NCBI RefSeq assembly: GCF_000507765.1
Contig: NZ_KI669404.1
Coordinates: 1 to 64,000, forward strand
DNA from: Streptococcus parasanguinis CC87K
GTDB lineage: Bacteria; Bacillota; Bacilli; Lactobacillales; Streptococcaceae
Length of the DNA stretch: 64,000 nt
Direction of reading: 5' to 3'
Shown here: piece after piece, positions 1-64,000 of the stretch
Position numbering within the stretch: the stretch's first letter is position 1
How the letters are laid out: each line of letters starts with the position of its first letter
Notes under the pieces: model-generated
What the model saw: only the letters and a program-made list of their open reading frames with translations
Database searches by the model: none
Told to the model about the DNA's origin: nothing
Made by a program: the position numbers and the translations under genes

Positions 1-9
1 GCTTTAGAT

Positions 10-83
10 CGGGAAGTAGCTCAGCTTGGTAGAGTACTTGGTTTGGGACCAAGGTGTCGCAGGTTCGAATCCTGTCTTCCCGA
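10..83 (+). tRNA. tRNA-Pro (TGG)
   Basis: Full cloverleaf with a 7-bp acceptor stem and the GTTCGAATC T-loop. The anticodon loop carries TGG. No CCA is encoded at the 3' end. First of nine closely packed tRNA genes; such arrays in streptococci usually follow an rRNA operon, which would lie before the window. Confidence 0.95.
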
Positions 84-89
84 TATTAT

Positions 90-163
90 GGCGGTGTAGC
101 TCAGCTGGCTAGAGCGTCCGGTTCATACCCGGGAGGTCGGGGGTTCGATCCCCTTCGCCGCTA
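90..163 (+). tRNA. tRNA-Met (CAT), probably elongator
   Basis: Cloverleaf with CAT anticodon and GGCGG/CCGCT acceptor ends. The body resembles Bacillus elongator Met tRNA as I remember it. Three CAT tRNAs occur in this array, so the identities are assigned by body sequence only. Confidence 0.85.
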
Positions 164-179
164 TATTGTTGATCTTGTT

Positions 180-253
180 GGACCTTTAGCTCAGCTGGTT
201 AGAGCTCTCGGCTCATAACCGAGTGGTCGTAGGTTCAAGTCCTACAAGGTCCA
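180..253 (+). tRNA. tRNA with CAT anticodon, probably Ile2 (lysidine)
   Basis: Cloverleaf with CAT anticodon and a GGACCTT/AAGGTCC acceptor stem. This stem resembles Firmicute tRNA-Ile2, in which TilS converts the C34 to lysidine so that AUA is read. Automated annotation may call it Met; the Ile2 assignment is inference. Confidence 0.8.
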
Positions 254-263
254 TTGTTATATT

Positions 264-353
264 GGAGGATTACCCAAGTCCGGCTGAAGGGAACGGTCTT
301 GAAAACCGTCAGGCGTGTAAAAGCGTGCGTGGGTTCGAATCCCACATCCTCCT
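264..353 (+). tRNA. tRNA-Ser (TGA)
   Basis: Class II tRNA with a long variable arm and TGA in the anticodon loop. Acceptor stem GGAGGAT/ATCCTCC is followed directly by T, so the discriminator base looks like T rather than the G usual for tRNA-Ser. Confidence 0.92.
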
Positions 354-366
354 TTTTTAAAATTAA

Positions 367-440
<74 letters not shown>

Positions 441-443
441 TTT

Positions 444-516
444 GGCTCGGTAGCTCAGTTGGTAGAGCAATGGATTGAAGCTCCATGTGTCGGCGGTTCG
501 ATTCCGTCTCGCGCCA
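444..516 (+). tRNA. tRNA-Phe (GAA)
   Basis: Cloverleaf with GAA in the anticodon loop. The acceptor strands GGCTCGG and TCGCGCC pair except for a T-C mismatch at position 4. Confidence 0.93.
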
Positions 517-532
517 TTTCTTTTATTAATAA

Positions 533-603
533 GCGGGTGTAGTTTAGTGGTAAAACTACAGCCTTCCAAGCTGTTGTCGCGAGTTCGATTCTCGTCACCC
601 GCT
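533..603 (+). tRNA. tRNA-Gly (TCC)
   Basis: Short 71-nt cloverleaf with GCGGGTG/CACCCGC acceptor stem and TCC anticodon. Confidence 0.94.
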
Positions 604-636
604 TTGAACATTAGTTCATTACCAAGTTTTTAACTT

Positions 637-710
<74 letters not shown>

Positions 711-714
711 TTTT

Positions 715-802
715 GGAGAATTACTCAAGAGGCTGAAGAGGACGGTTTGCTAAATCGTTAGGTCGGGTAACTGGCGCGGGGGTTCGAATCCCCCATTCTC
801 CG
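715..802 (+). tRNA. tRNA-Ser (GCT)
   Basis: Class II tRNA with long variable arm, GCT anticodon, acceptor GGAGAAT/ATTCTCC and discriminator G. Last tRNA of the array. Confidence 0.94.
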
Positions 803-813
803 TATAATTTCGA

Positions 814-843
814 AGTTTGAGATGTCATCTCAAACTATTTTTT
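814..843 (+). terminator. Terminator of the tRNA array
   Basis: Perfect 10-bp stem (814-823 with 827-836, loop GTC) followed by seven T. It ends transcription of the tRNA operon just before mreC and rules out an mreC start at 817, which would lie inside the hairpin. Confidence 0.85.
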
Positions 844-864
844 ATATTTTTGAAGGTTTTGTCT

Positions 865-1683
865 ATGTTCTTGAATCGTTTCTTAAAAGTTTTTAGTTTG
901 GTGTTTGTTTTGACTGTTTCAGGAATTTTATTTCTATTCCCATCTGTTAGAAATGCGATTGTTTCAAATTCTTCCGATCTATTAGCTATTGTTGATAAGG
1001 CTGTATCGGTACCATTTGTTCTTGTTGAATCTAAGGCAAATGATTTAAAAAATTTATCTGAATTAAATGATGAAAACCGCTCTTTAAAGTCACGTCTTTA
1101 TCAAAAGGATATTGACCAGTCAAAACTTAGTCGTTTGGAATCAGAAAATAAGGAATTGAAAGACTTGATCTCAATCAAAAATTCTGCATCTGGTTCTAAA
1201 CATGTTGTTAGTGAGATTATTGACCGTAATTATAGTTCTTGGGATCAGGAATTTGTAATTGATAAAGGTAGTTTAGATGGAATTACTGATTCTATGTTTG
1301 TTCTCTCATCTGGCGGGGTCATCGGTGTAGTAGATAGTACTGAGAAAAATTCTAGTAAAGTGAAATTATTGGTTGAAGATACTATTTCTTCACAACACCT
1401 AACGTTTAAAATCGAGAGTCAAGGTCAATCTATTTTTGCTTTATTAAATGGTTATGACGAGAAGACAGGTGAGTTTCGGTTGTTGCAAATTGGAGATCCA
1501 GTTGAAATTAAAAAAGGATCTCTGGTTTCAACAAGTGGTTTAGGAAAATATAAGAGTAGTGACTTACCTCTTGGTACAGTGACTTCTACTCAAAAGGCAT
1601 CTGATCAGTTAGGGCAAGAAATTCGTGTGAAACCAAAGGCTAATTTAGATGTCAATCGTTATGTACTATTGATTGGAGAGTAG
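865..1683 (+). CDS. mreC: Rod shape-determining protein MreC
   Basis: MreC is a bitopic membrane protein whose extracellular part organises peripheral peptidoglycan synthesis with MreD and class B penicillin-binding proteins. The protein has one N-terminal membrane helix (about residues 8-28), a coiled-coil stretch (about 58-100) and the C-terminal beta-rich MreC domain with the conserved pattern VIDKGSLDGI. I start at 865 because GAAGG lies 8 bases upstream; this gives 272 residues, the pneumococcal length. An in-frame ATG at 817 is inside the tRNA terminator. Directly followed by mreD. No actin-like mreB is seen, as expected for ovococci. Confidence 0.93.
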   Translation: MFLNRFLKVFSLVFVLTVSGILFLFPSVRNAIVSNSSDLLAIVDKAVSVPFVLVESKANDLKNLSELNDENRSLKSRLYQKDIDQSKLSRLESENKELKDLISIKNSASGSKHVVSEIIDRNYSSWDQEFVIDKGSLDGITDSMFVLSSGGVIGVVDSTEKNSSKVKLLVEDTISSQHLTFKIESQGQSIFALLNGYDEKTGEFRLLQIGDPVEIKKGSLVSTSGLGKYKSSDLPLGTVTSTQKASDQLGQEIRVKPKANLDVNRYVLLIGE

Positions 1684-1684
1684 T

Positions 1685-2185
1685 GTGAAAGTAATACGTA
1701 AGTACCATTTTTTCCCTTTAATCTTATTCTTATCTTTATTTGTTGATGGGCAGATCTCTTTTCTTATTACTCGTTTTTGTCCAAGCTCCTTTGAACCTAC
1801 TTCATTTTTATTTCTATATGGTTTTATGTTACTGAGCCTCTATTTCTCGGAGGTAGCTAGTATTTGGTTGGGAATCCTCTTTGGTTTTTGTTTTGATGTG
1901 TATTTTTTACGCACTATAGGAATTGCCTTTCTAGTCTTCCCTTTGTTACAGGTTATTTTTTATCGGTGTAATCAGATTATTTTGGTCAATCGATTGACTC
2001 GTTTTTTTACATTTTTATTAACGATTCTAATATTTCAGATTTCAACCAATCTTCTTCTGATTATTTTTATTGGTATAAAATTCAACTGGATTACTCTCAT
2101 TATCCATCAAATTGCGCCTAGTTTAATTTTGAATGTGCTTCTAATGATCGTATTACAGCCTTTACTTGAAAAGATTTATTTATAA
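1685..2185 (+). CDS. mreD: Rod shape-determining protein MreD
   Basis: Small very hydrophobic protein of 166 residues with about five membrane helices, typical of MreD, the membrane partner of MreC in cell elongation. Start chosen at the GTG at 1685, one base past the mreC stop, because TTGGAGAG sits 5 bases upstream; an ATG at 1673 has no such site and overlaps mreC. The arrangement implies one transcript and coupled translation with mreC. Confidence 0.9.
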   Translation: MKVIRKYHFFPLILFLSLFVDGQISFLITRFCPSSFEPTSFLFLYGFMLLSLYFSEVASIWLGILFGFCFDVYFLRTIGIAFLVFPLLQVIFYRCNQIILVNRLTRFFTFLLTILIFQISTNLLLIIFIGIKFNWITLIIHQIAPSLILNVLLMIVLQPLLEKIYL

Positions 2186-2199
2186 ACTCGAAATAAAAA

Positions 2200-2216
2200 T
2201 GTAACAATAGCGTAAT
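2200..2216 (+). promoter_or_regulatory. WalR (VicR) box before pcsB
   Basis: TGTAAC-AATAG-CGTAAT closely fits the WalR direct repeat (two TGTNA-type halves with a 5-base spacer). WalRK is known to activate pcsB in pneumococcus. The box lies 21 bases before the -10 element. Confidence 0.7.
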
Positions 2217-2234
2217 ATAAATTTTCAAAAAATT

Positions 2235-2243
2235 TGTTATACT
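2235..2243 (+). promoter_or_regulatory. pcsB promoter, extended -10
   Basis: TGTTATACT is an extended -10 sequence. No good -35 is seen; the WalR box upstream would supply activation. Confidence 0.7.
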
Positions 2244-2278
2244 AGTTAGTGTCTTATTAGAAAGGGAAAATTTATCTA

Positions 2279-3520
2279 ATGAAGAAAAAATTATTTGCCA
2301 CAATCTTATTGAGTACAGTTGCTTTATCACAAGGTGCTGTTGTAGCAGGTGTATCAGCTGACTCAACAGATGATAAGATTGCTGCTCAAGATAACAAAAT
2401 CAATAGTATTAATCAACAACAACAAAGTGCACAAGCTCAGGTAGATCAAATCCAAGGTCAAGTATCTGAAATTAAACAACAACAAGAAAATCTTCAAGCT
2501 GAAAATGACCGTTTGAATGAAGAATCTGAACGATTGTCAGCTGAGATCGATGAGTTGTCAAAAAATATTGTTGCTCGTCAAGAATCACTTGCAAATCAAG
2601 CACGTAGTGCTCAAACAACTGGGACTGCAACAAGCTATATTAATGCGATTGTTAGCTCTGGATCTTTGACAGAAGCTATCTCACGTATTTCTGCTATGAA
2701 TGAAATTGCAGATGCTAACAACAAAATGTTGCAAGAGCAAAAACGTGATAAAGAAGACATTGCACAAAAACAAAAAGAAAACAACGACGCTATCAATACT
2801 GTTATTGCAAATAAACAGCAATTAGAAGATGATGCGCAAGCTTTGTCAACTAAAGAAGCTGAGTTGAAAGTGGCACAATTGAATTTGGCAGCTGAAAAAT
2901 CATCTGCTGAAAACGAAAAGAACGCTTTGTTGCAACAAAAAGCTGAAGCTGAAAAAGCGGCAGCGGCAGCAGCGGCAGCCGAAGCAGCTTACCGTGCAAA
3001 ACAAAAGGAACAACAAGCAGCTGTGAAAGCTTCTGCAAATACTACCCTTCAAGCACAAGTTCAGGCAGCAGCACAAACACCTGCTGCAACACCAGCGGCT
3101 GCACAAACTCAAGCAGCAGCTCAACCTGCTGTTCAAACTCAAGCAGCAGCAGCACCAGTAGCAACTACTTCTCGTCCAACTTATAGTACATCTGCATCAT
3201 CTTATCCAGTTGGTGAATGTACTTGGGGTGCAAAAGTCTTAGCTCCATGGGCTGGCGATTACTGGGGTAACGGTGCTCAATGGGCAGCAAGTGCAGCGGC
3301 TGCTGGATTCCGTACAGGATCTCAACCACAAGTTGGTGCTATTGCATGTTGGAATGATGGTGGATATGGACACGTAGCAGTCGTCACAGCTGTTCAATCT
3401 ACAACAAGCATCCAAGTTTCTGAATCTAACTATTTAGGAGTTCGTAGTATTGGAAACTACCGTGGATGGTTTAACCCAGTCAATGCTCAAGGTACTGTTA
3501 CTTATATCTATCCAAACTAA
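2279..3520 (+). CDS. pcsB: Peptidoglycan hydrolase PcsB (CHAP domain)
   Basis: Secreted hydrolase or scaffold that splits daughter cells, working with the FtsEX complex at the septum. Signal peptide about residues 1-27, a long Gln/Glu-rich coiled coil (about 30-230), an Ala/Gln/Pro-rich linker (about 230-300) and a C-terminal CHAP domain. The catalytic pair is visible: Cys314 in GECTWGAK and His365 in GGYGHVAVV, 51 residues apart as in pneumococcal PcsB. Length 413, slightly longer than the pneumococcal protein because of the linker. Start has GAAAGGG upstream. A second CHAP protein at 22173 shares the catalytic domain. Confidence 0.95.
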
Positions 3521-3530
3521 AAATCATCAT

Positions 3531-3565
3531 GAAGCGGGACAAAGGTTCTGCTTCTTTTATTTTTC
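3531..3565 (+). terminator. Terminator after pcsB
   Basis: Ten-pair stem with two G-U pairs (3531-3540 with 3545-3554), loop AAAG, followed by a T-rich tract. Ends the mreCD-pcsB region. Confidence 0.8.
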
Positions 3566-3600
3566 AGATTTTTTCTTTTGTATTTTCCATAAATTAATAT

Positions 3601-3629
3601 TTGAATATTTGCTTAAAAAGCGATAAAAT
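3601..3629 (+). promoter_or_regulatory. prs promoter
   Basis: TTGAAT, a 17-base spacer, then TAAAAT at 3624-3629, about 60 bases before the prs start. Confidence 0.65.
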
Positions 3630-3691
3630 GATTACAGGAGAAATTTGTGCTGACTGTACAATATGGTTTTTAGATTTTACTGGAGGAAATC

Positions 3692-4666
3692 ATGTCATTT
3701 TCTGATTTAATGCTCTTTGCTTTGTCGTCAAATCAAGAATTGGCTCAACGTGTGTCTCGTGAAATGGGGCTACCGCTTGGAAAGTCAACGGTTCGTCAAT
3801 TTTCTGATGGAGAAATTCAGGTTAATATTGAAGAATCAATTCGTGGGAAAGATGTTTATATTTTGCAATCCACTAGCTCACCGGTTAACGATAATCTAAT
3901 GGAAATTTTGATTATGGTAGATGCGTTGAAACGGGCTAGTGCGCAATCCATTAATGTGGTGATGCCATATTACGGCTATGCTCGTCAAGACCGGAAAGCT
4001 CGAGCTCGTGAACCAATCACTTCTAAGTTGGTAGCCAATATGCTTGAGGTTGCTGGTGTTGATCGCCTCTTGACAATTGATTTGCACGCCGCTCAGATTC
4101 AAGGTTTCTTTGATATTCCTGTTGACCACTTGATGGGTGCGCCTTTGATCGCCGACTATTTTGAACGTCGTGGGATGATTGGGAAAGACTATGTTGTTGT
4201 CAGTCCAGACCATGGTGGTGTGACTCGTGCTCGAAAATTAGCTGAATTTTTGAAGACACCGATTGCGATTATTGATAAACGTCGAAGTGTCGATAAGATG
4301 AATACGAGTGAAGTGATGAATATCATTGGGAGTGTTGAAGGCAAGACTTGTATTTTGATTGATGATATGATTGATACAGCTGGTACAATCTGTCATGCTG
4401 CGGATGCCCTTGCAGAAGCAGGTGCTGTTGAAGTTTATGCGAGCTGTACTCACCCTGTATTATCAGGCCCAGCGATGGACAACATCCAAAAATCAGCCAT
4501 TAAGAAGTTGGTCGTGTTGGATACGATTTATCTACCAGAAGATCGATTGATTGATAAGATTGAGCAAATTTCGATTGCGAAACTTCTTGCAGAGGCCATT
4601 GTTCGCATTCACGAAAATCGTCCGCTTTCCCCTCTGTTTGAAATCGGAAATGCCAAAAAATGTTAA
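3692..4666 (+). CDS. prs: Ribose-phosphate pyrophosphokinase (PRPP synthase)
   Basis: Makes PRPP from ribose 5-phosphate and ATP; PRPP feeds the purine genes later in this window as well as pyrimidine, NAD, His and Trp synthesis. Family landmarks: FSDGEIQV near residue 38, the flexible [11 protein letters not shown] loop, [17 protein letters not shown], and the PRPP-binding loop [12 protein letters not shown]. Length 324. GGAGG lies before the ATG. Own promoter and terminator, so a single-gene unit. Streptococci often carry two prs copies; which one this is cannot be told here. Confidence 0.94.
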
Positions 4667-4673
4667 CAATAAG

Positions 4674-4697
4674 GAGGCTGGAGACCAGCCTCTTTTG
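4674..4697 (+). terminator. Terminator after prs
   Basis: Perfect 8-bp stem GAGGCTGG/CCAGCCTC with loop AGA, followed by TTTT. Confidence 0.85.
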
Positions 4698-4714
4698 TAT
4701 AGGAGGAAATACAG

Positions 4715-4855
4715 ATGGAAATTAGAAAATGGTTGGAAAATCTAAAAAAAGAAAAAAAACGGGGAAAATTGGTTCAAGCAGCTCAAAAATTAGAAAGTAA
4801 GGCAGATCCAAGTTTGCCAAAAAAGACTCTGCCCAAAAATCGTGCGGTAAAATAG
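4715..4855 (+). CDS. Small basic protein of 46 residues, unknown
   Basis: Not recognised. ATG at 4715 has an excellent AGGAGG at 4701-4706. The product is 46 residues, rich in Lys and Glu, with an amphipathic N-terminal half (MEIRKWLENLKKEKKRGK) and a Pro/Lys tail ending LPKNRAVK. No signal peptide or membrane segment, so probably cytoplasmic. It lies just after the prs terminator and may depend on read-through. Its tail resembles that of the secreted protein at 5136 (LPKTSAVK), which may be chance. The strong ribosome site is the main support. Confidence 0.55.
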   Translation: MEIRKWLENLKKEKKRGKLVQAAQKLESKADPSLPKKTLPKNRAVK

Positions 4856-5053
4856 GAAATGATTGGAGAGGAAAAGAAGAGGGGATTGGTTAAATTAGGG
4901 AAGTTCGGTGTATTTCATAGAGAAACGATTGAGTAAAAGTATCCAAAAACTGAATAATTCTAATAGATGAGTATAATATGTTACTAAATCGTAATTTTAG
5001 GGATCAAATAGGAAGAAATCTTAAACTTTTTTTAAAAAATTGAAGAAAAACTC
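4856..5053. other. Gene-free stretch before the secreted protein
   Basis: AT-rich DNA without a credible gene. The only clear signal is the promoter at its right edge (5054-5082). Confidence 0.6.
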
Positions 5054-5082
5054 TTGACATAGGGAGAATATCCTAGTATACT
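5054..5082 (+). promoter_or_regulatory. Strong consensus promoter
   Basis: TTGACA, exactly 17 bases, TATACT. The transcript would start near 5090 and carry a small GTTAC-GAA-GTAAC hairpin (5091-5103) at its 5' end. The best sigma-70-type promoter in the window, suggesting high expression of the secreted protein. Confidence 0.85.
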
Positions 5083-5135
5083 TATCATAGTTACGAAGTA
5101 ACGAATATTTTTAAAAATAAAAAGGAGATAAAACA

Positions 5136-5570
5136 ATGAAAAAAGTTTTATTATCATCAGTAGCAGCACTTGCTGTATTTGCAGCAGCAACACCAGTTTT
5201 CGCTAACAACCAAGGTTATGTTCATACAGGAGATCTTGACAACAACAAACCTGTTGAAGGAAAAGACTTCTTCGTAGATGACGCATCTAAAGAATTTAGC
5301 AATGAACTTACTCCAGCAGCTAAAAACGGTCTTAACAATGTTGATGCTGACTCAACTAAAGATAAAATTAAAGCAGCTGGTGAAACAGTTAAACCTAAAT
5401 TGGATGAAAATGGTAAACCAATTCCAGGTGAATTCGTAGTTGAAGGTGCAGCTAAAGCTGATGCTAAAGCTGATGCTAAAACTGAAGAAAACAAAGATGC
5501 TAAAAAAGACGCTAAAGCTCCAGCAGCTGCAGGTCAAAAAGCTCTTCCAAAAACAAGCGCAGTTAAATAA
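5136..5570 (+). CDS. Small secreted protein with C-terminal LPKTSAVK
   Basis: Family not recognised. 144 residues: signal peptide with cleavage likely after VFA (about residue 23), a globular-looking acidic part (about 24-95), then a low-complexity Ala/Lys/Asp/Glu tail (about 96-135) like the wall-spanning region of surface proteins. It ends LPKTS (137-141) plus AVK. This resembles a sortase LPXTG motif, but there is no hydrophobic segment or charged tail after it, and a terminator follows the stop at once, so no lost anchor is seen downstream. AAGGAG precedes the ATG. The next gene is a sortase. Whether LPKTS is processed is unknown. Confidence 0.85.
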   Translation: MKKVLLSSVAALAVFAAATPVFANNQGYVHTGDLDNNKPVEGKDFFVDDASKEFSNELTPAAKNGLNNVDADSTKDKIKAAGETVKPKLDENGKPIPGEFVVEGAAKADAKADAKTEENKDAKKDAKAPAAAGQKALPKTSAVK

Positions 5571-5591
5571 TTTGATTATTAATTAGCTCAT

Positions 5592-5630
5592 AAAAATATC
5601 ACTGAGTCCTTGGGCTCAGTGATATTTTTT
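5592..5630 (+). terminator. Strong terminator between secreted protein and sortase
   Basis: Nearly perfect stem of about 17 pairs (5592-5609 with 5612-5629), one G-T pair, ending in six T. Confidence 0.92.
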
Positions 5631-5661
5631 AGAGAAAATATCTAATAGGAGAGTTTATTTT

Positions 5662-6519
5662 ATGAAACGTTCTGCAAAAAAAACATCTTCAGGTGGGAAG
5701 ATTGTTGGGCTATTTGTCGCTCTTTTAGCAGTTGTTGTGGTGGTTGCCGGATTTTTATTCTTTAATCCATTTGGTGGAAAGGCCTCTAATACGGCTAAGA
5801 AAACAAATGGTTCTTCAACCAGTGCTTCATCACAGACTGTAAAGTATGAACCTAGCCAAGAAGAAAAAGATTACCTAAAAAATCGGTTTGAACAATTGAC
5901 GGCCGTAAACCCTGAAACGATTGCCTATGTTTATGCTCCTGGTACTCAGTTGGATGAGCCGGTAGTACAAACTGGTGATAATGCCACTTATTTGGATAAG
6001 ACCTTTGATGGTGGCTATCAACCATATTTGGGAACAGTCTTCATGGATACTGATAACAAGAAGAATTTTAGTGACCGTTTGACCTGGCTCTTTGGCCATG
6101 CTCGTGGTAGTAAGGTTGCTGATCACCGGATGTTTAATGATGTGAATTTTTATGATAAGCAAGAATTCTTTGATCAACATCCATATGTTGTCATTGAAAC
6201 ACCTGAGCGTAAGTATTATTATGAAGCTATGTGCTTGGTCATTGTTCCTGAAACAACTGCTTTTTATCGTACTAGCTTTAAAGACGATAAAGACTTTACA
6301 ACTCAGTTGAAGAAGGTTTATGAGGATGGTCAAACCAAGAATCCTAATATTAAGATCAAGGCATCTGATAAGTATTTAGTATTGTCAACTTGTCGTGAAG
6401 AGGATGAAACGATTCGTTCTAACCTCTACCTTCGTCAAATTCCTGATTCAGAAATGAAGGATTTTGTGGCAAAACATGCGGATCAATTGAAATATGTGGC
6501 AACACGTGGTCAAGAATAA
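5662..6519 (+). CDS. Class B-like sortase
   Basis: Membrane-anchored cysteine transpeptidase expected to join secreted proteins to the cell wall or to one another. N-terminal membrane helix about residues 15-36, Ser/Thr/Asn-rich linker to about 60, then the sortase barrel. Catalytic residues are visible: His146 in FGHARGS, Cys244 in LSTCREE and Arg252. The long insertion between His and Cys (98 residues) and the helix-rich middle are class B features; Cys-Arg spacing of 8 is a little shorter than I recall for SrtB. GGAG lies before the ATG. The preceding small secreted protein is the obvious candidate substrate. Class is inferred from motifs only. Confidence 0.85.
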   Translation: MKRSAKKTSSGGKIVGLFVALLAVVVVVAGFLFFNPFGGKASNTAKKTNGSSTSASSQTVKYEPSQEEKDYLKNRFEQLTAVNPETIAYVYAPGTQLDEPVVQTGDNATYLDKTFDGGYQPYLGTVFMDTDNKKNFSDRLTWLFGHARGSKVADHRMFNDVNFYDKQEFFDQHPYVVIETPERKYYYEAMCLVIVPETTAFYRTSFKDDKDFTTQLKKVYEDGQTKNPNIKIKASDKYLVLSTCREEDETIRSNLYLRQIPDSEMKDFVAKHADQLKYVATRGQE

Positions 6520-6526
6520 TGACTTG

Positions 6527-6555
6527 AAAGACTTAGCATTGCTAAGTCTTTTTTG
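6527..6555 (+). terminator. Terminator after the sortase
   Basis: Perfect 11-bp stem (6527-6537 with 6541-6551), loop ATT, T tract. Confidence 0.9.
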
Positions 6556-6617
6556 CATGGAAGGATTTTTGAAAAGTCCTTTGGAGGTAAGCAAAAGGTG
6601 GGGACCTGGCTGTTCTT

Positions 6618-6646
6618 TTGCGATGGGGTACTATTTATAGTATAAT
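6618..6646 (+). promoter_or_regulatory. Promoter of aminotransferase-recO-plsX-acpP
   Basis: TTGCGA, 17-base spacer, TATAAT at 6641-6646, 28 bases before the aminotransferase ATG. Confidence 0.75.
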
Positions 6647-6673
6647 GAATATAAGTGTTTTTGGAGGTGTTCT

Positions 6674-7855
6674 ATGGACTTAACGAAACGTTTTAATAAA
6701 AATCTGAATCGGATTGAAGTATCTTTGATTCGTCAGTTCGATCAATCAATTTCTTCCATTCCTGGTGTCTTGCGTTTGACTTTAGGGGAACCGGATTTTA
6801 CAACTCCTGAACATATAAAAGAAGCAGGAAAGACTGCTATTGATGCGAATTTTAGCCATTACACTGGGATGAGTGGGTTGCTGGCTTTGCGTGAGGCTGC
6901 GAGTCAGTTTGTGGCTGATAAATATGGTATTCACTACCGTCCTGAGGATGAGATATTGGTGACGATTGGTGCGACTGAAGCCTTGTCTGCCACCTTGACA
7001 GCAATCTTGGAGCCTGGTGATGTAGTGCTATTACCTGCTCCGGCTTATCCTGGTTATGAACCGATTATAAATTTGGTGGGAGCAGATGTTGTTGAAATTG
7101 ATACGACAGCAGATCGTTTTGTCTTGACGCCTGAAAAGTTGGAAAAGGCGATTTTAGAGCAGGGTGAAAAATTGAAGGCTGTTATCCTTAACTATCCAGC
7201 TAATCCAACGGGTGTCACTTATTCGCGCAAACAGATGTCAGAATTGGCTGCTGTCTTGAAAAAATATGAGATTTTTGTCATCTGTGATGAAGTGTATTCA
7301 GAGCTGACTTATACAGGGGAAGCACATGTTTCCATGGCAACATTTATCCCTGAGCAGACCATTGTTATTAATGGCTTGTCTAAATCTCATGCCATGACAG
7401 GCTGGCGACTTGGCTTTATCTTTGCTCCGGCTGTATTGACAGCTCAACTCATCAAGAGTCATCAGTATTTGGTAACAGCTGCTGGAACGATGAACCAGTA
7501 TGCTGCGATTGAGGCCTTGACTGCTGGTCGGGATGATGCAGAGCCGATGAAGAAGGAATATGTGAAACGTCGGGATTATATCATCGAAAAGATGTCTGCG
7601 CTTGGATTTGAGATGATTAAGCCAGATGGAGCCTTTTATATTTTTGCTAAAATCCCAGCTGGTTATAATCAAGATTCCTTTGCTTTCTTACAAGATTTTG
7701 CGCGTGAAAAAGCGGTTGCTTTCATTCCTGGTGCTGCTTTTGGACAATATGGTGAAGGTTATGTGCGCTTGTCGTATGCAGCCAGCATGGAGGTTATCAA
7801 GGAAGCTATGAAACGCTTGAAGGAGTATATGGAAGAACATGCTGGAGTCAATTGA
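6674..7855 (+). CDS. araT: PLP-dependent class I aminotransferase (aromatic/aspartate type)
   Basis: Transfers amino groups between amino acids and 2-oxoacids in the cytoplasm. Fold type I features: [10 protein letters not shown] near the N-terminus, [17 protein letters not shown], and the PLP-binding Lys237 in [12 protein letters not shown], plus RLSYA near the end. 393 residues, normal length. The same gene precedes recO in pneumococcus, where it is called aromatic amino acid aminotransferase; substrate choice cannot be read from sequence. GGAGG lies before the ATG. The last 17 bases overlap recO. Confidence 0.9.
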
Positions 7856-8618
7856 GACCCGGGGAATTGTACTGTATAATCGGGAGTTTCGTGAGGATGA
7901 CAAGCTGGTCAAAATCTTCACGGAGAAGTCAGGTAAGCGGATGTTTTTTGTGAAACATGCGGGGAAATCACGGTTGAATCCCATGTTACAACCATTGGTA
8001 ACGGCGGATATGTTGCTGAAAATCAATGATGATGGGTTGAGTTATATTGATGATTTTCAAGATGTGCAGGTTTATAAGAAAATCAATGCAGATCTTTTTG
8101 CCCTTTCTTATGCGACCTATGTTTTGGCGCTTGCGGATGCCAGTATTCAGGATAATCAGGTGGATCCGGCCTTGTTTACTTTTTTGGAAAAGACCCTGTC
8201 TTTGATGGAAGAAGGCTTGGATTATGAGGTTTTGACCAATATTTTTGAGATTCAGATTCTATCGCGGTTTGGGGTTGTCTTGAATCTGCATGAATGCTGT
8301 TTCTGCCATCGGGTTGGCCTTCCTTTTGACTATTCCTTCCGGTATAGTGGGGTCCTTTGTCCGGATCATTATGATCAGGATGAGAGACGCGCTCACTGGC
8401 ATCCAAATGTTCTCTATTTATTGGATCAGTTTCAAGCAGTGCGATTCAGTGAGCTAGAGACGATTTCTCTACAAGCGGAGATGAAAGCAGCTCTACGTCA
8501 GGCAATTGATCAGTTGTATGAGGAGTATGTAGGGATCCATTTAAAAGCTAAAAAGTTTATCGATTCCTTAAGTGATTGGGGAGCGATTATGAAAGATTCA
8601 TCTGGAGGTGAAACATGA
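7839..8618 (+). CDS. recO: DNA repair protein RecO
   Basis: RecO helps load RecA on SSB-coated single strands together with RecF and RecR. N-terminal OB fold (about 1-80, with [19 protein letters not shown]), helical middle, and a zinc finger with Cys-x2-Cys in CCFCHR and Cys-x2-His in LCPDHYD. 259 residues, usual length. Overlaps the aminotransferase by 17 bases and plsX by 4, so translation is coupled along the operon. Confidence 0.94.
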
Positions 8619-9610
8619 AAAAAATTGCAGTAGATGCAATGGGGGGCGATAATGCACCTCAAGCCTTGGTAGAAGGTGTGAATCAAGCTATTCGTGATTT
8701 TGATGATATTGAGATTGTCTTGTATGGTGATGAGGCAAAAATTAAAAACTATTTAACCGCTACAGAGCGTGTATCAATTGTTCATACGGAGGAAAAAATC
8801 GATTCAGATGATGAGCCGGCACGTGCTATTCGTCGGAAGAAACAGGCCTCTATGGTCTTGGCTGCCAAGGATGTGAAGGCTGGTGAGGTCGATGCCATGC
8901 TTTCTGCAGGGAATACAGGTGCTTTGTTGGCAGCAGGCTTCTTTATCGTTGGCCGTATCAAAGGAGTGGAACGCCCTGGATTGATGTCCACACTTCCGAC
9001 AGTTGATGGTCGCGGGTATGACATGTTGGACTTAGGTGCCAATGCGGAAAATACACCAGAGCACTTGCATCAGTATGCTGTGATGGGGTCTTACTATGCG
9101 GAAAACGTTCGTGGGATTCAAAAACCACGTGTGGGTCTATTGAATAATGGGACAGAAGCTAGTAAGGGAGATCCTTTGCGCAAGGAAGCTTACCAATTGT
9201 TATCTGAGGATGCGTCGATTCATTTTGTTGGAAATGTGGAAGCGCGTGATTTGATGGATGGTGTTGCAGATGTTGTTGTGGCGGATGGTTTCACGGGAAA
9301 CGCTGTTTTGAAAACGATGGAAGGAACAGCTTTTGGAATCTTGAAGCAACTGAAACAAGCGATTGCTACTGGAAACTGGAAGGCGAAACTAGGAGCTTTT
9401 CTCCTCAAGGACCGGTTGAAATCATTGAAACAAACCTTGGATTTCTCAGATGTTGGAGGAGCGGTTTTATTTGGCCTTCAAGCACCTGTTGTTAAAACGC
9501 ATGGTTCGAGTGATGCAAAAGCAGTCTATAGTACCATTCGTCAGATTCGGACTATGTTAGAGACAGATGTTGTTGGAAAATCAGTGAAGGAATTATCGAA
9601 GGAAGGATAA
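8615..9610 (+). CDS. plsX: Phosphate acyltransferase PlsX
   Basis: Converts acyl-ACP and phosphate to acyl-phosphate, the donor used by PlsY for the first step of phosphatidic acid synthesis; peripheral membrane enzyme. Starts with the conserved [13 protein letters not shown] and contains [18 protein letters not shown] and VADGFTGN. 331 residues. ATG overlaps the recO stop (ATGA), and acpP follows 3 bases later, joining enzyme and carrier in one transcript. Confidence 0.95.
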
Positions 9611-9613
9611 TGT

Positions 9614-9862
9614 ATGAGTAAACAAAACGAAATTTTAGCTACAATTGAGGAATTTCTCAAAGACCGCAAGGGACCTGATTTCCAAGTTTCTTTGAAATCA
9701 GATTTGCGTAAGGATTTACAAGCCGACTCTGTTGAATTGATGGAATTTATTATCAATCTTGAGGATGAATACCAATTGGAGATTCCAGACAAGGCTATTG
9801 ATGACTTTAACACGGTAGGAGATGTCGTTGACTATATCGAAAAACGAACTGCTAGTAACTAG
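9614..9862 (+). CDS. acpP: Acyl carrier protein
   Basis: Small acidic four-helix carrier of acyl chains, 82 residues. The phosphopantetheine serine is Ser39 in QADSVELMEF, a variant of the usual DSLE. GGAAGG lies just before the ATG. Neighbouring plsX suggests this copy serves phospholipid synthesis; streptococci have another acpP in the fatty acid cluster, so this may be the second carrier. Confidence 0.93.
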   Translation: MSKQNEILATIEEFLKDRKGPDFQVSLKSDLRKDLQADSVELMEFIINLEDEYQLEIPDKAIDDFNTVGDVVDYIEKRTASN

Positions 9863-9871
9863 TTTAAAAGG

Positions 9872-9907
9872 GATCGTTCAGAGATTGTTCTGGATGATCT
9901 TTTTTTC
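9872..9907 (+). terminator. Terminator of the recO-plsX-acpP operon
   Basis: About 12-pair stem with G-T pairs (9872-9883 with 9888-9899) followed by seven T. Separates the operon from purC. Confidence 0.85.
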
Positions 9908-9934
9908 TGTCCTTTTCATTCGGTTTCTGCCTAT

Positions 9935-9947
9935 ATTGTACGGAAAT
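9935..9947. promoter_or_regulatory. PurR box (PurBox) before purC
   Basis: ATTGTACGGAAAT matches the reverse complement of the lactococcal PurBox AWWWCCGAACWWT at 12 of 13 positions. It lies immediately before the -35 element. A weaker CATTCGGTTT copy is centred about 20 bases upstream. PurR from elsewhere in the genome is the expected ligand. Confidence 0.7.
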
Positions 9948-9950
9948 TTA

Positions 9951-9979
9951 TTGAAAATCCACTTTGTATGTGATAGAAT
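9951..9979 (+). promoter_or_regulatory. purC promoter
   Basis: TTGAAA, 17-base spacer, TAGAAT with an upstream TG (extended -10). Main promoter of the purine cluster. Confidence 0.82.
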
Positions 9980-10012
9980 GAAGGTGATAAAATACGAAAG
10001 GCGAACAAAGTC

Positions 10013-10720
10013 ATGACCAATCAACTGATTTATACTGGAAAAGCTAAGGATATCTATACTACTGAGGACGAAAATGTGATTAAGTCGGTCTATAAGGATC
10101 AGGCAACCATGCTAAATGGGGCTCGTAAGGAGACTATTAAGGGAAAAGGTGTGCTAAATAATCAGATTTCGTCTCTTATTTTTGAAAAATTGAATGCTGC
10201 GGGAGTAGCGACGCACTTTATCGAACGTATCTCTGATACCGAACAACTCAACAAGAAAGTGAAAATCATTCCTTTGGAAGTTGTTCTTCGTAATGTTACT
10301 GCGGGTTCTTTTTCTAAACGTTTTGGCGTTGAAGAAGGTTTGGATTTGGAAACTCCAATCGTTGAATTTTACTATAAAAACGATGAGTTGGACGATCCAT
10401 TCATCAATGACGAGCATGTGAAGTTTTTGGATATTGCCAATGATGAACAAATTGCTTATATTAAGGAAGAAACGCGTCGTATCAATGAATTGCTGAAAGA
10501 TTGGTTTGCACAAATTGGTCTTCGTTTGATTGACTTCAAATTGGAATTTGGTTTTGATAAGGATGGCAAGATTATCTTGGCAGACGAATTCTCTCCAGAT
10601 AACTGCCGCCTTTGGGATGCGGAAGGGCACCACATGGACAAGGATGTTTTCCGTAGAGATTTGGGCAGTCTAACGGATGTATATCAGGTTGTGTTGGAGA
10701 AATTACAAGGCTTGAAGTAA
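10013..10720 (+). CDS. purC: SAICAR synthetase
   Basis: Joins CAIR and aspartate with ATP to form SAICAR in purine synthesis. Starts [12 protein letters not shown] with the conserved [23 protein letters not shown] and [14 protein letters not shown]. 235 residues, normal. First gene of the pur cluster behind a PurR box. Its 3' end uses codons such as AGA and TTA, and a second diverged copy of that end lies downstream (10796-10865), so the end of the gene seems to have been replaced. Confidence 0.96.
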
Positions 10721-10795
10721 TCTTTTTGAAACGGAAAACCTTCGTCTTTCAAGTAAAAGGACTCAGGCTGACAAGGACTACTAGACCTTTTCACT

Positions 10796-10865
10796 CCGTC
10801 GTGATCTTGGTAGCTTGACAGATGTTTATGAAGTTGTATTGGAAAAATTGCAAGGATTGAAGTAG
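10796..10865 (+). pseudogene. Remnant: second copy of the purC 3' end
   Basis: The 70 bases encode [20 protein letters not shown] and the rest of the PurC C-terminus with its own TAG, nearly the same as the intact purC tail but with different codons (CGT CGT GAT CTT GGT against CGT AGA GAT TTG GGC). It has no start. About 75 unrelated bases separate it from purC. Looks like the old gene end left after recombination. Confidence 0.85.
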
Positions 10866-10931
10866 CCTTTTACAAATAGAATACTTGGTCTTCACTACAA
10901 TCTTTAAGTAGAAATAGATAAAGGAAATAAA

Positions 10932-13900
10932 ATGGATAAACGTATTTTCGTTGAGAAAAAAGCTGATTTTCGTGTGAAATCGGACTCTTTAGTAAAAGAA
11001 TTACAGCATAATCTTCAGTTGAAAACCTTGAAGGATCTTCGGATTGTTCAGGTTTACGATGTTTTTGGTTTGGCAGAGGACTTGTTTGCGCGTGCGGAAA
11101 AACATATCTTCTCTGAGCAGGTGACCGATACTGTTTTGGATGAAGCTGAGGTTAAGGCTGATCTTGAGAAGCATGCTTTCTTTGCCATTGAAAGTTTGCC
11201 TGGTCAATTTGACCAACGTGCGGCATCTTCACAAGAAGCTTTGCTTTTGTTGGGTAGTTCAAATGATGTAACGGTGAATACAGCACAACTCTACTTGGTT
11301 AACAAGGATATTGATACGAATGAGTTGGAAGCTGTCAAAAACTACCTCTTGAACCCAGTGGATTCTCGTTTCAAAGATATCACTCTTGACATTGCGAAAC
11401 AGGATTTCTCTGAGTCTGATAAGACCATTCCAAGCTTGGATTTCTTTGAAACTTATACGGCAGAAGATTTTGCACAGTATAAGGCTGAGCAAGGATTGGC
11501 AATGGAAGTGGATGACCTTCTCTTCATTCAAGATTACTTCAAATCTATTGGACGTGTACCAACTGAGACTGAGCTTAAGGTGTTGGATACTTACTGGTCT
11601 GACCACTGCCGTCATACAACTTTCGAGACTGAGTTGAAGAATATCGACTTCTCAGCTTCTAAATTTGAAAAACAATTGCAAGCGACATATGACAAGTATA
11701 TTGCCATGCGTGATGAGTTGGGGCGTACCGAAAAACCTCAAACCTTGATGGATATGGCGACTATTTTTGGCCGTTATGAGCGTGCTAATGGTCGTTTGGA
11801 TGACATGGAAGTGTCTGATGAAATCAATGCCTGCTCAGTTGAAATTGAAGTGGATGTCAATGGTGTCAAAGAACCATGGCTTCTTATGTTCAAGAATGAA
11901 ACGCACAACCACCCAACGGAAATCGAACCATTTGGTGGAGCGGCTACTTGTATCGGTGGTGCCATTCGTGACCCATTGTCAGGTCGTTCCTACGTTTACC
12001 AAGCCATGCGTATCTCAGGTGCTGGTGATATCACGGCTCCAATTTCAGAAACTCGCGCTGGTAAATTGCCACAACAAGTGATTTCTAAAACAGCGGCTCA
12101 CGGTTATTCTTCATACGGTAACCAAATTGGTTTGGCGACAACTTATGTTCGTGAATACTTCCACCCAGGTTTTGTTGCTAAGCGTATGGAGCTAGGTGCA
12201 GTTGTCGGTGCGGCTCCTAAAGAAAATGTGGTTCGTGAAAAACCTGAAGCAGGTGATGTGATTATCTTGCTTGGTGGTAAGACTGGACGTGACGGTGTCG
12301 GTGGTGCGACAGGTTCTTCTAAAGTTCAAACGGTTGAATCTGTTGAAACAGCTGGTGCTGAGGTTCAAAAAGGGAATGCCATCGAAGAACGTAAGATTCA
12401 ACGTCTTTTCCGTAATGGAGAAGTGACCCGTCTGATCAAGAAATCAAATGACTTTGGTGCCGGTGGTGTCTGTGTGGCGATCGGTGAATTGGCAGATGGT
12501 CTTGAAATTGATCTAGACAAAGTGCCATTGAAATACCAAGGTTTGAACGGTACAGAAATTGCTATCTCAGAATCTCAAGAACGGATGGCTGTAGTGGTTC
12601 GTCCAGAAGATGTAGATGCTTTCGTTGCTGAATGTAACAAAGAAAATATTGATGCTGTTGTCGTTGCAACAGTAACTGAAAAACCAAATCTTGTCATGCA
12701 CTGGAATGGTGAAACCATCGTTGATTTGGAACGTCGTTTCCTTGATACAAACGGTGTACGTGTGGTTGTAGATGCTAAGGTGGTTGACAAGGATGTCAAG
12801 CTTCCAGAAGAACGTCAAACATCTGCTGAAACCCTTGAAGCGGATACTCTTGAAGTCTTGGCTGACCTGAACCATGCCAGTCAAAAAGGTTTACAAACCA
12901 TCTTTGATAGCTCGGTTGGTCGTTCAACAGTCAATCACCCACTTGGTGGTCGCTACCAAATCACACCAACGGAAGCTTCTGTACAGAAATTGCCAGTCCA
13001 ACATGGCGTGACAACAACTGCATCTGTTATGGCGCAAGGATTCAACCCTTATGTAGCAGAATGGTCTCCATATCATGGCGCTGCTTATGCGGTCATCGAA
13101 GCCACAGCTCGTTTGGTTGCTGCTGGTGCAAACTGGTCTAAGGCTCGTTTCTCTTATCAGGAATACTTCGAGCGTATGGATAAACGAGCAGAGCGTTTTG
13201 GTCAACCAGTCTCAGCTCTCCTTGGATCAATCGAAGCTCAGATTCAACTTGGTTTGCCATCTATCGGTGGAAAAGACTCTATGTCTGGTACCTTTGAAGA
13301 ATTGACAGTACCACCAACCTTGGTTGCTTTTGGGGTAACAACTGCGGATAGCCGTAAGGTTCTTTCTCCAGAATTTAAAGCTGCTGGTGAAAATATATAT
13401 TACATCCCAGGTCAAGCTTTGGCACAAGAAATTGACTTTGATCTCATCAAGTCTAACTTTGCTCAATTTGAAGCCATCCAAACTAACCACAAAGTGACAG
13501 CAACATCAGCTGTTAAATATGGTGGTGTGGTTGAAGCTCTTGCCCTTGCAACATTTGGGAACCATATCGGAGCTAATGTTGAATTAGATAATCTTGACAC
13601 TAGCTTGACAGCCCAATTGGGTGGATTCGTTTTCACTTCGCCTGAAGAAATTGCAGGTGTTGCTACGATCGGAAAAACAGCAGCTGACTTTACACTTACT
13701 GTCAATGGTGTAACGCTTGATGGACATAAACTTGACAGTGCTTTCCAAGGTAAATTGGAAGAAGTTTACCCAACGGAATTTGCACAGGCAACTGAGTTGG
13801 AAGAAGTACCAGCTGTGGCATCAGATGCTGTGATCAAAGCTAAAGAAACAGTTGATACACCAGTGGTTTACATCCCAGTATTCCCAGGTACTAACTCTGA

Positions 13901-14657
13901 GTACGATTCAGCTAAGGCCTTTGAAAAAGAAGGTGCAAAAGTCAACTTGGTACCATTTGTCACACTGAATGAAGAAGCTATTGTCAAGTCTGTTGACACT
14001 ATGGTTGACAATATCGAAAAAGCTAACATTATCTTCTTTGCAGGTGGCTTCTCAGCAGCGGATGAACCAGATGGATCCGCTAAATTCATCGTGAACATCT
14101 TGCTCAATGAAAAAGTACGTGCAGCCATTGATAGCTTCATCGAACGAGGTGGTTTGATCATCGGTATCTGTAATGGATTCCAAGCTCTTGTTAAATCAGG
14201 TCTTCTTCCATACGGTAACTTTGAAGATGCAAGTAGCACCAGTCCAACCCTCTTCTACAATGATGCCAACCAACACGTGGCTAAGATGGTTGAAACACGG
14301 ATTGCCAACACCAACTCACCATGGCTTGCCGGAGTAGAAGTTGGTGACATCCATGCCATTCCAGTATCACACGGTGAAGGGAAGTTTGTCGTGACAGCTG
14401 AGGAATTCGCAGAGCTTCGTGACAATGGTCAAATCTTTACCCAATATGTTGACTTCGAAGGTAAACCAAGCATGGATTCAAAATACAATCCTAATGGATC
14501 TGTCAATGCGATTGAAGGTATCACCAGCAAGAACGGTCAAATTATTGGTAAGATGGGACACTCAGAACGTTTCGAAGACGGACTCTTCCAAAATATTCCA
14601 GGAAATAAAGATCAACATCTCTTTGCATCAGCAGTTCAATACTTTACTGGAAAATAA
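10932..14657 (+). CDS. purL: Phosphoribosylformylglycinamidine synthase, single-chain PurL
   Basis: Converts FGAR to FGAM using ATP and glutamine. Large single-chain type of 1241 residues: N-terminal domain, two ATP-binding synthetase halves (SDHCRHTTFET, NETHNHPTEIEPFGGAATCIGG near 325; GGKDSMSGT near 780) and a C-terminal glutamine amidotransferase domain with the nucleophile Cys1080 in GICNGFQ and PVSHGEGKF. Most bacilli use three small proteins (PurS/Q/L); the long chain is normal for streptococci. AAGGAA precedes the ATG. purF follows after 12 bases. Confidence 0.96.
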   Translation: MDKRIFVEKKADFRVKSDSLVKELQHNLQLKTLKDLRIVQVYDVFGLAEDLFARAEKHIFSEQVTDTVLDEAEVKADLEKHAFFAIESLPGQFDQRAASSQEALLLLGSSNDVTVNTAQLYLVNKDIDTNELEAVKNYLLNPVDSRFKDITLDIAKQDFSESDKTIPSLDFFETYTAEDFAQYKAEQGLAMEVDDLLFIQDYFKSIGRVPTETELKVLDTYWSDHCRHTTFETELKNIDFSASKFEKQLQATYDKYIAMRDELGRTEKPQTLMDMATIFGRYERANGRLDDMEVSDEINACSVEIEVDVNGVKEPWLLMFKNETHNHPTEIEPFGGAATCIGGAIRDPLSGRSYVYQAMRISGAGDITAPISETRAGKLPQQVISKTAAHGYSSYGNQIGLATTYVREYFHPGFVAKRMELGAVVGAAPKENVVREKPEAGDVIILLGGKTGRDGVGGATGSSKVQTVESVETAGAEVQKGNAIEERKIQRLFRNGEVTRLIKKSNDFGAGGVCVAIGELADGLEIDLDKVPLKYQGLNGTEIAISESQERMAVVVRPEDVDAFVAECNKENIDAVVVATVTEKPNLVMHWNGETIVDLERRFLDTNGVRVVVDAKVVDKDVKLPEERQTSAETLEADTLEVLADLNHASQKGLQTIFDSSVGRSTVNHPLGGRYQITPTEASVQKLPVQHGVTTTASVMAQGFNPYVAEWSPYHGAAYAVIEATARLVAAGANWSKARFSYQEYFERMDKRAERFGQPVSALLGSIEAQIQLGLPSIGGKDSMSGTFEELTVPPTLVAFGVTTADSRKVLSPEFKAAGENIYYIPGQALAQEIDFDLIKSNFAQFEAIQTNHKVTATSAVKYGGVVEALALATFGNHIGANVELDNLDTSLTAQLGGFVFTSPEEIAGVATIGKTAADFTLTVNGVTLDGHKLDSAFQGKLEEVYPTEFAQATELEEVPAVASDAVIKAKETVDTPVVYIPVFPGTNSEYDSAKAFEKEGAKVNLVPFVTLNEEAIVKSVDTMVDNIEKANIIFFAGGFSAADEPDGSAKFIVNILLNEKVRAAIDSFIERGGLIIGICNGFQALVKSGLLPYGNFEDASSTSPTLFYNDANQHVAKMVETRIANTNSPWLAGVEVGDIHAIPVSHGEGKFVVTAEEFAELRDNGQIFTQYVDFEGKPSMDSKYNPNGSVNAIEGITSKNGQIIGKMGHSERFEDGLFQNIPGNKDQHLFASAVQYFTGK

Positions 14658-14669
14658 AAGGTATACAAA

Positions 14670-16109
14670 ATGACATACGAAGTTAAATCTCTTAATGAAG
14701 AATGTGGTATTTTTGGGATCTGGGGACACCCAGATGCTGCAAAACTGACTTATTTCGGATTACACAGTCTTCAACACCGTGGTCAAGAAGGGGCAGGGAT
14801 CCTTTCAAATGATGCGGGTCAACTAAAACGGTATCGTGACACGGGGCTTCTCTCAGAAGTATTTCGAAATCCTGCTAACTTGGATAAGTTGACGGGGACG
14901 GGAGCGATTGGCCATGTTCGCTATGCGACAGCTGGGGAAGCTTCGGTGGATAACATCCAGCCCTTCCTCTTTCGCTTTCATGATACCCAGTTTGGACTGG
15001 CTCACAACGGGAATTTGACCAATGCCAAGTCCCTCAAACGGGAGTTGGAAAATAACGGGGCGATCTTTAGCTCAACTTCTGACTCAGAAATTTTGGCCCA
15101 CTTGATTCGTCGGAGCCACAACCCTTCTTTCATGGGTAAGGTGAAAGAAGCCCTGAATACGGTGAAAGGTGGATTTGCTTACCTTCTCATGCTGGAAGAT
15201 AAGCTGATTGCGGCCTTGGATCCAAATGGTTTCCGTCCTCTTTCGATTGGGAAAATGGCCAATGGCGCTATCGTAGTTTCCTCTGAAACCTGTGCCTTTG
15301 AAGTGGTTGGTGCTGAGTGGATCCGCGATGTGAATCCGGGTGAAGTCGTGATCATCGATGATAACGGCATCACTTACGATAACTATACAACGGACACCCA
15401 ATTGGCTGTTTGCTCAATGGAGTATATCTACTTTGCCCGCCCAGACTCCAATATCCAAGGGGTCAATGTCCATACAGCCCGTAAACGTATGGGGGCTCAA
15501 TTGGCACGTGAATTCAAACATGAAGCAGATATTGTGGTCGGTGTACCTAATTCATCACTTAGCGCAGCCATGGGATTTGCGGAAGAATCTGGCCTACCAA
15601 ATGAAATGGGCTTGATTAAAAACCAATATACCCAACGGACCTTTATTCAACCAACACAAGAACTACGAGAGCAAGGGGTTCGGATGAAGCTCTCTGCCGT
15701 ATCCGGTGTCGTGAAAGGCAAACGGGTTGTCATGATCGATGATTCTATCGTACGTGGGACAACATCACGTCGAATTGTGAAGTTATTGAAAGAAGCAGGA
15801 GCTACAGAGGTCCACGTAGCAATCGGTAGCCCAGCCCTTGCCTACCCATGTTTCTACGGGATCGATATTCAAACACGTAAGGAATTGATTGCTGCCAATC
15901 ACACAGTAGAGGAAACACGCGATATCATTGGTGCAGATAGCTTGACGTATTTGTCAATCGATGGCTTGATTGATTCTATTGGAATTGATACAGATGCTCC
16001 AAATGGCGGTCTTTGTGTGGCTTACTTTGATGGAAAATATCCAACGCCTTTGTATGACTACGAAGAACGCTATGTGGAAAGTTTGAAAGAACATACTTCT
16101 TTCTATTAA
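14670..16109 (+). CDS. purF: Amidophosphoribosyltransferase
   Basis: Committed step of purine synthesis: PRPP plus glutamine gives phosphoribosylamine. N-terminal Ntn glutaminase; the propeptide of 11 residues ends just before nucleophile Cys12 (NEECGIFG). The PRPP loop is VVMIDDSIVRGTTSRR near residue 355. 479 residues. Weak site AAGG before ATG; 12 bases after purL. Confidence 0.96.
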   Translation: MTYEVKSLNEECGIFGIWGHPDAAKLTYFGLHSLQHRGQEGAGILSNDAGQLKRYRDTGLLSEVFRNPANLDKLTGTGAIGHVRYATAGEASVDNIQPFLFRFHDTQFGLAHNGNLTNAKSLKRELENNGAIFSSTSDSEILAHLIRRSHNPSFMGKVKEALNTVKGGFAYLLMLEDKLIAALDPNGFRPLSIGKMANGAIVVSSETCAFEVVGAEWIRDVNPGEVVIIDDNGITYDNYTTDTQLAVCSMEYIYFARPDSNIQGVNVHTARKRMGAQLAREFKHEADIVVGVPNSSLSAAMGFAEESGLPNEMGLIKNQYTQRTFIQPTQELREQGVRMKLSAVSGVVKGKRVVMIDDSIVRGTTSRRIVKLLKEAGATEVHVAIGSPALAYPCFYGIDIQTRKELIAANHTVEETRDIIGADSLTYLSIDGLIDSIGIDTDAPNGGLCVAYFDGKYPTPLYDYEERYVESLKEHTSFY

Positions 16110-16139
16110 GAGCAGTGCAAAAGAAAAGGAATGAAACAA

Positions 16140-16184
16140 ATGACAAATAAAAATGCTTATGCTCCACGTCTCACTACTGACTAA
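16140..16184 (+). pseudogene. Remnant: truncated copy of the purM 5' end
   Basis: Encodes [14 protein letters not shown] and stops. The first eight residues and the upstream AAAAGAAAAGGA site repeat those of purM at 16320. The codons differ (AAA/GCT/TAT against AAG/GCA/TAC), so this is a diverged partial duplicate, not a recent copy. Confidence 0.85.
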
Positions 16185-16282
16185 AAGCTAAAGCATTTGT
16201 CAGTAGACGCTTTGCCCTATGGGACCAAAGCTAGAGACCTGACTAGTATTTTTAGATAAAAAAATTGTTTATCAAAAAATAC
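16174..16282. other. Hairpin-rich insert between purF and purM
   Basis: Between the purM remnant and purM there are three inverted repeats: 16174-16181 with 16199-16206 (8 bp), GCTTTG...CAAAGC with an inner CCC/GGG at about 16209-16231, and a 15-bp arm pair 16246-16260 with 16268-16282 (one mismatch). No protein. It could be a small mobile or regulatory element. Confidence 0.6.
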
Positions 16283-16319
16283 GTCGCACTCTTTCTCAAA
16301 AAAAGAAAAGGATTAAAAA

Positions 16320-17342
16320 ATGACAAATAAGAATGCATACGCTCAATCTGGCGTAGACGTTGAAGCGGGTTATGAAGTTGTTGAACGGATCAAAAAACAC
16401 GTTGCTCGTACGGAACGTGCGGGTGTCATGGGAGCTCTTGGTGGTTTTGGTGGCATGTTTGACCTTTCAAAAACAGGTGTCAAAGAGCCCGTTTTGATCT
16501 CAGGTACAGATGGTGTCGGTACTAAGCTGATGCTTGCCATCAAGTACGACAAACACGATACCATCGGTCAAGATTGTGTCGCTATGTGTGTTAACGATAT
16601 CATCGCTGCAGGTGCGGAGCCCCTTTACTTCCTTGACTATATCGCAACTGGTAAAAATGAACCTGCTAAATTAGAGCAAGTCGTTGCTGGTGTTGCAGAA
16701 GGTTGTGTGCAGGCTGGTGCAGCCCTTATCGGTGGGGAAACAGCTGAAATGCCTGGCATGTATGGTGAAGATGACTATGATTTGGCTGGGTTTGCTGTCG
16801 GTGTTGCAGAAAAATCTCAAATCATCGACGGTTCAAAAGTAGCTAAAGGGGATGTGATTCTTGGACTTGCTTCAAGCGGAATCCACTCAAATGGTTACTC
16901 ACTTGTTCGTCGTGTCTTTGCAGATTACACAGGTGAAGAAGTTCTCCCAGAATTGGAAGGGAAGAAACTTAAAGACGTTCTTTTGGAACCAACTCGTATC
17001 TACGTCAAAGCAGCTTTGCCACTCATCAAAGAAGAATTGGTGAATGGGATTGCTCACATCACAGGTGGTGGTTTCATCGAAAATGTACCACGTATGTTCT
17101 CAGATGACTTGGCTGCTGAAATTGATGAAAGCAAAGTGCCAGTTCTTCCAATTTTCAAAGCCCTTGAAAAATATGGCCAAATCAAACATGAAGAAATGTT
17201 TGAAATTTTCAACATGGGGATTGGTCTCATGCTTGCAGTGAAACCAGAAAATGTGGAACGTGTCAAAGAACTTCTTGACGAACCTGTTTATGAAATTGGT
17301 CGGATTGTGAAGAAAGATGGCGCAAGTGTGGTGATTAAATAA
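16320..17342 (+). CDS. purM: AIR synthetase (phosphoribosylformylglycinamidine cyclo-ligase)
   Basis: Closes the imidazole ring: FGAM plus ATP gives AIR. Landmarks: [13 protein letters not shown] at the N-terminus, [30 protein letters not shown] and [13 protein letters not shown]. 340 residues. AAAAGGA precedes the ATG. A short hairpin TGGTG-CTAT-CACCA with T-rich flank follows at 17343-17361. Confidence 0.96.
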
Positions 17343-17361
17343 TGGTGCTATCACCATTTTA
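17343..17361 (+). terminator. Weak hairpin after purM
   Basis: TGGTG/CACCA with loop CTAT and a TTTTAT flank. Could attenuate transcription into purN; too short to be sure. Confidence 0.4.
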
Positions 17362-17385
17362 TACGGAGAAATTGTAGAAAGGAGT

Positions 17386-17515
17386 GTTTAGTTAGCTAGC
17401 CTAACTGAACACGGGACTCATTTTCTAGGAAAAAAGAGAAATCATTTTGTGTGCAAGCACCCAGCAATGATTTCCTATTTTTCTACGAAACTGTTCGGCT
17501 AGCCGAAACGTCCCT
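17386..17515. repeat. Palindromic hairpin element between purM and purN
   Basis: About 130 bases with three nested symmetries: a 25-base imperfect palindrome centred on GCTAGC (17386-17410), a 20-bp imperfect inverted repeat (17426-17446 with 17466-17485), and a perfect palindrome GTTCGGCTAGCCGAA(A)C at 17493-17509. GGGAC at 17413 and GTCCC at 17509-17513 face each other. No protein. Resembles a MITE-like element, family not recognised. It lies between AAAGGAG (17378-17384) and the purN start. Confidence 0.75.
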
Positions 17516-17526
17516 TTGTATCGAAT

Positions 17527-18075
17527 ATGAAAATTGCTGTTTTTGCCTCTGGCAACGGCTCAAACTTTCAGGTGATTGCGGAACAATTTCCAGTAGAATT
17601 TGTCTTTTCCGATCACCGGGATGCCTATGTCTTAGAACGTGCCAAAAACCTTGGCGTGGTGAGCCATGCCTTTGAACTCAAGGAATTTGATAATAAAGCA
17701 GCTTATGAAGAAGCTATCGTTAAACTCTTGAATGAACACCAGATTGACTTGGTTTGTTTGGCGGGTTATATGAAAATCGTTGGCCCAACCTTGCTAGCAG
17801 CTTATGAAGGCCGTATCATCAATATTCACCCGGCTTATCTCCCTGAATTCCCTGGTGCTCATGGTATTGAGGATGCTTGGAATGCAGGCGTTGCTGAGAG
17901 CGGTGTGACCATTCATTGGGTGGATTCTGGCGTTGATACTGGGAAGGTCATCAAACAAATCCGTGTGCCACGCCTTGAAGGGGATACCCTTGATACTTTT
18001 GAAACCCGCATCCACGAAACAGAGTACAAACTCTATCCAGAAGTCTTGGAACGTTTGGGAGTGGAGAGGAGATAA
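17527..18075 (+). CDS. purN: Phosphoribosylglycinamide formyltransferase
   Basis: Transfers formyl from 10-formyl-THF to GAR. Catalytic set visible: Asn and His in INIHPAYLPEFPGAHGIEDAW and Asp in IHWVDSGVDTG. 182 residues. The start at 17527 (MKIAVFASGNGSN) is fixed by the family, yet no Shine-Dalgarno is found in the 15 bases before it; the nearest good one, AAAGGAG at 17378, is separated by the hairpin element. The next gene starts 3 bases after the stop. Confidence 0.95.
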   Translation: MKIAVFASGNGSNFQVIAEQFPVEFVFSDHRDAYVLERAKNLGVVSHAFELKEFDNKAAYEEAIVKLLNEHQIDLVCLAGYMKIVGPTLLAAYEGRIINIHPAYLPEFPGAHGIEDAWNAGVAESGVTIHWVDSGVDTGKVIKQIRVPRLEGDTLDTFETRIHETEYKLYPEVLERLGVERR

Positions 18076-18078
18076 AAT

Positions 18079-19071
18079 ATGGATTTTAAAGAAAAGTTGA
18101 AAAACTGGGATAAAAATGTCAGTGACTATAATCCATGGAAAAATAATAAAGGTATAAGGTTGATTAATGAATTTCTTGAATGTTTAACAAAACCGAATAA
18201 TGAATTTTCTTGGATTGAACCTAATAGAAAAAAATACAAACCTGCAACAAGATACATAATCCCTACACATGTTCAAGGAGATTATGAAAACGCGAATTTA
18301 TATATTTGTTTGTTTAATCCTGGGGTTGCTAAGGCTGTTTGGGATTTGGATAAAATTAATTTTAATAGTTTTGTTAAATCTGCACAAAAAGAAAAGTACA
18401 TTAAACGAATGTTTCAGGGTAGTGAGACATGGGAAGAAGATGATGTAATTAAGAAAATTGTGCAGAATGAGAATATAATCGATCAAGAAATTAAGATAAT
18501 CTATAATAATTTTGAAAAGAGACCAAATTTTAAAGAACTAAAACAGTTTATTAATTCGGAGTGTTATTATATTAGAAAATATTATGCAGAATTATTAGGT
18601 AAAAATAGGCCTGAGAATTTATTGGTAGATAAAGCTGTTGCTTTCTTGGTAGAAAACTTAGATTGGGAAAATAAAGAAAAGTACCTAAAGTTAGATATAT
18701 GTAATTTAGAATTGGTTCCTTTTGCTTCGCTGAATAAGAAAGATATTAAATTATCGGATGTCGATGAAAAATTTACGAACTTCACAGTGAGTATTATTTT
18801 GAAACGAATTTCAAATTATTTGAAGAATGGTGGAGAAAAACCAGTTTTTGTTTTTAGAAGTAGAAATGAATGGTTTGAAAGGATTAATATATTTATTAAT
18901 TCAGAATTTGGAATGAAAGAGACTTTTGATATTGAAAATAGTGAATTAATAGATTATTTTTATGAGTTTTCAAGTCAAAATGCAGTTTTATCAAGAAATA
19001 ATATTCTAAAAGCTAGACGAAAGATAAGAGAAGATGAATTTAACTCAGATTTCCTAAGTCTATTCAAATAA
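18079..19071 (+). CDS. AT-rich protein of unknown function inside the pur operon
   Basis: Not recognised. 330 residues, soluble, rich in Asn, Lys, Ile, Glu and aromatic residues; no signal peptide or membrane helix. Two hydrophobic strands stand out: NLYICLFNPG (about 74-83) and KPVFVFRSRNEW (about 254-265). The NPG after a beta strand recalls the active-site strand of uracil-DNA-glycosylase-type folds, but this is a weak guess. AGGAG within the purN end, 3-base gap to purN, and AAGGAG of purH right after its stop place it in the operon. Base composition is far more AT-rich than its neighbours, with many AGA/ATA/TTA codons, so it was probably acquired. In pneumococcus this slot holds a vanZ-like gene. 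Confidence 0.8.
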   Translation: MDFKEKLKNWDKNVSDYNPWKNNKGIRLINEFLECLTKPNNEFSWIEPNRKKYKPATRYIIPTHVQGDYENANLYICLFNPGVAKAVWDLDKINFNSFVKSAQKEKYIKRMFQGSETWEEDDVIKKIVQNENIIDQEIKIIYNNFEKRPNFKELKQFINSECYYIRKYYAELLGKNRPENLLVDKAVAFLVENLDWENKEKYLKLDICNLELVPFASLNKKDIKLSDVDEKFTNFTVSIILKRISNYLKNGGEKPVFVFRSRNEWFERINIFINSEFGMKETFDIENSELIDYFYEFSSQNAVLSRNNILKARRKIREDEFNSDFLSLFK

Positions 19072-19084
19072 GTAAGGAGAACAA

Positions 19085-20632
19085 ATGACTAAACGCGCAC
19101 TAATTAGTGTTTCAGACAAAGCGGGTATTGTTGAATTTGCCCAAGAACTCAAAAAAATTGGTTGGGACATTATCTCAACAGGTGGGACTAAAGTTGCCCT
19201 TGATAATGCTGGAGTAGACACTATTGCCATTGACGATGTGACTGGTTTCCCAGAAATGATGGACGGTCGTGTGAAGACTCTCCACCCAAATATCCACGGT
19301 GGTCTCCTCGCTCGTCGTGACCTCGATAGCCACCTAGAGGCTGCTAAGGACAACAAGATTGAGTTGATCGACCTTGTGGTGGTCAACCTTTACCCATTCA
19401 AGGAAACTATCCTTAAACCAGACGTGACTTACGCGGATGCGGTTGAAAATATCGATATTGGTGGGCCATCTATGCTTCGTTCAGCAGCTAAAAACCACGC
19501 TAGCGTAACAGTTGTGGTAGATCCGGCTGACTATGCTGTTGTGCTTGACGAATTGGCAGCAAACGGCGAAACAAGTTACGAAACTCGTCAACGGTTGGCA
19601 GCGAAAGTCTTCCGCCACACAGCAGCCTATGATGCTTTGATCGCAGAATACTTCACAGCTCAAGTGGGTGAAAGTAAGCCTGAAAAACTTACTTTGACTT
19701 ATGACCTCAAACAAGCTATGCGTTACGGTGAAAATCCTCAACAAGACGCTGATTTCTACCAAAAAGCCTTGCCAACGGACTATTCGATTGCATCCGCTAA
19801 ACAGCTCAACGGAAAAGAATTATCCTTCAACAATATCCGTGATGCGGATGCTGCGATTCGTATCATTCGCGATTTCAAAGACCGTCCAACCGTTGTGGCG
19901 TTGAAACATATGAACCCATGTGGAATCGGTCAAGCTGACGATATCGAAACGGCTTGGGACTATGCTTATGAATCTGACCCAGTATCGATTTTCGGTGGTA
20001 TCGTCGTTCTTAACCGTGAAGTGGATGCTGCGACAGCTCAAAAAATGCACGGTGTCTTCCTTGAAATCATCATTGCACCAAGCTACACAGATGAAGCGCT
20101 TGAAATTTTGACAACCAAGAAGAAAAACTTGCGGATTCTTGAATTGCCATTTGACGCTCAAGATGCTAGTGAAGTGGAAGCAGAATACACTGGTGTTGTT
20201 GGTGGTCTCCTCGTTCAAAACCAAGACGTTGTTAAAGAAAGCCCAGCTGACTGGCAAGTGGTGACCAAGCGTCAACCAACGGAGACAGAAGCAACAGCTC
20301 TTGAGTTTGCTTGGAAAGCCATCAAGTATGTCAAATCAAATGGAATTATCGTGACTAATGACCACATGACACTTGGTGTTGGCCCTGGTCAAACAAACCG
20401 TGTGGCTTCAGTTCGTATTGCTATTGACCAAGCTAAAGACCGTCTTGACGGCGCTGTTCTTGCGTCAGATGCCTTCTTCCCATTTGCGGATAACGTGGAA
20501 GAAATCGCCAAAGCAGGGATTAAAGCGATCATCCAGCCGGGTGGATCAGTCCGTGACCAAGAGTCAATCGAAGCGGCTGATAAATATGGCTTGACTATGG
20601 TTTTCACAGGCGTGAGACATTTTAGACATTGA
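19085..20632 (+). CDS. purH: Bifunctional AICAR formyltransferase / IMP cyclohydrolase
   Basis: Last two steps to IMP. N-terminal IMP cyclohydrolase (about 1-200; [27 protein letters not shown]) and C-terminal transformylase (about 200-515; [30 protein letters not shown]). 515 residues, ending TGVRHFRH as the family does. The last part (after 20589) uses AGA for Arg and differs from the purH tail duplicated at 22040-22118 only at silent and conservative positions; the tail seems to have come with the inserted DNA. Followed by a terminator. Confidence 0.96.
20553..20589 (+). repeat. Left copy of the 37-bp direct repeat in purH
   Basis: Identical over all 37 bases to 22040-22076. Lies inside the intact purH about 45 bases before its stop. 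Candidate attachment or crossover site. Confidence 0.92.
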
Positions 20633-20685
20633 TGGGTATTTAAAAATTAGCTCGTTATCAACTATCATGAATGACTGATAGCTAA

Positions 20686-20720
20686 CAAAAAGAGAAGATA
20701 CAAGTGGTCTTCTCTTTTTG
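20686..20720. terminator. Terminator between purH and the TetR gene
   Basis: Perfect 13-bp stem (20686-20698 with 20708-20720) with A run on one side and T run on the other, so it can work for both strands. A second small inverted repeat, CTATCA/TGATAG, precedes it. Confidence 0.9.
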
Positions 20721-20767
20721 TATGGCTAAAATAATAAGCATTTTAGTTTTAGAAATCATTTTTTCAC

Positions 20768-21310
20768 TTAACTATCCTTCATTCGTTTTATGGTATTCAA
20801 TGCTGTAGTGACTAACTCGTTAACAGGCATTGTCTGATAATCTCCTTTTAACCATTCATCAAAAATATTGTAGAAACCGCCGGTAATGAATCGACTATCA
20901 TAAGTGATTTGTTTTTGATTAGTGTTTGTGATGTGCCAAGGTGCCATAACAGTGGTATAAATAGCAGGAAGCTTATCATAAGCCCTTTGCAAGATAAGCA
21001 CGAGCAGGTTTGCATTCTGCAAGATTTTTAATGACTCAGTGTACTGGCTCCAATAGCGAAAGAAAAAGTTTACTAAATCCTCAAAATTACTCAGTTTTTC
21101 TGTTTGAAGTTCAATGATATAGTCTTGGATTAAGCGGTCTAAATAGTTCGTAAGAACCTCCTCTTTTGAATGATAATAACGATAAAACGTGCGCCTAGCA
21201 ATCTGAGCATGCTCACTGAGTTCTGCAATGCTGATATTATGCAGGGATTTCTTAGTTGCTAATAAATCGAACAAGGCTTCCTCTAGCCATTGCCGTGTTT
21301 GATATTCCAA
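20768..21310 (-). CDS. TetR/AcrR-family regulator
   Basis: N-terminal helix-turn-helix (about residues 8-50: LHNISIAELSEHAQIARRTFYRYYHSKEE without its flanks, typical TetR spacing) and a helical ligand or dimer domain to residue 180. The start is TTG at 21310, supported by AAAGGAG 8 bases upstream on the minus strand; no ATG fits. Divergent from the HXXEE gene, which it probably represses. Ligand unknown. Confidence 0.88.
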   Translation of the reverse strand: MEYQTRQWLEEALFDLLATKKSLHNISIAELSEHAQIARRTFYRYYHSKEEVLTNYLDRLIQDYIIELQTEKLSNFEDLVNFFFRYWSQYTESLKILQNANLLVLILQRAYDKLPAIYTTVMAPWHITNTNQKQITYDSRFITGGFYNIFDEWLKGDYQTMPVNELVTTALNTIKRMKDS

Positions 21311-21368
21311 AGTAGTTCTCCTTTCCTGTCACACTTTTGTTCAAACTGTGCCAATTTCACTGAACCTC

Positions 21369-21397
21369 TTGTTTTTGTAACAGTTTGTCTTTATACT
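21369..21397 (+). promoter_or_regulatory. Promoter of the HXXEE gene
   Basis: TTGTTT, 17-base spacer, TATACT. The 80 bases from here to the start codon hold an imperfect palindrome around TTGTACAA (about 21441-21457), a possible TetR operator. Confidence 0.65.
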
Positions 21398-21477
21398 AAA
21401 AGTGTTGCGCGCGATGTATGATTATCATTGATGTTTAACATTGTACAATTGTTAGTTGTTATTAAGGAGGTAAAGAT

Positions 21478-21987
21478 ATGGGCATTCTTTTTGATGTTTG
21501 GATGCTACCTATTTTATTTATTTTACACGATTTTGAAGAAATGATCTTTATGCCCTTGTGGAAAAAACGGTATCGTCAAAAGTTGGTGACTTTTAAGAAA
21601 TCGTTCTTTGGTTCTGTTACGCAGGGCTCTGCCTTTGCAGTAGGTGTTTTAGAGGAGTTTGTCATTTTGCTGTTTATTTCTGGTCTTTGTCAGATGACTC
21701 ATAACACAGTACTCTATTTAGCTTTTGTAATAGCTTATACATCTCATTTCATGATCCATTATATCATGTGTCTGCAATTTAGAGGCTATGTTCCCGGGGT
21801 CGTCACAGTAACTCTAGAATTGCCCATTGTTTTAATGATTATTTTCCACTATTGGCCTTCTGAGGGTTCTCTGCTGTCAGTCATTGCATATCTTTTCGTA
21901 GCGATGGCATTAGCCTATACGAATCTTAAAGTCATGCACCAAATCATGCCGAAAATTCAAATAAGCTTAGAAAAGTATATGAAATAA
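21478..21987 (+). CDS. HXXEE-domain membrane protein
   Basis: 169 residues, about five membrane helices. The motif HDFEE at 17-21 (HxxEE) in the first helix, a second Glu pair in GVLEEF and His residues in SHFMIHY mark the HXXEE family, whose function is unknown although metal-dependent membrane enzymes have been suggested. AAGGAGG lies 6 bases before the ATG. Cargo of the purH island, paired with the TetR gene. Confidence 0.8.
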   Translation: MGILFDVWMLPILFILHDFEEMIFMPLWKKRYRQKLVTFKKSFFGSVTQGSAFAVGVLEEFVILLFISGLCQMTHNTVLYLAFVIAYTSHFMIHYIMCLQFRGYVPGVVTVTLELPIVLMIIFHYWPSEGSLLSVIAYLFVAMALAYTNLKVMHQIMPKIQISLEKYMK

Positions 21988-22039
21988 AAATGATGAATTG
22001 AGACCCATTTTTAGCTTCTGAAAGAACAAAATTAAGAAG

Positions 22040-22118
22040 TGACCAAGAGTCAATCGAAGCGGCTGATAAATATGGTTTGACCATGATCTTTACAGGGGTT
22101 CGTCACTTCCGTCATTAA
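22040..22118 (+). pseudogene. Remnant: displaced original purH 3' end
   Basis: Encodes the last 25 or so residues of PurH through GVRHFRH and TAA in host-like codons (CGT CAC TTC CGT CAT). The first 37 bases equal 20553-20589 exactly. It has no start; the terminator at 22121 was probably the original end of the purine transcript. Confidence 0.92.
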
Positions 22119-22120
22119 TC

Positions 22121-22154
22121 AAAAACGGCACGCATCAATGGATGGGTGCCGTTT
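22121..22154 (-). terminator. Terminator shared by the old purH end and the CHAP gene
   Basis: Stem 22123-22131 with 22146-22154 (9 bp). On the minus strand it is followed by five T, serving the CHAP gene; it also lies where the original purH transcript would have ended. Confidence 0.8.
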
Positions 22155-22172
22155 CTGCTGGTCATGAAGCCC

Positions 22173-23192
22173 TTAATCGGGATAGATATAGGTGACTGTT
22201 CCCCAGACGGGATTGGTCGGGTCGAACCAGCCACGGAAGTTGTCGATATAGCGATGGCCGTTGTAGTTAGCCTCCTGGATCTGAATTTTTTGGTCATGTT
22301 CGACGTCCGTAACCAAGGCGACATGGCCATATCCCCCATTGTCCCAACAAGCGATGGCACCGACCTCTGGAGTGTCTCCTGTCCGGAATCCCGCAGCGCG
22401 TGCACTAGCTGCCCACATGCCGCCATTTCCCCACCAGTTGTGGGCCCAAGGGGCTAATTCTTTGGCTCCCCAGGTGCATTCACCGATCGGATAGGTGTTT
22501 CCCGGATGTGTCGCGAGTGGAGTAAGTTTTGGCTTTGCTTTTTCTACTTGAAAGGTAGTGGGGAATAGCCCTTTTAGTTGTCCCTGGCTTTTCTGATAGA
22601 CATGTAGGTGAAATAACCCGCTTCCCTTGTGTTTTTGAGCCTGAAAGCGCAGTTGGAAGTGTCCAGGTGCAATCTTCTTTGCGGGATACCAGACCAGATC
22701 ATCCTGCCCATTTTCTTCAGACCAGATGGGGAAGACAATCTCGTCAACGTCTTCGAACAACTTTAGGTCTACCTCAAATTCTTGTGAGGAGATGGGTGTG
22801 ATCGTGATCTTGGGTTGGGAGGAGGCGAGGTCTTTTTGCTGGACGCTGGTCGTGAGAGGGTAAAGACCGGTTAGCTGTTCATTTGCCTCCACTCCATAGA
22901 CATGGACATGATAAAGTCCGGCTTGATCAGAATGGTTGGTCAATGGCACTTGTAGGTCAAATCCCTTGTCACTGCGTTCCACAGGATACCAAATGAGGTC
23001 ATCTTGGCCATTTTGGTCAGACCAGACGGGAACTTGGATCTTTTGATACTTATCCGGGACGTTTCCGAGATGAATCACCAGTTGCCCTTTTTCGGCATAG
23101 ATAGCATTGGTCGCTTGATCTGCATGGGCAATAGAGGCTTGCATCCCCCATGTCGCACAAGTCAGTACGACAAATTTTTTGATCGTTTGCAT
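22173..23192 (-). CDS. Secreted CHAP-domain protein with two Bsp-like repeats
   Basis: Likely peptidoglycan amidase or endopeptidase acting outside the cell. 339 residues from the ATG at 23192, which has AAAGGAG just upstream; a TTG 18 bases further out is less likely. Signal peptide about 1-24. Two repeats of the GBS Bsp-like type (about 27-120 and 120-215), each with [15 protein letters not shown] or [15 protein letters not shown], then a CHAP domain (about 235-339) with GECTWGAK and GGYGHVALV holding the catalytic Cys and His. The CHAP part is very close to PcsB (2279). It reads against the pur genes and looks inserted between purH and purD. Confidence 0.88.
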
Positions 23193-23324
23193 AATACTCC
23201 TTTTCGTCAATTAGTAGGTCTCACCTATACTATTCGGAAAAAAATGAGAAATAGGAGAAAATAGCAAAAAATGTTTGGATTCTACTGAAAATAGGAGACT
23301 TTTGCTGAAATCATTAGAATAAAA

Positions 23325-23343
23325 CGAACGATTATGATATAAT
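23325..23343 (+). promoter_or_regulatory. purD promoter with PurBox-like site
   Basis: TGATATAAT (extended -10, TATAAT at 23338-23343). Just upstream, TAAAACGAACGAT fits the PurBox at about 10 of 13 positions. Suggests purDEK-B have their own PurR-linked promoter after the interruption. Confidence 0.6.
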
Positions 23344-23374
23344 TTAATAAAATAATTCGCAAAAGAGGTTCGAG

Positions 23375-24637
23375 ATGAAACTTTTGGTTGTTGGATCTGG
23401 TGGTCGTGAGCATGCGATTGCCAAGAAATTGTTGGAGTCTACAGACGTTGAGCAGGTTTTTGTGGCTCCTGGTAATGACGGGATGCTATTAGACGGTCTG
23501 GATTTGATCAATATCGGAATTTCCGAACATTCTAAGCTGATTGACTTCGCAAAAGTCAATGATATTGCTTGGACCTTTATCGGTCCAGATGATGCCCTTG
23601 CGGCTGGTATCGTGGATGATTTCAATGCAGCTGGTCTTAAGGCTTTTGGTCCGACCAAGGCTGCAGCTGAGCTTGAGTGGTCTAAGGATTTTGCTAAGGA
23701 AATCATGGTCAAATACAATGTTCCGACAGCAGCCTATGGCACATTTTCAGATTTCGAAGAAGCCAAGGCCTACATCGAAGAAAAAGGCGCTCCAATTGTC
23801 GTCAAGGCAGACGGCTTGGCCCTTGGGAAAGGTGTCGTCGTTGCGGAGACAGTTGAGCAAGCCGTCGAAGCCGCTCACGAGATGCTTTTGGACAATAAAT
23901 TCGGTGATTCAGGTGCGCGTGTGGTCATCGAGGAATTTCTTGACGGGGAAGAATTCTCACTCTTTGCCTTTGTCAATGGGGATAAGTTCTACATTATGCC
24001 AACAGCTCAGGACCACAAACGTGCCTACGATGGTGACAAGGGTCCCAACACTGGTGGGATGGGTGCCTATGCGCCAGTTCCTCACTTGCCACAGAGCGTG
24101 GTTGACACAGCGGTTGACACCATTGTCAAGCCAGTTCTTGAAGGCATGATCAAAGAAGGGCGTCCCTACCTTGGTGTCCTTTACGCGGGGCTAATCTTGA
24201 CAGCTGATGGACCGAAAGTCATCGAGTTCAACTCTCGTTTTGGAGATCCTGAAACGCAAATCATCTTGCCTCGTTTGACATCTGACTTTGCACAAAACAT
24301 CACTGATATTTTGGATGGCAAAGAGCCAGCCATCACGTGGACGAACAAGGGTGTGACACTAGGCGTGGTTGTGGCCTCAAACGGCTATCCACTCGCTTAT
24401 GAGAAGGGTGTCAAACTTCCAGCCAAGACAGATGGTGACATCATCACTTACTATGCTGGTGCCAAATTCGCTGAAAACGGGCAAGACCTCCTCTCAAACG
24501 GAGGGCGCGTTTATATGCTAGTCACAACAGCAGATACTGTCAAAGACGGCCAAAACATCATCTACAACGAACTCAACAAACAAAACACAGAAGGCTTGTT
24601 CTACCGAAACGACATTGGTAGTAAGGCAATAAAGTAG
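23375..24637 (+). CDS. purD: GAR synthetase (phosphoribosylamine-glycine ligase)
   Basis: Second step of the pathway: phosphoribosylamine, glycine and ATP give GAR. ATP-grasp enzyme of 420 residues: [15 protein letters not shown] at the N-terminus, [51 protein letters not shown] and [14 protein letters not shown] precedes the ATG. A structured 150-base element separates it from purE. Confidence 0.96.
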
Positions 24638-24652
24638 AAGTACAAGAATAGC

Positions 24653-24803
24653 GCGACGAAGTCGCCAATCCGATAATGGTCGCCGTGGTGAAAAGACCAG
24701 AACAGTTTCTGTTCTGGTCGGGGGAAACATTGAGACCTTAGGCTCAATGTTTAGGAATGAAACCGAAGGTTTGCTTCCGTCCCCACCACCTAAGACCATT
24801 ATC
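24653..24803. repeat. Nested hairpin element between purD and purE
   Basis: A multi-branch foldable element. Outer arms 24672-24681 with 24794-24803 (10 bp, perfect), continued by GTGGTG/CACCAC (24685-24690 with 24784-24789). Inside are two perfect hairpins: 24695-24705 with 24709-24719 (11 bp) and 24726-24734 with 24743-24751 (9 bp). A GCGAC-GAA-GTCGC hairpin lies just outside at 24653-24665. No coding. Family not recognised; it could be a miniature mobile element or a leader. Confidence 0.75.
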
Positions 24804-24818
24804 AAAAAAGGAGAAAAA

Positions 24819-25307
24819 ATGAAACCAGTAATTTCCATTATCATGGGCTCAAAATCCGACTGGGCAACCATGCAAAAAGCCGCTGAAGTCCTCGACAACT
24901 TCGGTGTCGCTTACGAAAAGAAAGTTGTTTCCGCACATCGGACGCCGGACCTCATGTTCAAACATGCCGAAGAAGCACGTAGCCGTGGCATCAAGGTCAT
25001 CATCGCAGGTGCGGGTGGCGCTGCTCACTTGCCAGGTATGGTTGCTGCTAAAACAACTCTTCCAGTCATCGGGGTACCTGTCAAGTCTCGTGCCCTTAGC
25101 GGTGTGGATTCTCTTTATTCTATCGTTCAGATGCCAGGTGGGGTGCCTGTCGCAACCATGGCGATCGGTGAAGCAGGTGCGACCAACGCTGCCCTCTTTG
25201 CCCTCCGTCTTCTTTCAGTAGAGGACCAGGCTATTGCGACAGCGTTAGCGGATTTCGCAGAAGAACAAGGAAAAATCGCAGAGGAGTCTACAAATGAGCT
25301 CAACTAA
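24819..25307 (+). CDS. purE: N5-CAIR mutase (PurE, catalytic subunit)
   Basis: Moves the carboxyl of N5-CAIR to C4, giving CAIR; works with PurK. Family landmarks [12 protein letters not shown] and SAHRTPDLM near the N-terminus and [13 protein letters not shown]. 162 residues from the ATG at 24819, which has AAAGGAG; an upstream in-frame ATG at 24747 lies inside the hairpin element and is rejected. Overlaps purK by 14 bases. Confidence 0.96.
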
Positions 25308-26385
25308 AACCATTGGGATCATCGGTGGTGGCCAGCTCGGTCAGATGATGGCAATCTCAGCTATCTACATGGGCCACAAGGTTATCGCCTTGGATCCAGC
25401 AGCGGATTGCCCAGCCTCTCGTGTGGCGGAAATCATCGTGGCCCCTTACGACGACGTAGACGCCCTTCGTCAGTTGGCTGATCGCTGTGATGTTCTCACT
25501 TATGAATTTGAAAATGTCGATGCTGACGGTTTGGACGCTGTTATCAAAGAAGGACAGCTCCCACAAGGAACTGACCTGCTTCGCATCTCCCAAAACCGGA
25601 TCTTTGAGAAGGACTTTCTTTCCAACAAAGCACAAATCACTGTGGCCCCTTACAAGGTCGTAACTTCTAGCAAAGACTTGGCAGATATCGACCTCTCGAA
25701 AAATTATGTCCTTAAGACAGCGACCGGTGGTTACGATGGCCATGGTCAGAAGGTTATTCGTTCCGAAGCCGATTTGGAAGAAGCCTATGCACTGGCTGAT
25801 TCAGCAGACTGTGTCTTGGAAGAATTTGTTAACTTTGACCTGGAGATTTCTGTTATTGTGTCTGGTAATGGCAAGGACGTGACGGTTTTCCCCGTTCAGG
25901 AAAATATCCACCGCAACAACATTCTTTCAAAAACCATTGTACCCGCTCGCATTTCAGAAAGTCTAGCTGAAAAAGCCAAGGCCATGGCAGTGCGAATCGC
26001 AGAACAACTGAACTTGTCTGGTACACTTTGTGTAGAAATGTTTGCGACAGCTGATGATATCATCGTCAACGAAATCGCGCCACGCCCACATAATTCAGGG
26101 CACTACTCAATCGAAGCTTGCGACTTTTCACAGTTTGATACCCATATTCTAGGAGTTCTCGGAGCACCACTTCCTGCTATTCACCTCCATGCGCCTGCTG
26201 TCATGCTCAATGTACTCGGCCAACACGTCGAAGCTGCTGAAACATATGTGACAGAAAATCCAAGCGCTCACCTCCACTTATATGGTAAACTAGAAGCAAA
26301 GCACAACCGCAAAATGGGACATGTGACCTTGTTTAGTGATGTGCCAGATGAGGTTGAAGAGTTTGGGAAAGGGATTGATTTTTAA
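25294..26385 (+). CDS. purK: N5-CAIR synthetase (PurK)
   Basis: ATP and bicarbonate dependent carboxylation of AIR. ATP-grasp fold of 363 residues: [13 protein letters not shown] at the N-terminus, [27 protein letters not shown] and [16 protein letters not shown]. Overlaps purE, so the two are translationally coupled. The next gene starts directly at its stop codon. Confidence 0.96.
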
Positions 26386-27336
26386 GTGAAAATAGCGATT
26401 CTAGGACTTGGAGTCATCGGGACTACTTATGCCTACGCCTTTCAAAAAGCAGGCCATCAAGTGGAACACGTACTGAGAGATAGTAAGAAAAGCACTGCTC
26501 CGAAGGAGTTGTCGGTTGATCTACTAGATGGTCGCTATCATTCCAAAGGTGAAAACAAACACGACACCTATGAGGTTCATGTGGCGGAAGCTGATTCGGA
26601 ATATGATTTTATTTTTCTAAGTGTACGTCATGGTTTTGTCAAAGAAGCCGTGGAAACCTTGCGAAAAAATAATATCAAAGGCACCCTCGTTTTCTTCTGC
26701 AATTTCTGGAATACACGAAAAGATGTCCAAGAGTGGGCAGGAGATTATGACTATATTCTGGCCTTTCCGACAGCTGGAGGTCACATGCAGGAGGACCATT
26801 TGGATGGTGTCTTGTTCGACCATTTAATGCTAGAAGGTGAGCAAAAAGCACACATTTCTAACTATTCTGATTTGACGACTTTACTGACTTCTGCAGATTT
26901 GAAGTGGGAAGTGCCTCATGATATGGTCGAGTGGATTTGGATTCACATGGCGATTAATGCGGGTGTTACTTCGACAGCTGCACGTTCGGGAAATCTGGAA
27001 AATCCAGAAGAATTGGCTTTGAACTTGATGAATAGTTCATCGGAATTATCATTGGCTATCAAGGCCATTCGAGAAGCCTTGAAAGTTGTAGAAGCGCGTG
27101 GCGTGAATTTGAAGCTTTACAAAGCCGAACTCTTGCCCTACAAAATTCCCGCTTGGATAGCTGGCAAAGCCATGAAAGTCATGTTTGCGAAAAATGAGCT
27201 GACCCGAAAAATCATGACCTTACACAATGATAAACAGGACATCTTCTATTGTTGTCAAAGTGTTTATCAGACTGGTCAGGAGTTAGGTGTGAAGATGCCT
27301 TTTCTGGAAGCAAATATGAAGGGCATTTCGATTTAG
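26386..27336 (+). CDS. Ketopantoate reductase (PanE/ApbA)-like protein
   Basis: NADPH-binding Rossmann protein of the 2-dehydropantoate 2-reductase superfamily: ILGLGVIGTTYAYAFQKAGH at the N-terminus, then a helical C-terminal domain. 316 residues. Start GTG at 26386 abuts the purK stop, with AAAGGGA about 12 bases upstream, so it is part of the pur transcript. Not a purine enzyme. It could make pantoate or act on another keto acid; the conserved Lys and Glu of true PanE could not be placed with certainty. Confidence 0.75.
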   Translation: MKIAILGLGVIGTTYAYAFQKAGHQVEHVLRDSKKSTAPKELSVDLLDGRYHSKGENKHDTYEVHVAEADSEYDFIFLSVRHGFVKEAVETLRKNNIKGTLVFFCNFWNTRKDVQEWAGDYDYILAFPTAGGHMQEDHLDGVLFDHLMLEGEQKAHISNYSDLTTLLTSADLKWEVPHDMVEWIWIHMAINAGVTSTAARSGNLENPEELALNLMNSSSELSLAIKAIREALKVVEARGVNLKLYKAELLPYKIPAWIAGKAMKVMFAKNELTRKIMTLHNDKQDIFYCCQSVYQTGQELGVKMPFLEANMKGISI

Positions 27337-27344
27337 GAGGTTTT

Positions 27345-27572
27345 ATGATTCAACTCATTGTCAACGCATTTGTCGAAAAAGAGAAGACTGGGGCAGTCGT
27401 CGAAGTCTTGTATGCTAGTAGCGATCACGAAAAAGTGAAAGCTAAGTATGAAGAGCTGACTGCTCAATATCCTGAAAACTATTTAGCCATCTATGATCTG
27501 CCGCTGGATACGGATTTGAATACACTGGATCATTATCCGTCAGTGTGGATTGGGAAAGAAGAATTTGAATAA
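27345..27572 (+). CDS. Small conserved protein between purK and purB
   Basis: 75 residues from the ATG at 27345, which has GGAGG 6 bases upstream; in-frame codons further out lie in the previous gene. Acidic and soluble with alternating strands and helices (MIQLIVNAFVEKEKTGAVVEVLY). Function unknown. A similar small gene sits at the equivalent place in pneumococcus as I recall. In the operon between the PanE-like gene and purB. Confidence 0.75.
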   Translation: MIQLIVNAFVEKEKTGAVVEVLYASSDHEKVKAKYEELTAQYPENYLAIYDLPLDTDLNTLDHYPSVWIGKEEFE

Positions 27573-27627
27573 AGTGATTGCCAGTTGCTAACTGATGTAA
27601 AACATCAAAAGAAAGGAAAATAAAAAC

Positions 27628-28926
27628 ATGATCGAACGTTACTCTCGCCCAGAAATGGCGAACATTTGGACTGAAGAAAATAAATACCGTGCTTGGCTTG
27701 AGGTGGAAATCTTGGCTGACGAAGCCTGGGCTGAGTTGGGGGAAATCCCTAAGGAAGATGTGGCTTTGATTCGCGAAAAAGCGGACTTTGACATCGACCG
27801 TATTTTGGAAATCGAGCAGCAAACTCGTCACGATGTGGTGGCCTTTACACGTGCGGTTTCTGAAACGCTTGGTGAAGAGCGCAAGTGGGTTCATTATGGT
27901 TTGACTTCTACTGACGTGGTAGACACGGCCTATGGTTACCTCTACAAACAAGCCAACGATATCATCCGCAAGGATCTTGAAAACTTCCTCAACATCATCG
28001 CTGACAAAGCCAAAGAACACAAGTTCACTATCATGATGGGTCGTACTCATGGTGTGCACGCTGAGCCGACAACTTTTGGTCTTAAATTGGCAACTTGGTA
28101 CAGCGAAATGAAACGCAACATTGAGCGTTTTGAGCATGCTGCTGCTGGTGTGGAAGCTGGGAAGATTTCTGGTGCGGTTGGTAACTTTGCTAACATCCCA
28201 CCATTTGTTGAAAAATACGTCTGCGATAAATTGGGTATCCGTGCTCAAGAAATCTCTACACAGGTGCTCCCTCGTGACCTTCACGCTGAGTACTTTGCAG
28301 TTCTTGCGAGCATCGCAACTTCGATCGAGCGGATGGCGACTGAAATCCGTGGTCTTCAAAAATCTGAACAACGTGAAGTGGAAGAATTCTTTGCTAAAGG
28401 TCAAAAAGGATCTTCAGCAATGCCGCACAAACGTAACCCAATCGGTTCTGAAAACATGACAGGTCTTGCGCGTGTTATCCGTGGTCACATGGTCACAGCT
28501 TATGAAAACGTAGCCCTTTGGCACGAACGTGATATCTCTCACTCATCAGCTGAGCGCATCATCGCACCAGACACAACCATCTTGATTGACTACATGCTCA
28601 ACCGTTTCGGAAACATCGTTAAGAACTTGACAGTCTTCCCAGAAAACATGATTCGCAACATGAACTCTACATTTGGTTTGATCTTCAGCCAACGTGCCAT
28701 GTTGACTTTGATTGAAAAAGGGATGACACGTGAGCAAGCTTACGACCTTGTTCAACCGAAGACTGCCCAATCATGGGATAACCAAGTAGACTTCAAACCA
28801 CTTCTTGAAGCAGATCCAGAAGTAACTTCACGTCTCACTCAAGAAGAGATCGACGAAATCTTCAACCCAACTTACTACACCAAACGGGTGGATGAAATCT
28901 TCGAACGCATCGGTTTGGGTGACTAA
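27628..28926 (+). CDS. purB: Adenylosuccinate lyase
   Basis: Removes fumarate from SAICAR and from adenylosuccinate, so it acts twice in purine synthesis. Fumarase/aspartase superfamily: [12 protein letters not shown] at the N-terminus, [26 protein letters not shown] and the signature [15 protein letters not shown] with the mobile catalytic serine loop. 432 residues, normal. AAAGGAAA precedes the ATG. Last gene of the cluster. Confidence 0.96.
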
Positions 28927-29085
28927 TCGCAACGAAAAAGGGAATTTGAAAAATAGACGAAAGAGGCTGGGCAAAAACTGTCCAGCCTTTGATGTTTGAT
29001 AAGACTAACTGCAAGACGCAGTGGTTGAGTGGGCTCTAATACGCTGATTTCATCAGCTTTTACAGCCCTACTCAACTGTGCGGAG

Positions 29086-29143
29086 GTGGGACGACGAAAT
29101 CGAATTCTAACGAATTACCGATTTCTGTCCCACTCTCTTTTTA
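29086..29143 (+). terminator. Terminator of the purine cluster
   Basis: About 15-pair imperfect stem GTGGGACGACGAAATCG against CGATTTCTGTCCCAC with a T-rich tail. Confidence 0.7.
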
Positions 29144-29231
29144 AACTTTTTATAGCTAAACTATCACTAATTATATATATTTTTAAAGAGGTCTTTAGAA
29201 ATCGTTTTTAACATGCTATACTGGAGCTATA

Positions 29232-29259
29232 AAAAAGACCGAGATGTCTCAGTCTTTTT
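29232..29259. terminator. Bidirectional terminator before the GntR gene
   Basis: AAAAGACCGAGA and TCTCAGTCTTTT pair with a short loop; A and T runs on both sides let it serve the minus-strand gntR gene. Confidence 0.85.
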
Positions 29260-29264
29260 GGTTC

Positions 29265-29981
29265 TTAGTGATCGCGGTCACAGGAGATGAACTTGATCTT
29301 GTAGTAGTCACCGCGTTTATAGGTTTCCGTGTATTCAAGGATTTGGCCAGTCGCTTCTAGCTTGGTCGTCTTCACTTGTTTGACCGTTGGGAAATTTTCA
29401 TCGATCTTCAATACTTTAGCAATCTTGCTTGGTGTAGGAAAGACGATTTCGTTGACTTCTTCGAAGTGCTCGTCATTCATATGAATGTGGTAGTCTTCTT
29501 TGAAGCGATCATAGATAGAGCTGTAGTATTCCAAATTTGGATAGTTTGGATTGATGTATTGTTCAGGAACATAGGTTTGGTGGAAGATATAGGTATCATC
29601 CCCTGTCTGGCGAGTCCGTTCGATCTTATAGTAGAATTGCGTTGGGTTGAGGCCTAGTTTGTCTAGGATGCTTAAGGTATTTCCACGTTTAATAGAGAGA
29701 ACTTTGACTTTGGCCTTTTGGATTGGGAAGGTTTCAACATCTGAAAATTCAACCAGTTTGTGTTTTCGAGCACGAGAAACAAAGGTTCCTTTTCCTTGCT
29801 GACGGACAATGTAGCCATCAGCAGCGAGGTCGTTCAAAGCACGGACAACGGTGATAGAGCTGACATCATAAATTTTAATGAGTTCAGCTTCAGTATAAAA
29901 TTTATCTCCATTTTCAAATTTTCCGGAGATAATTTGCTGCTTCAATTCATCTTTGATGTGTTGGTACTTTGGAATTGCCAT
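29265..29981 (-). CDS. GntR-family regulator (HutC/UTRA type), probable BgaR
   Basis: 238 residues: winged helix DNA-binding domain about 1-72 (PKYQHIKDELKQQI, TEAELIKIYDVSSITVVRAL, VRQQGKGTFV) and a UTRA ligand-binding domain about 90-235. Divergent from bgaC with 133 bases between, so it most likely controls the galactoside operon by sensing a phosphorylated sugar. In pneumococcus the gene at this place is the repressor of bgaC. Start ATG at 29981 with AGAGG upstream. Confidence 0.88.
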   Translation of the reverse strand: MAIPKYQHIKDELKQQIISGKFENGDKFYTEAELIKIYDVSSITVVRALNDLAADGYIVRQQGKGTFVSRARKHKLVEFSDVETFPIQKAKVKVLSIKRGNTLSILDKLGLNPTQFYYKIERTRQTGDDTYIFHQTYVPEQYINPNYPNLEYYSSIYDRFKEDYHIHMNDEHFEEVNEIVFPTPSKIAKVLKIDENFPTVKQVKTTKLEATGQILEYTETYKRGDYYKIKFISCDRDH

Positions 29982-30044
29982 AGTGCTACCTCTCTTTAGA
30001 TTTCTCTTATTTAACCCTATTTTAACATATTTTTTATAAAAGTG

Positions 30045-30073
30045 TTGACATTTTTTAAATAATTTATTATATT
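30045..30073 (+). promoter_or_regulatory. bgaC operon promoter
   Basis: TTGACA, 17-base spacer, TATATT. Start of transcription near 30080. Confidence 0.82.
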
Positions 30074-30080
30074 AATAAAT
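30062..30080. promoter_or_regulatory. Palindromic operator over the bgaC -10
   Basis: Perfect ATTTATTA-TAT-TAATAAAT (8-bp arms, 3-base centre) covers the -10 element, an ideal place for repression by the divergent GntR protein. Flanking TAACCC (30011) and GGGTTA (30085) are inverted to each other. Confidence 0.6.
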
Positions 30081-30114
30081 GAAAAGGGTTACATATAAGA
30101 AAGGGGGGGCGTTT

Positions 30115-31902
30115 ATGGGAGTTTTTGAGATTCGCGATGCTTTCTATTTAAAAGATCAACCCTTCAAGATTTTATCCGGAGCGATCCATTATTTCCGAAT
30201 TGACCCAGCAGACTGGTATCATTCCTTGTATAATCTAAAGGCTTTGGGTTTTAACACGGTTGAGACCTATGTCCCTTGGAATGCGCATGAACCCCGCAAA
30301 GGGCAGTTTGACTTTAGTGGTCGATTGGATCTAGAGCGTTTCATTCAAACAGCCCAGTCCCTAGGACTTTACATGATTGTAAGGCCGTCGCCCTTTATCT
30401 GTGCAGAGTGGGAATTTGGTGGATTACCAGCCTGGCTCTTGGAAGAAGACCTGCGAATCCGCTCATCAGACCCAGCCTTTATCGAAGCAGTGGATCGTTA
30501 TTATGATCGCTTGCTTGGGTTGTTAACACCCTACCAAGTGGATCAGGGTGGTCCAATCCTCATGATGCAGGTGGAAAATGAGTACGGCTCTTATGGAGAA
30601 GACAAGGATTATCTTCGTGCCATTCGGGATTTGATGAAGGAAAAAGGCGTGACCTGTCCTCTCTTTACATCAGATGGACCATGGCGAGCAACGCTAAGAA
30701 CAGGAACCTTGATCGAAGAAGATCTCTTCGTGACGGGAAACTTCGGTTCCAAAGCAGCCTATAACTTCGGTCAGATGCAAGAATTCTTTGACGAATACGG
30801 CAAGAAATGGCCCTTGATGTGTATGGAATTCTGGGATGGCTGGTTTACCCGCTGGAAAGAACCTGTGATTCAAAGGGACCCAGAGGAGTTGGCTGAAGCT
30901 GTCCATGAGGTCTTGGAGCTTGGCTCCATTAATCTCTACATGTTTCATGGCGGAACCAATTTTGGCTTCATGAATGGTTGTTCAGCTCGGGGGACGCTTG
31001 ATTTGCCACAGGTGACGTCCTATGACTATGGGGCTTTGCTCAATGAGCAGGGCAATCCGACGGAGAAGTATTATGCCATTCAAAAGATGATGGCGACCTA
31101 TTATTCGGAATACCCACAGCAAGAACCACTTATCAAAGAGTGTTTACCAGAACAAACCTTGCAATTGGCGGCCAAGACTAGTCTTTTTGGGAATCTGGAT
31201 AATTTGGCTCAAGTCGAGACCAGCCTTTATCCCGAAAAGATGGAAGAGTTGGGGCAAACCACAGGTTATCTCCTATATGAGACAGACCTTGAGTTGGATG
31301 CGGAAGAAGAAAGACTGCGCATCATTGATGGTCGGGATCGGGTACAGATTTACCTGGATGATCAACATGTAGCAACACAATACCAAACAGAGATCGGTGA
31401 AGATCTTTTTATCAAAGGAAAAAAGAAAGCGGTTACGAATTTAAAAATCTTGCTTGAAAATATGGGACGTGTCAACTATGGGCACAAGCTCTTAGCTGAT
31501 AGCCAGCACAAGGGCATTCGCACAGGTGTCTGTGTGGATTTGCACTTCCACCTTCATTGGAAGCAGTACCCACTGGATTTACAAGATCTCAGTCAGCTCG
31601 ATTTTTCAAAGGAATGGCAGGCAGGTGCTCCAGCCTTTTACCGATATGATTTTCAGCTGGACCACACCCTTGACACTTATCTGGATATGACAGGATTTGG
31701 GAAAGGGGTCGTCTTTGTCAATGGCCACAACCTTGGCCGCTTCTGGGAAGTCGGACCGACCACTTCACTTTACGTGCCTCATGGTTTCCTCAAAGAAGGA
31801 GCCAATAGCCTGATCGTCTTTGAGACAGAAGGGCGTTACCAAGAGACACTTGAACTTGTTCAACAACCTACATTCAAAGAAGTAAAGGGGGAAAACTTAT
31901 GA
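30115..31902 (+). CDS. bgaC: Beta-galactosidase BgaC (GH35)
   Basis: Cleaves terminal beta-1,3-linked galactose from host-type glycans; surface or cytoplasmic. GH35 (alpha/beta)8 barrel about 1-320 with acid/base Glu156 in VENEYGS and nucleophile Glu238 in CMEFWDGW, then beta-rich domains. 595 residues from the ATG at 30115, the length of pneumococcal BgaC; AAAGGGGGGG precedes it. An in-frame ATG at 30079 has no such site. No signal peptide. First gene of the operon that continues with PTS, agaS and galM. Confidence 0.95.
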   Translation: MGVFEIRDAFYLKDQPFKILSGAIHYFRIDPADWYHSLYNLKALGFNTVETYVPWNAHEPRKGQFDFSGRLDLERFIQTAQSLGLYMIVRPSPFICAEWEFGGLPAWLLEEDLRIRSSDPAFIEAVDRYYDRLLGLLTPYQVDQGGPILMMQVENEYGSYGEDKDYLRAIRDLMKEKGVTCPLFTSDGPWRATLRTGTLIEEDLFVTGNFGSKAAYNFGQMQEFFDEYGKKWPLMCMEFWDGWFTRWKEPVIQRDPEELAEAVHEVLELGSINLYMFHGGTNFGFMNGCSARGTLDLPQVTSYDYGALLNEQGNPTEKYYAIQKMMATYYSEYPQQEPLIKECLPEQTLQLAAKTSLFGNLDNLAQVETSLYPEKMEELGQTTGYLLYETDLELDAEEERLRIIDGRDRVQIYLDDQHVATQYQTEIGEDLFIKGKKKAVTNLKILLENMGRVNYGHKLLADSQHKGIRTGVCVDLHFHLHWKQYPLDLQDLSQLDFSKEWQAGAPAFYRYDFQLDHTLDTYLDMTGFGKGVVFVNGHNLGRFWEVGPTTSLYVPHGFLKEGANSLIVFETEGRYQETLELVQQPTFKEVKGENL

Positions 31903-32375
31903 CTATTGTAGGATGCCGTATCGATGGACGTTTGATCCACGGGCAGGTAGCCAATCTTTGGACTACCAAACTAAATGTTTCACGTATCATGGTGATCGAT
32001 GATGAAGTCGCTCAAAATGATATTGAAAAAAGTGGCTTGAAACTAGCGACACCACCTGGTGTTAAGCTCAGTATCTTGCCAGTCGCAAAGGCTGCGGAAA
32101 ATATCTTGGCTGGAAAATATGATAGCCAACGACTCTTTATCGTAGCTCGCAAACCTGATCGTTTCCTTCGTTTGATCGAAGCAGGCGTTCAGCTTGAAAC
32201 GCTGAATGTCGGCAATATGTCTCAATCTGATGAGACACGTGCGATTACCCGCTCGATCAATGTGGTGGACGCGGATGTGGAAGACTTCAACAAAATCCAC
32301 GAAAAAGGTGTAAAGATTACGTCTCAGATGGTGCCAAACGACACTGCAGAAGACTTTATGAAGTTATTAAAGTAA
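31899..32375 (+). CDS. PTS mannose/sorbose-family IIB component
   Basis: Cytoplasmic phosphocarrier of 158 residues; the phosphorylated residue is His14 in RIDGRLIHGQVAN. Overlaps bgaC by 4 bases (ATGA). With IIC, IID and IIA below it forms one permease, called gadVWEF in pneumococcus as I recall, used for galactose or galactosamine released by BgaC. Confidence 0.92.
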   Translation: MTIVGCRIDGRLIHGQVANLWTTKLNVSRIMVIDDEVAQNDIEKSGLKLATPPGVKLSILPVAKAAENILAGKYDSQRLFIVARKPDRFLRLIEAGVQLETLNVGNMSQSDETRAITRSINVVDADVEDFNKIHEKGVKITSQMVPNDTAEDFMKLLK

Positions 32376-32401
32376 AAGAAAATTTTTAGGAGGAAATTGT
32401 C

Positions 32402-33316
32402 ATGATACAATGGTGGCAAATTTTACTACTTACTTTGTACTCAGCTTATCAAATCTGTGATGAGTTGACGATTGTTTCATCAGCAGGCTCACCAGTCTTT
32501 GCTGGTTTCATTACAGGACTTGTTATGGGAGATTTAAAGACAGGTCTATTTATCGGAGCTTCTCTCCAATTGACAGTGCTCGGTGTTGGTACTTTCGGTG
32601 GAGCTTCTCGTATTGACGCAACATCTGGTGCCGTTCTTGCAACTGCCTTTTCAGTAGCAAAAGGGATTGATCCAGAGATTGCTATTGCTACAATCGCTGT
32701 GCCGGTAGCAACTTTGTTGACCTACTTTGATATTCTTGGTCGTATGACTACAACTTACTTCGCTCACCGTGTAGATGCTGCGATCGAACGTTACGACTAT
32801 AAAGGAATTGAACGCAACTACCTTCTTGGTGCTGTTCCTTGGGCTCTTTCTCGTGCCCTTCCAGTCTTCTTGGCTCTTGCCTTTGGTGGTTCTTTCGTAG
32901 AAACTGTTGTTACAGGTCTTGCTAATGTACAATGGTTGGCAAACGGTCTGAAACTTGCAGGTCAAATGCTTCCAGGTCTTGGATTTGCGATCTTGCTTCG
33001 TTACCTTCCTGTTCGTCGTAACCTTCACTATTTAGCACTTGGCTTTGGCTTAACAGCAATGTTGACAGTGCTTTATAGCAATGTTCAAAGCCTTGGTGCT
33101 GCAGTGTCTAGCATTGTTGGTTCTGATGTGTTCGCTAAACTTCCAAAAGAACAAGCTATTACTTTTGTTAACAACTTCAAGAGTGTATCTATGATTGGTA
33201 TTGCCATCATCGGTATCTTCCTTGCAGTACAACACTTCAAAAACAGCCAACGTACAGTTGTAGCTGCTCCAGCAAGCAATGTAGAAAGCGGGGAAATTGA
33301 AGATGACGAATTCTAA
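32402..33316 (+). CDS. PTS mannose/sorbose-family IIC component
   Basis: 304-residue membrane protein with about eight hydrophobic helices; substrate channel of the mannose-class PTS. MIQWWQILLLTLYSAYQICDE at the start, GASLQLTVLGVGTFGGASR in the first half. GGAGG precedes the ATG. Overlaps IID by 14 bases. Confidence 0.92.
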   Translation: MIQWWQILLLTLYSAYQICDELTIVSSAGSPVFAGFITGLVMGDLKTGLFIGASLQLTVLGVGTFGGASRIDATSGAVLATAFSVAKGIDPEIAIATIAVPVATLLTYFDILGRMTTTYFAHRVDAAIERYDYKGIERNYLLGAVPWALSRALPVFLALAFGGSFVETVVTGLANVQWLANGLKLAGQMLPGLGFAILLRYLPVRRNLHYLALGFGLTAMLTVLYSNVQSLGAAVSSIVGSDVFAKLPKEQAITFVNNFKSVSMIGIAIIGIFLAVQHFKNSQRTVVAAPASNVESGEIEDDEF

Positions 33317-34121
33317 TTACAAACTAACAAAAGAAGATTTTAAACAAATTAACAAACGTAGCCTCTTCACCTTCCAATTGGGTTGGAACTACGAACGGAT
33401 GCAGGCTTCTGGTTACCTTTACATGCTTCTTCCACAATTGCGGAAAATGTATGGAGACGGCACACCTGAATTGAAAGAAATGATGAAATTGCATACGCAA
33501 TTCTTCAATACTTCTCCATTCTTCCACACTATTATCACTGGTTTTGACCTTGCTTTGGAAGAAAAAGATGGTGTCAAATCAAAAGATGCGGTGAACGGGA
33601 TCAAGACAGGTCTTATGGGACCATTTGCCCCTCTTGGGGACTCAATCTTTGGATCATTGGTACCAGCTATTATGGGTTCAATCGCAGCAACTTTGGCTAT
33701 TGCAGGAAACCCAGCCGGTATCTTCTTGTGGATCGCTGTGGCAGTTGCTTATGACATTTTCCGTTGGAAACAGTTGGAATTTGCCTATAAAGAAGGGGTT
33801 AACCTCATCAACAACATGCAAAGTACCTTGACAGCTTTGATCGACGCAGCTGCCGTTCTGGGTATCTTCATGGTTGGTGCCTTGATTGCGAGCATGATTG
33901 GTGTTGAAGTTTCTTGGACTCCACACATTGGGGACAAAGCGATTGAAATTCAAGATATGCTCAACCTTATCTTCCCACGTTTGGTACCAGCTATCATCAC
34001 AGGTGTAATCTACTGGTTGCTTGGACGTAAGGGTATGAACTCTACAAAAGCTATCTTGCTCATCATCCTTGCAGCAATCGCATTCTCAGCATTTGGCCAC
34101 TTCTTCTTTGGAATGGCATAA
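33303..34121 (+). CDS. PTS mannose/sorbose-family IID component
   Basis: 272 residues; N-terminal soluble part with RSLFTFQLGWNYERMQASGY, then membrane helices including GPFAPLGDSIFGSLVPAIMG. IID exists only in the mannose class. Start ATG at 33303, inside the end of IIC, with GGGGAAATTGAAG upstream; a TTG at 33297 is less likely. Confidence 0.92.
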   Translation: MTNSNYKLTKEDFKQINKRSLFTFQLGWNYERMQASGYLYMLLPQLRKMYGDGTPELKEMMKLHTQFFNTSPFFHTIITGFDLALEEKDGVKSKDAVNGIKTGLMGPFAPLGDSIFGSLVPAIMGSIAATLAIAGNPAGIFLWIAVAVAYDIFRWKQLEFAYKEGVNLINNMQSTLTALIDAAAVLGIFMVGALIASMIGVEVSWTPHIGDKAIEIQDMLNLIFPRLVPAIITGVIYWLLGRKGMNSTKAILLIILAAIAFSAFGHFFFGMA

Positions 34122-34132
34122 TGGAGTAAGGT

Positions 34133-34537
34133 ATGGCAAAAGAGTTAGTATTGGTCAGCCATGGTCGCTTTTGTGAAGAGCTCAAAGCGAGCACAGAGAT
34201 GATTATGGGACCACAAGAATCCATCCATACGGTTGCACTCTTACCAGAAGAAGGACCAGAAGACTTTACTGCTAAATTCGAAGCAACAGTCCAAGGTCTA
34301 GAAGACTATATTGTATTTGCCGATCTCTTGGGAGGAACTCCTTGCAACACCGTGAGCCGCTTGATCCTTGAAGGACGTGCGATTGACTTATACGCAGGGA
34401 TGAATCTTCCGATGGTTATCGAATTCATCAATAGTAGCCTGACTGGTAATGAAGGGGACTACCCTGAACGTGCAAAAGAAAGTATTGTCAAGGTCAATGA
34501 CCTCTTGTCAAACCTTGATGATGATGAAGATGAGTAG
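34133..34537 (+). CDS. PTS mannose/sorbose-family IIA component
   Basis: 134 residues, cytoplasmic; accepts phosphate from HPr on His10 in LVLVSHGRF. Also has DLLGGTPCN typical of the fold. Ends in an acidic DDDEDE tail. 11 bases after IID. Confidence 0.92.
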   Translation: MAKELVLVSHGRFCEELKASTEMIMGPQESIHTVALLPEEGPEDFTAKFEATVQGLEDYIVFADLLGGTPCNTVSRLILEGRAIDLYAGMNLPMVIEFINSSLTGNEGDYPERAKESIVKVNDLLSNLDDDEDE

Positions 34538-34620
34538 GTTGGTATGGGAGTCTGGGAGCATCATCTCAGGCTCCTTTCCCATTTATCAACGTTAGATTGT
34601 AGAAAGGAACAACAGGTTCT

Positions 34621-35790
34621 ATGTTAGACTATACAAAAGAAGACTTGCAGGAGCTAGGAGCAGAGATCACAACATGTGAGATTTACCAACAACCAAGTGT
34701 TTGGAAAGAAACGGCTCGCTTGTACCAAGAAAGAAAAGCGGAAATCAAAGCTTTCTTAGAAAAGATTGGGCAAGAGCATGACTATATCAAGGTCATCTTG
34801 ACAGGGGCAGGAACCTCAGCATATGTGGGGGATACCTTGGTTCCTTACTTGCAGGAAGTGCACGATGAACGCCACTGGAATTTTCAATCCATTGCGACGA
34901 CGGATATCGTAGCTCATCCTCAAACCTATTTGAAAAAAGAGGTTTCGACTGTTTTAGTATCTTTTGCCCGGAGTGGCAATTCGCCAGAAAGTGTCGCCAC
35001 CGTGCAGTTGGCTCAAGACTTGGTTGATGAGCTCTATCAGATCACCATTACCTGTGCCGAAGAAGGAAAACTGGCCCAGCAAGCCCACGGAGATGAGCGC
35101 AATCTCTTGCTTCTCCAACCTAAAGAAACCAATGATGCCGGCTTTGCGATGACCTCTAGCTTTACCTCTATGCTTTTGACAGCTCTCTTGGTTTTTGATC
35201 CAAGTGAAGAAGAGATCAAGGAAAAACGAGTAGCAGAGCTGGTTGATCTATCTGAGCAAATCTTGGAGAAGGACCGTGCGGTCAAGGAAGTGGTCGATCT
35301 AGACTTTGAGCGCGTGATCTATCTGGGAGCAGGACCTTTCTTTGGCCTAGCCCATGAAGCCCAGCTCAAGATTTTGGAATTAACGGCAGGCAAAATCGCA
35401 ACCATGTATGAGAGTCCTGTCGGATTCCGTCACGGTCCAAAATCCCTCATCAATGATCAGACCCTCATCTTGGTCTTTGGAGCCATTGATCCTTATACCC
35501 GTCAGTATGATCTGGACTTGGTTCGAGAAGTTGCAGGGGATCGGATTGCCCGTCAAGTTGTCCTCTTGACCGATCAAGCTGCAGGGATCGAGCATGTACG
35601 GGAAGTGTTGGTGAAAGCATCAGCAGACTCCCTAGATATCTACCGTGCCTTCCCATACATTATCTACGGTCAGTTGATTTCTCTCTTGACTTCGCTCAAG
35701 GTGCAAAATCGCCCAGACACGCCATCACCAACTGGTACTGTCAATCGGGTTGTTCAAGGGGTGATCATTCATCCATTTCATAAAGAATAA
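34621..35790 (+). CDS. agaS: AgaS-type sugar isomerase/deaminase (SIS domains)
   Basis: 389 residues with two SIS (sugar isomerase) domains, about 40-200 and 210-370. Landmarks LTGAGTSAYVGD, SFARSGNSPESVAT and YESPVGFRHGPKSL. AgaS is a galactosamine-6-phosphate deaminase or isomerase; here it would treat sugars brought in by the PTS next door. AAAGGAAC upstream; 83 bases after IIA. Confidence 0.9.
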   Translation: MLDYTKEDLQELGAEITTCEIYQQPSVWKETARLYQERKAEIKAFLEKIGQEHDYIKVILTGAGTSAYVGDTLVPYLQEVHDERHWNFQSIATTDIVAHPQTYLKKEVSTVLVSFARSGNSPESVATVQLAQDLVDELYQITITCAEEGKLAQQAHGDERNLLLLQPKETNDAGFAMTSSFTSMLLTALLVFDPSEEEIKEKRVAELVDLSEQILEKDRAVKEVVDLDFERVIYLGAGPFFGLAHEAQLKILELTAGKIATMYESPVGFRHGPKSLINDQTLILVFGAIDPYTRQYDLDLVREVAGDRIARQVVLLTDQAAGIEHVREVLVKASADSLDIYRAFPYIIYGQLISLLTSLKVQNRPDTPSPTGTVNRVVQGVIIHPFHKE

Positions 35791-35871
35791 CCACTAATTT
35801 TCTATAAAAAGTGGAGTGTTTCTTCTTGTGAAACTGATACAATGGAGAAAAACAGTGAGAGGAGAAGGTTT

Positions 35872-36912
35872 GTGAAACAGTATCAAGAAAGCGTGTTTGG
35901 GGAATGGCAGAATCAAGAGGTTCGGGCTTATCGCCTCGAAAATGACAAGGGTTACCAATTATCTGTCATGACCTATGGGGCGACGATCTTAGAATATGTG
36001 ACGCCTGATAAAGAAGACCAGTTTACGAATATTATTCTAGGCTTTGATCGCTTTGAGGACTATGTGGGCAATAGCCCTAAATATGGGGCTAGTATTGGCC
36101 CGGTAGCGGGTCGGATTGCAGGCGCCAGTTTTGAACTCAATGGAGAGACCTATCACTTGGAAGTTAATAACGGTGCCAACTGCAACCACAGTGGGTCGAC
36201 GGGTTGGGACAGCGCCTTGTTTAGCGTGGAGTCGGTAACGGATCAAGGAATCACTCTCTATACAGAACGGGCGGATGGGACAGGCGGTTTTCCTGGAAAT
36301 CTCAAGATCTGGGTGACCTATGGTTTAACGGAAGATGGTGAATTCGAGATTGCTTATCGGGTAGAAACGGATCAAGACACCTTGGTCAACCCGACCAACC
36401 ACAGCTATTTCAACCTATCAGGCAACTTCACTCAGCCAATTCATGACCATGTCTTTCAGATCAATCATAAAGGGCTTTACCCTATCCACCCAGATGGCGT
36501 CCCTCTTCAGACCGTAGATAGAGAAAGTCCAATCGTTCAGCATCTCTACCAAGCCATGCTCTTAGAGGATCTCTTTAAGGATTCAGATCCGCAAATCCGC
36601 CTGGTAGAAGGATTGGACCATCCTTTCGCTCTACCAGATGGACATGAAAATGCTGGCTTTCTTTACCATCAGCCGTCTGGGCGCTTTTTGACTTTCAAGT
36701 CAGAGGCTTCCGCCTTGGTGGTGTATTCTGCCAATTTCGTAGATGAAACCGTTCGTCTGCAAGGCCAACCAATGGTTCAGCACAATGGCTTGGCGCTCGA
36801 ATTTCAAACAGTGCCAGATGCCATTCACAGTGACCAGGCTGAGAGGGTCATCCTGAGAGCAGGTCAAGTCTTTATCAGTAAGACTAGCTACCATGCCATC
36901 GTAAAAAAATAA
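35872..36912 (+). CDS. galM: Aldose 1-epimerase (galactose mutarotase)
   Basis: Interconverts alpha and beta galactose for the Leloir pathway. Beta-sandwich enzyme of 346 residues; NGANCNHSGSTGWDS near 100, NPTNHSYFNLSG near 185 with the catalytic His, and a Glu in LALEFQTVPD near the end. I choose GTG at 35872 because AGAGGAGA lies 8 bases upstream; an in-frame ATG at 35842 has none and the family starts near MKQYQ. Last gene of the galactoside operon. Confidence 0.93.
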   Translation: MKQYQESVFGEWQNQEVRAYRLENDKGYQLSVMTYGATILEYVTPDKEDQFTNIILGFDRFEDYVGNSPKYGASIGPVAGRIAGASFELNGETYHLEVNNGANCNHSGSTGWDSALFSVESVTDQGITLYTERADGTGGFPGNLKIWVTYGLTEDGEFEIAYRVETDQDTLVNPTNHSYFNLSGNFTQPIHDHVFQINHKGLYPIHPDGVPLQTVDRESPIVQHLYQAMLLEDLFKDSDPQIRLVEGLDHPFALPDGHENAGFLYHQPSGRFLTFKSEASALVVYSANFVDETVRLQGQPMVQHNGLALEFQTVPDAIHSDQAERVILRAGQVFISKTSYHAIVKK

Positions 36913-36914
36913 TA

Positions 36915-36975
36915 AGAAAAGGGGGAGTGGCCAAACAAGGATGTGAAATCTTTGCCTGAGACCTCCTCTTTTTCT
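36915..36975 (+). terminator. Terminator of the galactoside operon
   Basis: Outer stem AAAAGGGGG against CCTCCTCTTTT-like sequence and an inner CAAGGAT/ATCTTTG hairpin, then a T run. Long but imperfect. Confidence 0.6.
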
Positions 36976-36997
36976 CGAAAAAATTTTTTAGAAAAAC

Positions 36998-37030
36998 TAT
37001 AAGGAAAGTTTAAGCTTCCTATCGTATACT
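36998..37030 (+). promoter_or_regulatory. CiaR-type promoter
   Basis: TATAAG-GAAAG-TTTAAG is a CiaR direct repeat (consensus TTTAAG-N5-TTTAAG, one mismatch), followed after exactly 10 bases by TATACT. This spacing is that of the CiaRH regulon in streptococci. Confidence 0.8.
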
Positions 37031-37036
37031 AATACC

Positions 37037-37129
37037 ATCATCAAAGACCTCCTAACTTTGAATGATAAAACTCCTAAAACTTTTTCATAATAATCTCCCT
37101 ATAAGAGCCACCAAAACCGGTGGCTTTTC
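37037..37129 (+). ncRNA. Cia-dependent small RNA (csRNA)
   Basis: About 93 nt from just after the CiaR promoter to a terminator hairpin. It has unpaired stretches with GACCTCCTAAC, AACTCCTAA and ATCTCCCT, which can pair with Shine-Dalgarno sequences, and CAT triplets that can pair with AUG, as in pneumococcal csRNAs (ccn genes). The 3' end is the stem 37106-37112 with 37119-37125 plus TTTT. Location near ruvB also fits what I remember for ccn genes. No known target can be named from this window. Confidence 0.8.
37106..37129 (+). terminator. csRNA terminator
   Basis: AGCCACC/GGTGGCT stem with loop AAAACC and T tail. Confidence 0.85.
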
Positions 37130-37166
37130 TATATCTCTTAATGAGGTGAACTCAGAGAGTTCAGCC

Positions 37167-37287
37167 GAATTTAGAGATATTGATGCAGTTTGAGCGAAGC
37201 GAAAACTACGTTCCTTATTTTTTACAAACGTTAGCGAGTTTAGGTACGTTGACGCAGTTCGAACAGTAGTGAGAACTACGATCCTTA
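37167..37287. repeat. Two tandem diverged repeats before ruvB
   Basis: Units 37167-37217 and 37236-37287 align along their length (TTTAG..A..TTGA.GCAGTT...GAACTAC or AAACTACG.TCCTTA) with a period of about 69 bases. Each holds a hairpin, AGTTT/AAACT or AGTTC/GAACT. No coding. Possibly part of a dispersed streptococcal repeat. Confidence 0.6.
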
Positions 37288-37396
37288 AAAAGAAACAAGT
37301 TATTTTAAGAGGAAAATCGGTTCCGAAAACCGACAATCAATAATTAGTAATATATCGAATAGAATATGATTTTAAATCATCAGAGACGTCATTTTT

Positions 37397-37405
37397 TGCT
37401 ATAAT
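37397..37405 (+). promoter_or_regulatory. ruvB promoter, extended -10
   Basis: TGCTATAAT (TATAAT at 37400-37405). Only 7 bases separate it from the ruvB ATG, so the mRNA should start at or within about 2 bases of the start codon. Confidence 0.75.
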
Positions 37406-37412
37406 AGACTGT

Positions 37413-38411
37413 ATGAGTAGAATTTTAGACAATGAAATCATGGGCGACGAAGAGGCTGTTGAACGGACGCTGCGCCCGCAATATTTACATGAATATATTG
37501 GTCAGGATAAGGTCAAGGACCAGCTGAAAATCTTTATTGAGGCGGCTAAGCTTCGGGATGAAGCGCTGGATCATGTCCTTCTTTTTGGCCCTCCAGGCCT
37601 TGGGAAAACCACCATGGCTTTTGTCATTGCCAATGAACTGGGCGTCAATCTCAAGCAGACTTCGGGTCCTGTCATTGAAAAGGCTGGTGACTTGGTAGCC
37701 ATTCTTAATGACCTAGAGCCGGGGGATGTTCTCTTTATTGATGAGATCCACCGTCTTCCTATGTCGGTTGAAGAAGTGCTTTACAGCGCCATGGAAGATT
37801 TTTATATCGACATTATGATTGGCGCTGGCGAGAGCAGCCGGAGTGTCCATCTGGACCTTCCTCCTTTCACTTTGATTGGGGCGACGACGCGAGCGGGTAT
37901 GCTGTCCAATCCCTTGCGCGCTCGCTTTGGAATTACGGGGCATATGGAATACTACGAGCAAGATGATCTGACAGAGATTGTCGAGCGGACCGCCGAGATC
38001 TTTGAGATGGAGATCACCCACGAAGCTGCCGAAGAGCTTTCTCTTCGTAGTCGTGGGACTCCTCGGATTGCCAACCGTTTGCTCAAACGGGTGCGTGATT
38101 TTGCACAGATTATGGGCGATGGCTTGATTGATGACACCATTACCGACAAGGCCCTTTCCATGCTGGATGTGGATCATGAAGGGCTGGACTATGTCGATCA
38201 AAAGATCCTGCGCACTATGATTGAGATGTACGGAGGTGGCCCGGTCGGCCTTGGAACCCTATCGGTCAATATTGCTGAAGAGCGGGAGACTGTAGAAGAT
38301 ATGTATGAGCCTTACCTGATTCAAAAAGGCTTTATCATGCGGACGCGGACAGGGCGCGTGGCAACCCGCAAGGCCTATGAACACCTGGGTTATCCCTATA
38401 ATGGAGACTAG
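37413..38411 (+). CDS. ruvB: Holliday junction branch migration ATPase RuvB
   Basis: Hexameric AAA+ motor that, with RuvA, moves Holliday junctions. 332 residues: Walker [10 protein letters not shown] near 57, Walker B LFIDEIHR near 108, sensor GATTRAG, and a C-terminal winged helix. The start [12 protein letters not shown] is that of pneumococcal RuvB; no Shine-Dalgarno is present and the -10 lies 7 bases upstream. Followed by the nucleotidyltransferase gene after 6 bases. Confidence 0.95.
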
Positions 38412-38417
38412 AAGAAG

Positions 38418-38984
38418 ATGCTGACGGAAGAAGCGATAGTAGAACAGATCCAAGCGGATCAAGAGATGATGGCCGTCTTGACTATTATTCGAGATCTCGA
38501 CCTGGCAGATGCCTGGTTAGCAGCAGGCGCGGTGCGCAATTTCATCTGGAACCAGCTCTCTGGAAGACCTGAGTTTGATGGGACAACCGATATGGATCTA
38601 GTCTTTTATGACCCTGAGATCAGCTATGAGGAGACTCTGCAGATCGAGCAAGAATTAAAGAGGACCTATCCCCAGTACGCTTGGGAAGTCAAAAACCAAG
38701 TCTACATGCACCAACATAGCCCAGGGACAGCTCCCTACACTAGTTCTTGCGATGCGGTTTCCAAATACCCCGAGCAGTGTACGGCTCTTGCGGTTCGCTT
38801 AAGGAAAGACGATCTGCTAGAGCTCTTTCTCCCTTATGGGACAAGGGATATCGAAGACTTCATCGTTCAGCCGACTCCACATTTTTTAGCCAGTTCAGAG
38901 CGTTTAGCGGTTTATACAGAGCGTATGAAAAAGAAAAATTGGCAGAGTAAATGGCCTCCATTAGAGGTTCGTTTTCCAAAATAG
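38418..38984 (+). CDS. Nucleotidyltransferase-family protein
   Basis: 188 residues, cytoplasmic. Pol-beta-like nucleotidyltransferase of the NTP_transf_6 type: GAVRNFIWNQLSGRP then TDMDLVFYD holding the two metal-binding Asp, and a conserved C-terminal tail. Substrate unknown. Same gene follows ruvB in pneumococcus. AGAAGATG context has a modest ribosome site. Stem-loop terminator after it (38992-39020). Confidence 0.85.
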   Translation: MLTEEAIVEQIQADQEMMAVLTIIRDLDLADAWLAAGAVRNFIWNQLSGRPEFDGTTDMDLVFYDPEISYEETLQIEQELKRTYPQYAWEVKNQVYMHQHSPGTAPYTSSCDAVSKYPEQCTALAVRLRKDDLLELFLPYGTRDIEDFIVQPTPHFLASSERLAVYTERMKKKNWQSKWPPLEVRFPK

Positions 38985-38991
38985 AGAAACA

Positions 38992-39020
38992 GATCAGATT
39001 TGAAAAAGGAATCTGATTTT
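38992..39020 (+). terminator. Terminator after the nucleotidyltransferase
   Basis: ATCAGATT/AATCTGAT stem with loop, followed by TTTTTC. Confidence 0.75.
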
Positions 39021-39065
39021 TCTTTAAAATGATGGAGCCACTTTGTCATCTTTCTGTCACATTTT

Positions 39066-39074
39066 TGTTATAAT
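39066..39074 (+). promoter_or_regulatory. ptpA promoter, extended -10
   Basis: TGTTATAAT. The leader then contains the hairpin GGTTTTCCA/TGGAAAGCC (39088-39108) near its 5' end. Confidence 0.7.
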
Positions 39075-39157
39075 AGTAATAGTATGCTGGTTTTCCATAG
39101 TGGAAAGCCAAGAGCTCAGCTAGGTTGGGCAGTCCGAACAAGGAGTTAGGTGGAATC

Positions 39158-39583
39158 ATGAAAAAAATCGTCTTTGTCTGCTTAGGAAATATTTGTCGGA
39201 GCCCCATGGCGGAGTTTGTCATGAAGGATTTGACAGATCAGTATGAGATTGAAAGCCGTGCCACCTCTAGCTGGGAACATGGCAATCCCATCCATCGGGG
39301 AACCCAGAGAATCTTTCAAAAATACCAGGTCCCTTATGATCCAGCCAAGACTTCTTTACAGATCAAAGAAGAGGATTTTTACAACTTTGATTTGATTCTA
39401 GGGATGGACGAAAATAATGTGGCAGATTTGAAGCAAATGGCTCCTGCGGGGACAGAGCACAAGATTCATCTTTTTGCTGCTGAAAGTGTGCCAGATCCGT
39501 GGTATACCGGTGATTTTGAGGAGACCTATTCCAGAGTCCTGAGCGGCTGTAAGGCCTGGTTGGATCAGCTAGCAACTTCCTAA
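39158..39583 (+). CDS. ptpA: Low-molecular-weight protein tyrosine phosphatase
   Basis: 141 residues from ATG 39158 (AGGTGG upstream; an in-frame codon at 39125 is not supported). P-loop Cys8-x5-Arg14-Ser in VCLGNICRSPMAEF, and the general acid Asp in VPDPWYTG near residue 116. May dephosphorylate bacterial tyrosine kinases or host proteins. Leads a unit with the MORN protein and an acyltransferase. Confidence 0.92.
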   Translation: MKKIVFVCLGNICRSPMAEFVMKDLTDQYEIESRATSSWEHGNPIHRGTQRIFQKYQVPYDPAKTSLQIKEEDFYNFDLILGMDENNVADLKQMAPAGTEHKIHLFAAESVPDPWYTGDFEETYSRVLSGCKAWLDQLATS

Positions 39584-39611
39584 GAGTTTGATATGTGAGA
39601 GAATACAGAAT

Positions 39612-40016
39612 ATGAAAGAATTTTATGAGACTTATAAGGTCTATCTAACACGAAAAAATTTAGAAATAGCAGCATTAGTCGTGATTATTCTATCTGCTTT
39701 GATGGTTTTCCTTTCAGCCATTCCAGGTCAGGGTGTTTTGACCTTGGATAAGGGGGCGATCCGTTACGACGGAAGTTTGGTCCGTGGCAAGATGAATGGC
39801 AAGGGAACCGTCACCTTTAAAAATGGGGATACCTATACAGGTAACCTCGTCAACGGCTCTTTTAGTGGCTATGGTAAGTTTAAGTCCAAGGATGGTTGGA
39901 CCTATGAAGGGCAGTTTGTTAATGGCCAGCCGGAGGGCAAAGGCACCTTAACCACAGAAGCCAACGTCGTATACAAAGGAACATTCAAGCAGGGGATTTA
40001 TCAAAATGCGCATTAA
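39612..40016 (+). CDS. Membrane-anchored MORN-repeat protein
   Basis: 134 residues. One N-terminal membrane helix (about 17-37), then three or four MORN-type repeats (YDGSLVRGKMNGKGTV, YTGNLVNGSFSGYGKF, YEGQFVNGQPEGKGTL). MORN repeats bind membranes or proteins; role unknown. I choose ATG 39612 over a TTG at 39588, with weak GAGAGAAT upstream. Overlaps the acyltransferase by 11 bases. Confidence 0.8.
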   Translation: MKEFYETYKVYLTRKNLEIAALVVIILSALMVFLSAIPGQGVLTLDKGAIRYDGSLVRGKMNGKGTVTFKNGDTYTGNLVNGSFSGYGKFKSKDGWTYEGQFVNGQPEGKGTLTTEANVVYKGTFKQGIYQNAH

Positions 40017-41808
40017 ATGGTTTTCACTAGTCCGTGTTACAGGACTCTTATTGGTATTGCTTTACCATTTCTTCCAAAAGGCCTTTCCTGGAGGCTTCAT
40101 TGGGGTAGATATTTTCTTCACCTTCTCAGGATTTTTGATTACAGCGCTCTTGATCGATGAATTTGCGCGCAAGCAAGGAATCGACTACCTGGCATTCTTG
40201 AAACGGCGCTTTTACCGGATCGTACCACCCCTTGTCTTTATGGTCTTGGTCGTGATGCCCTTTACCTTTATGGTCCAACGGGACTACGTGGCTGGTATTG
40301 GGACTCAGATTGCGGCGGTCTTCGGTTTTGTGACTAATTTCTTTGAGATGGCAACGGGTGGTAGTTACGAAAGTAACTTCATTCCGCATCTCTTCCTTCA
40401 TACCTGGAGTTTGGCTCTAGAAGTGCATTACTATGTGCTCTGGGCACTTTTGGCATGGTTCTTGGCTAAGCGGGCTAAGACGGTTGGAAAGTACCGAGGC
40501 ATGCTCTTCCTAGCATCCAGCGGGCTCTTTCTCTTCACCTTCTTGTCCATGTTCATCCGTGCCTTTCTGACAGCTAATTTCTCCACCATCTATTTTTCTA
40601 GCTTCACTCACATCTTCCCCTTCTTTGCGGGATCATGCCTAGCAACGGTGACAGGGATTGCCAATGTCAGTCCGAACTTTACAAAGCTGGTGCAGTCTTG
40701 GAGCATGAAAAAGACCTTGTCGGTCTTGGGTGGAAGCTTTGCCTTCTTGTTCGTGCTCAGTCTTTTCTTACCATTTGATAGCTTGTGGACCTATCTATTT
40801 GGCTTTTTAGCAGCGACAATCGCAGCTTGTGCCATGATTCTGTCGGCCCGCATTCTCCATGAAAAGACTCCAGATAAAAAAGAACCAGCCATCCTCAATT
40901 TCTTGGCAGATACCAGTTATGGTGTCTACCTTTTCCACTGGCCTTTCTTTATCATCTTCTCTCAACATTTGGGAAATATGATGGCAGCCCTTGTGACGAC
41001 GATCGTTTCCTTGATTTTAACGGCTCTGTCTTTCTATATTTTGGAGCCAACCATTGCAGGCAAAGAGCCTCGTGTCTTTGGTATGAAGATGGATCTCAGT
41101 TTTTTGACCAAACCGATCTTTTACCTCATGATTCCTCTGGCTCTCTTGATGATTGGAATCTCTGCCTTTGCACCAACCGTCGGAGCTTTTGATGAGAGTT
41201 TGGTAGTGAGTGGGCTCAATCAAGCAGACAGCAAAATGCAGGTCACACGGACGCAAGTGGACAATGCGACTGCAACAGACTATAACGTCTCAAATGGTGT
41301 GACCATGATCGGTGATTCGGTTAACTTGCGAGCGCAGGACTACCTAACCAAAGCGATCCCGGGCATCCAGATCGATGCAGTGGTGAGCCGTCAGTTGGAA
41401 AATGGAATGAAGGTCTTTGAGACCGATATCTCCAATAAAGTTCTCCTAAAAAATGTGGTCATTGCCCTAGGAACCAATACTGTAAGCAACTACAAAGAAT
41501 TGCTGGATCAGTATGTTGAGAAACTTCCAAAAGGCCGTCGCTTGATCCTTGTGACACCATATGATGGGCGCTATGCCAACGATCAGTCCAGTGAATCGGT
41601 TCAAACGCGTCTTTATGAGTTGGAACTAGCTAAGAAATACGACTTTATCACCATTGCGGACTGGTACCAAGTAGCAATTGAAAATCCAAACATTTGGGTG
41701 GGAACAGACTCTGTTCACTTCAATATGGAAACCAATGGTGGGGAACTCTATGCTCAAACAGTCAAAGAAGCCCTTGATAAGGCCGAAAAGGGTCCGGTCA
41801 AGAAGTAA
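40006..41808 (+). CDS. oatA: OatA-like acyltransferase (AT3 + SGNH)
   Basis: 600 residues: N-terminal acyltransferase-3 membrane domain of about ten helices (VRVTGLLLVLLYHFFQKAFPG at the start, conserved His) and an extracellular SGNH domain (about 430-590) with Ser438 in MIGDSVN, Asp568 and His571 in DSVHF. Such proteins O-acetylate peptidoglycan and give lysozyme resistance; the pneumococcal protein is Adr. Overlaps the MORN gene. The exact acceptor cannot be proved from sequence. Confidence 0.88.
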   Translation: MRIKWFSLVRVTGLLLVLLYHFFQKAFPGGFIGVDIFFTFSGFLITALLIDEFARKQGIDYLAFLKRRFYRIVPPLVFMVLVVMPFTFMVQRDYVAGIGTQIAAVFGFVTNFFEMATGGSYESNFIPHLFLHTWSLALEVHYYVLWALLAWFLAKRAKTVGKYRGMLFLASSGLFLFTFLSMFIRAFLTANFSTIYFSSFTHIFPFFAGSCLATVTGIANVSPNFTKLVQSWSMKKTLSVLGGSFAFLFVLSLFLPFDSLWTYLFGFLAATIAACAMILSARILHEKTPDKKEPAILNFLADTSYGVYLFHWPFFIIFSQHLGNMMAALVTTIVSLILTALSFYILEPTIAGKEPRVFGMKMDLSFLTKPIFYLMIPLALLMIGISAFAPTVGAFDESLVVSGLNQADSKMQVTRTQVDNATATDYNVSNGVTMIGDSVNLRAQDYLTKAIPGIQIDAVVSRQLENGMKVFETDISNKVLLKNVVIALGTNTVSNYKELLDQYVEKLPKGRRLILVTPYDGRYANDQSSESVQTRLYELELAKKYDFITIADWYQVAIENPNIWVGTDSVHFNMETNGGELYAQTVKEALDKAEKGPVKK

Positions 41809-41856
41809 CAATGCTTCTCTGAAACTGAAACAAAACAAATCCTAACAAAATAAAAC

Positions 41857-41894
41857 AAAAAGCAACTTTTTACTTGTAAAAAGCTGCTTTTTTT
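41857..41894 (+). terminator. Terminator after the acyltransferase
   Basis: About 17-pair stem (41857-41873 with 41876-41892) with one mismatch and T run. Confidence 0.9.
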
Positions 41895-41903
41895 AGTAAG
41901 ATT

Positions 41904-41918
41904 AAGAAAACGCTTACA
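41904..41918 (+). promoter_or_regulatory. cre-like site before adhE
   Basis: AAGAAAACGCTTACA fits the CcpA consensus WTGNAANCGNWWNCA at 14 of 15 positions, about 160 bases before the adhE -35. Confidence 0.6.
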
Positions 41919-41940
41919 AAAATCAATTGAAAATATCACT

Positions 41941-42051
41941 TTGTGAAGAAAAAAATTTTTTAATTATTTCTTCACAATTTTGCTAAAGAATTGCTTTCAC
42001 AGCAATACGATTGATAAAGTTTTCACAAACTTCGAAAAATTCTTTGTGAAA
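41941..42051. promoter_or_regulatory. Array of TTGTGAA/TTCACAA half-sites before adhE
   Basis: Inverted half-sites at 41941-41951 and 41967-41977 (11-bp arms, 15-base centre) and at 42021-42029 and 42043-42051 (9-bp arms, 13-base centre), with a further TTTCACAG inside a small palindrome at 41990-42006. Half-sites match Rex operator halves, but centres are wider than the 4 bases of a classical Rex box. Confidence 0.6.
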
Positions 42052-42065
42052 GTTGCTTGGAAGTG

Positions 42066-42094
42066 TTTACAAAAATCTCAAAATAGAGTACAAT
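42066..42094 (+). promoter_or_regulatory. adhE promoter
   Basis: TTTACA, 17-base spacer, TACAAT. Confidence 0.7.
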
Positions 42095-42098
42095 TATA

Positions 42099-42116
42099 TT
42101 GTGAAATAATTAACAA
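42099..42116 (+). promoter_or_regulatory. Rex box at the adhE transcription start
   Basis: TTGTGAAATAATTAACAA is TTGTGAA-N4-TTCACAA with one mismatch. It covers the expected transcription start, so NAD-bound Rex should block adhE until NADH rises. Confidence 0.8.
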
Positions 42117-42210
42117 ATCGAAATTTCTTACACTATTCTTGAAAATTTCCGAAAACATGAAAAAGTTCTAGAAAAGGATAAGGGTTTCAAACATTGGAGG
42201 AAAGCATCAA

Positions 42211-44862
42211 ATGGCTGATAAAAAAACTCTCTCACCTGAAGAAAAGAAACTCGCTGCTGAAAAACACGTAGACGAGTTGGTGCAAAAAGCGCTGGTGGCG
42301 CTTGAAGAAATGCGCAAATTGAACCAGGAGCAAGTGGACTACATTGTAGCGAAAGCATCTGTAGCTGCTCTTGACGCACACGGTGAGCTTGCTCTTCATG
42401 CTTATGAAGAAACTGGTCGTGGGGTCTTTGAAGACAAGGCAACAAAAAACTTATTCGCTTGTGAACACGTTGTGAACAACATGCGTCACACCAAGACAGT
42501 TGGTGTCATTTCAGAAGATGACGTCACTGGTTTAACTCTGATTGCAGAGCCAGTCGGAGTTGTCTGCGGGATCACTCCTACAACCAACCCTACTTCAACA
42601 GCAATCTTTAAAGCCTTGATTTCATTGAAAACACGGAACCCTATCGTCTTTGCCTTCCACCCATCTGCTCAAGAATCATCTGCTCATGCGGCACAAATCG
42701 TACGCGATGCGGCAATTGCAGCTGGAGCACCTGAGAACTGTGTGCAATGGATTACCCAACCTTCTATGGAAGCAACTAGTGCCCTTATGAACCATGAAGG
42801 AGTTGCTACGATCCTTGCGACTGGTGGTAACGCCATGGTAAAAGCCGCTTATTCTTGTGGAAAACCAGCTCTTGGGGTCGGTGCCGGAAACGTACCTGCT
42901 TATGTTGAAAAATCAGCCAATATCCGCCAAGCAGCACACGATATCGTCATGTCTAAATCATTTGACAACGGTATGGTCTGTGCGTCTGAACAAGCGGTTA
43001 TCATCGATAAAGAAATCTACGATGAGTTTGTTGAAGAATTCAAATCTTACCATACTTACTTTGTCAACAAAAAAGAAAAAGCCCTTCTTGAAGAGTTCTG
43101 CTTCGGCGTAAAAGCCAACAGCAAGAACTGCGCTGGTGCGAAATTAAATGCGGACATCGTTGGGAAACCAGCAGCATGGATCGCTGAACAAGCTGGCTTC
43201 TCTGTACCAGAAGGAACCAATATCCTTGCGGCAGAATGTAAAGAAGTTGGTGAAAAAGAACCGTTGACTCGTGAAAAATTGTCACCAGTCATCGCTGTTT
43301 TGAAATCTGAAAGCCGTGAAGACGGAATTAACAAAGCTCGCCAAATGGTTGAATTCAACGGTCTTGGCCACTCAGCAGCCATCCATACTGCTGATGAAGA
43401 ATTGACCAAAGAATTTGGTAAAGCAGTTAAAGCCATTCGTGTGATCTGCAACTCTCCTTCGACTTTCGGTGGTATCGGGGATGTTTACAATGCCTTCTTG
43501 CCATCATTGACACTTGGATGTGGTTCTTACGGACGCAACTCTGTTGGGGACAACGTTAGTGCCATCAACCTCTTGAATATCAAAAAAGTCGGACGCCGGA
43601 GAAATAACATGCAATGGATGAAACTTCCTTCAAAAACATACTTTGAACGTGATTCAATTGAATACCTACAAAAATGTCGTGACGTTGAACGTGTCATGAT
43701 CGTTACAGACCACGCTATGGTAGAGCTTGGTTTCCTTGATCGTATCATCGAACAGCTTGACCTTCGTCGCAACAAGGTGGTTTACCAAATCTTTGCAGAT
43801 GTAGAACCAGATCCAGATATCACAACTGTTGAACGTGGTACAGAGATCATGCGTGCCTTCAAACCAGATACTATCATTGCTCTGGGTGGTGGGTCACCAA
43901 TGGATGCGGCCAAAGTTATGTGGCTTTTCTACGAACAACCAGAAGTGGACTTCCGTGACTTGGTTCAAAAATTCATGGATATCCGTAAACGTGCCTTCAA
44001 GTTCCCATTGCTTGGTAAGAAGACGAAATTCATCGCCATCCCAACAACATCTGGTACAGGATCTGAAGTAACTCCATTTGCCGTTATCTCTGATAAAGCA
44101 AACAACCGTAAATACCCAATCGCAGACTACTCATTGACTCCAACAGTAGCCATCGTAGACCCTGCCTTGGTATTGACAGTTCCTGGATCTGTTGCAGCAG
44201 ACACTGGTATGGACGTCTTGACGCACGCGACAGAAGCTTACGTATCACAAATGGCTAGCGACTTCACAGATGGTCTTGCTCTTCAAGCCATTAAACTTGT
44301 CTTCGAAAACTTGGAAAGCTCAGTGAAGAACGCGGACTTCCATTCACGCGAAAAGATGCACAATGCGTCAACGATCGCAGGTATGGCCTTCGCCAATGCC
44401 TTCCTCGGTATTTCTCACTCAATGGCCCACAAGATCGGTGCGCAATTCCACACCATTCACGGACGGACCAATGCGATCTTACTTCCATACGTTATCCGTT
44501 ACAACGGTACACGTCCAGCCAAGACAGCTACATGGCCTAAGTACAACTACTACCGTGCAGATGAAAAATACCAAGATATCGCTCGTATGTTAGGACTTCC
44601 ATGCTCTACACCAGAAGAAGCCGTTGATGCTTACGCAAAAGCTGTATACGAACTCGGTGAACGCTGTGGTATCGAAATGAACTTCAAAGCACAAGGCATC
44701 GATGAAAAAGAATGGAAGAAACATTCTCGTGAATTGGCCTTCCTTGCTTACGAAGATCAATGTTCACCAGCTAATCCACGTCTTCCAATGGTAGACCATA
44801 TGCAAGAAATCATCGAAGATGCTTACTATGGTTACAAGGAACGTCCAGGACGTCGTAAATAA
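42211..44862 (+). CDS. adhE: Bifunctional acetaldehyde-CoA / alcohol dehydrogenase
   Basis: Turns acetyl-CoA into ethanol in two NADH-using steps; forms long spirosomes. 883 residues, the usual length. N-terminal aldehyde dehydrogenase domain (about 1-440; catalytic Cys in DNGMVCASEQ) and C-terminal iron alcohol dehydrogenase (about 450-883; GGGSPMDAAK, with the Fe-binding His in GISHSMAHKIG and FHTIHGRTNA). GGAGG precedes the ATG. Rex box, cre-like site and own promoter indicate redox and catabolite control. Confidence 0.96.
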   Translation: MADKKTLSPEEKKLAAEKHVDELVQKALVALEEMRKLNQEQVDYIVAKASVAALDAHGELALHAYEETGRGVFEDKATKNLFACEHVVNNMRHTKTVGVISEDDVTGLTLIAEPVGVVCGITPTTNPTSTAIFKALISLKTRNPIVFAFHPSAQESSAHAAQIVRDAAIAAGAPENCVQWITQPSMEATSALMNHEGVATILATGGNAMVKAAYSCGKPALGVGAGNVPAYVEKSANIRQAAHDIVMSKSFDNGMVCASEQAVIIDKEIYDEFVEEFKSYHTYFVNKKEKALLEEFCFGVKANSKNCAGAKLNADIVGKPAAWIAEQAGFSVPEGTNILAAECKEVGEKEPLTREKLSPVIAVLKSESREDGINKARQMVEFNGLGHSAAIHTADEELTKEFGKAVKAIRVICNSPSTFGGIGDVYNAFLPSLTLGCGSYGRNSVGDNVSAINLLNIKKVGRRRNNMQWMKLPSKTYFERDSIEYLQKCRDVERVMIVTDHAMVELGFLDRIIEQLDLRRNKVVYQIFADVEPDPDITTVERGTEIMRAFKPDTIIALGGGSPMDAAKVMWLFYEQPEVDFRDLVQKFMDIRKRAFKFPLLGKKTKFIAIPTTSGTGSEVTPFAVISDKANNRKYPIADYSLTPTVAIVDPALVLTVPGSVAADTGMDVLTHATEAYVSQMASDFTDGLALQAIKLVFENLESSVKNADFHSREKMHNASTIAGMAFANAFLGISHSMAHKIGAQFHTIHGRTNAILLPYVIRYNGTRPAKTATWPKYNYYRADEKYQDIARMLGLPCSTPEEAVDAYAKAVYELGERCGIEMNFKAQGIDEKEWKKHSRELAFLAYEDQCSPANPRLPMVDHMQEIIEDAYYGYKERPGRRK

Positions 44863-44893
44863 GACGCCAAGGAACAACTGATGTTTATCAGCT

Positions 44894-44923
44894 ATCCCTC
44901 ACTCGTAAAAGTGGGGGATTTTT
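44894..44923 (+). terminator. Terminator after adhE
   Basis: ATCCCTCAC/GTGGGGGAT stem with short loop and TTTTT. Confidence 0.85.
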
Positions 44924-45114
44924 GCTATTTGGGTCCAAAACTCGTTTTTTCATAAAAAATTAGACTTTTTTTCAAAAATTGTGTTATTTTTATAGCATTC
45001 CGAGCTATTTTATGTTACCCTATAGTGTATGAATCTGCCTGTAGCTGAAGGGTTATGATCCTTTTTCAGTTATAGGAAACGAAAAAATAAATCCAAGAAA
45101 GGAGGCCATCTCAA

Positions 45115-45675
45115 ATGGAGTTAGAAGGTGACGTGCAAGGAAGACAAGATCAGGCACAGAAAATTATTGAAATGCCCCAACGAGATCGGGCAACGTCCGC
45201 TTCAGAAAATCAGCCATCATCTGCTTCGGTGGTCTCCATGTATGGGCAGGAAAAGCCCAGCATTCCGAGTCTCCATCAGCAATTGGCAGGGGCATCTGGT
45301 ACCCAGACCATTCGATTACGAGAGGAATTGGTACTGGCAGTAGCACAAAATGCTTCAGCGCAAGCGACGGTCTTTGAGGCCGAGCTCAAAGACCAGCTAG
45401 AAGTGGCCAAGGAGACGGTTTCTCATAAGGTCGCTGAGGTGTCTCAAATGGCCCACAGCATGGCCCAATTTTTGACAGACGCAGAAGTGGAGCAACTATT
45501 AGGAGAGTTCTCCATGGATACTTGCTGGGACCAAGCGGTCGAGGCGGAAAACCTGGCCCAAGCAAAGGCCTACTCGACACGTCTGTCAGATTTGGCAGGG
45601 CAACTGGAGGCTGCATCAGCCCAATTGGTAGACTTGGACAAGGGACAAGCAGCGGCCTTTGATTTTCATAAGTAG
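45115..45675 (+). CDS. Unknown helical protein, first of a three-gene set
   Basis: Not recognised. 186 residues, no signal peptide or membrane helix. The first 60 are polar and Gln/Ser-rich, the rest (about 65-185) is helical with many Ala, Glu, Gln and Leu. AAAGGAGG lies 9 bases before the ATG. A hairpin (about 45054-45080) lies in the leader. The two following genes overlap or nearly touch, so the three probably work together. Size and composition recall small helper proteins of type VII LXG loci, but no LXG protein is in sight. Confidence 0.72.
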   Translation: MELEGDVQGRQDQAQKIIEMPQRDRATSASENQPSSASVVSMYGQEKPSIPSLHQQLAGASGTQTIRLREELVLAVAQNASAQATVFEAELKDQLEVAKETVSHKVAEVSQMAHSMAQFLTDAEVEQLLGEFSMDTCWDQAVEAENLAQAKAYSTRLSDLAGQLEAASAQLVDLDKGQAAAFDFHK

Positions 45676-45684
45676 GAGAAAAAG

Positions 45685-45990
45685 ATGTTAGAGATCCTGG
45701 GAGAGGATAGAGAACGTATTGAGGAGCTCCATCGAGAGATTAAAAAGGAGCAAGAGCGGATTGCAATTCGGAGTTTGATTGCAACGCAAAAAGCTTTGAT
45801 GATGTTGGAAGGGATGAGTTTGCAGGTGACTTTGAGCGGTCAATCCGAAAAAATGCGCTCTTTTGCTACAACAACTCTAGTTAATGATTTGAAAGATGGA
45901 TTTACAGGAGGAGCAGCGGACGCGGCAGAAGCAGCACTGAAATCAGTGAAAAAGCCGATTTTATTGAGTCCGATTAAAGGAGGTATGTGA
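45685..45990 (+). CDS. Unknown small helical protein, second of the set
   Basis: 101 residues, not recognised. N-terminal charged helix (LGEDRERIEELHREIKKEQE), a middle hydrophobic stretch, and a Gly/Ala-rich part (GGAADAAEAALK) before a basic end. TAGGAG precedes the ATG 9 bases after the previous stop. Its stop overlaps the next start by one base, implying coupling. Confidence 0.72.
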   Translation: MLEILGEDRERIEELHREIKKEQERIAIRSLIATQKALMMLEGMSLQVTLSGQSEKMRSFATTTLVNDLKDGFTGGAADAAEAALKSVKKPILLSPIKGGM

Positions 45991-46313
45991 TGTACCATTC
46001 AGGAAATAGTGAATTAGAACAACTAGAAGATCGACATTACCGCTTCAACCAGAAACTGAGCGAGTTGGAGTGGGATTATGCGGATATGCGTATGGATGTC
46101 CGCCAACATACAGAAAATTTAGTAGACTGGCTGAGTGCCCTGCATTTTCAAGCCCCAAGTGCGGAGGCTCAAAGTGGCTTGGAGCGTTTATTTGCCTTGC
46201 AAGAAGAGTTTGAGGCAGAACTCAAGCGCTATGAAGAGCGTTTAGAAGAAGAGCGTGAGCGCGAGCAGCAAGAGTACTATAAGCAGCGCCAACAATTAGA
46301 ACAAGGTGATTGA
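45990..46313 (+). CDS. Unknown coiled-coil protein, third of the set
   Basis: 107 residues, strongly helical and very charged, with Glu/Arg/Gln-rich coiled coils at about 1-45 and 65-105. Start ATG 45990 fits AAGGAGGT 6 bases upstream (a GTG three bases earlier is too close). Similar in size and style to the DUF3958 type coiled-coil partners of LXG effectors, a guess only. Terminator follows at 46315. Confidence 0.72.
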   Translation: MYHSGNSELEQLEDRHYRFNQKLSELEWDYADMRMDVRQHTENLVDWLSALHFQAPSAEAQSGLERLFALQEEFEAELKRYEERLEEEREREQQEYYKQRQQLEQGD

Positions 46314-46314
46314 A

Positions 46315-46349
46315 ACATTCCTCTGGTAGAGATAAGAGGAATGTTTTTG
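46315..46349 (+). terminator. Terminator after the helical protein set
   Basis: Perfect 9-bp stem ACATTCCTC/GAGGAATGT with T run. Confidence 0.9.
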
Positions 46350-46387
46350 TTTGCTCAAAAAACTTTTAAAAATGTGCTCATAAATTC

Positions 46388-46416
46388 TTGTAAGCGTTTA
46401 CTTAATATGTTATAAT
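46388..46416 (+). promoter_or_regulatory. Zn-dehydrogenase promoter with cre
   Basis: TTGTAA, 17 bases, TATAAT (extended by TG). TTGTAAGCGTTTACT over the -35 fits the cre consensus at 14 of 15 positions, so CcpA should repress in glucose. Confidence 0.8.
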
Positions 46417-46476
46417 ATTCACAAAGAAACGAAAATAAAATGGTTTTATCAAACCAACAAAGAAAAGGAGTCGCTT

Positions 46477-47529
46477 ATGAAAGCTGCAACCTATGTCTCT
46501 GCAGGCAATCTGCAACTGATTGACCAACCAAAACCAGTGATCAAAAACCCAACGGATGCCATTGTGCGTGTCTTGAAGACAACCATCTGTGGGACAGACC
46601 TTCATATCCTAGGAGGAGATGTTCCAGCTTGTAAAGAAGGCACGATTTTAGGTCACGAAGGAATTGGGATTGTTGAAGAAGTCGGTGATGCGGTTACCAA
46701 CTTCAAGGTGGGCGACAAGGTCATTATCTCTTGTGTCACAGCTTGTAACACCTGCTACTACTGTAAACGTAGTCTTCCTTCTCACTGTGAAGATGGTGGT
46801 TGGATTTTGGGTCACTTGATCAACGGAACCCAAGCAGAGTATGTCCATATTCCACATGCGGATGGCAGTCTTTATCATGCGCCTGAAACGGTGGATGACG
46901 AAGCCTTGGTCATGCTCTCAGACATTCTCCCAACCTCTTATGAAATTGGGGTCCTCCCATCTCATGTGAAACCAGGGGACAATGTCTGTATCGTTGGAGC
47001 TGGTCCGATTGGCCTTGCGGCTCTTTTGACCGTTCAATTCTTCTCACCAGCTACGATTATCATGGTGGATTTATCTGAATCTCGTCTTGAAGCAGCTAAG
47101 AAATTTGGGGCAACTCACACCATCTGCTCCAGCGATATTGCGGAAATCAAGGCCTTTATCAATGAAGTGACGGATGGCCGTGGGGTTGATATTTCTATGG
47201 AATGTGTGGGTTATCCTGCTACCTTTGATGTCTGCCAAAACGTCATCTCTGTCGGTGGTCATATTGCCAATGTCGGTGTTCACGGAAAACCGGTTAGCTT
47301 CAATTTGGACGAATTGTGGATCAAGAACATTACCCTTAACACCGGTCTTGTCAACGCCAATACCACTGAAATGTTGCTCAATGTCTTGAAATCAGGCAAG
47401 ATCGATGCAACCAAGCTTATCACCCATCACTTCAAACTCTCAGAAGTTGAAAAAGCCTATGATGTCTTTAAACACGCGGGTGAAAACCACGCACTCAAGG
47501 TCATTATCGAAAATGATATCAGTAAATGA
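46477..47529 (+). CDS. Zinc-dependent alcohol dehydrogenase
   Basis: Medium-chain dehydrogenase, 350 residues, NAD(P)-dependent. Catalytic zinc ligands Cys38 (ICGTDLH), His59 and Glu60 (GHEGIG); structural zinc Cys in CVTACNTCYYCKRSLPSHC; Rossmann GAGPIGLAALL near 177. Substrate could be ethanol, secondary alcohols or butanediol. The cre over its -35 suggests use when good sugars are scarce. Confidence 0.93.
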   Translation: MKAATYVSAGNLQLIDQPKPVIKNPTDAIVRVLKTTICGTDLHILGGDVPACKEGTILGHEGIGIVEEVGDAVTNFKVGDKVIISCVTACNTCYYCKRSLPSHCEDGGWILGHLINGTQAEYVHIPHADGSLYHAPETVDDEALVMLSDILPTSYEIGVLPSHVKPGDNVCIVGAGPIGLAALLTVQFFSPATIIMVDLSESRLEAAKKFGATHTICSSDIAEIKAFINEVTDGRGVDISMECVGYPATFDVCQNVISVGGHIANVGVHGKPVSFNLDELWIKNITLNTGLVNANTTEMLLNVLKSGKIDATKLITHHFKLSEVEKAYDVFKHAGENHALKVIIENDISK

Positions 47530-47565
47530 AGTGGCAACTAATATTTGTTCATAGTTTTTTTAGAT

Positions 47566-47591
47566 GGACCAGAGAAATTCTGGTCCTATTT
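47566..47591 (+). terminator. Hairpin after the Zn-dehydrogenase
   Basis: GGACCAGA/TCTGGTCC stem; T tail weak (TATTTTC). Confidence 0.6.
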
Positions 47592-47616
47592 TCAACCCCA
47601 AATAGCCGATGATTCC

Positions 47617-47666
47617 TTGCAAAATAAATTTGATGTCTTATAATATAAGTGCAGAAAACGATTACA
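47617..47666 (+). promoter_or_regulatory. Promoter and cre-like site of the small membrane protein
   Basis: TTGCAA, 16 bases, TATAAT at 47639-47644. Downstream, CAGAAAACGATTACA (47652-47666) matches cre at about 13 of 15 positions, in roadblock position. Confidence 0.6.
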
Positions 47667-47687
47667 TAAAGAGAAAGGTGTGATCTT

Positions 47688-48074
47688 ATGAAACGGTTTC
47701 GTTATCATCATGAATTCTGGATGGACTTCCATTTCTGGATCTTGGTCTTGCTTTTAGCGGCTGTAGCTTTGATGATGCAGGCTCCGCTTTCGGTAGTTAG
47801 CCTAGCTTATCTTGCTTTTGTTGGGATTTTGATTCTGTTGCAGGTCTTTCAACCGCCTGTATCGACACGTCAGTACCCTGAAGGAAGCTACCACTTCAAT
47901 TGGAACTTCTACCGGGATATCAGACTGTATATCGATCTCTTTGTCTTAGCTGGTCTCTTGGCAGGCCCGATCGCTTCATCGGATATGGTCTATTGGATCT
48001 TGCTTGGAGCCGTCGTCGGCTCTATTGGCTTTGTATTTGTCGTAAAGGAAAAAGCGACTCAAAAGATGGCTTAG
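47688..48074 (+). CDS. Small membrane protein, unknown
   Basis: 128 residues with four hydrophobic helices in two pairs (about 15-33, 36-52, 82-98, 100-118) and a His-rich N-terminus (RYHHEFWMDFHFW). Not recognised. GAAAGG lies before the ATG. Single gene between a promoter with a cre-like site and a strong terminator. Confidence 0.8.
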   Translation: MKRFRYHHEFWMDFHFWILVLLLAAVALMMQAPLSVVSLAYLAFVGILILLQVFQPPVSTRQYPEGSYHFNWNFYRDIRLYIDLFVLAGLLAGPIASSDMVYWILLGAVVGSIGFVFVVKEKATQKMA

Positions 48075-48090
48075 GGAATCACCATGTCCT

Positions 48091-48126
48091 AGATCTCTGA
48101 AACTAGTTTCAGAGATCTTTTTATTT
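48091..48126 (+). terminator. Terminator after the small membrane protein
   Basis: Perfect 28-base palindrome with a long T run, also partly usable in the other direction. Confidence 0.92.
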
Positions 48127-48168
48127 TCCCATAAAATGTGAAACTATAATCCAATTGCACGATTAATA

Positions 48169-48197
48169 TTGTAAGCGCTTTAAAAATAGATTATAAT
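48169..48197 (+). promoter_or_regulatory. nanE promoter with cre
   Basis: TTGTAA, 17 bases, TATAAT. TTGTAAGCGCTTTAA covers the -35 and fits cre at 14 of 15 positions. Sialate use is thus likely under CcpA control. Confidence 0.78.
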
Positions 48198-48244
48198 CAA
48201 TTTACAAGTACTCGAGTTGCCTTATTATCAAAGGAGAAGGAGTT

Positions 48245-48943
48245 ATGTCAAAGATTACAAAAGATGAACTGATTGAACAAATCAAAGACGGCATCATTGT
48301 TTCTTGTCAAGCTCTCCCTCATGAACCGCTCTATACAGAAGCAGGAGGAGTCATTCCTCTCTTGGTCAAAGCGGCTGAGCAGGGTGGAGCTGTCGGAATC
48401 CGAGCCAATAGTGTCCGGGATATCAAGGAAATCAAGGAAGTGACCAAGTTACCGATCATTGGGATTATCAAACGCGATTACCCACCTGAAGAACCCTTTA
48501 TCACGGCTACTATGAAAGAAGTCGATGAGTTGGCAGCTTTGGATATCGCGGTCATTGCGCTTGATTGTACCAAACGTCCACGTCATGATGGACTTTCGAT
48601 TAGTGACTTTATCCATCAAGTCAAAGAGAAATATCCAGACCAACTCTTGATGGCTGATACCTCTACTCTGGAAGAAGGATTGACAGCTGTCGAAGCGGGA
48701 GTAGACTTTGTCGGAACGACCCTTTCGGGCTATACGGACTACAGTCCGAAGGTTGATGGGCCAGATTTTGAACTGATCCATAGCCTCTGTCAAGCAGGAG
48801 TGGATGTCATCGCAGAAGGCAAGATCCACTATCCTGATCAGGCCAAGAAAATCCATGACCTTGGGGTTCGCGGGATCGTTGTAGGTGGCGCCATTACCCG
48901 ACCGAAAGAGATCACCGAGCGCTTTGTCGCAGCCTTAAAATGA
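48245..48943 (+). CDS. nanE: N-acetylmannosamine-6-phosphate 2-epimerase
   Basis: Turns ManNAc-6-P into GlcNAc-6-P in sialic acid breakdown. TIM barrel of 232 residues: [13 protein letters not shown] at the N-terminus, [28 protein letters not shown] and [12 protein letters not shown] with the catalytic Lys. GGAGAAGG before the ATG. First gene of the sialate region. Confidence 0.93.
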
Positions 48944-49105
48944 GAAAACAAAACAGTAGATTGAAGGAGGAGGAGACCCAATAGAGAGTAGTCGAATTCA
49001 TTTAATGAGAATGTTTCAGTGAAGGGATAACGATGTAGATTTCAAGAAGGAAGTCATATTTGCTTAACTTTCTGTAACATAAATCTAGTGTTAAAGGAGA
49101 AATAG

Positions 49106-49558
49106 ATGATATTTGATGATTTAACAAACATAAAATTGTACAAAGGGATTCATCCTAATCTGGATCAAGCGATTGATTTTCTCTATGAACACCGGAAAGA
49201 TTCTTTTGAGCTAGGGAGATATGATATCGACGGTGACAAGGTCTTTCTCGTTGTTCAAGAAAACACCCTTAACAAAGATGAAAATAATCGCTTTGAACAT
49301 CATCGCCGTTATGCCGACCTTCATTTATTAGTTGAAGGGCATGAATTCTCTAGCTACGGTTCCCGTATCCTAGATGAAGCTATTCCATTTGATGAAGCAA
49401 GTGATATTGGCTTTGTTCATTGTGAGAAATTCTATCCACTTCATTTGGGCTATCATAATTTTGCAGTCTTCTTCCCTGGTGAACCTCACCAACCAAATGG
49501 TTATTCAGGTCAGGAAGAAACAGTCAGAAAATATTTATTCAAAATTGCGATTGATTAG
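49106..49558 (+). CDS. YhcH/YjgK/YiaL protein (NanQ-like sialic acid anomerase)
   Basis: 150 residues, cupin-like fold of the DUF386 family. Landmarks NRFEHHRRYADLHLLVEG with metal-binding His, and FPGEPHQPNG. In E. coli YhcH (NanQ) speeds sialic acid anomer change; location beside nanE fits. AAAGGAG before ATG. The 160 bases before it show no clear promoter. Confidence 0.85.
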   Translation: MIFDDLTNIKLYKGIHPNLDQAIDFLYEHRKDSFELGRYDIDGDKVFLVVQENTLNKDENNRFEHHRRYADLHLLVEGHEFSSYGSRILDEAIPFDEASDIGFVHCEKFYPLHLGYHNFAVFFPGEPHQPNGYSGQEETVRKYLFKIAID

Positions 49559-49671
49559 ATGTCTTAAATAGAAAATGGAGGAGATAGGCAATATAGTTAG
49601 TTTTTTCGGAGAAGTTAAGTCTTCAAAGCGCTGATTACATATTTTGTATTTAAAACAGAAAGAGGAAAACA

Positions 49672-51021
49672 ATGAAAAATAGTAAGAAAATTCTTTTCGC
49701 TTTGGTTCTCGCGTTATTCGCATTGTTTGTCACTGCATGTTCATCTTCAAAAAATGATGCAGAAGGAAGTAATAAAACTGGAGAATTATCTGGTGAAATT
49801 GTAATGTGGCACTCATTTACTCAGGGGCCTCGGTTAGAAAGTATTCAAAAATCAGCTGATGAGTTCATGAAGAAGCATCCAAAAGTTAAAATCAAGATTG
49901 AGACATTTTCATGGAATGACTTCTATACAAAATGGACGACTGGATTAGCAAATGGCAATGTTCCAGATATTAGTACAGCTTTGCCAAACCAAGTTATGGA
50001 AATGGTAAATTCAGATGCCTTAGTTCCATTGAATGATACCGTTAAGAAAATCGGAGAAGATAAATTTAATAAAACAGCATTAGATGAAGCGAAGGTTGAT
50101 GGCAATTTTTATTCTGTTCCTTTGTATTCACATGCTCAAGTCATGTGGGTTCGCACTGATTTATTGAAACAATATAATATTGAAGTTCCAAAAACATGGG
50201 ACCAGTTGTATGAAGCTTCAAAAAAATTAAAAGAAAATGGAGTTTATGGATTGTCTGTTCCTTTTGGGACAAATGACCTGATGGGTACACGCTTCTTAAA
50301 TTTCTACGTACGAAGCGGTGGCGGAAGTCTGTTGACAAAAGATTTGAAAGCTAACTTGACAAGCAAGCTGGCCCAAGATGGAATTAAATATTGGGTGAAG
50401 ATGTACAAGGAATTTTCTCCTAAAGATTCATTGAACTTTAATGTCTTGCAGCAAGCTACTTTGTTCTATCAAGGAAAGACAGCCTTTGACTTTAACTCAG
50501 GTTTCCATGTAGGTGGTATTCAAGCAAATAGCCCTCAATTGATTGATGCAATTGACGCCTATCCGATTCCAAAAGTAAAAGAATCAGATAAAGATTATGG
50601 TATTGAAACTTCTAATATTCCATTGGTAGTTTGGAAGAATTCCAAACATCCAGAAGTAGCGAAAGCATTCTTAGAATCTTTGTATGAAAAGAAAGATTAT
50701 ATTAGCTTCTTAGATTCAACTCCTGTTGGAATGTTGCCTGCCATCAAAGGAATTAGTGATGATCCAGCCTATAAAGATAATGACGTTCGCAAGAAATTCC
50801 AACATGCAGAAGAAGTTATTACAAAAGCAGCAGAAAAAGGTACAGCTATTGGATATGAAAATGGTCCAAGTGTTCAAGCTGGAATGTTAACAAACCAACA
50901 TATCATTGAACAAATGTTCCAAGATATTATTACAAATGGTAAAGATCCAATGGAGGCTGCTAAGGATGCAGAAAAACAATTGAACGATTTATTCGAAACT
51001 GTAGCAGTTGATGTTAAATAA
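49672..51021 (+). CDS. ABC transporter sugar (sialic acid) binding lipoprotein
   Basis: 449 residues. Lipoprotein signal with lipobox FVTAC, lipidated Cys23, then the SBP type 1 fold (family of SatA and other sugar-binding proteins). Catches the ligand outside the membrane for the two permeases that follow. Context suggests sialic acid or its 2,7-anhydro form. AGAGG precedes the ATG. A hairpin after it lets it be made in excess over the permeases. The ATPase (probably shared MsmK) is not here. Confidence 0.9.
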   Translation: MKNSKKILFALVLALFALFVTACSSSKNDAEGSNKTGELSGEIVMWHSFTQGPRLESIQKSADEFMKKHPKVKIKIETFSWNDFYTKWTTGLANGNVPDISTALPNQVMEMVNSDALVPLNDTVKKIGEDKFNKTALDEAKVDGNFYSVPLYSHAQVMWVRTDLLKQYNIEVPKTWDQLYEASKKLKENGVYGLSVPFGTNDLMGTRFLNFYVRSGGGSLLTKDLKANLTSKLAQDGIKYWVKMYKEFSPKDSLNFNVLQQATLFYQGKTAFDFNSGFHVGGIQANSPQLIDAIDAYPIPKVKESDKDYGIETSNIPLVVWKNSKHPEVAKAFLESLYEKKDYISFLDSTPVGMLPAIKGISDDPAYKDNDVRKKFQHAEEVITKAAEKGTAIGYENGPSVQAGMLTNQHIIEQMFQDIITNGKDPMEAAKDAEKQLNDLFETVAVDVK

Positions 51022-51027
51022 TAATAG

Positions 51028-51058
51028 CAGAGGCTACAATAATGTAGCCTCTGTTTTT
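51028..51058 (+). terminator. Partial terminator between binding protein and permeases
   Basis: Perfect 10-bp stem (51028-51037 with 51044-51053), loop AATAAT, five T. In an operon, so likely an attenuator that sets the SBP-permease ratio. Confidence 0.85.
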
Positions 51059-51074
51059 AGAGAGGAAAAAGCAT

Positions 51075-51959
51075 ATGGTCAAAAATAGAAATTTGACTCG
51101 ATGGGTGTTTGTGTTACCTGCTATTATCATTGTTGGACTATTATTTGTTTACCCATTTTTCTCCAGCATTTATTTTAGCTTTACAAACAAACATTTGATC
51201 ATGCCGCGGTATAAATTTGTAGGATTAGCAAATTATAAAGCAGTTTTATCGGATCCTAATTTCTACAATGCCTTCTTCAACTCCCTTAAATGGACAGTCT
51301 TTTCTCTTGTGGGACAAGTGCTTGTTGGTTTTGTGTTAGCACTTGCATTGCACAGAGTTAGACGTTTTAAGAAGTTATATAGAACATTGTTGATTGTTCC
51401 TTGGGCCTTCCCAACAATTGTTATTGCCTTTTCTTGGCAATGGATTTTAAACGGGGTATATGGTTATCTACCTAACTTGATTGTGAAATTGGGACTGATG
51501 AATCATGTTCCTGGATTTTTGACAGAAAGTACCTGGGCCTTTATCTGTTTAGTATTTATTAATATTTGGTTTGGTGCCCCTATGATCATGGTCAATGTTC
51601 TATCTGCCTTACAAACGGTTCCGGAGGAACAGTTTGAAGCCGCTAGGATTGATGGAGCTTCCAGTTGGCAAGTTTTTAGATTTGTTATTTTACCTCACAT
51701 TAAAGTAGTAGTCGGATTACTTGTTGTACTGAGAACAGTATGGATCTTTAATAACTTTGATATTATTTATCTGATTACTGGTGGTGGCCCTTCAAACGCA
51801 ACAACAACATTGCCAATATTTGCATATAATCTCGGTTGGGGAACAAAACTTCTTGGGCGTGCCTCAGCGGTAACAGTCTTGCTATTTATTTTCTTATTGG
51901 CAGTATGTTTCATTTACTTTGGAGTAATTAGTAAATGGGAGAAGGAGGGTAGAAAATGA
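51075..51959 (+). CDS. ABC sugar (sialic acid) permease 1
   Basis: 294 residues, six membrane helices, MalF-type. EAA motif EEQFEAARIDGASSWQVFRFVILP contacts the ATPase. GAGAGG upstream. Overlaps permease 2 by 4 bases. Confidence 0.92.
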   Translation: MVKNRNLTRWVFVLPAIIIVGLLFVYPFFSSIYFSFTNKHLIMPRYKFVGLANYKAVLSDPNFYNAFFNSLKWTVFSLVGQVLVGFVLALALHRVRRFKKLYRTLLIVPWAFPTIVIAFSWQWILNGVYGYLPNLIVKLGLMNHVPGFLTESTWAFICLVFINIWFGAPMIMVNVLSALQTVPEEQFEAARIDGASSWQVFRFVILPHIKVVVGLLVVLRTVWIFNNFDIIYLITGGGPSNATTTLPIFAYNLGWGTKLLGRASAVTVLLFIFLLAVCFIYFGVISKWEKEGRK

Positions 51960-52792
51960 TGAAGAGAAGAACAAATGTACTCCTTGATATTGGGTCACAT
52001 GTTGTTTTAGTTATTTCAACTATTATCGCAATTTTTCCTTTAATTTGGATCCTTCTATCTTCTGTAAAAGGAAAAGGTGAATTAACCCAGTTTCCAACAA
52101 GATTTTGGCCTAAACAGTTTACTCTCGATTATTTTACGCATGTTATTAATGACCTACATTTTATAAATAATATAAAAAATAGCTTATTAATCGCATTAAC
52201 GACAACTGTCATCGCTATTATTATTTCTGCAATGGCTGCTTACGGTATTGTTCGCTTCTTTCCAAAATTAGGGGCGATCATGTCTCGGTTGCTAGTCATT
52301 ACCTATATCTTCCCTCCGATCTTGTTGGCAATTCCTTATTCTATTGCTATTGCAAAAGTTGGATTAACCAATAGTTTAATTGGTTTAATGATTGTTTATC
52401 TTTCATTTAGTGTCCCTTATGCAGTGTGGTTGTTAGTAGGATTCTTCCAAACCGTTCCAATTGGAATCGAGGAAGCAGCAAAAATAGATGGCGCGAATAA
52501 ATTTGTTACCTTCTATAAAGTGGTGTTGCCAATTGTTGCACCAGGTATTGTTGCTACAGCGATCTATACCTTTATCAATGCATGGAATGAATTCCTTTAC
52601 GCACTGATCTTGATCAACGATACAAGCAAGATGACGGTTGCAGTAGCTTTGCGTTCATTAAACGGTTCGGAAATACTGGATTGGGGAGATATGATGGCGG
52701 CATCTGTAATTGTGGTATTGCCTTCAATCATCTTCTTCTCAATTATCCAAAACAAAATCGCAAGTGGTCTTTCTGAAGGATCCGTAAAATAG
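51956..52792 (+). CDS. ABC sugar (sialic acid) permease 2
   Basis: 278 residues, six membrane helices, MalG-type, with EAA loop GIEEAAKIDGANKFVTFYKVVLP. Starts ATGATG at the end of permease 1; GGAGG lies upstream. Pairs with the previous gene. Confidence 0.92.
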   Translation: MMKRRTNVLLDIGSHVVLVISTIIAIFPLIWILLSSVKGKGELTQFPTRFWPKQFTLDYFTHVINDLHFINNIKNSLLIALTTTVIAIIISAMAAYGIVRFFPKLGAIMSRLLVITYIFPPILLAIPYSIAIAKVGLTNSLIGLMIVYLSFSVPYAVWLLVGFFQTVPIGIEEAAKIDGANKFVTFYKVVLPIVAPGIVATAIYTFINAWNEFLYALILINDTSKMTVAVALRSLNGSEILDWGDMMAASVIVVLPSIIFFSIIQNKIASGLSEGSVK

Positions 52793-52817
52793 TAAAAATA
52801 GAAACAGGAGAAAAACA

Positions 52818-53924
52818 ATGGTTGTAAATTATGGTGTTGTTGGCACAGGATACTTTGGTGCTGAATTGGCAAGATATATGAAAGAAAATGACGGAGCAGT
52901 AATTACAGTTGTGTATGATCCAGAAAATGCAGAAGCTGTAGCAGAAGAATTAGGTGCCCGAGTGGCTTCATCACTCGATGAATTGGTTCAAAGTGATGAT
53001 GTGGACTGTGTGATTGTTGCTTCTCCTAATAATCTGCATAAAGAACCCGTTATTAAAGCTGCTCAGAATGGAAAAAATGTTTTTTGTGAAAAACCGATTG
53101 CCCTATCATATGAAGATTGTAAAGAGATGGTAGAAGCATGTAAAGAAAATGGTGTGATTTTCATGGCTGGTCATATTATGAATTTCTTTAATGGTGTTCA
53201 TCATGCTAAAGAATTGATCAACCAAGGAGTTGTTGGAGATGTTTTGTACTGTCATACAGCTAGAAATGGCTGGGAAGAACAACAACCATCCATTTCATGG
53301 AAAAAAATTCGTGAAAAGTCAGGAGGACATCTTTACCACCATATTCATGAGTTGGATTGCGTTCAATTTTTAATGGGAGGGATTCCTGAAACAGTTACGA
53401 TGACAGGCGGAAATGTTGCTCACCAAGGAGAAAACTTTGGCGATGAAGATGATATGATTTTTGTCAATATGGAATTCCCTGGTAAGCGATTTGCTTTGCT
53501 TGAATGGGGCTCAGCCTATCGTTGGGGAGAACACTATGTTCTGATTCAGGGGACGAAGGGTGCTATAAAATTAGACCTATTTAATTGTAAAGGTACTCTG
53601 AAAGTAGATGGAAAAGAATCATATTTCTTAATTCATGAATCTCAGGAAGAAGATGATGACCGTACAAGAATTTATCATAGCACGGAGATGGATGGTGCCA
53701 TTGCCTATGGTAAACCAGGGAAACGAACTCCATTGTGGCTTTCATCTGTTATTGATAAAGAAATGAAATACCTTCATGACATAATGAATGGTGCTCCTGT
53801 ATCAAAAGAATTTGAAAAACTATTAACCGGAGAAGCGGCGCTAGAAGCAATTGCATCTGCTGATGCTTGTACTCGTTCGATTAATGAGGACCGAAAAGTT
53901 AAATTATCAGAGATCATGGGTTAA
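52818..53924 (+). CDS. Gfo/Idh/MocA oxidoreductase, NanOx-like
   Basis: 368 residues. Rossmann GVVGTGYFGAELA, CEKPIAL and a substrate domain with HHIHELDCVQF. In sialate operons members of this family (NanOx, YjhC) reversibly convert 2,7-anhydro-Neu5Ac to Neu5Ac using bound NAD. Placed between transporter and NanA, this fits. AGGAG before ATG. Confidence 0.82.
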   Translation: MVVNYGVVGTGYFGAELARYMKENDGAVITVVYDPENAEAVAEELGARVASSLDELVQSDDVDCVIVASPNNLHKEPVIKAAQNGKNVFCEKPIALSYEDCKEMVEACKENGVIFMAGHIMNFFNGVHHAKELINQGVVGDVLYCHTARNGWEEQQPSISWKKIREKSGGHLYHHIHELDCVQFLMGGIPETVTMTGGNVAHQGENFGDEDDMIFVNMEFPGKRFALLEWGSAYRWGEHYVLIQGTKGAIKLDLFNCKGTLKVDGKESYFLIHESQEEDDDRTRIYHSTEMDGAIAYGKPGKRTPLWLSSVIDKEMKYLHDIMNGAPVSKEFEKLLTGEAALEAIASADACTRSINEDRKVKLSEIMG

Positions 53925-53955
53925 TAACATTACTGATACGACAAAAGGAGAAAAA

Positions 53956-54873
53956 ATGTCAGATTTAAAAAAATATGAAGGAGTCATCCCTGCTTTTTAC
54001 GCTTGCTATGATGACCAAGGAGAAATTAGCCCGGAGCGGGTGCGAGCGCTGGTAGAATATTTTATCGCGAAAGGTGTGCAGGGCTTGTATGTCAACGGAT
54101 CCTCCGGCGAATGTATTTACCAGAGCGTGGCCGATCGCAAGCTAGTCTTGGAAGAAGTCATGGCAGTGGCTAAAGGAAAATTGACCATCATCGCTCACGT
54201 AGCCTGCAACAATACCAAGGATAGCGTGGAATTGGCACGACATGCAGAAGACCTAGGAGTAGATGCCATTGCGGCCATTCCGCCGATTTACTTCCGCTTG
54301 CCAGAGTATAGTGTAGCCCACTATTGGAATGAAATCAGCGCAGCAGCGCCAAACACAAACTTTGTTATCTACAATATCCCGCAATTGGCAGGGGTGGCTT
54401 TGACACCGAGTCTTTATAAAGAAATGTTGAAAAACCCACGGGTCATTGGGGTGAAAAACTCTTCGATGCCTGTGCAGGATATTCAAACCTTTGCTTCTTT
54501 AGGTGGTGAAGACCACATCGTCTTTAATGGTCCAGATGAGCAATTCTTAGGTGGCCGTCTGATGGGAGCAGGAGCTGGTATTGGAGGTACCTATGGTGCT
54601 ATGCCAGAGCTCTTCTTGAAACTCAATCAGCTGATTGCTGAGAAAGACTTGGAGACTGCGCGTGACTTGCAGTTTGCCATCAATGACATTATCGGAGTCT
54701 TGACGTCTGCTCATGGAAACATGTATGGAGTCATCAAGGAAGTATTGCGGATCAACGAAGGGTTGGAATTAGGATCTGTTCGTTCCCCTTTGACGGCAGT
54801 AGTAGAAGCGGATCAAGAAGTGATCCAACGTGCTGCTCAACTCATTAAGGACACAAAAGACAGATTCCTTTGA
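53956..54873 (+). CDS. nanA: N-acetylneuraminate lyase
   Basis: Splits sialic acid into ManNAc and pyruvate. TIM-barrel class I aldolase of 305 residues: YVNGSSGECIY near 48 (GxxGE), Tyr139 in VIYNIPQ and Schiff-base Lys167 in IGVKNSS. Start ATG 53956 with AAAGGAG; codons further upstream overlap the previous gene and are rejected. (The lyase, not a sialidase that some call nanA.). Confidence 0.93.
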   Translation: MSDLKKYEGVIPAFYACYDDQGEISPERVRALVEYFIAKGVQGLYVNGSSGECIYQSVADRKLVLEEVMAVAKGKLTIIAHVACNNTKDSVELARHAEDLGVDAIAAIPPIYFRLPEYSVAHYWNEISAAAPNTNFVIYNIPQLAGVALTPSLYKEMLKNPRVIGVKNSSMPVQDIQTFASLGGEDHIVFNGPDEQFLGGRLMGAGAGIGGTYGAMPELFLKLNQLIAEKDLETARDLQFAINDIIGVLTSAHGNMYGVIKEVLRINEGLELGSVRSPLTAVVEADQEVIQRAAQLIKDTKDRFL

Positions 54874-54888
54874 TCAAAGGAGGTCTAG

Positions 54889-55776
54889 ATGAATCCATAT
54901 GTTGTAATTGATATCGGCGGAACGAGTATCAAATATGGTCTAGCCGATGCAGAAGGGCAACTCATAGAGACCCATGAAATGCCAACAGAGGCCCAAAAAG
55001 GAGGACCTCACATTCTTAAGACAACGAAAGAAATCGTAGCCCGTTATTTAAAGAAGCATGCCTTGGCAGGAGTTGCGATTTCCTCAGCTGGGATGGTGGA
55101 TCCTGATAAGGGAGAAATCTTTTATGCTGGACCACAAATTCCCAACTATGCTGGCACTCAATTCAAAAAGGAAATTGAGGAGGCCTTTCAGCTCCCTTGT
55201 GAGATTGAAAATGATGTCAATTGTGCTGGTCTTGCAGAGGTTACCACAGGGCATGCTATAGGATCGAACAATGCTGTTTGCCTGACAATTGGAACAGGAA
55301 TTGGCGGTTGCCTCCTGTTGGATGGTCAAGTCTTTCATGGCTTTAGCAATTCAGCTTGTGAAGTTGGCTATCTTCATTTGCCAGATGGCGCCTTTCAAGA
55401 TTTAGCTTCTACAACTGCCTTGGTCGAGTATGTGGCGGCGTGCCATGGCGATCCTTCAGACCAGTGGAATGGTCGCCGTATTTTCAAGCAGGCGACAGAA
55501 GGAGATAAGATCTGTATGGCAGGGATTGATCGGATGGTGGCCTACCTTGGAAAAGGATTAGCCAATATCGCCTACGTGGTCAATCCAGAGGTCATCGTTC
55601 TTGGAGGGGGGATTATGGCCCAGGAAGCCATCCTCAAACCAAAAATCTATCAAGCTCTGTGCGCCGAACTTGTACCTAGCCTAGCAGATAAAATCCGTTT
55701 GGAATTTGCTCACCATCAAAATGCTGCGGGTATGTTGGGGGCCTACTATCACTTTAGACAAAAACATGCAACATAA
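54889..55776 (+). CDS. nanK: ROK-family kinase (probable ManNAc kinase)
   Basis: 295 residues. ATP-binding VIDIGGTSIKYG, EVGYL, and GTGIGGCLLLDG. Expected to phosphorylate ManNAc to the NanE substrate. The usual ROK Cys-rich zinc motif (CxCGxxGC) is not seen after EVGYLHLPDG, so it belongs to a zinc-free subgroup. AAAGGAGG before ATG. Last gene of the operon. Confidence 0.88.
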   Translation: MNPYVVIDIGGTSIKYGLADAEGQLIETHEMPTEAQKGGPHILKTTKEIVARYLKKHALAGVAISSAGMVDPDKGEIFYAGPQIPNYAGTQFKKEIEEAFQLPCEIENDVNCAGLAEVTTGHAIGSNNAVCLTIGTGIGGCLLLDGQVFHGFSNSACEVGYLHLPDGAFQDLASTTALVEYVAACHGDPSDQWNGRRIFKQATEGDKICMAGIDRMVAYLGKGLANIAYVVNPEVIVLGGGIMAQEAILKPKIYQALCAELVPSLADKIRLEFAHHQNAAGMLGAYYHFRQKHAT

Positions 55777-55803
55777 AACAAGTCGCACAGGCGACTTGTT
55801 TTT
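55777..55803 (+). terminator. Terminator of the sialate operon
   Basis: Perfect AACAAGTCGC/GCGACTTGTT stem, loop ACAG, T run. Confidence 0.92.
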
Positions 55804-55813
55804 GCTTCATCAT

Positions 55814-55858
55814 AAAAACCATGAAGGATGAGAGAAGCCCCAACCTTCATGGTTTTTT
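55814..55858 (-). terminator. Terminator of the RpiR gene
   Basis: About 14-bp stem (55814-55827 with 55844-55857) with A and T runs on both sides; serves the minus-strand gene. Confidence 0.85.
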
Positions 55859-55874
55859 AAATAGGGAGACCATA

Positions 55875-56714
55875 TTAAGATTTTCGAGAACGTTGACTAG
55901 AGAGTTTTTTGTTTTCCCAGTAGCTATTAAAGACGACTTCTTTTTGTTCTCGGTTTTTATTGAGGAAATGGGCATAGACTAAATCCACTACGATGAGGAG
56001 AGGGAAAATGGCAGAGATTCGATCGATGTAGGTGCTACTAGGAAGGGGTGCAGCAGGCAATACCTCTGTATATCCTTGGTGGATAGCCGCAGGGTTAGAA
56101 GTTATAAGAATCGTCTTGGCCCCTTTTTCCTTGGCTTTTAGAAGACTGTCTGTAATAGAGCTCGTACTTCCTGATAGTGAGAAACCGATGACCAGACAAG
56201 AGGAATCGAGAATGCTCGTCGTCCAAGCAAAGCCATCTTGATCTGTCAGAGCCTCACAAACGACGCCCAGTCGCATCAAGCGCAATTTCATTTCTCGAGC
56301 TACTAAACCAGAACTACCGATCCCAAAGAAGTAGACCCGGTCCGCTTGGTCGATCAGTTCAGCCACCCGATCCAATTGTGAATCGTTTACTAGGTTTTCA
56401 GTGACGTTACTGATATGGTGGTAGCGTTGCAAAACACTGAGAGTAAGTTCGTCATGATCTTGCACTTGTTTTTGATTCTTGGTTTCTTCATTAAAATGAT
56501 AAACAAACTCCCGATAGCCGGTGAAACCACATTTTTGAGAGAAACGCGTCAAAGCTGCTTTTGAAACATGAAGCAACTCAGTGACACGAGAAGAAGACAG
56601 GGAATGCTGTCGCGCTTCTGACGATAAAAAGTATTGGGCAATGTCACGTTCCATATCTGTCAGCTCTGATTCATGACTGGCAATAATCGAGCGTAAATCT
56701 TGATCTTGTTTCAC
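55875..56714 (-). CDS. RpiR-family regulator of sialate genes
   Basis: 279 residues from GTG at 56714, which has GGAAGGAGGA upstream. N-terminal HTH (about 1-75; SRVTELLHVSKAALTRFSQKCG) and a SIS sugar-phosphate-binding domain (about 120-250; FGIGSSGLVA, GFSLSGSTSS). Convergent with nanK; it probably senses ManNAc-6-P or GlcNAc-6-P and controls the operon, as homologous regulators do. Confidence 0.88.
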   Translation of the reverse strand: MKQDQDLRSIIASHESELTDMERDIAQYFLSSEARQHSLSSSRVTELLHVSKAALTRFSQKCGFTGYREFVYHFNEETKNQKQVQDHDELTLSVLQRYHHISNVTENLVNDSQLDRVAELIDQADRVYFFGIGSSGLVAREMKLRLMRLGVVCEALTDQDGFAWTTSILDSSCLVIGFSLSGSTSSITDSLLKAKEKGAKTILITSNPAAIHQGYTEVLPAAPLPSSTYIDRISAIFPLLIVVDLVYAHFLNKNREQKEVVFNSYWENKKLSSQRSRKS

Positions 56715-56942
56715 AGCAATCCTCCTTCCTCGCAAAATGAAATAACAGGATTCTCCTATAATATATTACACATTATAACATGGCTAACCGCTTTATTCAA
56801 GTAAAAGAAATCAAGAAATACTGAAACTAGGAACAGGATATACAAATAAAGAGAACGTTACCAATGTTGAAAAGACGGCCTTAGTGCGTATCCATAATTT
56901 TCTGAACATTCTAGATTTAGCCTGAACAAACGATATGAATTG

Positions 56943-56951
56943 TGGTATAAT
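56943..56951 (+). promoter_or_regulatory. V-ATPase operon promoter, extended -10
   Basis: TGGTATAAT (TATAAT at 56946-56951), about 55 bases before the first gene; -35 only weak (TGAACA). The 230 bases before it hold no gene. Confidence 0.7.
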
Positions 56952-57006
56952 TTAAGATAATTGTACTGTTGTTGGAAGAACAATGGTTGAATAAGGAGGT
57001 GTGACG

Positions 57007-57330
57007 ATGTCGAATGCAACACTTGAAATGATGCAAGAGATCGAACAAGCTGCTCAAGGAGTGATCGCCAGCTATGAAGATCAGGTCGAGCAAATTCGGA
57101 CGGATTCGCGCGATCGCCTTGCAACAGTGGCGCAGCATTACGATGAGGAAACCAAGCAATTGGTCACAGAGGCAGAAAAAAACGCTCAGGAAAGACTCGT
57201 CCGTTTAACGAAAGATCTGGAAGAAACGGTTGCGCGCAATGATGCCAAGGTACAACAGGCGATGACCGACAAGCGAGCTGGGTTAGTTGAAGCCATTGTA
57301 GAAAAGGTGGTAGCAAGCTATGGCCGTTAG
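57007..57330 (+). CDS. ntpF: V-type ATPase stalk subunit (NtpF / G-H type)
   Basis: 107 residues, one long charged helix (Glu/Gln/Lys/Arg-rich), the peripheral stalk subunit that holds the catalytic head. Start ATG 57007 with AAGGAGGT 7 bases upstream rather than the GTG at 57001. Overlaps subunit I. Order F-I-K-E-C-G-A equals the Enterococcus ntp operon. Confidence 0.85.
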   Translation: MSNATLEMMQEIEQAAQGVIASYEDQVEQIRTDSRDRLATVAQHYDEETKQLVTEAEKNAQERLVRLTKDLEETVARNDAKVQQAMTDKRAGLVEAIVEKVVASYGR

Positions 57331-59281
57331 TCAGATGCAAAAACTGTCCCTCATCTTACCCAAAGATGACTTGGACAGTCTCCTACTAGCGCTACAGTCT
57401 GAGGCAAAAATCCAGATTTATGACCTCAGTGAGCATGAAGAATGGCAGGCTGCCTTTGAGGCAAATACCTTGTCTCAACCCTTGACAGAGGAAAATCGTC
57501 AAGTCTTGGTAGAGCTGCAAAAACGTCAAGAACAAGTTGAAAAAATGATTCAGACTCTGGAGCCCTACATACCTGAGAAAAAGGCCCTGCAAGCTCTGAA
57601 GGAAGAACCCTTAAGCTTGTCTTTTGATGACTTGCAGGCTCACGGGATGATTCGAGACGAGGAACTTCTATTGACCAAGTTGAAACGCCAATTGCGCGTG
57701 TTAGACAAGGCTCGTCAGAAGATTGCGGATGCAAAGGGAGAGATCGAACGCTTAGAAAAATGGCGCCCGTTAGAGGTGACACCAGCTGCCCTTGCTACCT
57801 TTCACTATGTGCATGGTTTGATTGGAACCATCCCGAATAGCGATACAGACGCTGTTCGTTCTTCCTTAAAAGCTCATCCTGAGCTGGAGTTAGAAGAAGT
57901 CTTTACGTCTGAAACCGAACACGGCTATGTCATCTTGTATCGTTCGGGAGATCGTGTAGCTGTTCAGGAGCTTCTAGAAGACCATGGGTTCAAAGAATTG
58001 GACTATGAAGAAGAGCAAGTCCCAGCCGCTTACTTGGATCGCCTAGAAGGGGAAATCAAAGAGCAAGAAGCTGTCGTTGCAGCAATCCTAGCAGAGTTAC
58101 AAAACTCCCAGAAGGAGTTGGACCAACTCAAGTACCAGATGGATTACTTGTTGAGCTTGGGAGCTCGTGAGGAAGCCAAGTCGCTTCTTGCCAGCACGCA
58201 AAGCTTGGTAGCCCTAGAGGGTTGGATTGAAACATCCCAAGTGGACTCATTACGAGACTTCTTGCAAGAAGGTTTTGGTTCTCGGGTCTTACTAGAGACA
58301 CGCGATGTGACGGAAAAAGATTGGGATGACGTTCCGATTCAGTTGCGAAACAATGCCTTGGTAGAGCCCTTTGAATTAGTTACAGAGATGTACGCCCTGC
58401 CTAAGTATTACGAGAAAGATCCGACACCAATCGTTTCTCTCTTCTACTTTGTTTTCTTTGGCATGATGGTCGCAGATATCGGTTATGGACTGTTGCTAAC
58501 CTTGGCGACAGGCTTTGCCCTTAAAGCCTTCAAGCTCAAGCCTGGGACAGCCAAGAACCTTCGTTTCTTCAGTCTCCTCGGAATTTCAGTTGCCCTTTGG
58601 GGTGTGGTCTATGGCTCTTTCTTTGGATTTGAGATGCCTTTTGCCTTGATCAGTACGACCAGTAACGCCATGACCATCCTGATCCTCTCAGTGGTCTTTG
58701 GTTTTGTCACTGTCTTAGTGGGCCTCTTCCTAGGAGGAATGAAAAATGTTCGCCTCAAAGACTACACGGAAGCCTATAATGCGGGCTTTGCTTGGGTCTT
58801 GATCCTACTTGGTTTAATGCTTCTAGCTGTAGGCAATATCTTGCCAGGGATGAGCCTTCTAGTTCCGATTGGCAAGTGGCTGGCTATTTTGAATGCCATT
58901 GGGATCTTGATTGTTTCCATTGTCAGTGCCAAGAAGCTATCCGGTTTAGCGTCTGGTCTCTTTAACCTCTACAATGTTAGTGGGTACGTCGGAGACTTGG
59001 TCAGCTTCACCCGTTTGATGGCCTTGGGCTTGTCTGGAGCGAGTATCGGTTCGGCCTTTAACCTCATTGTCAATCTCTTTCCACCGCTTGGACGGTTTAC
59101 GGTAGGGCTTCTACTCTTTATCGTTCTACATGCCATTAATATGTTCCTGTCCTTCTTGTCAGGATATGTGCATGGAGCCCGTCTGATCTTTGTGGAGTTC
59201 TTCGGTAAGTTCTACGAAGGAGGAGGCAAGCCATTTCGTCCTCTCAAACCTTCTGAACGCTATATTAAAACAAAAAAATAA
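57320..59281 (+). CDS. ntpI: V-type ATPase subunit I (a-subunit)
   Basis: 653 residues: cytoplasmic coiled-coil N-terminal half (about 1-330) and membrane half with about seven helices (about 350-640) that form the ion half-channels beside the K ring; the conserved region GDLVSFTRLMALGLSGASIG carries the key Arg. Overlaps ntpF by 11 bases. Confidence 0.93.
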   Translation: MAVSQMQKLSLILPKDDLDSLLLALQSEAKIQIYDLSEHEEWQAAFEANTLSQPLTEENRQVLVELQKRQEQVEKMIQTLEPYIPEKKALQALKEEPLSLSFDDLQAHGMIRDEELLLTKLKRQLRVLDKARQKIADAKGEIERLEKWRPLEVTPAALATFHYVHGLIGTIPNSDTDAVRSSLKAHPELELEEVFTSETEHGYVILYRSGDRVAVQELLEDHGFKELDYEEEQVPAAYLDRLEGEIKEQEAVVAAILAELQNSQKELDQLKYQMDYLLSLGAREEAKSLLASTQSLVALEGWIETSQVDSLRDFLQEGFGSRVLLETRDVTEKDWDDVPIQLRNNALVEPFELVTEMYALPKYYEKDPTPIVSLFYFVFFGMMVADIGYGLLLTLATGFALKAFKLKPGTAKNLRFFSLLGISVALWGVVYGSFFGFEMPFALISTTSNAMTILILSVVFGFVTVLVGLFLGGMKNVRLKDYTEAYNAGFAWVLILLGLMLLAVGNILPGMSLLVPIGKWLAILNAIGILIVSIVSAKKLSGLASGLFNLYNVSGYVGDLVSFTRLMALGLSGASIGSAFNLIVNLFPPLGRFTVGLLLFIVLHAINMFLSFLSGYVHGARLIFVEFFGKFYEGGGKPFRPLKPSERYIKTKK

Positions 59282-59791
<510 letters not shown>

Positions 59792-59861
59792 GAGCTAGCT
59801 TTGATGGATTCGCCTTACGAGGCGAAAAACACAAGACGCATGCAATAGGAGAAAAAACGAT

Positions 59862-60452
59862 ATGGATGAACAAACCCAATTAAAGGATTCGATCTTGGCC
59901 CAAGCCCACGAAAAAGGGCGTAAACTCTTAGAAGAGGCCAAGGAAACCATCCTAAAAGAAGAGACTGCACAAGAAGAGCGTTTGATCCAAGATAAACTCA
60001 ATCAACGCTCCGAGCAGCTCAAGCGGATTCAACGTCAATTGCAACGTGAAACCCAACAAATCGAAAATAAAAAACGCCAATCAACCCTTGTCACCAAGCA
60101 ACGAGTCTTAAAGGATCTCTTTGCAGATGCTTATGAAGCGATGGTGGCTTGGCCCCTTGAAAAGGAAATGCAGTTTGTAGATGCGGTCTTAGAGCGCTAT
60201 CAGGGACAAGTTGTGACCCTGACCTTTGGGGCAGTGAGCGCTGCTAAATTTGATTCAGCAGCTCTCGAGAGATTGAAGCAGACGCATCAGAATGTGACAG
60301 TTGCAGATGCAACAATCCCAGCTCAAGCAGGCTTTGTCTTGTCGGTTGGGAAGATTGATGACAACTATCTCTACCGTGATTTGGTGGATTCCATTTGGGA
60401 GCAAGAAAGCTACCAGATGGCAGCCAGCATTTTCACAGATGAAGAGAACTAG
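59862..60452 (+). CDS. ntpE: V-type ATPase subunit E
   Basis: 196 residues: long N-terminal coiled coil (about 1-90, Gln/Glu/Arg-rich) and C-terminal globular part (about 110-196) that attaches to the head. Forms the stalk with NtpF. AGGAG before ATG. Confidence 0.9.
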   Translation: MDEQTQLKDSILAQAHEKGRKLLEEAKETILKEETAQEERLIQDKLNQRSEQLKRIQRQLQRETQQIENKKRQSTLVTKQRVLKDLFADAYEAMVAWPLEKEMQFVDAVLERYQGQVVTLTFGAVSAAKFDSAALERLKQTHQNVTVADATIPAQAGFVLSVGKIDDNYLYRDLVDSIWEQESYQMAASIFTDEEN

Positions 60453-60461
60453 GAGGTTGCA

Positions 60462-61481
60462 ATGAGCGAACGGACCTATTCTCAAGTCAATACAGGAATC
60501 AGCGTACGTGAGGCTAGTTTTGTCAGTCCCAGTCAGTTCGAGCAGTTGCTCGCAAGTCCCTCAAGCGAGAGCCGAGAAGGCTTGCTACAAGGAACACCTT
60601 ATGCTTTAGACAGCCAGGAGATCAAGGATTTATCAGCCCTTGAAGCCCGCCTGATGGCAGCCTTGTTGGCAGAATACCAATGGGCTTTTGAGGTAAGCCC
60701 TCAGCCAGACTTGGTTAGCCTGTTTACCTTGAAATACACCTATCATAATCTCAAGGTTTGTCTGAAACACAAGGCGACAGAGCGCAAGTTGGGGCACTTA
60801 TTGATCCCTATCGGTCCTTATTCTCTCGATGTGCTCGAGCATTTGGTGGCGACCTTTTCTGCGGAGCATTGTCCGGCCTTTATGGCGGAAGAAGTGGCTG
60901 CAACCTGGCAAGAATTCCAAGACTATCAGGACTTGCGGGTCCTCGAAATCGGGATGGACTTAGCTTATTTTAAACACCTGAGATACTTAGGGGACAGCCT
61001 AGATCATCCGATTCTGAAGCAGTTGGTGGACGTGACCATTGACTTTTACAATGCGATTACAGTTAAGCGGGCCTTGGATCAGCAAAAACCGCATAGCTTT
61101 ATGCACCAATTGCTCTCAGATGAAGGGAGCCTCAGTGCCCATCAGGTGATCGACCTGCTAGAATCCGGTCAGTGGTTGACCTGGTTTTATCAAGTCAATC
61201 CGCTAGAGTACGATCTCGCTTTAGAGACTTATGAAGAAAAGATGCGCACCGGTCAACTAAAGACCGTAGAGTTGGAGTATTTAGAGAGTTTGGTGAAATT
61301 CAGTCTTCTAGACGCTGGCCGTTTTGAAGTTGATGGACCACTCCCTCTTGTTCGTTATCTTTACGGAAAAGAGTTAGAGGTGACCAACCTTCGTTTGGTC
61401 CTCTCTGGTTTGGACAATGGTTTTCCGCTAGCAGACATCAAAGAAAGGATGAGACCGATTTATGGACAAACAGACCTATAA
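60462..61481 (+). CDS. ntpC: V-type ATPase subunit C
   Basis: 339 residues, all helical funnel protein that links the rotor ring to the central shaft (V/A-type C or d subunit). TAGGAGG before ATG. Overlaps subunit F gene by 20 bases. Confidence 0.9.
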   Translation: MSERTYSQVNTGISVREASFVSPSQFEQLLASPSSESREGLLQGTPYALDSQEIKDLSALEARLMAALLAEYQWAFEVSPQPDLVSLFTLKYTYHNLKVCLKHKATERKLGHLLIPIGPYSLDVLEHLVATFSAEHCPAFMAEEVAATWQEFQDYQDLRVLEIGMDLAYFKHLRYLGDSLDHPILKQLVDVTIDFYNAITVKRALDQQKPHSFMHQLLSDEGSLSAHQVIDLLESGQWLTWFYQVNPLEYDLALETYEEKMRTGQLKTVELEYLESLVKFSLLDAGRFEVDGPLPLVRYLYGKELEVTNLRLVLSGLDNGFPLADIKERMRPIYGQTDL

Positions 61482-61782
61482 GATCGCCGTTGTGGGCAAT
61501 CGGGACGCCATCCTTCCTTTTCGCCTGATTGGCTTTCAAACCTATCCGGTCACAGAGCCACAAGAAGCGATCAATACCCTGCGAAAACTCAGTCGGGAAA
61601 ACTTCGGGATTATCTACCTGACAGAGGATATTGCTCAGGCTATTCCAGATACAGTGGCTTTTTACGACCAGCAGCTGACTCCGGCTCTGATCCTTATCCC
61701 GACCCATAGAGGAACTACGGGACTGGGCCAACAGCGGATTCGTGATAATGTCGAAAAAGCAGTAGGACAGGATATTTTATGA
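61462..61782 (+). CDS. ntpG: V-type ATPase subunit F (NtpG)
   Basis: 106 residues, alpha/beta fold (YKIAVVGNRDAILPFRLIG; GIIYLTEDIAQ), the shaft subunit that binds D. Start ATG 61462. Its stop overlaps the next gene by 4 bases. Confidence 0.9.
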   Translation: MDKQTYKIAVVGNRDAILPFRLIGFQTYPVTEPQEAINTLRKLSRENFGIIYLTEDIAQAIPDTVAFYDQQLTPALILIPTHRGTTGLGQQRIRDNVEKAVGQDIL

Positions 61783-62483
61783 GAACAAATGAATTTGGCC
61801 AAGCGATTGGCGATGCACTGCCGGATTTTACACCGGGGCGTCTGCCAGCTATTGAGCGGATCGAAGGTCGCTATACTGTGATCGAGCGCCTCTCAAAAGA
61901 AAAACATGGAGCAGATCTTTATCAGGTCTACGGGCCGGACTCTCCAGCAGCTATGTGGACCTTTCTGTTCAAAGGCCCTGCCCGCAATGAGGAGGAGTGG
62001 GACCACTTATTAGATGATCTCATGACAGCCCAAGGTCGCTTTTACTATGCGATTGTAGACAAAGATTCAGGCAAGGCTTTGGGGACTTTCTCTCTTATGC
62101 GGATCGATCAAGCCAACCGGGTGATCGAAGTTGGAGCAGTGACCTATTCACCAGCGCTCCAAAAGACACGCATGGCTACGGAAGCTCAGTATCTGTTAGC
62201 GCGCTACGTGTTTGAAGATTTAGGCTACCGCCGCTATGAGTGGAAATGTGATGCCTTAAACCAAGCATCTCGCAAAGCAGCTGAGCGCTTAGGGTTCACC
62301 TATGAAGGCTGTTTCCGTCAGGCTGTTGTTTATAAAGGTCGGACCCGTGATACAGACTGGTTGTCCATCATTGATCAAGAATGGCCAGCTATCAAACAGC
62401 GCTTCGAAGCCTGGTTGGATCCAAGCAATTTCGATGCCAATGGCCAACAAAAGCAAGCTCTAAGAGAGATAGCGCAAAAGTAA
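61779..62483 (+). CDS. GNAT acetyltransferase within the V-ATPase operon
   Basis: 234 residues, RimJ/RimL-type GNAT: FSLMRIDQANRVIEVGAVT, then QKTRMATEAQYLLARYVFE (acetyl-CoA loop region) and LNQASRKAAERLGFTYEG. A family member that acetylates a protein N-terminus or small molecule; real substrate unknown. ATG overlaps the ntpG stop, so it is translated with the pump. In the enterococcal operon ntpA follows ntpG directly. Confidence 0.85.
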   Translation: MRTNEFGQAIGDALPDFTPGRLPAIERIEGRYTVIERLSKEKHGADLYQVYGPDSPAAMWTFLFKGPARNEEEWDHLLDDLMTAQGRFYYAIVDKDSGKALGTFSLMRIDQANRVIEVGAVTYSPALQKTRMATEAQYLLARYVFEDLGYRRYEWKCDALNQASRKAAERLGFTYEGCFRQAVVYKGRTRDTDWLSIIDQEWPAIKQRFEAWLDPSNFDANGQQKQALREIAQK

Positions 62484-62516
62484 AACAAAGAAACAAAGGA
62501 TTCCCAGGAGGAATAC

Positions 62517-64000
62517 ATGACTCAAGGAAAAATTATTAAAGTTTCCGGTCCCTTGGTGGTTGCATCAGGGATGCAGGAGGCTAATATCCAAGACATTTGC
62601 CGGGTCGGCGATCTTGGTTTGATTGGTGAAATTATTGAGATGCGGCGGGACGAAGCCTCTATCCAAGTATATGAAGAAACGTCTGGAGTCGGTCCAGGAG
62701 AACCAGTGGTCACAACCGGAGCCCCCCTTTCTGTTGAATTGGGACCAGGCTTGATCTCTCAGATGTTTGACGGGATCCAACGTCCCTTGGAACGCTTCCA
62801 AGAAGTTACTGCCAGTGACTTTTTGGTTCGTGGGGTGCAAGTTCCAAATCTAGATCGGGATATCAAATGGGCCTTCGAACCAAGCGTGACTGAAGGGACA
62901 GAGGTGGTCGCTGGAGACATCGTCGGGACCGTTCAAGAGACCAATATGGTGGAACACCGCATCATGGTGCCTTTTGGTGTGAGTGGACGTGTGACCAAGA
63001 TCGCAGCAGGTTCTTACACAGTGGAAGAGCCGGTCTATGAGATTGAGCAGGCAGATGGTAGCCTCTTTACTGGAACCCTGATGCAAAAATGGCCGGTTCG
63101 TCGAGGCCGTCCCTTTGCCCAAAAGCTCATCCCAGTAGAGCCTTTGGTCACCGGTCAACGGGTCATCGATACCTTCTTCCCTGTGACAAAAGGTGGAGCT
63201 GCAGCTGTTCCTGGTCCTTTCGGAGCTGGGAAAACAGTTGTGCAACACCAAGTGGCCAAGTTTGCCAATGTAGACATTGTAATTTATGTTGGTTGTGGGG
63301 AACGCGGAAATGAAATGACGGACGTTCTGAATGAATTTCCAGAATTGATCGATCCAACAACTGGTCAATCCATCATGCAACGGACCGTTCTGATCGCTAA
63401 CACTTCGAACATGCCAGTAGCGGCGCGGGAAGCTTCCATCTACACAGGGATTACCATCGCCGAATACTTCCGTGATATGGGCTATTCCGTTGCCATCATG
63501 GCCGATTCGACATCGCGCTGGGCAGAAGCTCTCCGTGAAATGTCTGGTCGTCTAGAAGAAATGCCAGGGGATGAAGGCTACCCAGCCTATCTTGGTAGCC
63601 GGATTGCCGAATACTACGAGCGTGCAGGTCGGGTCAAGACACTCGGAACCACTGCGCGTGAAGGCTCGATTACCGCTATCGGTGCTGTTTCCCCTCCGGG
63701 TGGAGATATTTCAGAGCCGGTGACCCAAAATACCTTGCGGATTGTTAAGGTCTTCTGGGGCTTAGATGCTCAATTGGCCCAACGCCGCCACTTCCCAGCC
63801 ATCAACTGGTTGAGTTCTTATTCGCTTTACCAAGATGAAGTCGGTCGCTATATCGATTTACATGAACAAATCAGCTGGTCTGAAAAAGTGACCCGCGCTA
63901 TGAATTTGCTTCAAAAGGAAAGTGAATTGCAAGAAATCGTCCGCTTGGTTGGTCTAGATTCCTTGTCTGAAAAAGACCGCTTGACCATGAATGCGGCTAA
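62517..64000 (+). CDS. ntpA: V-type ATPase catalytic subunit A (partial, runs off the window)
   Basis: 494 codons are visible without a stop, of about 590 usual. Start ATG 62517 with AGGAGG 6 bases upstream ([19 protein letters not shown]). Walker [10 protein letters not shown] near 235 (the usual form has Ser where this has Ala), [27 protein letters not shown] (Walker B region) and [12 protein letters not shown]. Hydrolyses ATP in the A3B3 head. Subunits B and D should follow. Confidence 0.95.

Follow-up and report, generated by a model that had tools for sequence, protein, structure and literature searches.

The substrate and sortase genes and their surroundings

The window (the whole stretch of 64,000 nucleotides that was analysed) comes from a Streptococcus genome of 2.19 Mb in 6 contigs and carries, between prs and an aminotransferase gene, two plus-strand genes: one for a small secreted protein and, next to it, one for a sortase (Table 1). 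The nearest named relatives of the sortase are from S. parasanguinis strains, with 92% identity.

Table 1. Features of the locus (window positions) and the evidence for each
Feature	Position	Strand	Evidence or remark
prs	3692-4666		upstream neighbour
Terminator-like hairpin between prs and 46-aa ORF	4671..4695	+	z -4.4
Conserved 46-aa ORF, no signal peptide, ending LPKKTLPKNRAVK; tentative third component	4715..4855	+	26/285 genomes, dN/dS ~0.22
Putative sigma-70-type promoter of substrate gene, TTGACA-17-TATACT	5054..5082	+	11/12, sequence match only
Secreted LPKTxAVK surface protein, 144 aa, short non-AbpA class of abpA-position substrate	5136..5570	+	NF040524, 28.4 bits
Signal peptide, 23 aa, MKKVLLSSVAALAVFAAATPVFA	5136..5204	+	sequence
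Short sorting signal LPKTSAVK	5544..5567	+	NF040524; T/S cut site from published homologue (PMC4974636)
Intergenic terminator-like hairpin with T run (substrate/sortase), a likely attenuator	5592..5629	+	MFE -26.5 kcal/mol, z -6.2
Class B sortase SrtB, LPKTxAVK-specific subfamily, 285 aa	5662..6519	+	NF040525, 469.6 bits
Terminator-like hairpin after srtB	6526..6552	+	z -4.65
Aminotransferase gene	6674-7855		downstream neighbour

The product of the first gene opens with a signal peptide that ends in VFA (followed by NN) and whose first 14 residues are identical in 32 of 90 distinct substrates; an Ala/Lys-rich spacer then leads to LPKTSAVK, directly before the stop codon. Since the highest Kyte-Doolittle mean of any 17-residue stretch past the signal peptide is only 0.24, the protein has no membrane anchor, and with just four residues following LPKT, the hydrophobic segment and charged tail of a canonical LPXTG anchor are absent. 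The open reading frame, the signal peptide and the hydrophobicity values thus confirm the preliminary description of a secreted protein with a wall-like Ala/Lys spacer and an unanchored LPKTSAVK end. Residues 130-144 match NF040524, the model of LPKTxAVK-anchored surface proteins, at 28.4 bits against a cut-off of 20, and no further LPKTxAVK substrate scores above the cut-off in the source genome. The only PDB match of the substrate, to ribosomal protein L22 (E 0.006), begins inside the signal peptide and was set aside as weak and meaningless.

The second gene encodes a protein with an N-terminal membrane segment that matches the model of LPKTxAVK-specific class B sortases, NF040525, far above its cut-off of 200 bits (residues 23-282, model positions 4-261 of 261) and the class B sortase model TIGR03064 at 229 bits (cut-off 153.75). 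Sortase B homologues in the PDB match it at E ~1e-17. His146, Cys244 and Arg252, named in the preliminary description of a class B-like sortase, stand where it placed them and are each invariant among the 111 distinct aligned relatives that cover them. The NPQTN-specific SrtB of Staphylococcus aureus resembles the sortase in its class B fold, as judged by sequence (PDB 1ng5, E 7e-18), and in its matching His and Cys. The usual substrate of the S. aureus enzyme has a conventional, longer tail.

The substrate gene had also been credited with the best promoter in the window. The match upstream of it is indeed strong, but it is joint best, four other sites in the window scoring equally at 11/12 against the consensus.

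The hairpin between the two genes, which the preliminary description does not mention, is strong and has 17 pairs. By a criterion that is uncalibrated, with shuffle z-scores mostly between -2.5 and -5, 70 of 74 distinct substrate-srtB spacers contain a hairpin with a T run after it; the stems are unrelated between distant species (TATCACTGAG/CTCAGTGATA, TCACTGAAA/TTTCAGTGA and AAGTTGCC/GGCAACTT). A search against Rfam found nothing. Because abpA and srtB are reportedly co-transcribed in S. gordonii (Haase et al. 2017, PMC5399409; also a 2025 review, PMC12650345), the simplest reading is that the hairpin is a partial terminator or attenuator that would keep sortase levels below those of the substrate. 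Alternatively, termination might be complete and srtB expressed in some other way.

Linkage of the two genes and conservation of the short tail

A survey of 285 Streptococcus genomes, each from a different species, found the sortase subfamily in 109 of them and a match to LPKTxAVK in 91. The two occur together in 89 genomes, the sortase alone in 20, the substrate alone in 2 and neither in 174 (Fisher p 3e-51, a value that ignores shared ancestry); on the question of co-occurrence raised in the preliminary description, the two genes are therefore strongly linked. The link is strong, not absolute. In several of the sortase-only genomes a substrate does lie next to the sortase, its variant tail escaping the 15-position model, and in at least ten genomes (about ten), plus second sortase copies in three others, no substrate is adjacent. 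Neither substrate-only genome offers a convincing case: one match is an ordinary LPXTG protein with LPNTGTVK and a hydrophobic tail, not a real short-tail substrate, and the other is a doubtful open reading frame ending LPKTSAVKASSVAK. A second match in genome G054 was likewise discarded, being internal and not C-terminal. Sortases of the LPKTxAVK type without a recognisable substrate beside them were also seen in other gene neighbourhoods, both in Gemella (loci L053, L058 and L066) and in Streptococcus (L067, L070, L071, L074 and other loci).

The short tail is kept throughout the genus. LP[K/N]T followed by four residues, the final K being the C-terminus, was found at 129 loci (counting same-genome duplicates from two collections), and two further loci end in LPNT plus five residues (LPNTCVLPE or LPNTSALPE). 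The latter are secreted proteins encoded upstream of the sortase (L136, 3552-4139; L140, 3464-4033, in the reading orientation of srtB) that lie outside the LPKTxAVK model. Reading the gene that precedes srtB at every fetched locus turned up no sortase-linked relative with an LPXTG-type anchor.

These results bear on the first of two readings that the preliminary description had put forward, namely that the genes are a degenerate pair; on this view truncation cost the substrate its hydrophobic anchor, and the neighbouring sortase is a relic. What speaks for it is that ordinary sortase substrates carry LPXTG, a hydrophobic stretch and a charged tail, which the window substrate lacks. Yet some 130 loci, duplicates included, share a tail of four or five residues and none has a hydrophobic anchor, which argues that the tail functions in its short form and has not been truncated; the genes are linked, the sortase is intact, its catalytic residues are invariant, and experiments in S. 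parasanguinis have shown that the short tail is enough for anchoring (PMC4974636). We therefore consider degeneration wrong, its probability being close to negligible. Relatives with a full anchor and a missing link in gene occurrence had been named as what would tell against the second reading, in which the sortase acts on a substrate with a short tail; both were looked for, and this reading survived. It had in fact already been published for the S. parasanguinis locus (PMC4974636).

The pair extends to streptococci labelled S. suis: loci L056 and L059, from records titled S. suis W153 and HN129, carry the sortase subfamily with an adjacent substrate ending LPKTSVAK. A 2025 review states that there is no evidence for an AbpA/SrtB system in S. 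suis (PMC12650345), and the presence of the pair in these strains is contrary to this.

Probable wall anchoring by SrtB and the identity of the substrate

The two genes make up the abpA-srtB locus as it occurs in the Streptococcus parasanguinis group; the locus is not degenerate, and it is of a known kind. Liang et al. (2016) studied abpA-srtB in S. parasanguinis and S. gordonii, where AbpA ends in LPKTSAVK and SrtB cuts between the T and the S (PMC4974636). In that work deletion of the AVK tail alone abolished amylase binding, as a T-to-S change in the sorting signal abolished function; the tail sufficed to anchor GFP to the wall, and loss of srtB moved AbpA from the wall into the medium (PMC4974636). 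The SrtB enzymes of S. aureus and S. pneumoniae are no substitute, that of S. aureus neither complementing the loss nor processing AbpA (PMC4974636). Haase et al. (2017) found the prs/aminotransferase neighbourhood in part of the species, as well as signs of horizontal transfer (PMC5399409). The window shares with the systems of S. parasanguinis FW213 and S. gordonii the gene order, the signal peptide, the LPKTSAVK tail, the curated class B sortase subfamily and the species group, and both its proteins exceed the curated cut-offs of NF040524 and NF040525, with no difference that matters.

With both halves covered by NCBIfam models and by published experiments on a homologue (PMC4974636), the system is a known one. 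We hold it to be very probably a working abpA-srtB-type locus in which the short LPKTSAVK tail is the complete sorting signal for the neighbouring class B sortase. The present analysis establishes how the locus is built, to which families its proteins belong, that they co-occur, and that tail, catalytic residues and hairpin are conserved. The pair thus represents a rediscovery: sortase substrates as a rule require a membrane anchor, and this exception was already known. What is added is of moderate value: a short substrate class, the extension to streptococci labelled S. suis, a conserved candidate attenuator and a mini-gene with a sorting-signal mimic.

By analogy with the homologue, for which others have demonstrated it (PMC4974636), SrtB of the window would cleave LPKTSAVK between T and S and anchor the product. 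The strong promoter would supply the small secreted protein, the membrane-bound sortase would recognise its C-terminus and cut, and the new Thr end would be joined to the wall and possibly also to other copies of the substrate, as in the published 'ladder'. Because no hydrophobic stop would hold the substrate in the membrane, part of it may escape to the medium, and the intergenic hairpin would probably let only some transcripts pass, giving much substrate and little sortase.

The missing retention segment could also suggest that the substrate is mainly released and that SrtB merely polymerises or trims it without anchoring, a reading in line with the presence of AbpA in the supernatant as well as the wall and with the AbpA ladders formed by SrtB in vitro (PMC4974636). 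In the homologue, however, the protein disappears from the wall when srtB is lost, and GFP bearing the tail is wall-bound (PMC4974636), which makes a mainly released substrate very unlikely.

Whether the substrate is AbpA proper, through which the strain would bind salivary amylase, is a separate matter. Its gene position, signal peptide, sorting signal and sortase are all as in AbpA, and amylase-binding strains exist in the group. Published AbpA is, however, an amylase-binding protein of ~207 aa with a coiled coil and a small globular domain, and the published AbpA groups span 195-228 aa (PMC5399409), whereas the window substrate is 144 aa long and unrelated in its mature region. The AbpA model NF040523 gives it 38.2 bits against a cut-off of 150, all from residues 2-28, i.e. 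from the signal peptide. The mature region falls instead into a cluster of ten distinct short proteins of 123-144 aa from several species with the common motif GLNNVDAxST...PGEFVV, and neither BLAST nor profile-profile comparison finds similarity between this region and the long AbpA-type substrates. Given the unrelated mature region, the score from the signal peptide alone and the length below the published range, the protein is probably best filed as an LPKTxAVK-anchored protein and not as AbpA; amylase binding should not be assumed, and we regard it as unlikely. The short class, probably distinct from AbpA, is set apart by this, the sorting machinery being the same, and its members would by analogy be processed like the long homologue. 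In the substrates of L003-L161, which occupy one and the same locus, the mature regions form several unrelated sequence clusters, and they do so even inside the S. parasanguinis clade. The signal peptide and the sorting signal remain constant, as if display domains had been swapped.

A 46-codon open reading frame upstream of the pair

Just past the terminator-like hairpin of prs begins an open reading frame of 46 codons, with the sequence MEIRKWLENLKKEKKRGKLVQAAQKLESKADPSLPKKTLPKNRAVK, which constitutes the main, if modest, extra of the locus and is absent from the preliminary description. The encoded protein lacks both a signal peptide and a membrane segment and has no above-cut-off match in Pfam or NCBIfam, and no description of it was found in the libraries and papers searched. 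Its C-terminus in the window, LPKNRAVK, belongs to a family tail, LPK[N/S]x[A/V][V/I]K, that nearly copies the neighbouring sorting signal with the critical Thr replaced, this position being always Asn or Ser; one relative reaches 12.3 bits with the LPKTxAVK model, below the cut-off.

Protein and profile searches place the open reading frame in the same 26 of the 285 genomes, and it is whole at 46 codons in all of them save G206, where it is frameshifted. These genomes (relatives L162-L187) are exactly the 26 with the closest srtB, at 79% identity or above; they form one clade (parasanguinis/australis), and the association with srtB is thus not independent evidence. Invariant positions include D31, P32, P35-K37, L39-P40 and K46. 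The median dN/dS (Table 1) indicates purifying selection.

The resemblance of the two tails is unlikely to be chance: the pattern LPxxx[AV][VIM]K at the C-terminus matches 64 of the 8551 distinct open-frame C-termini from the fetched loci, and all 64 are substrates or this 46-aa protein. Recent duplication of the 3' end of the substrate gene is also an unlikely source, as most of the matching codons differ at synonymous sites. That the protein is a third component of the locus, acting with the AbpA-type substrate or with SrtB, is a tentative and rather improbable proposal; provided that some of it reaches the cell surface, it could for example serve as an uncleavable decoy or a regulator, but its lack of a signal peptide leaves no evident route to an extracellular sortase. 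As an alternative to such a role, the two tails may share common descent, with export of the 46-aa protein having been lost later.
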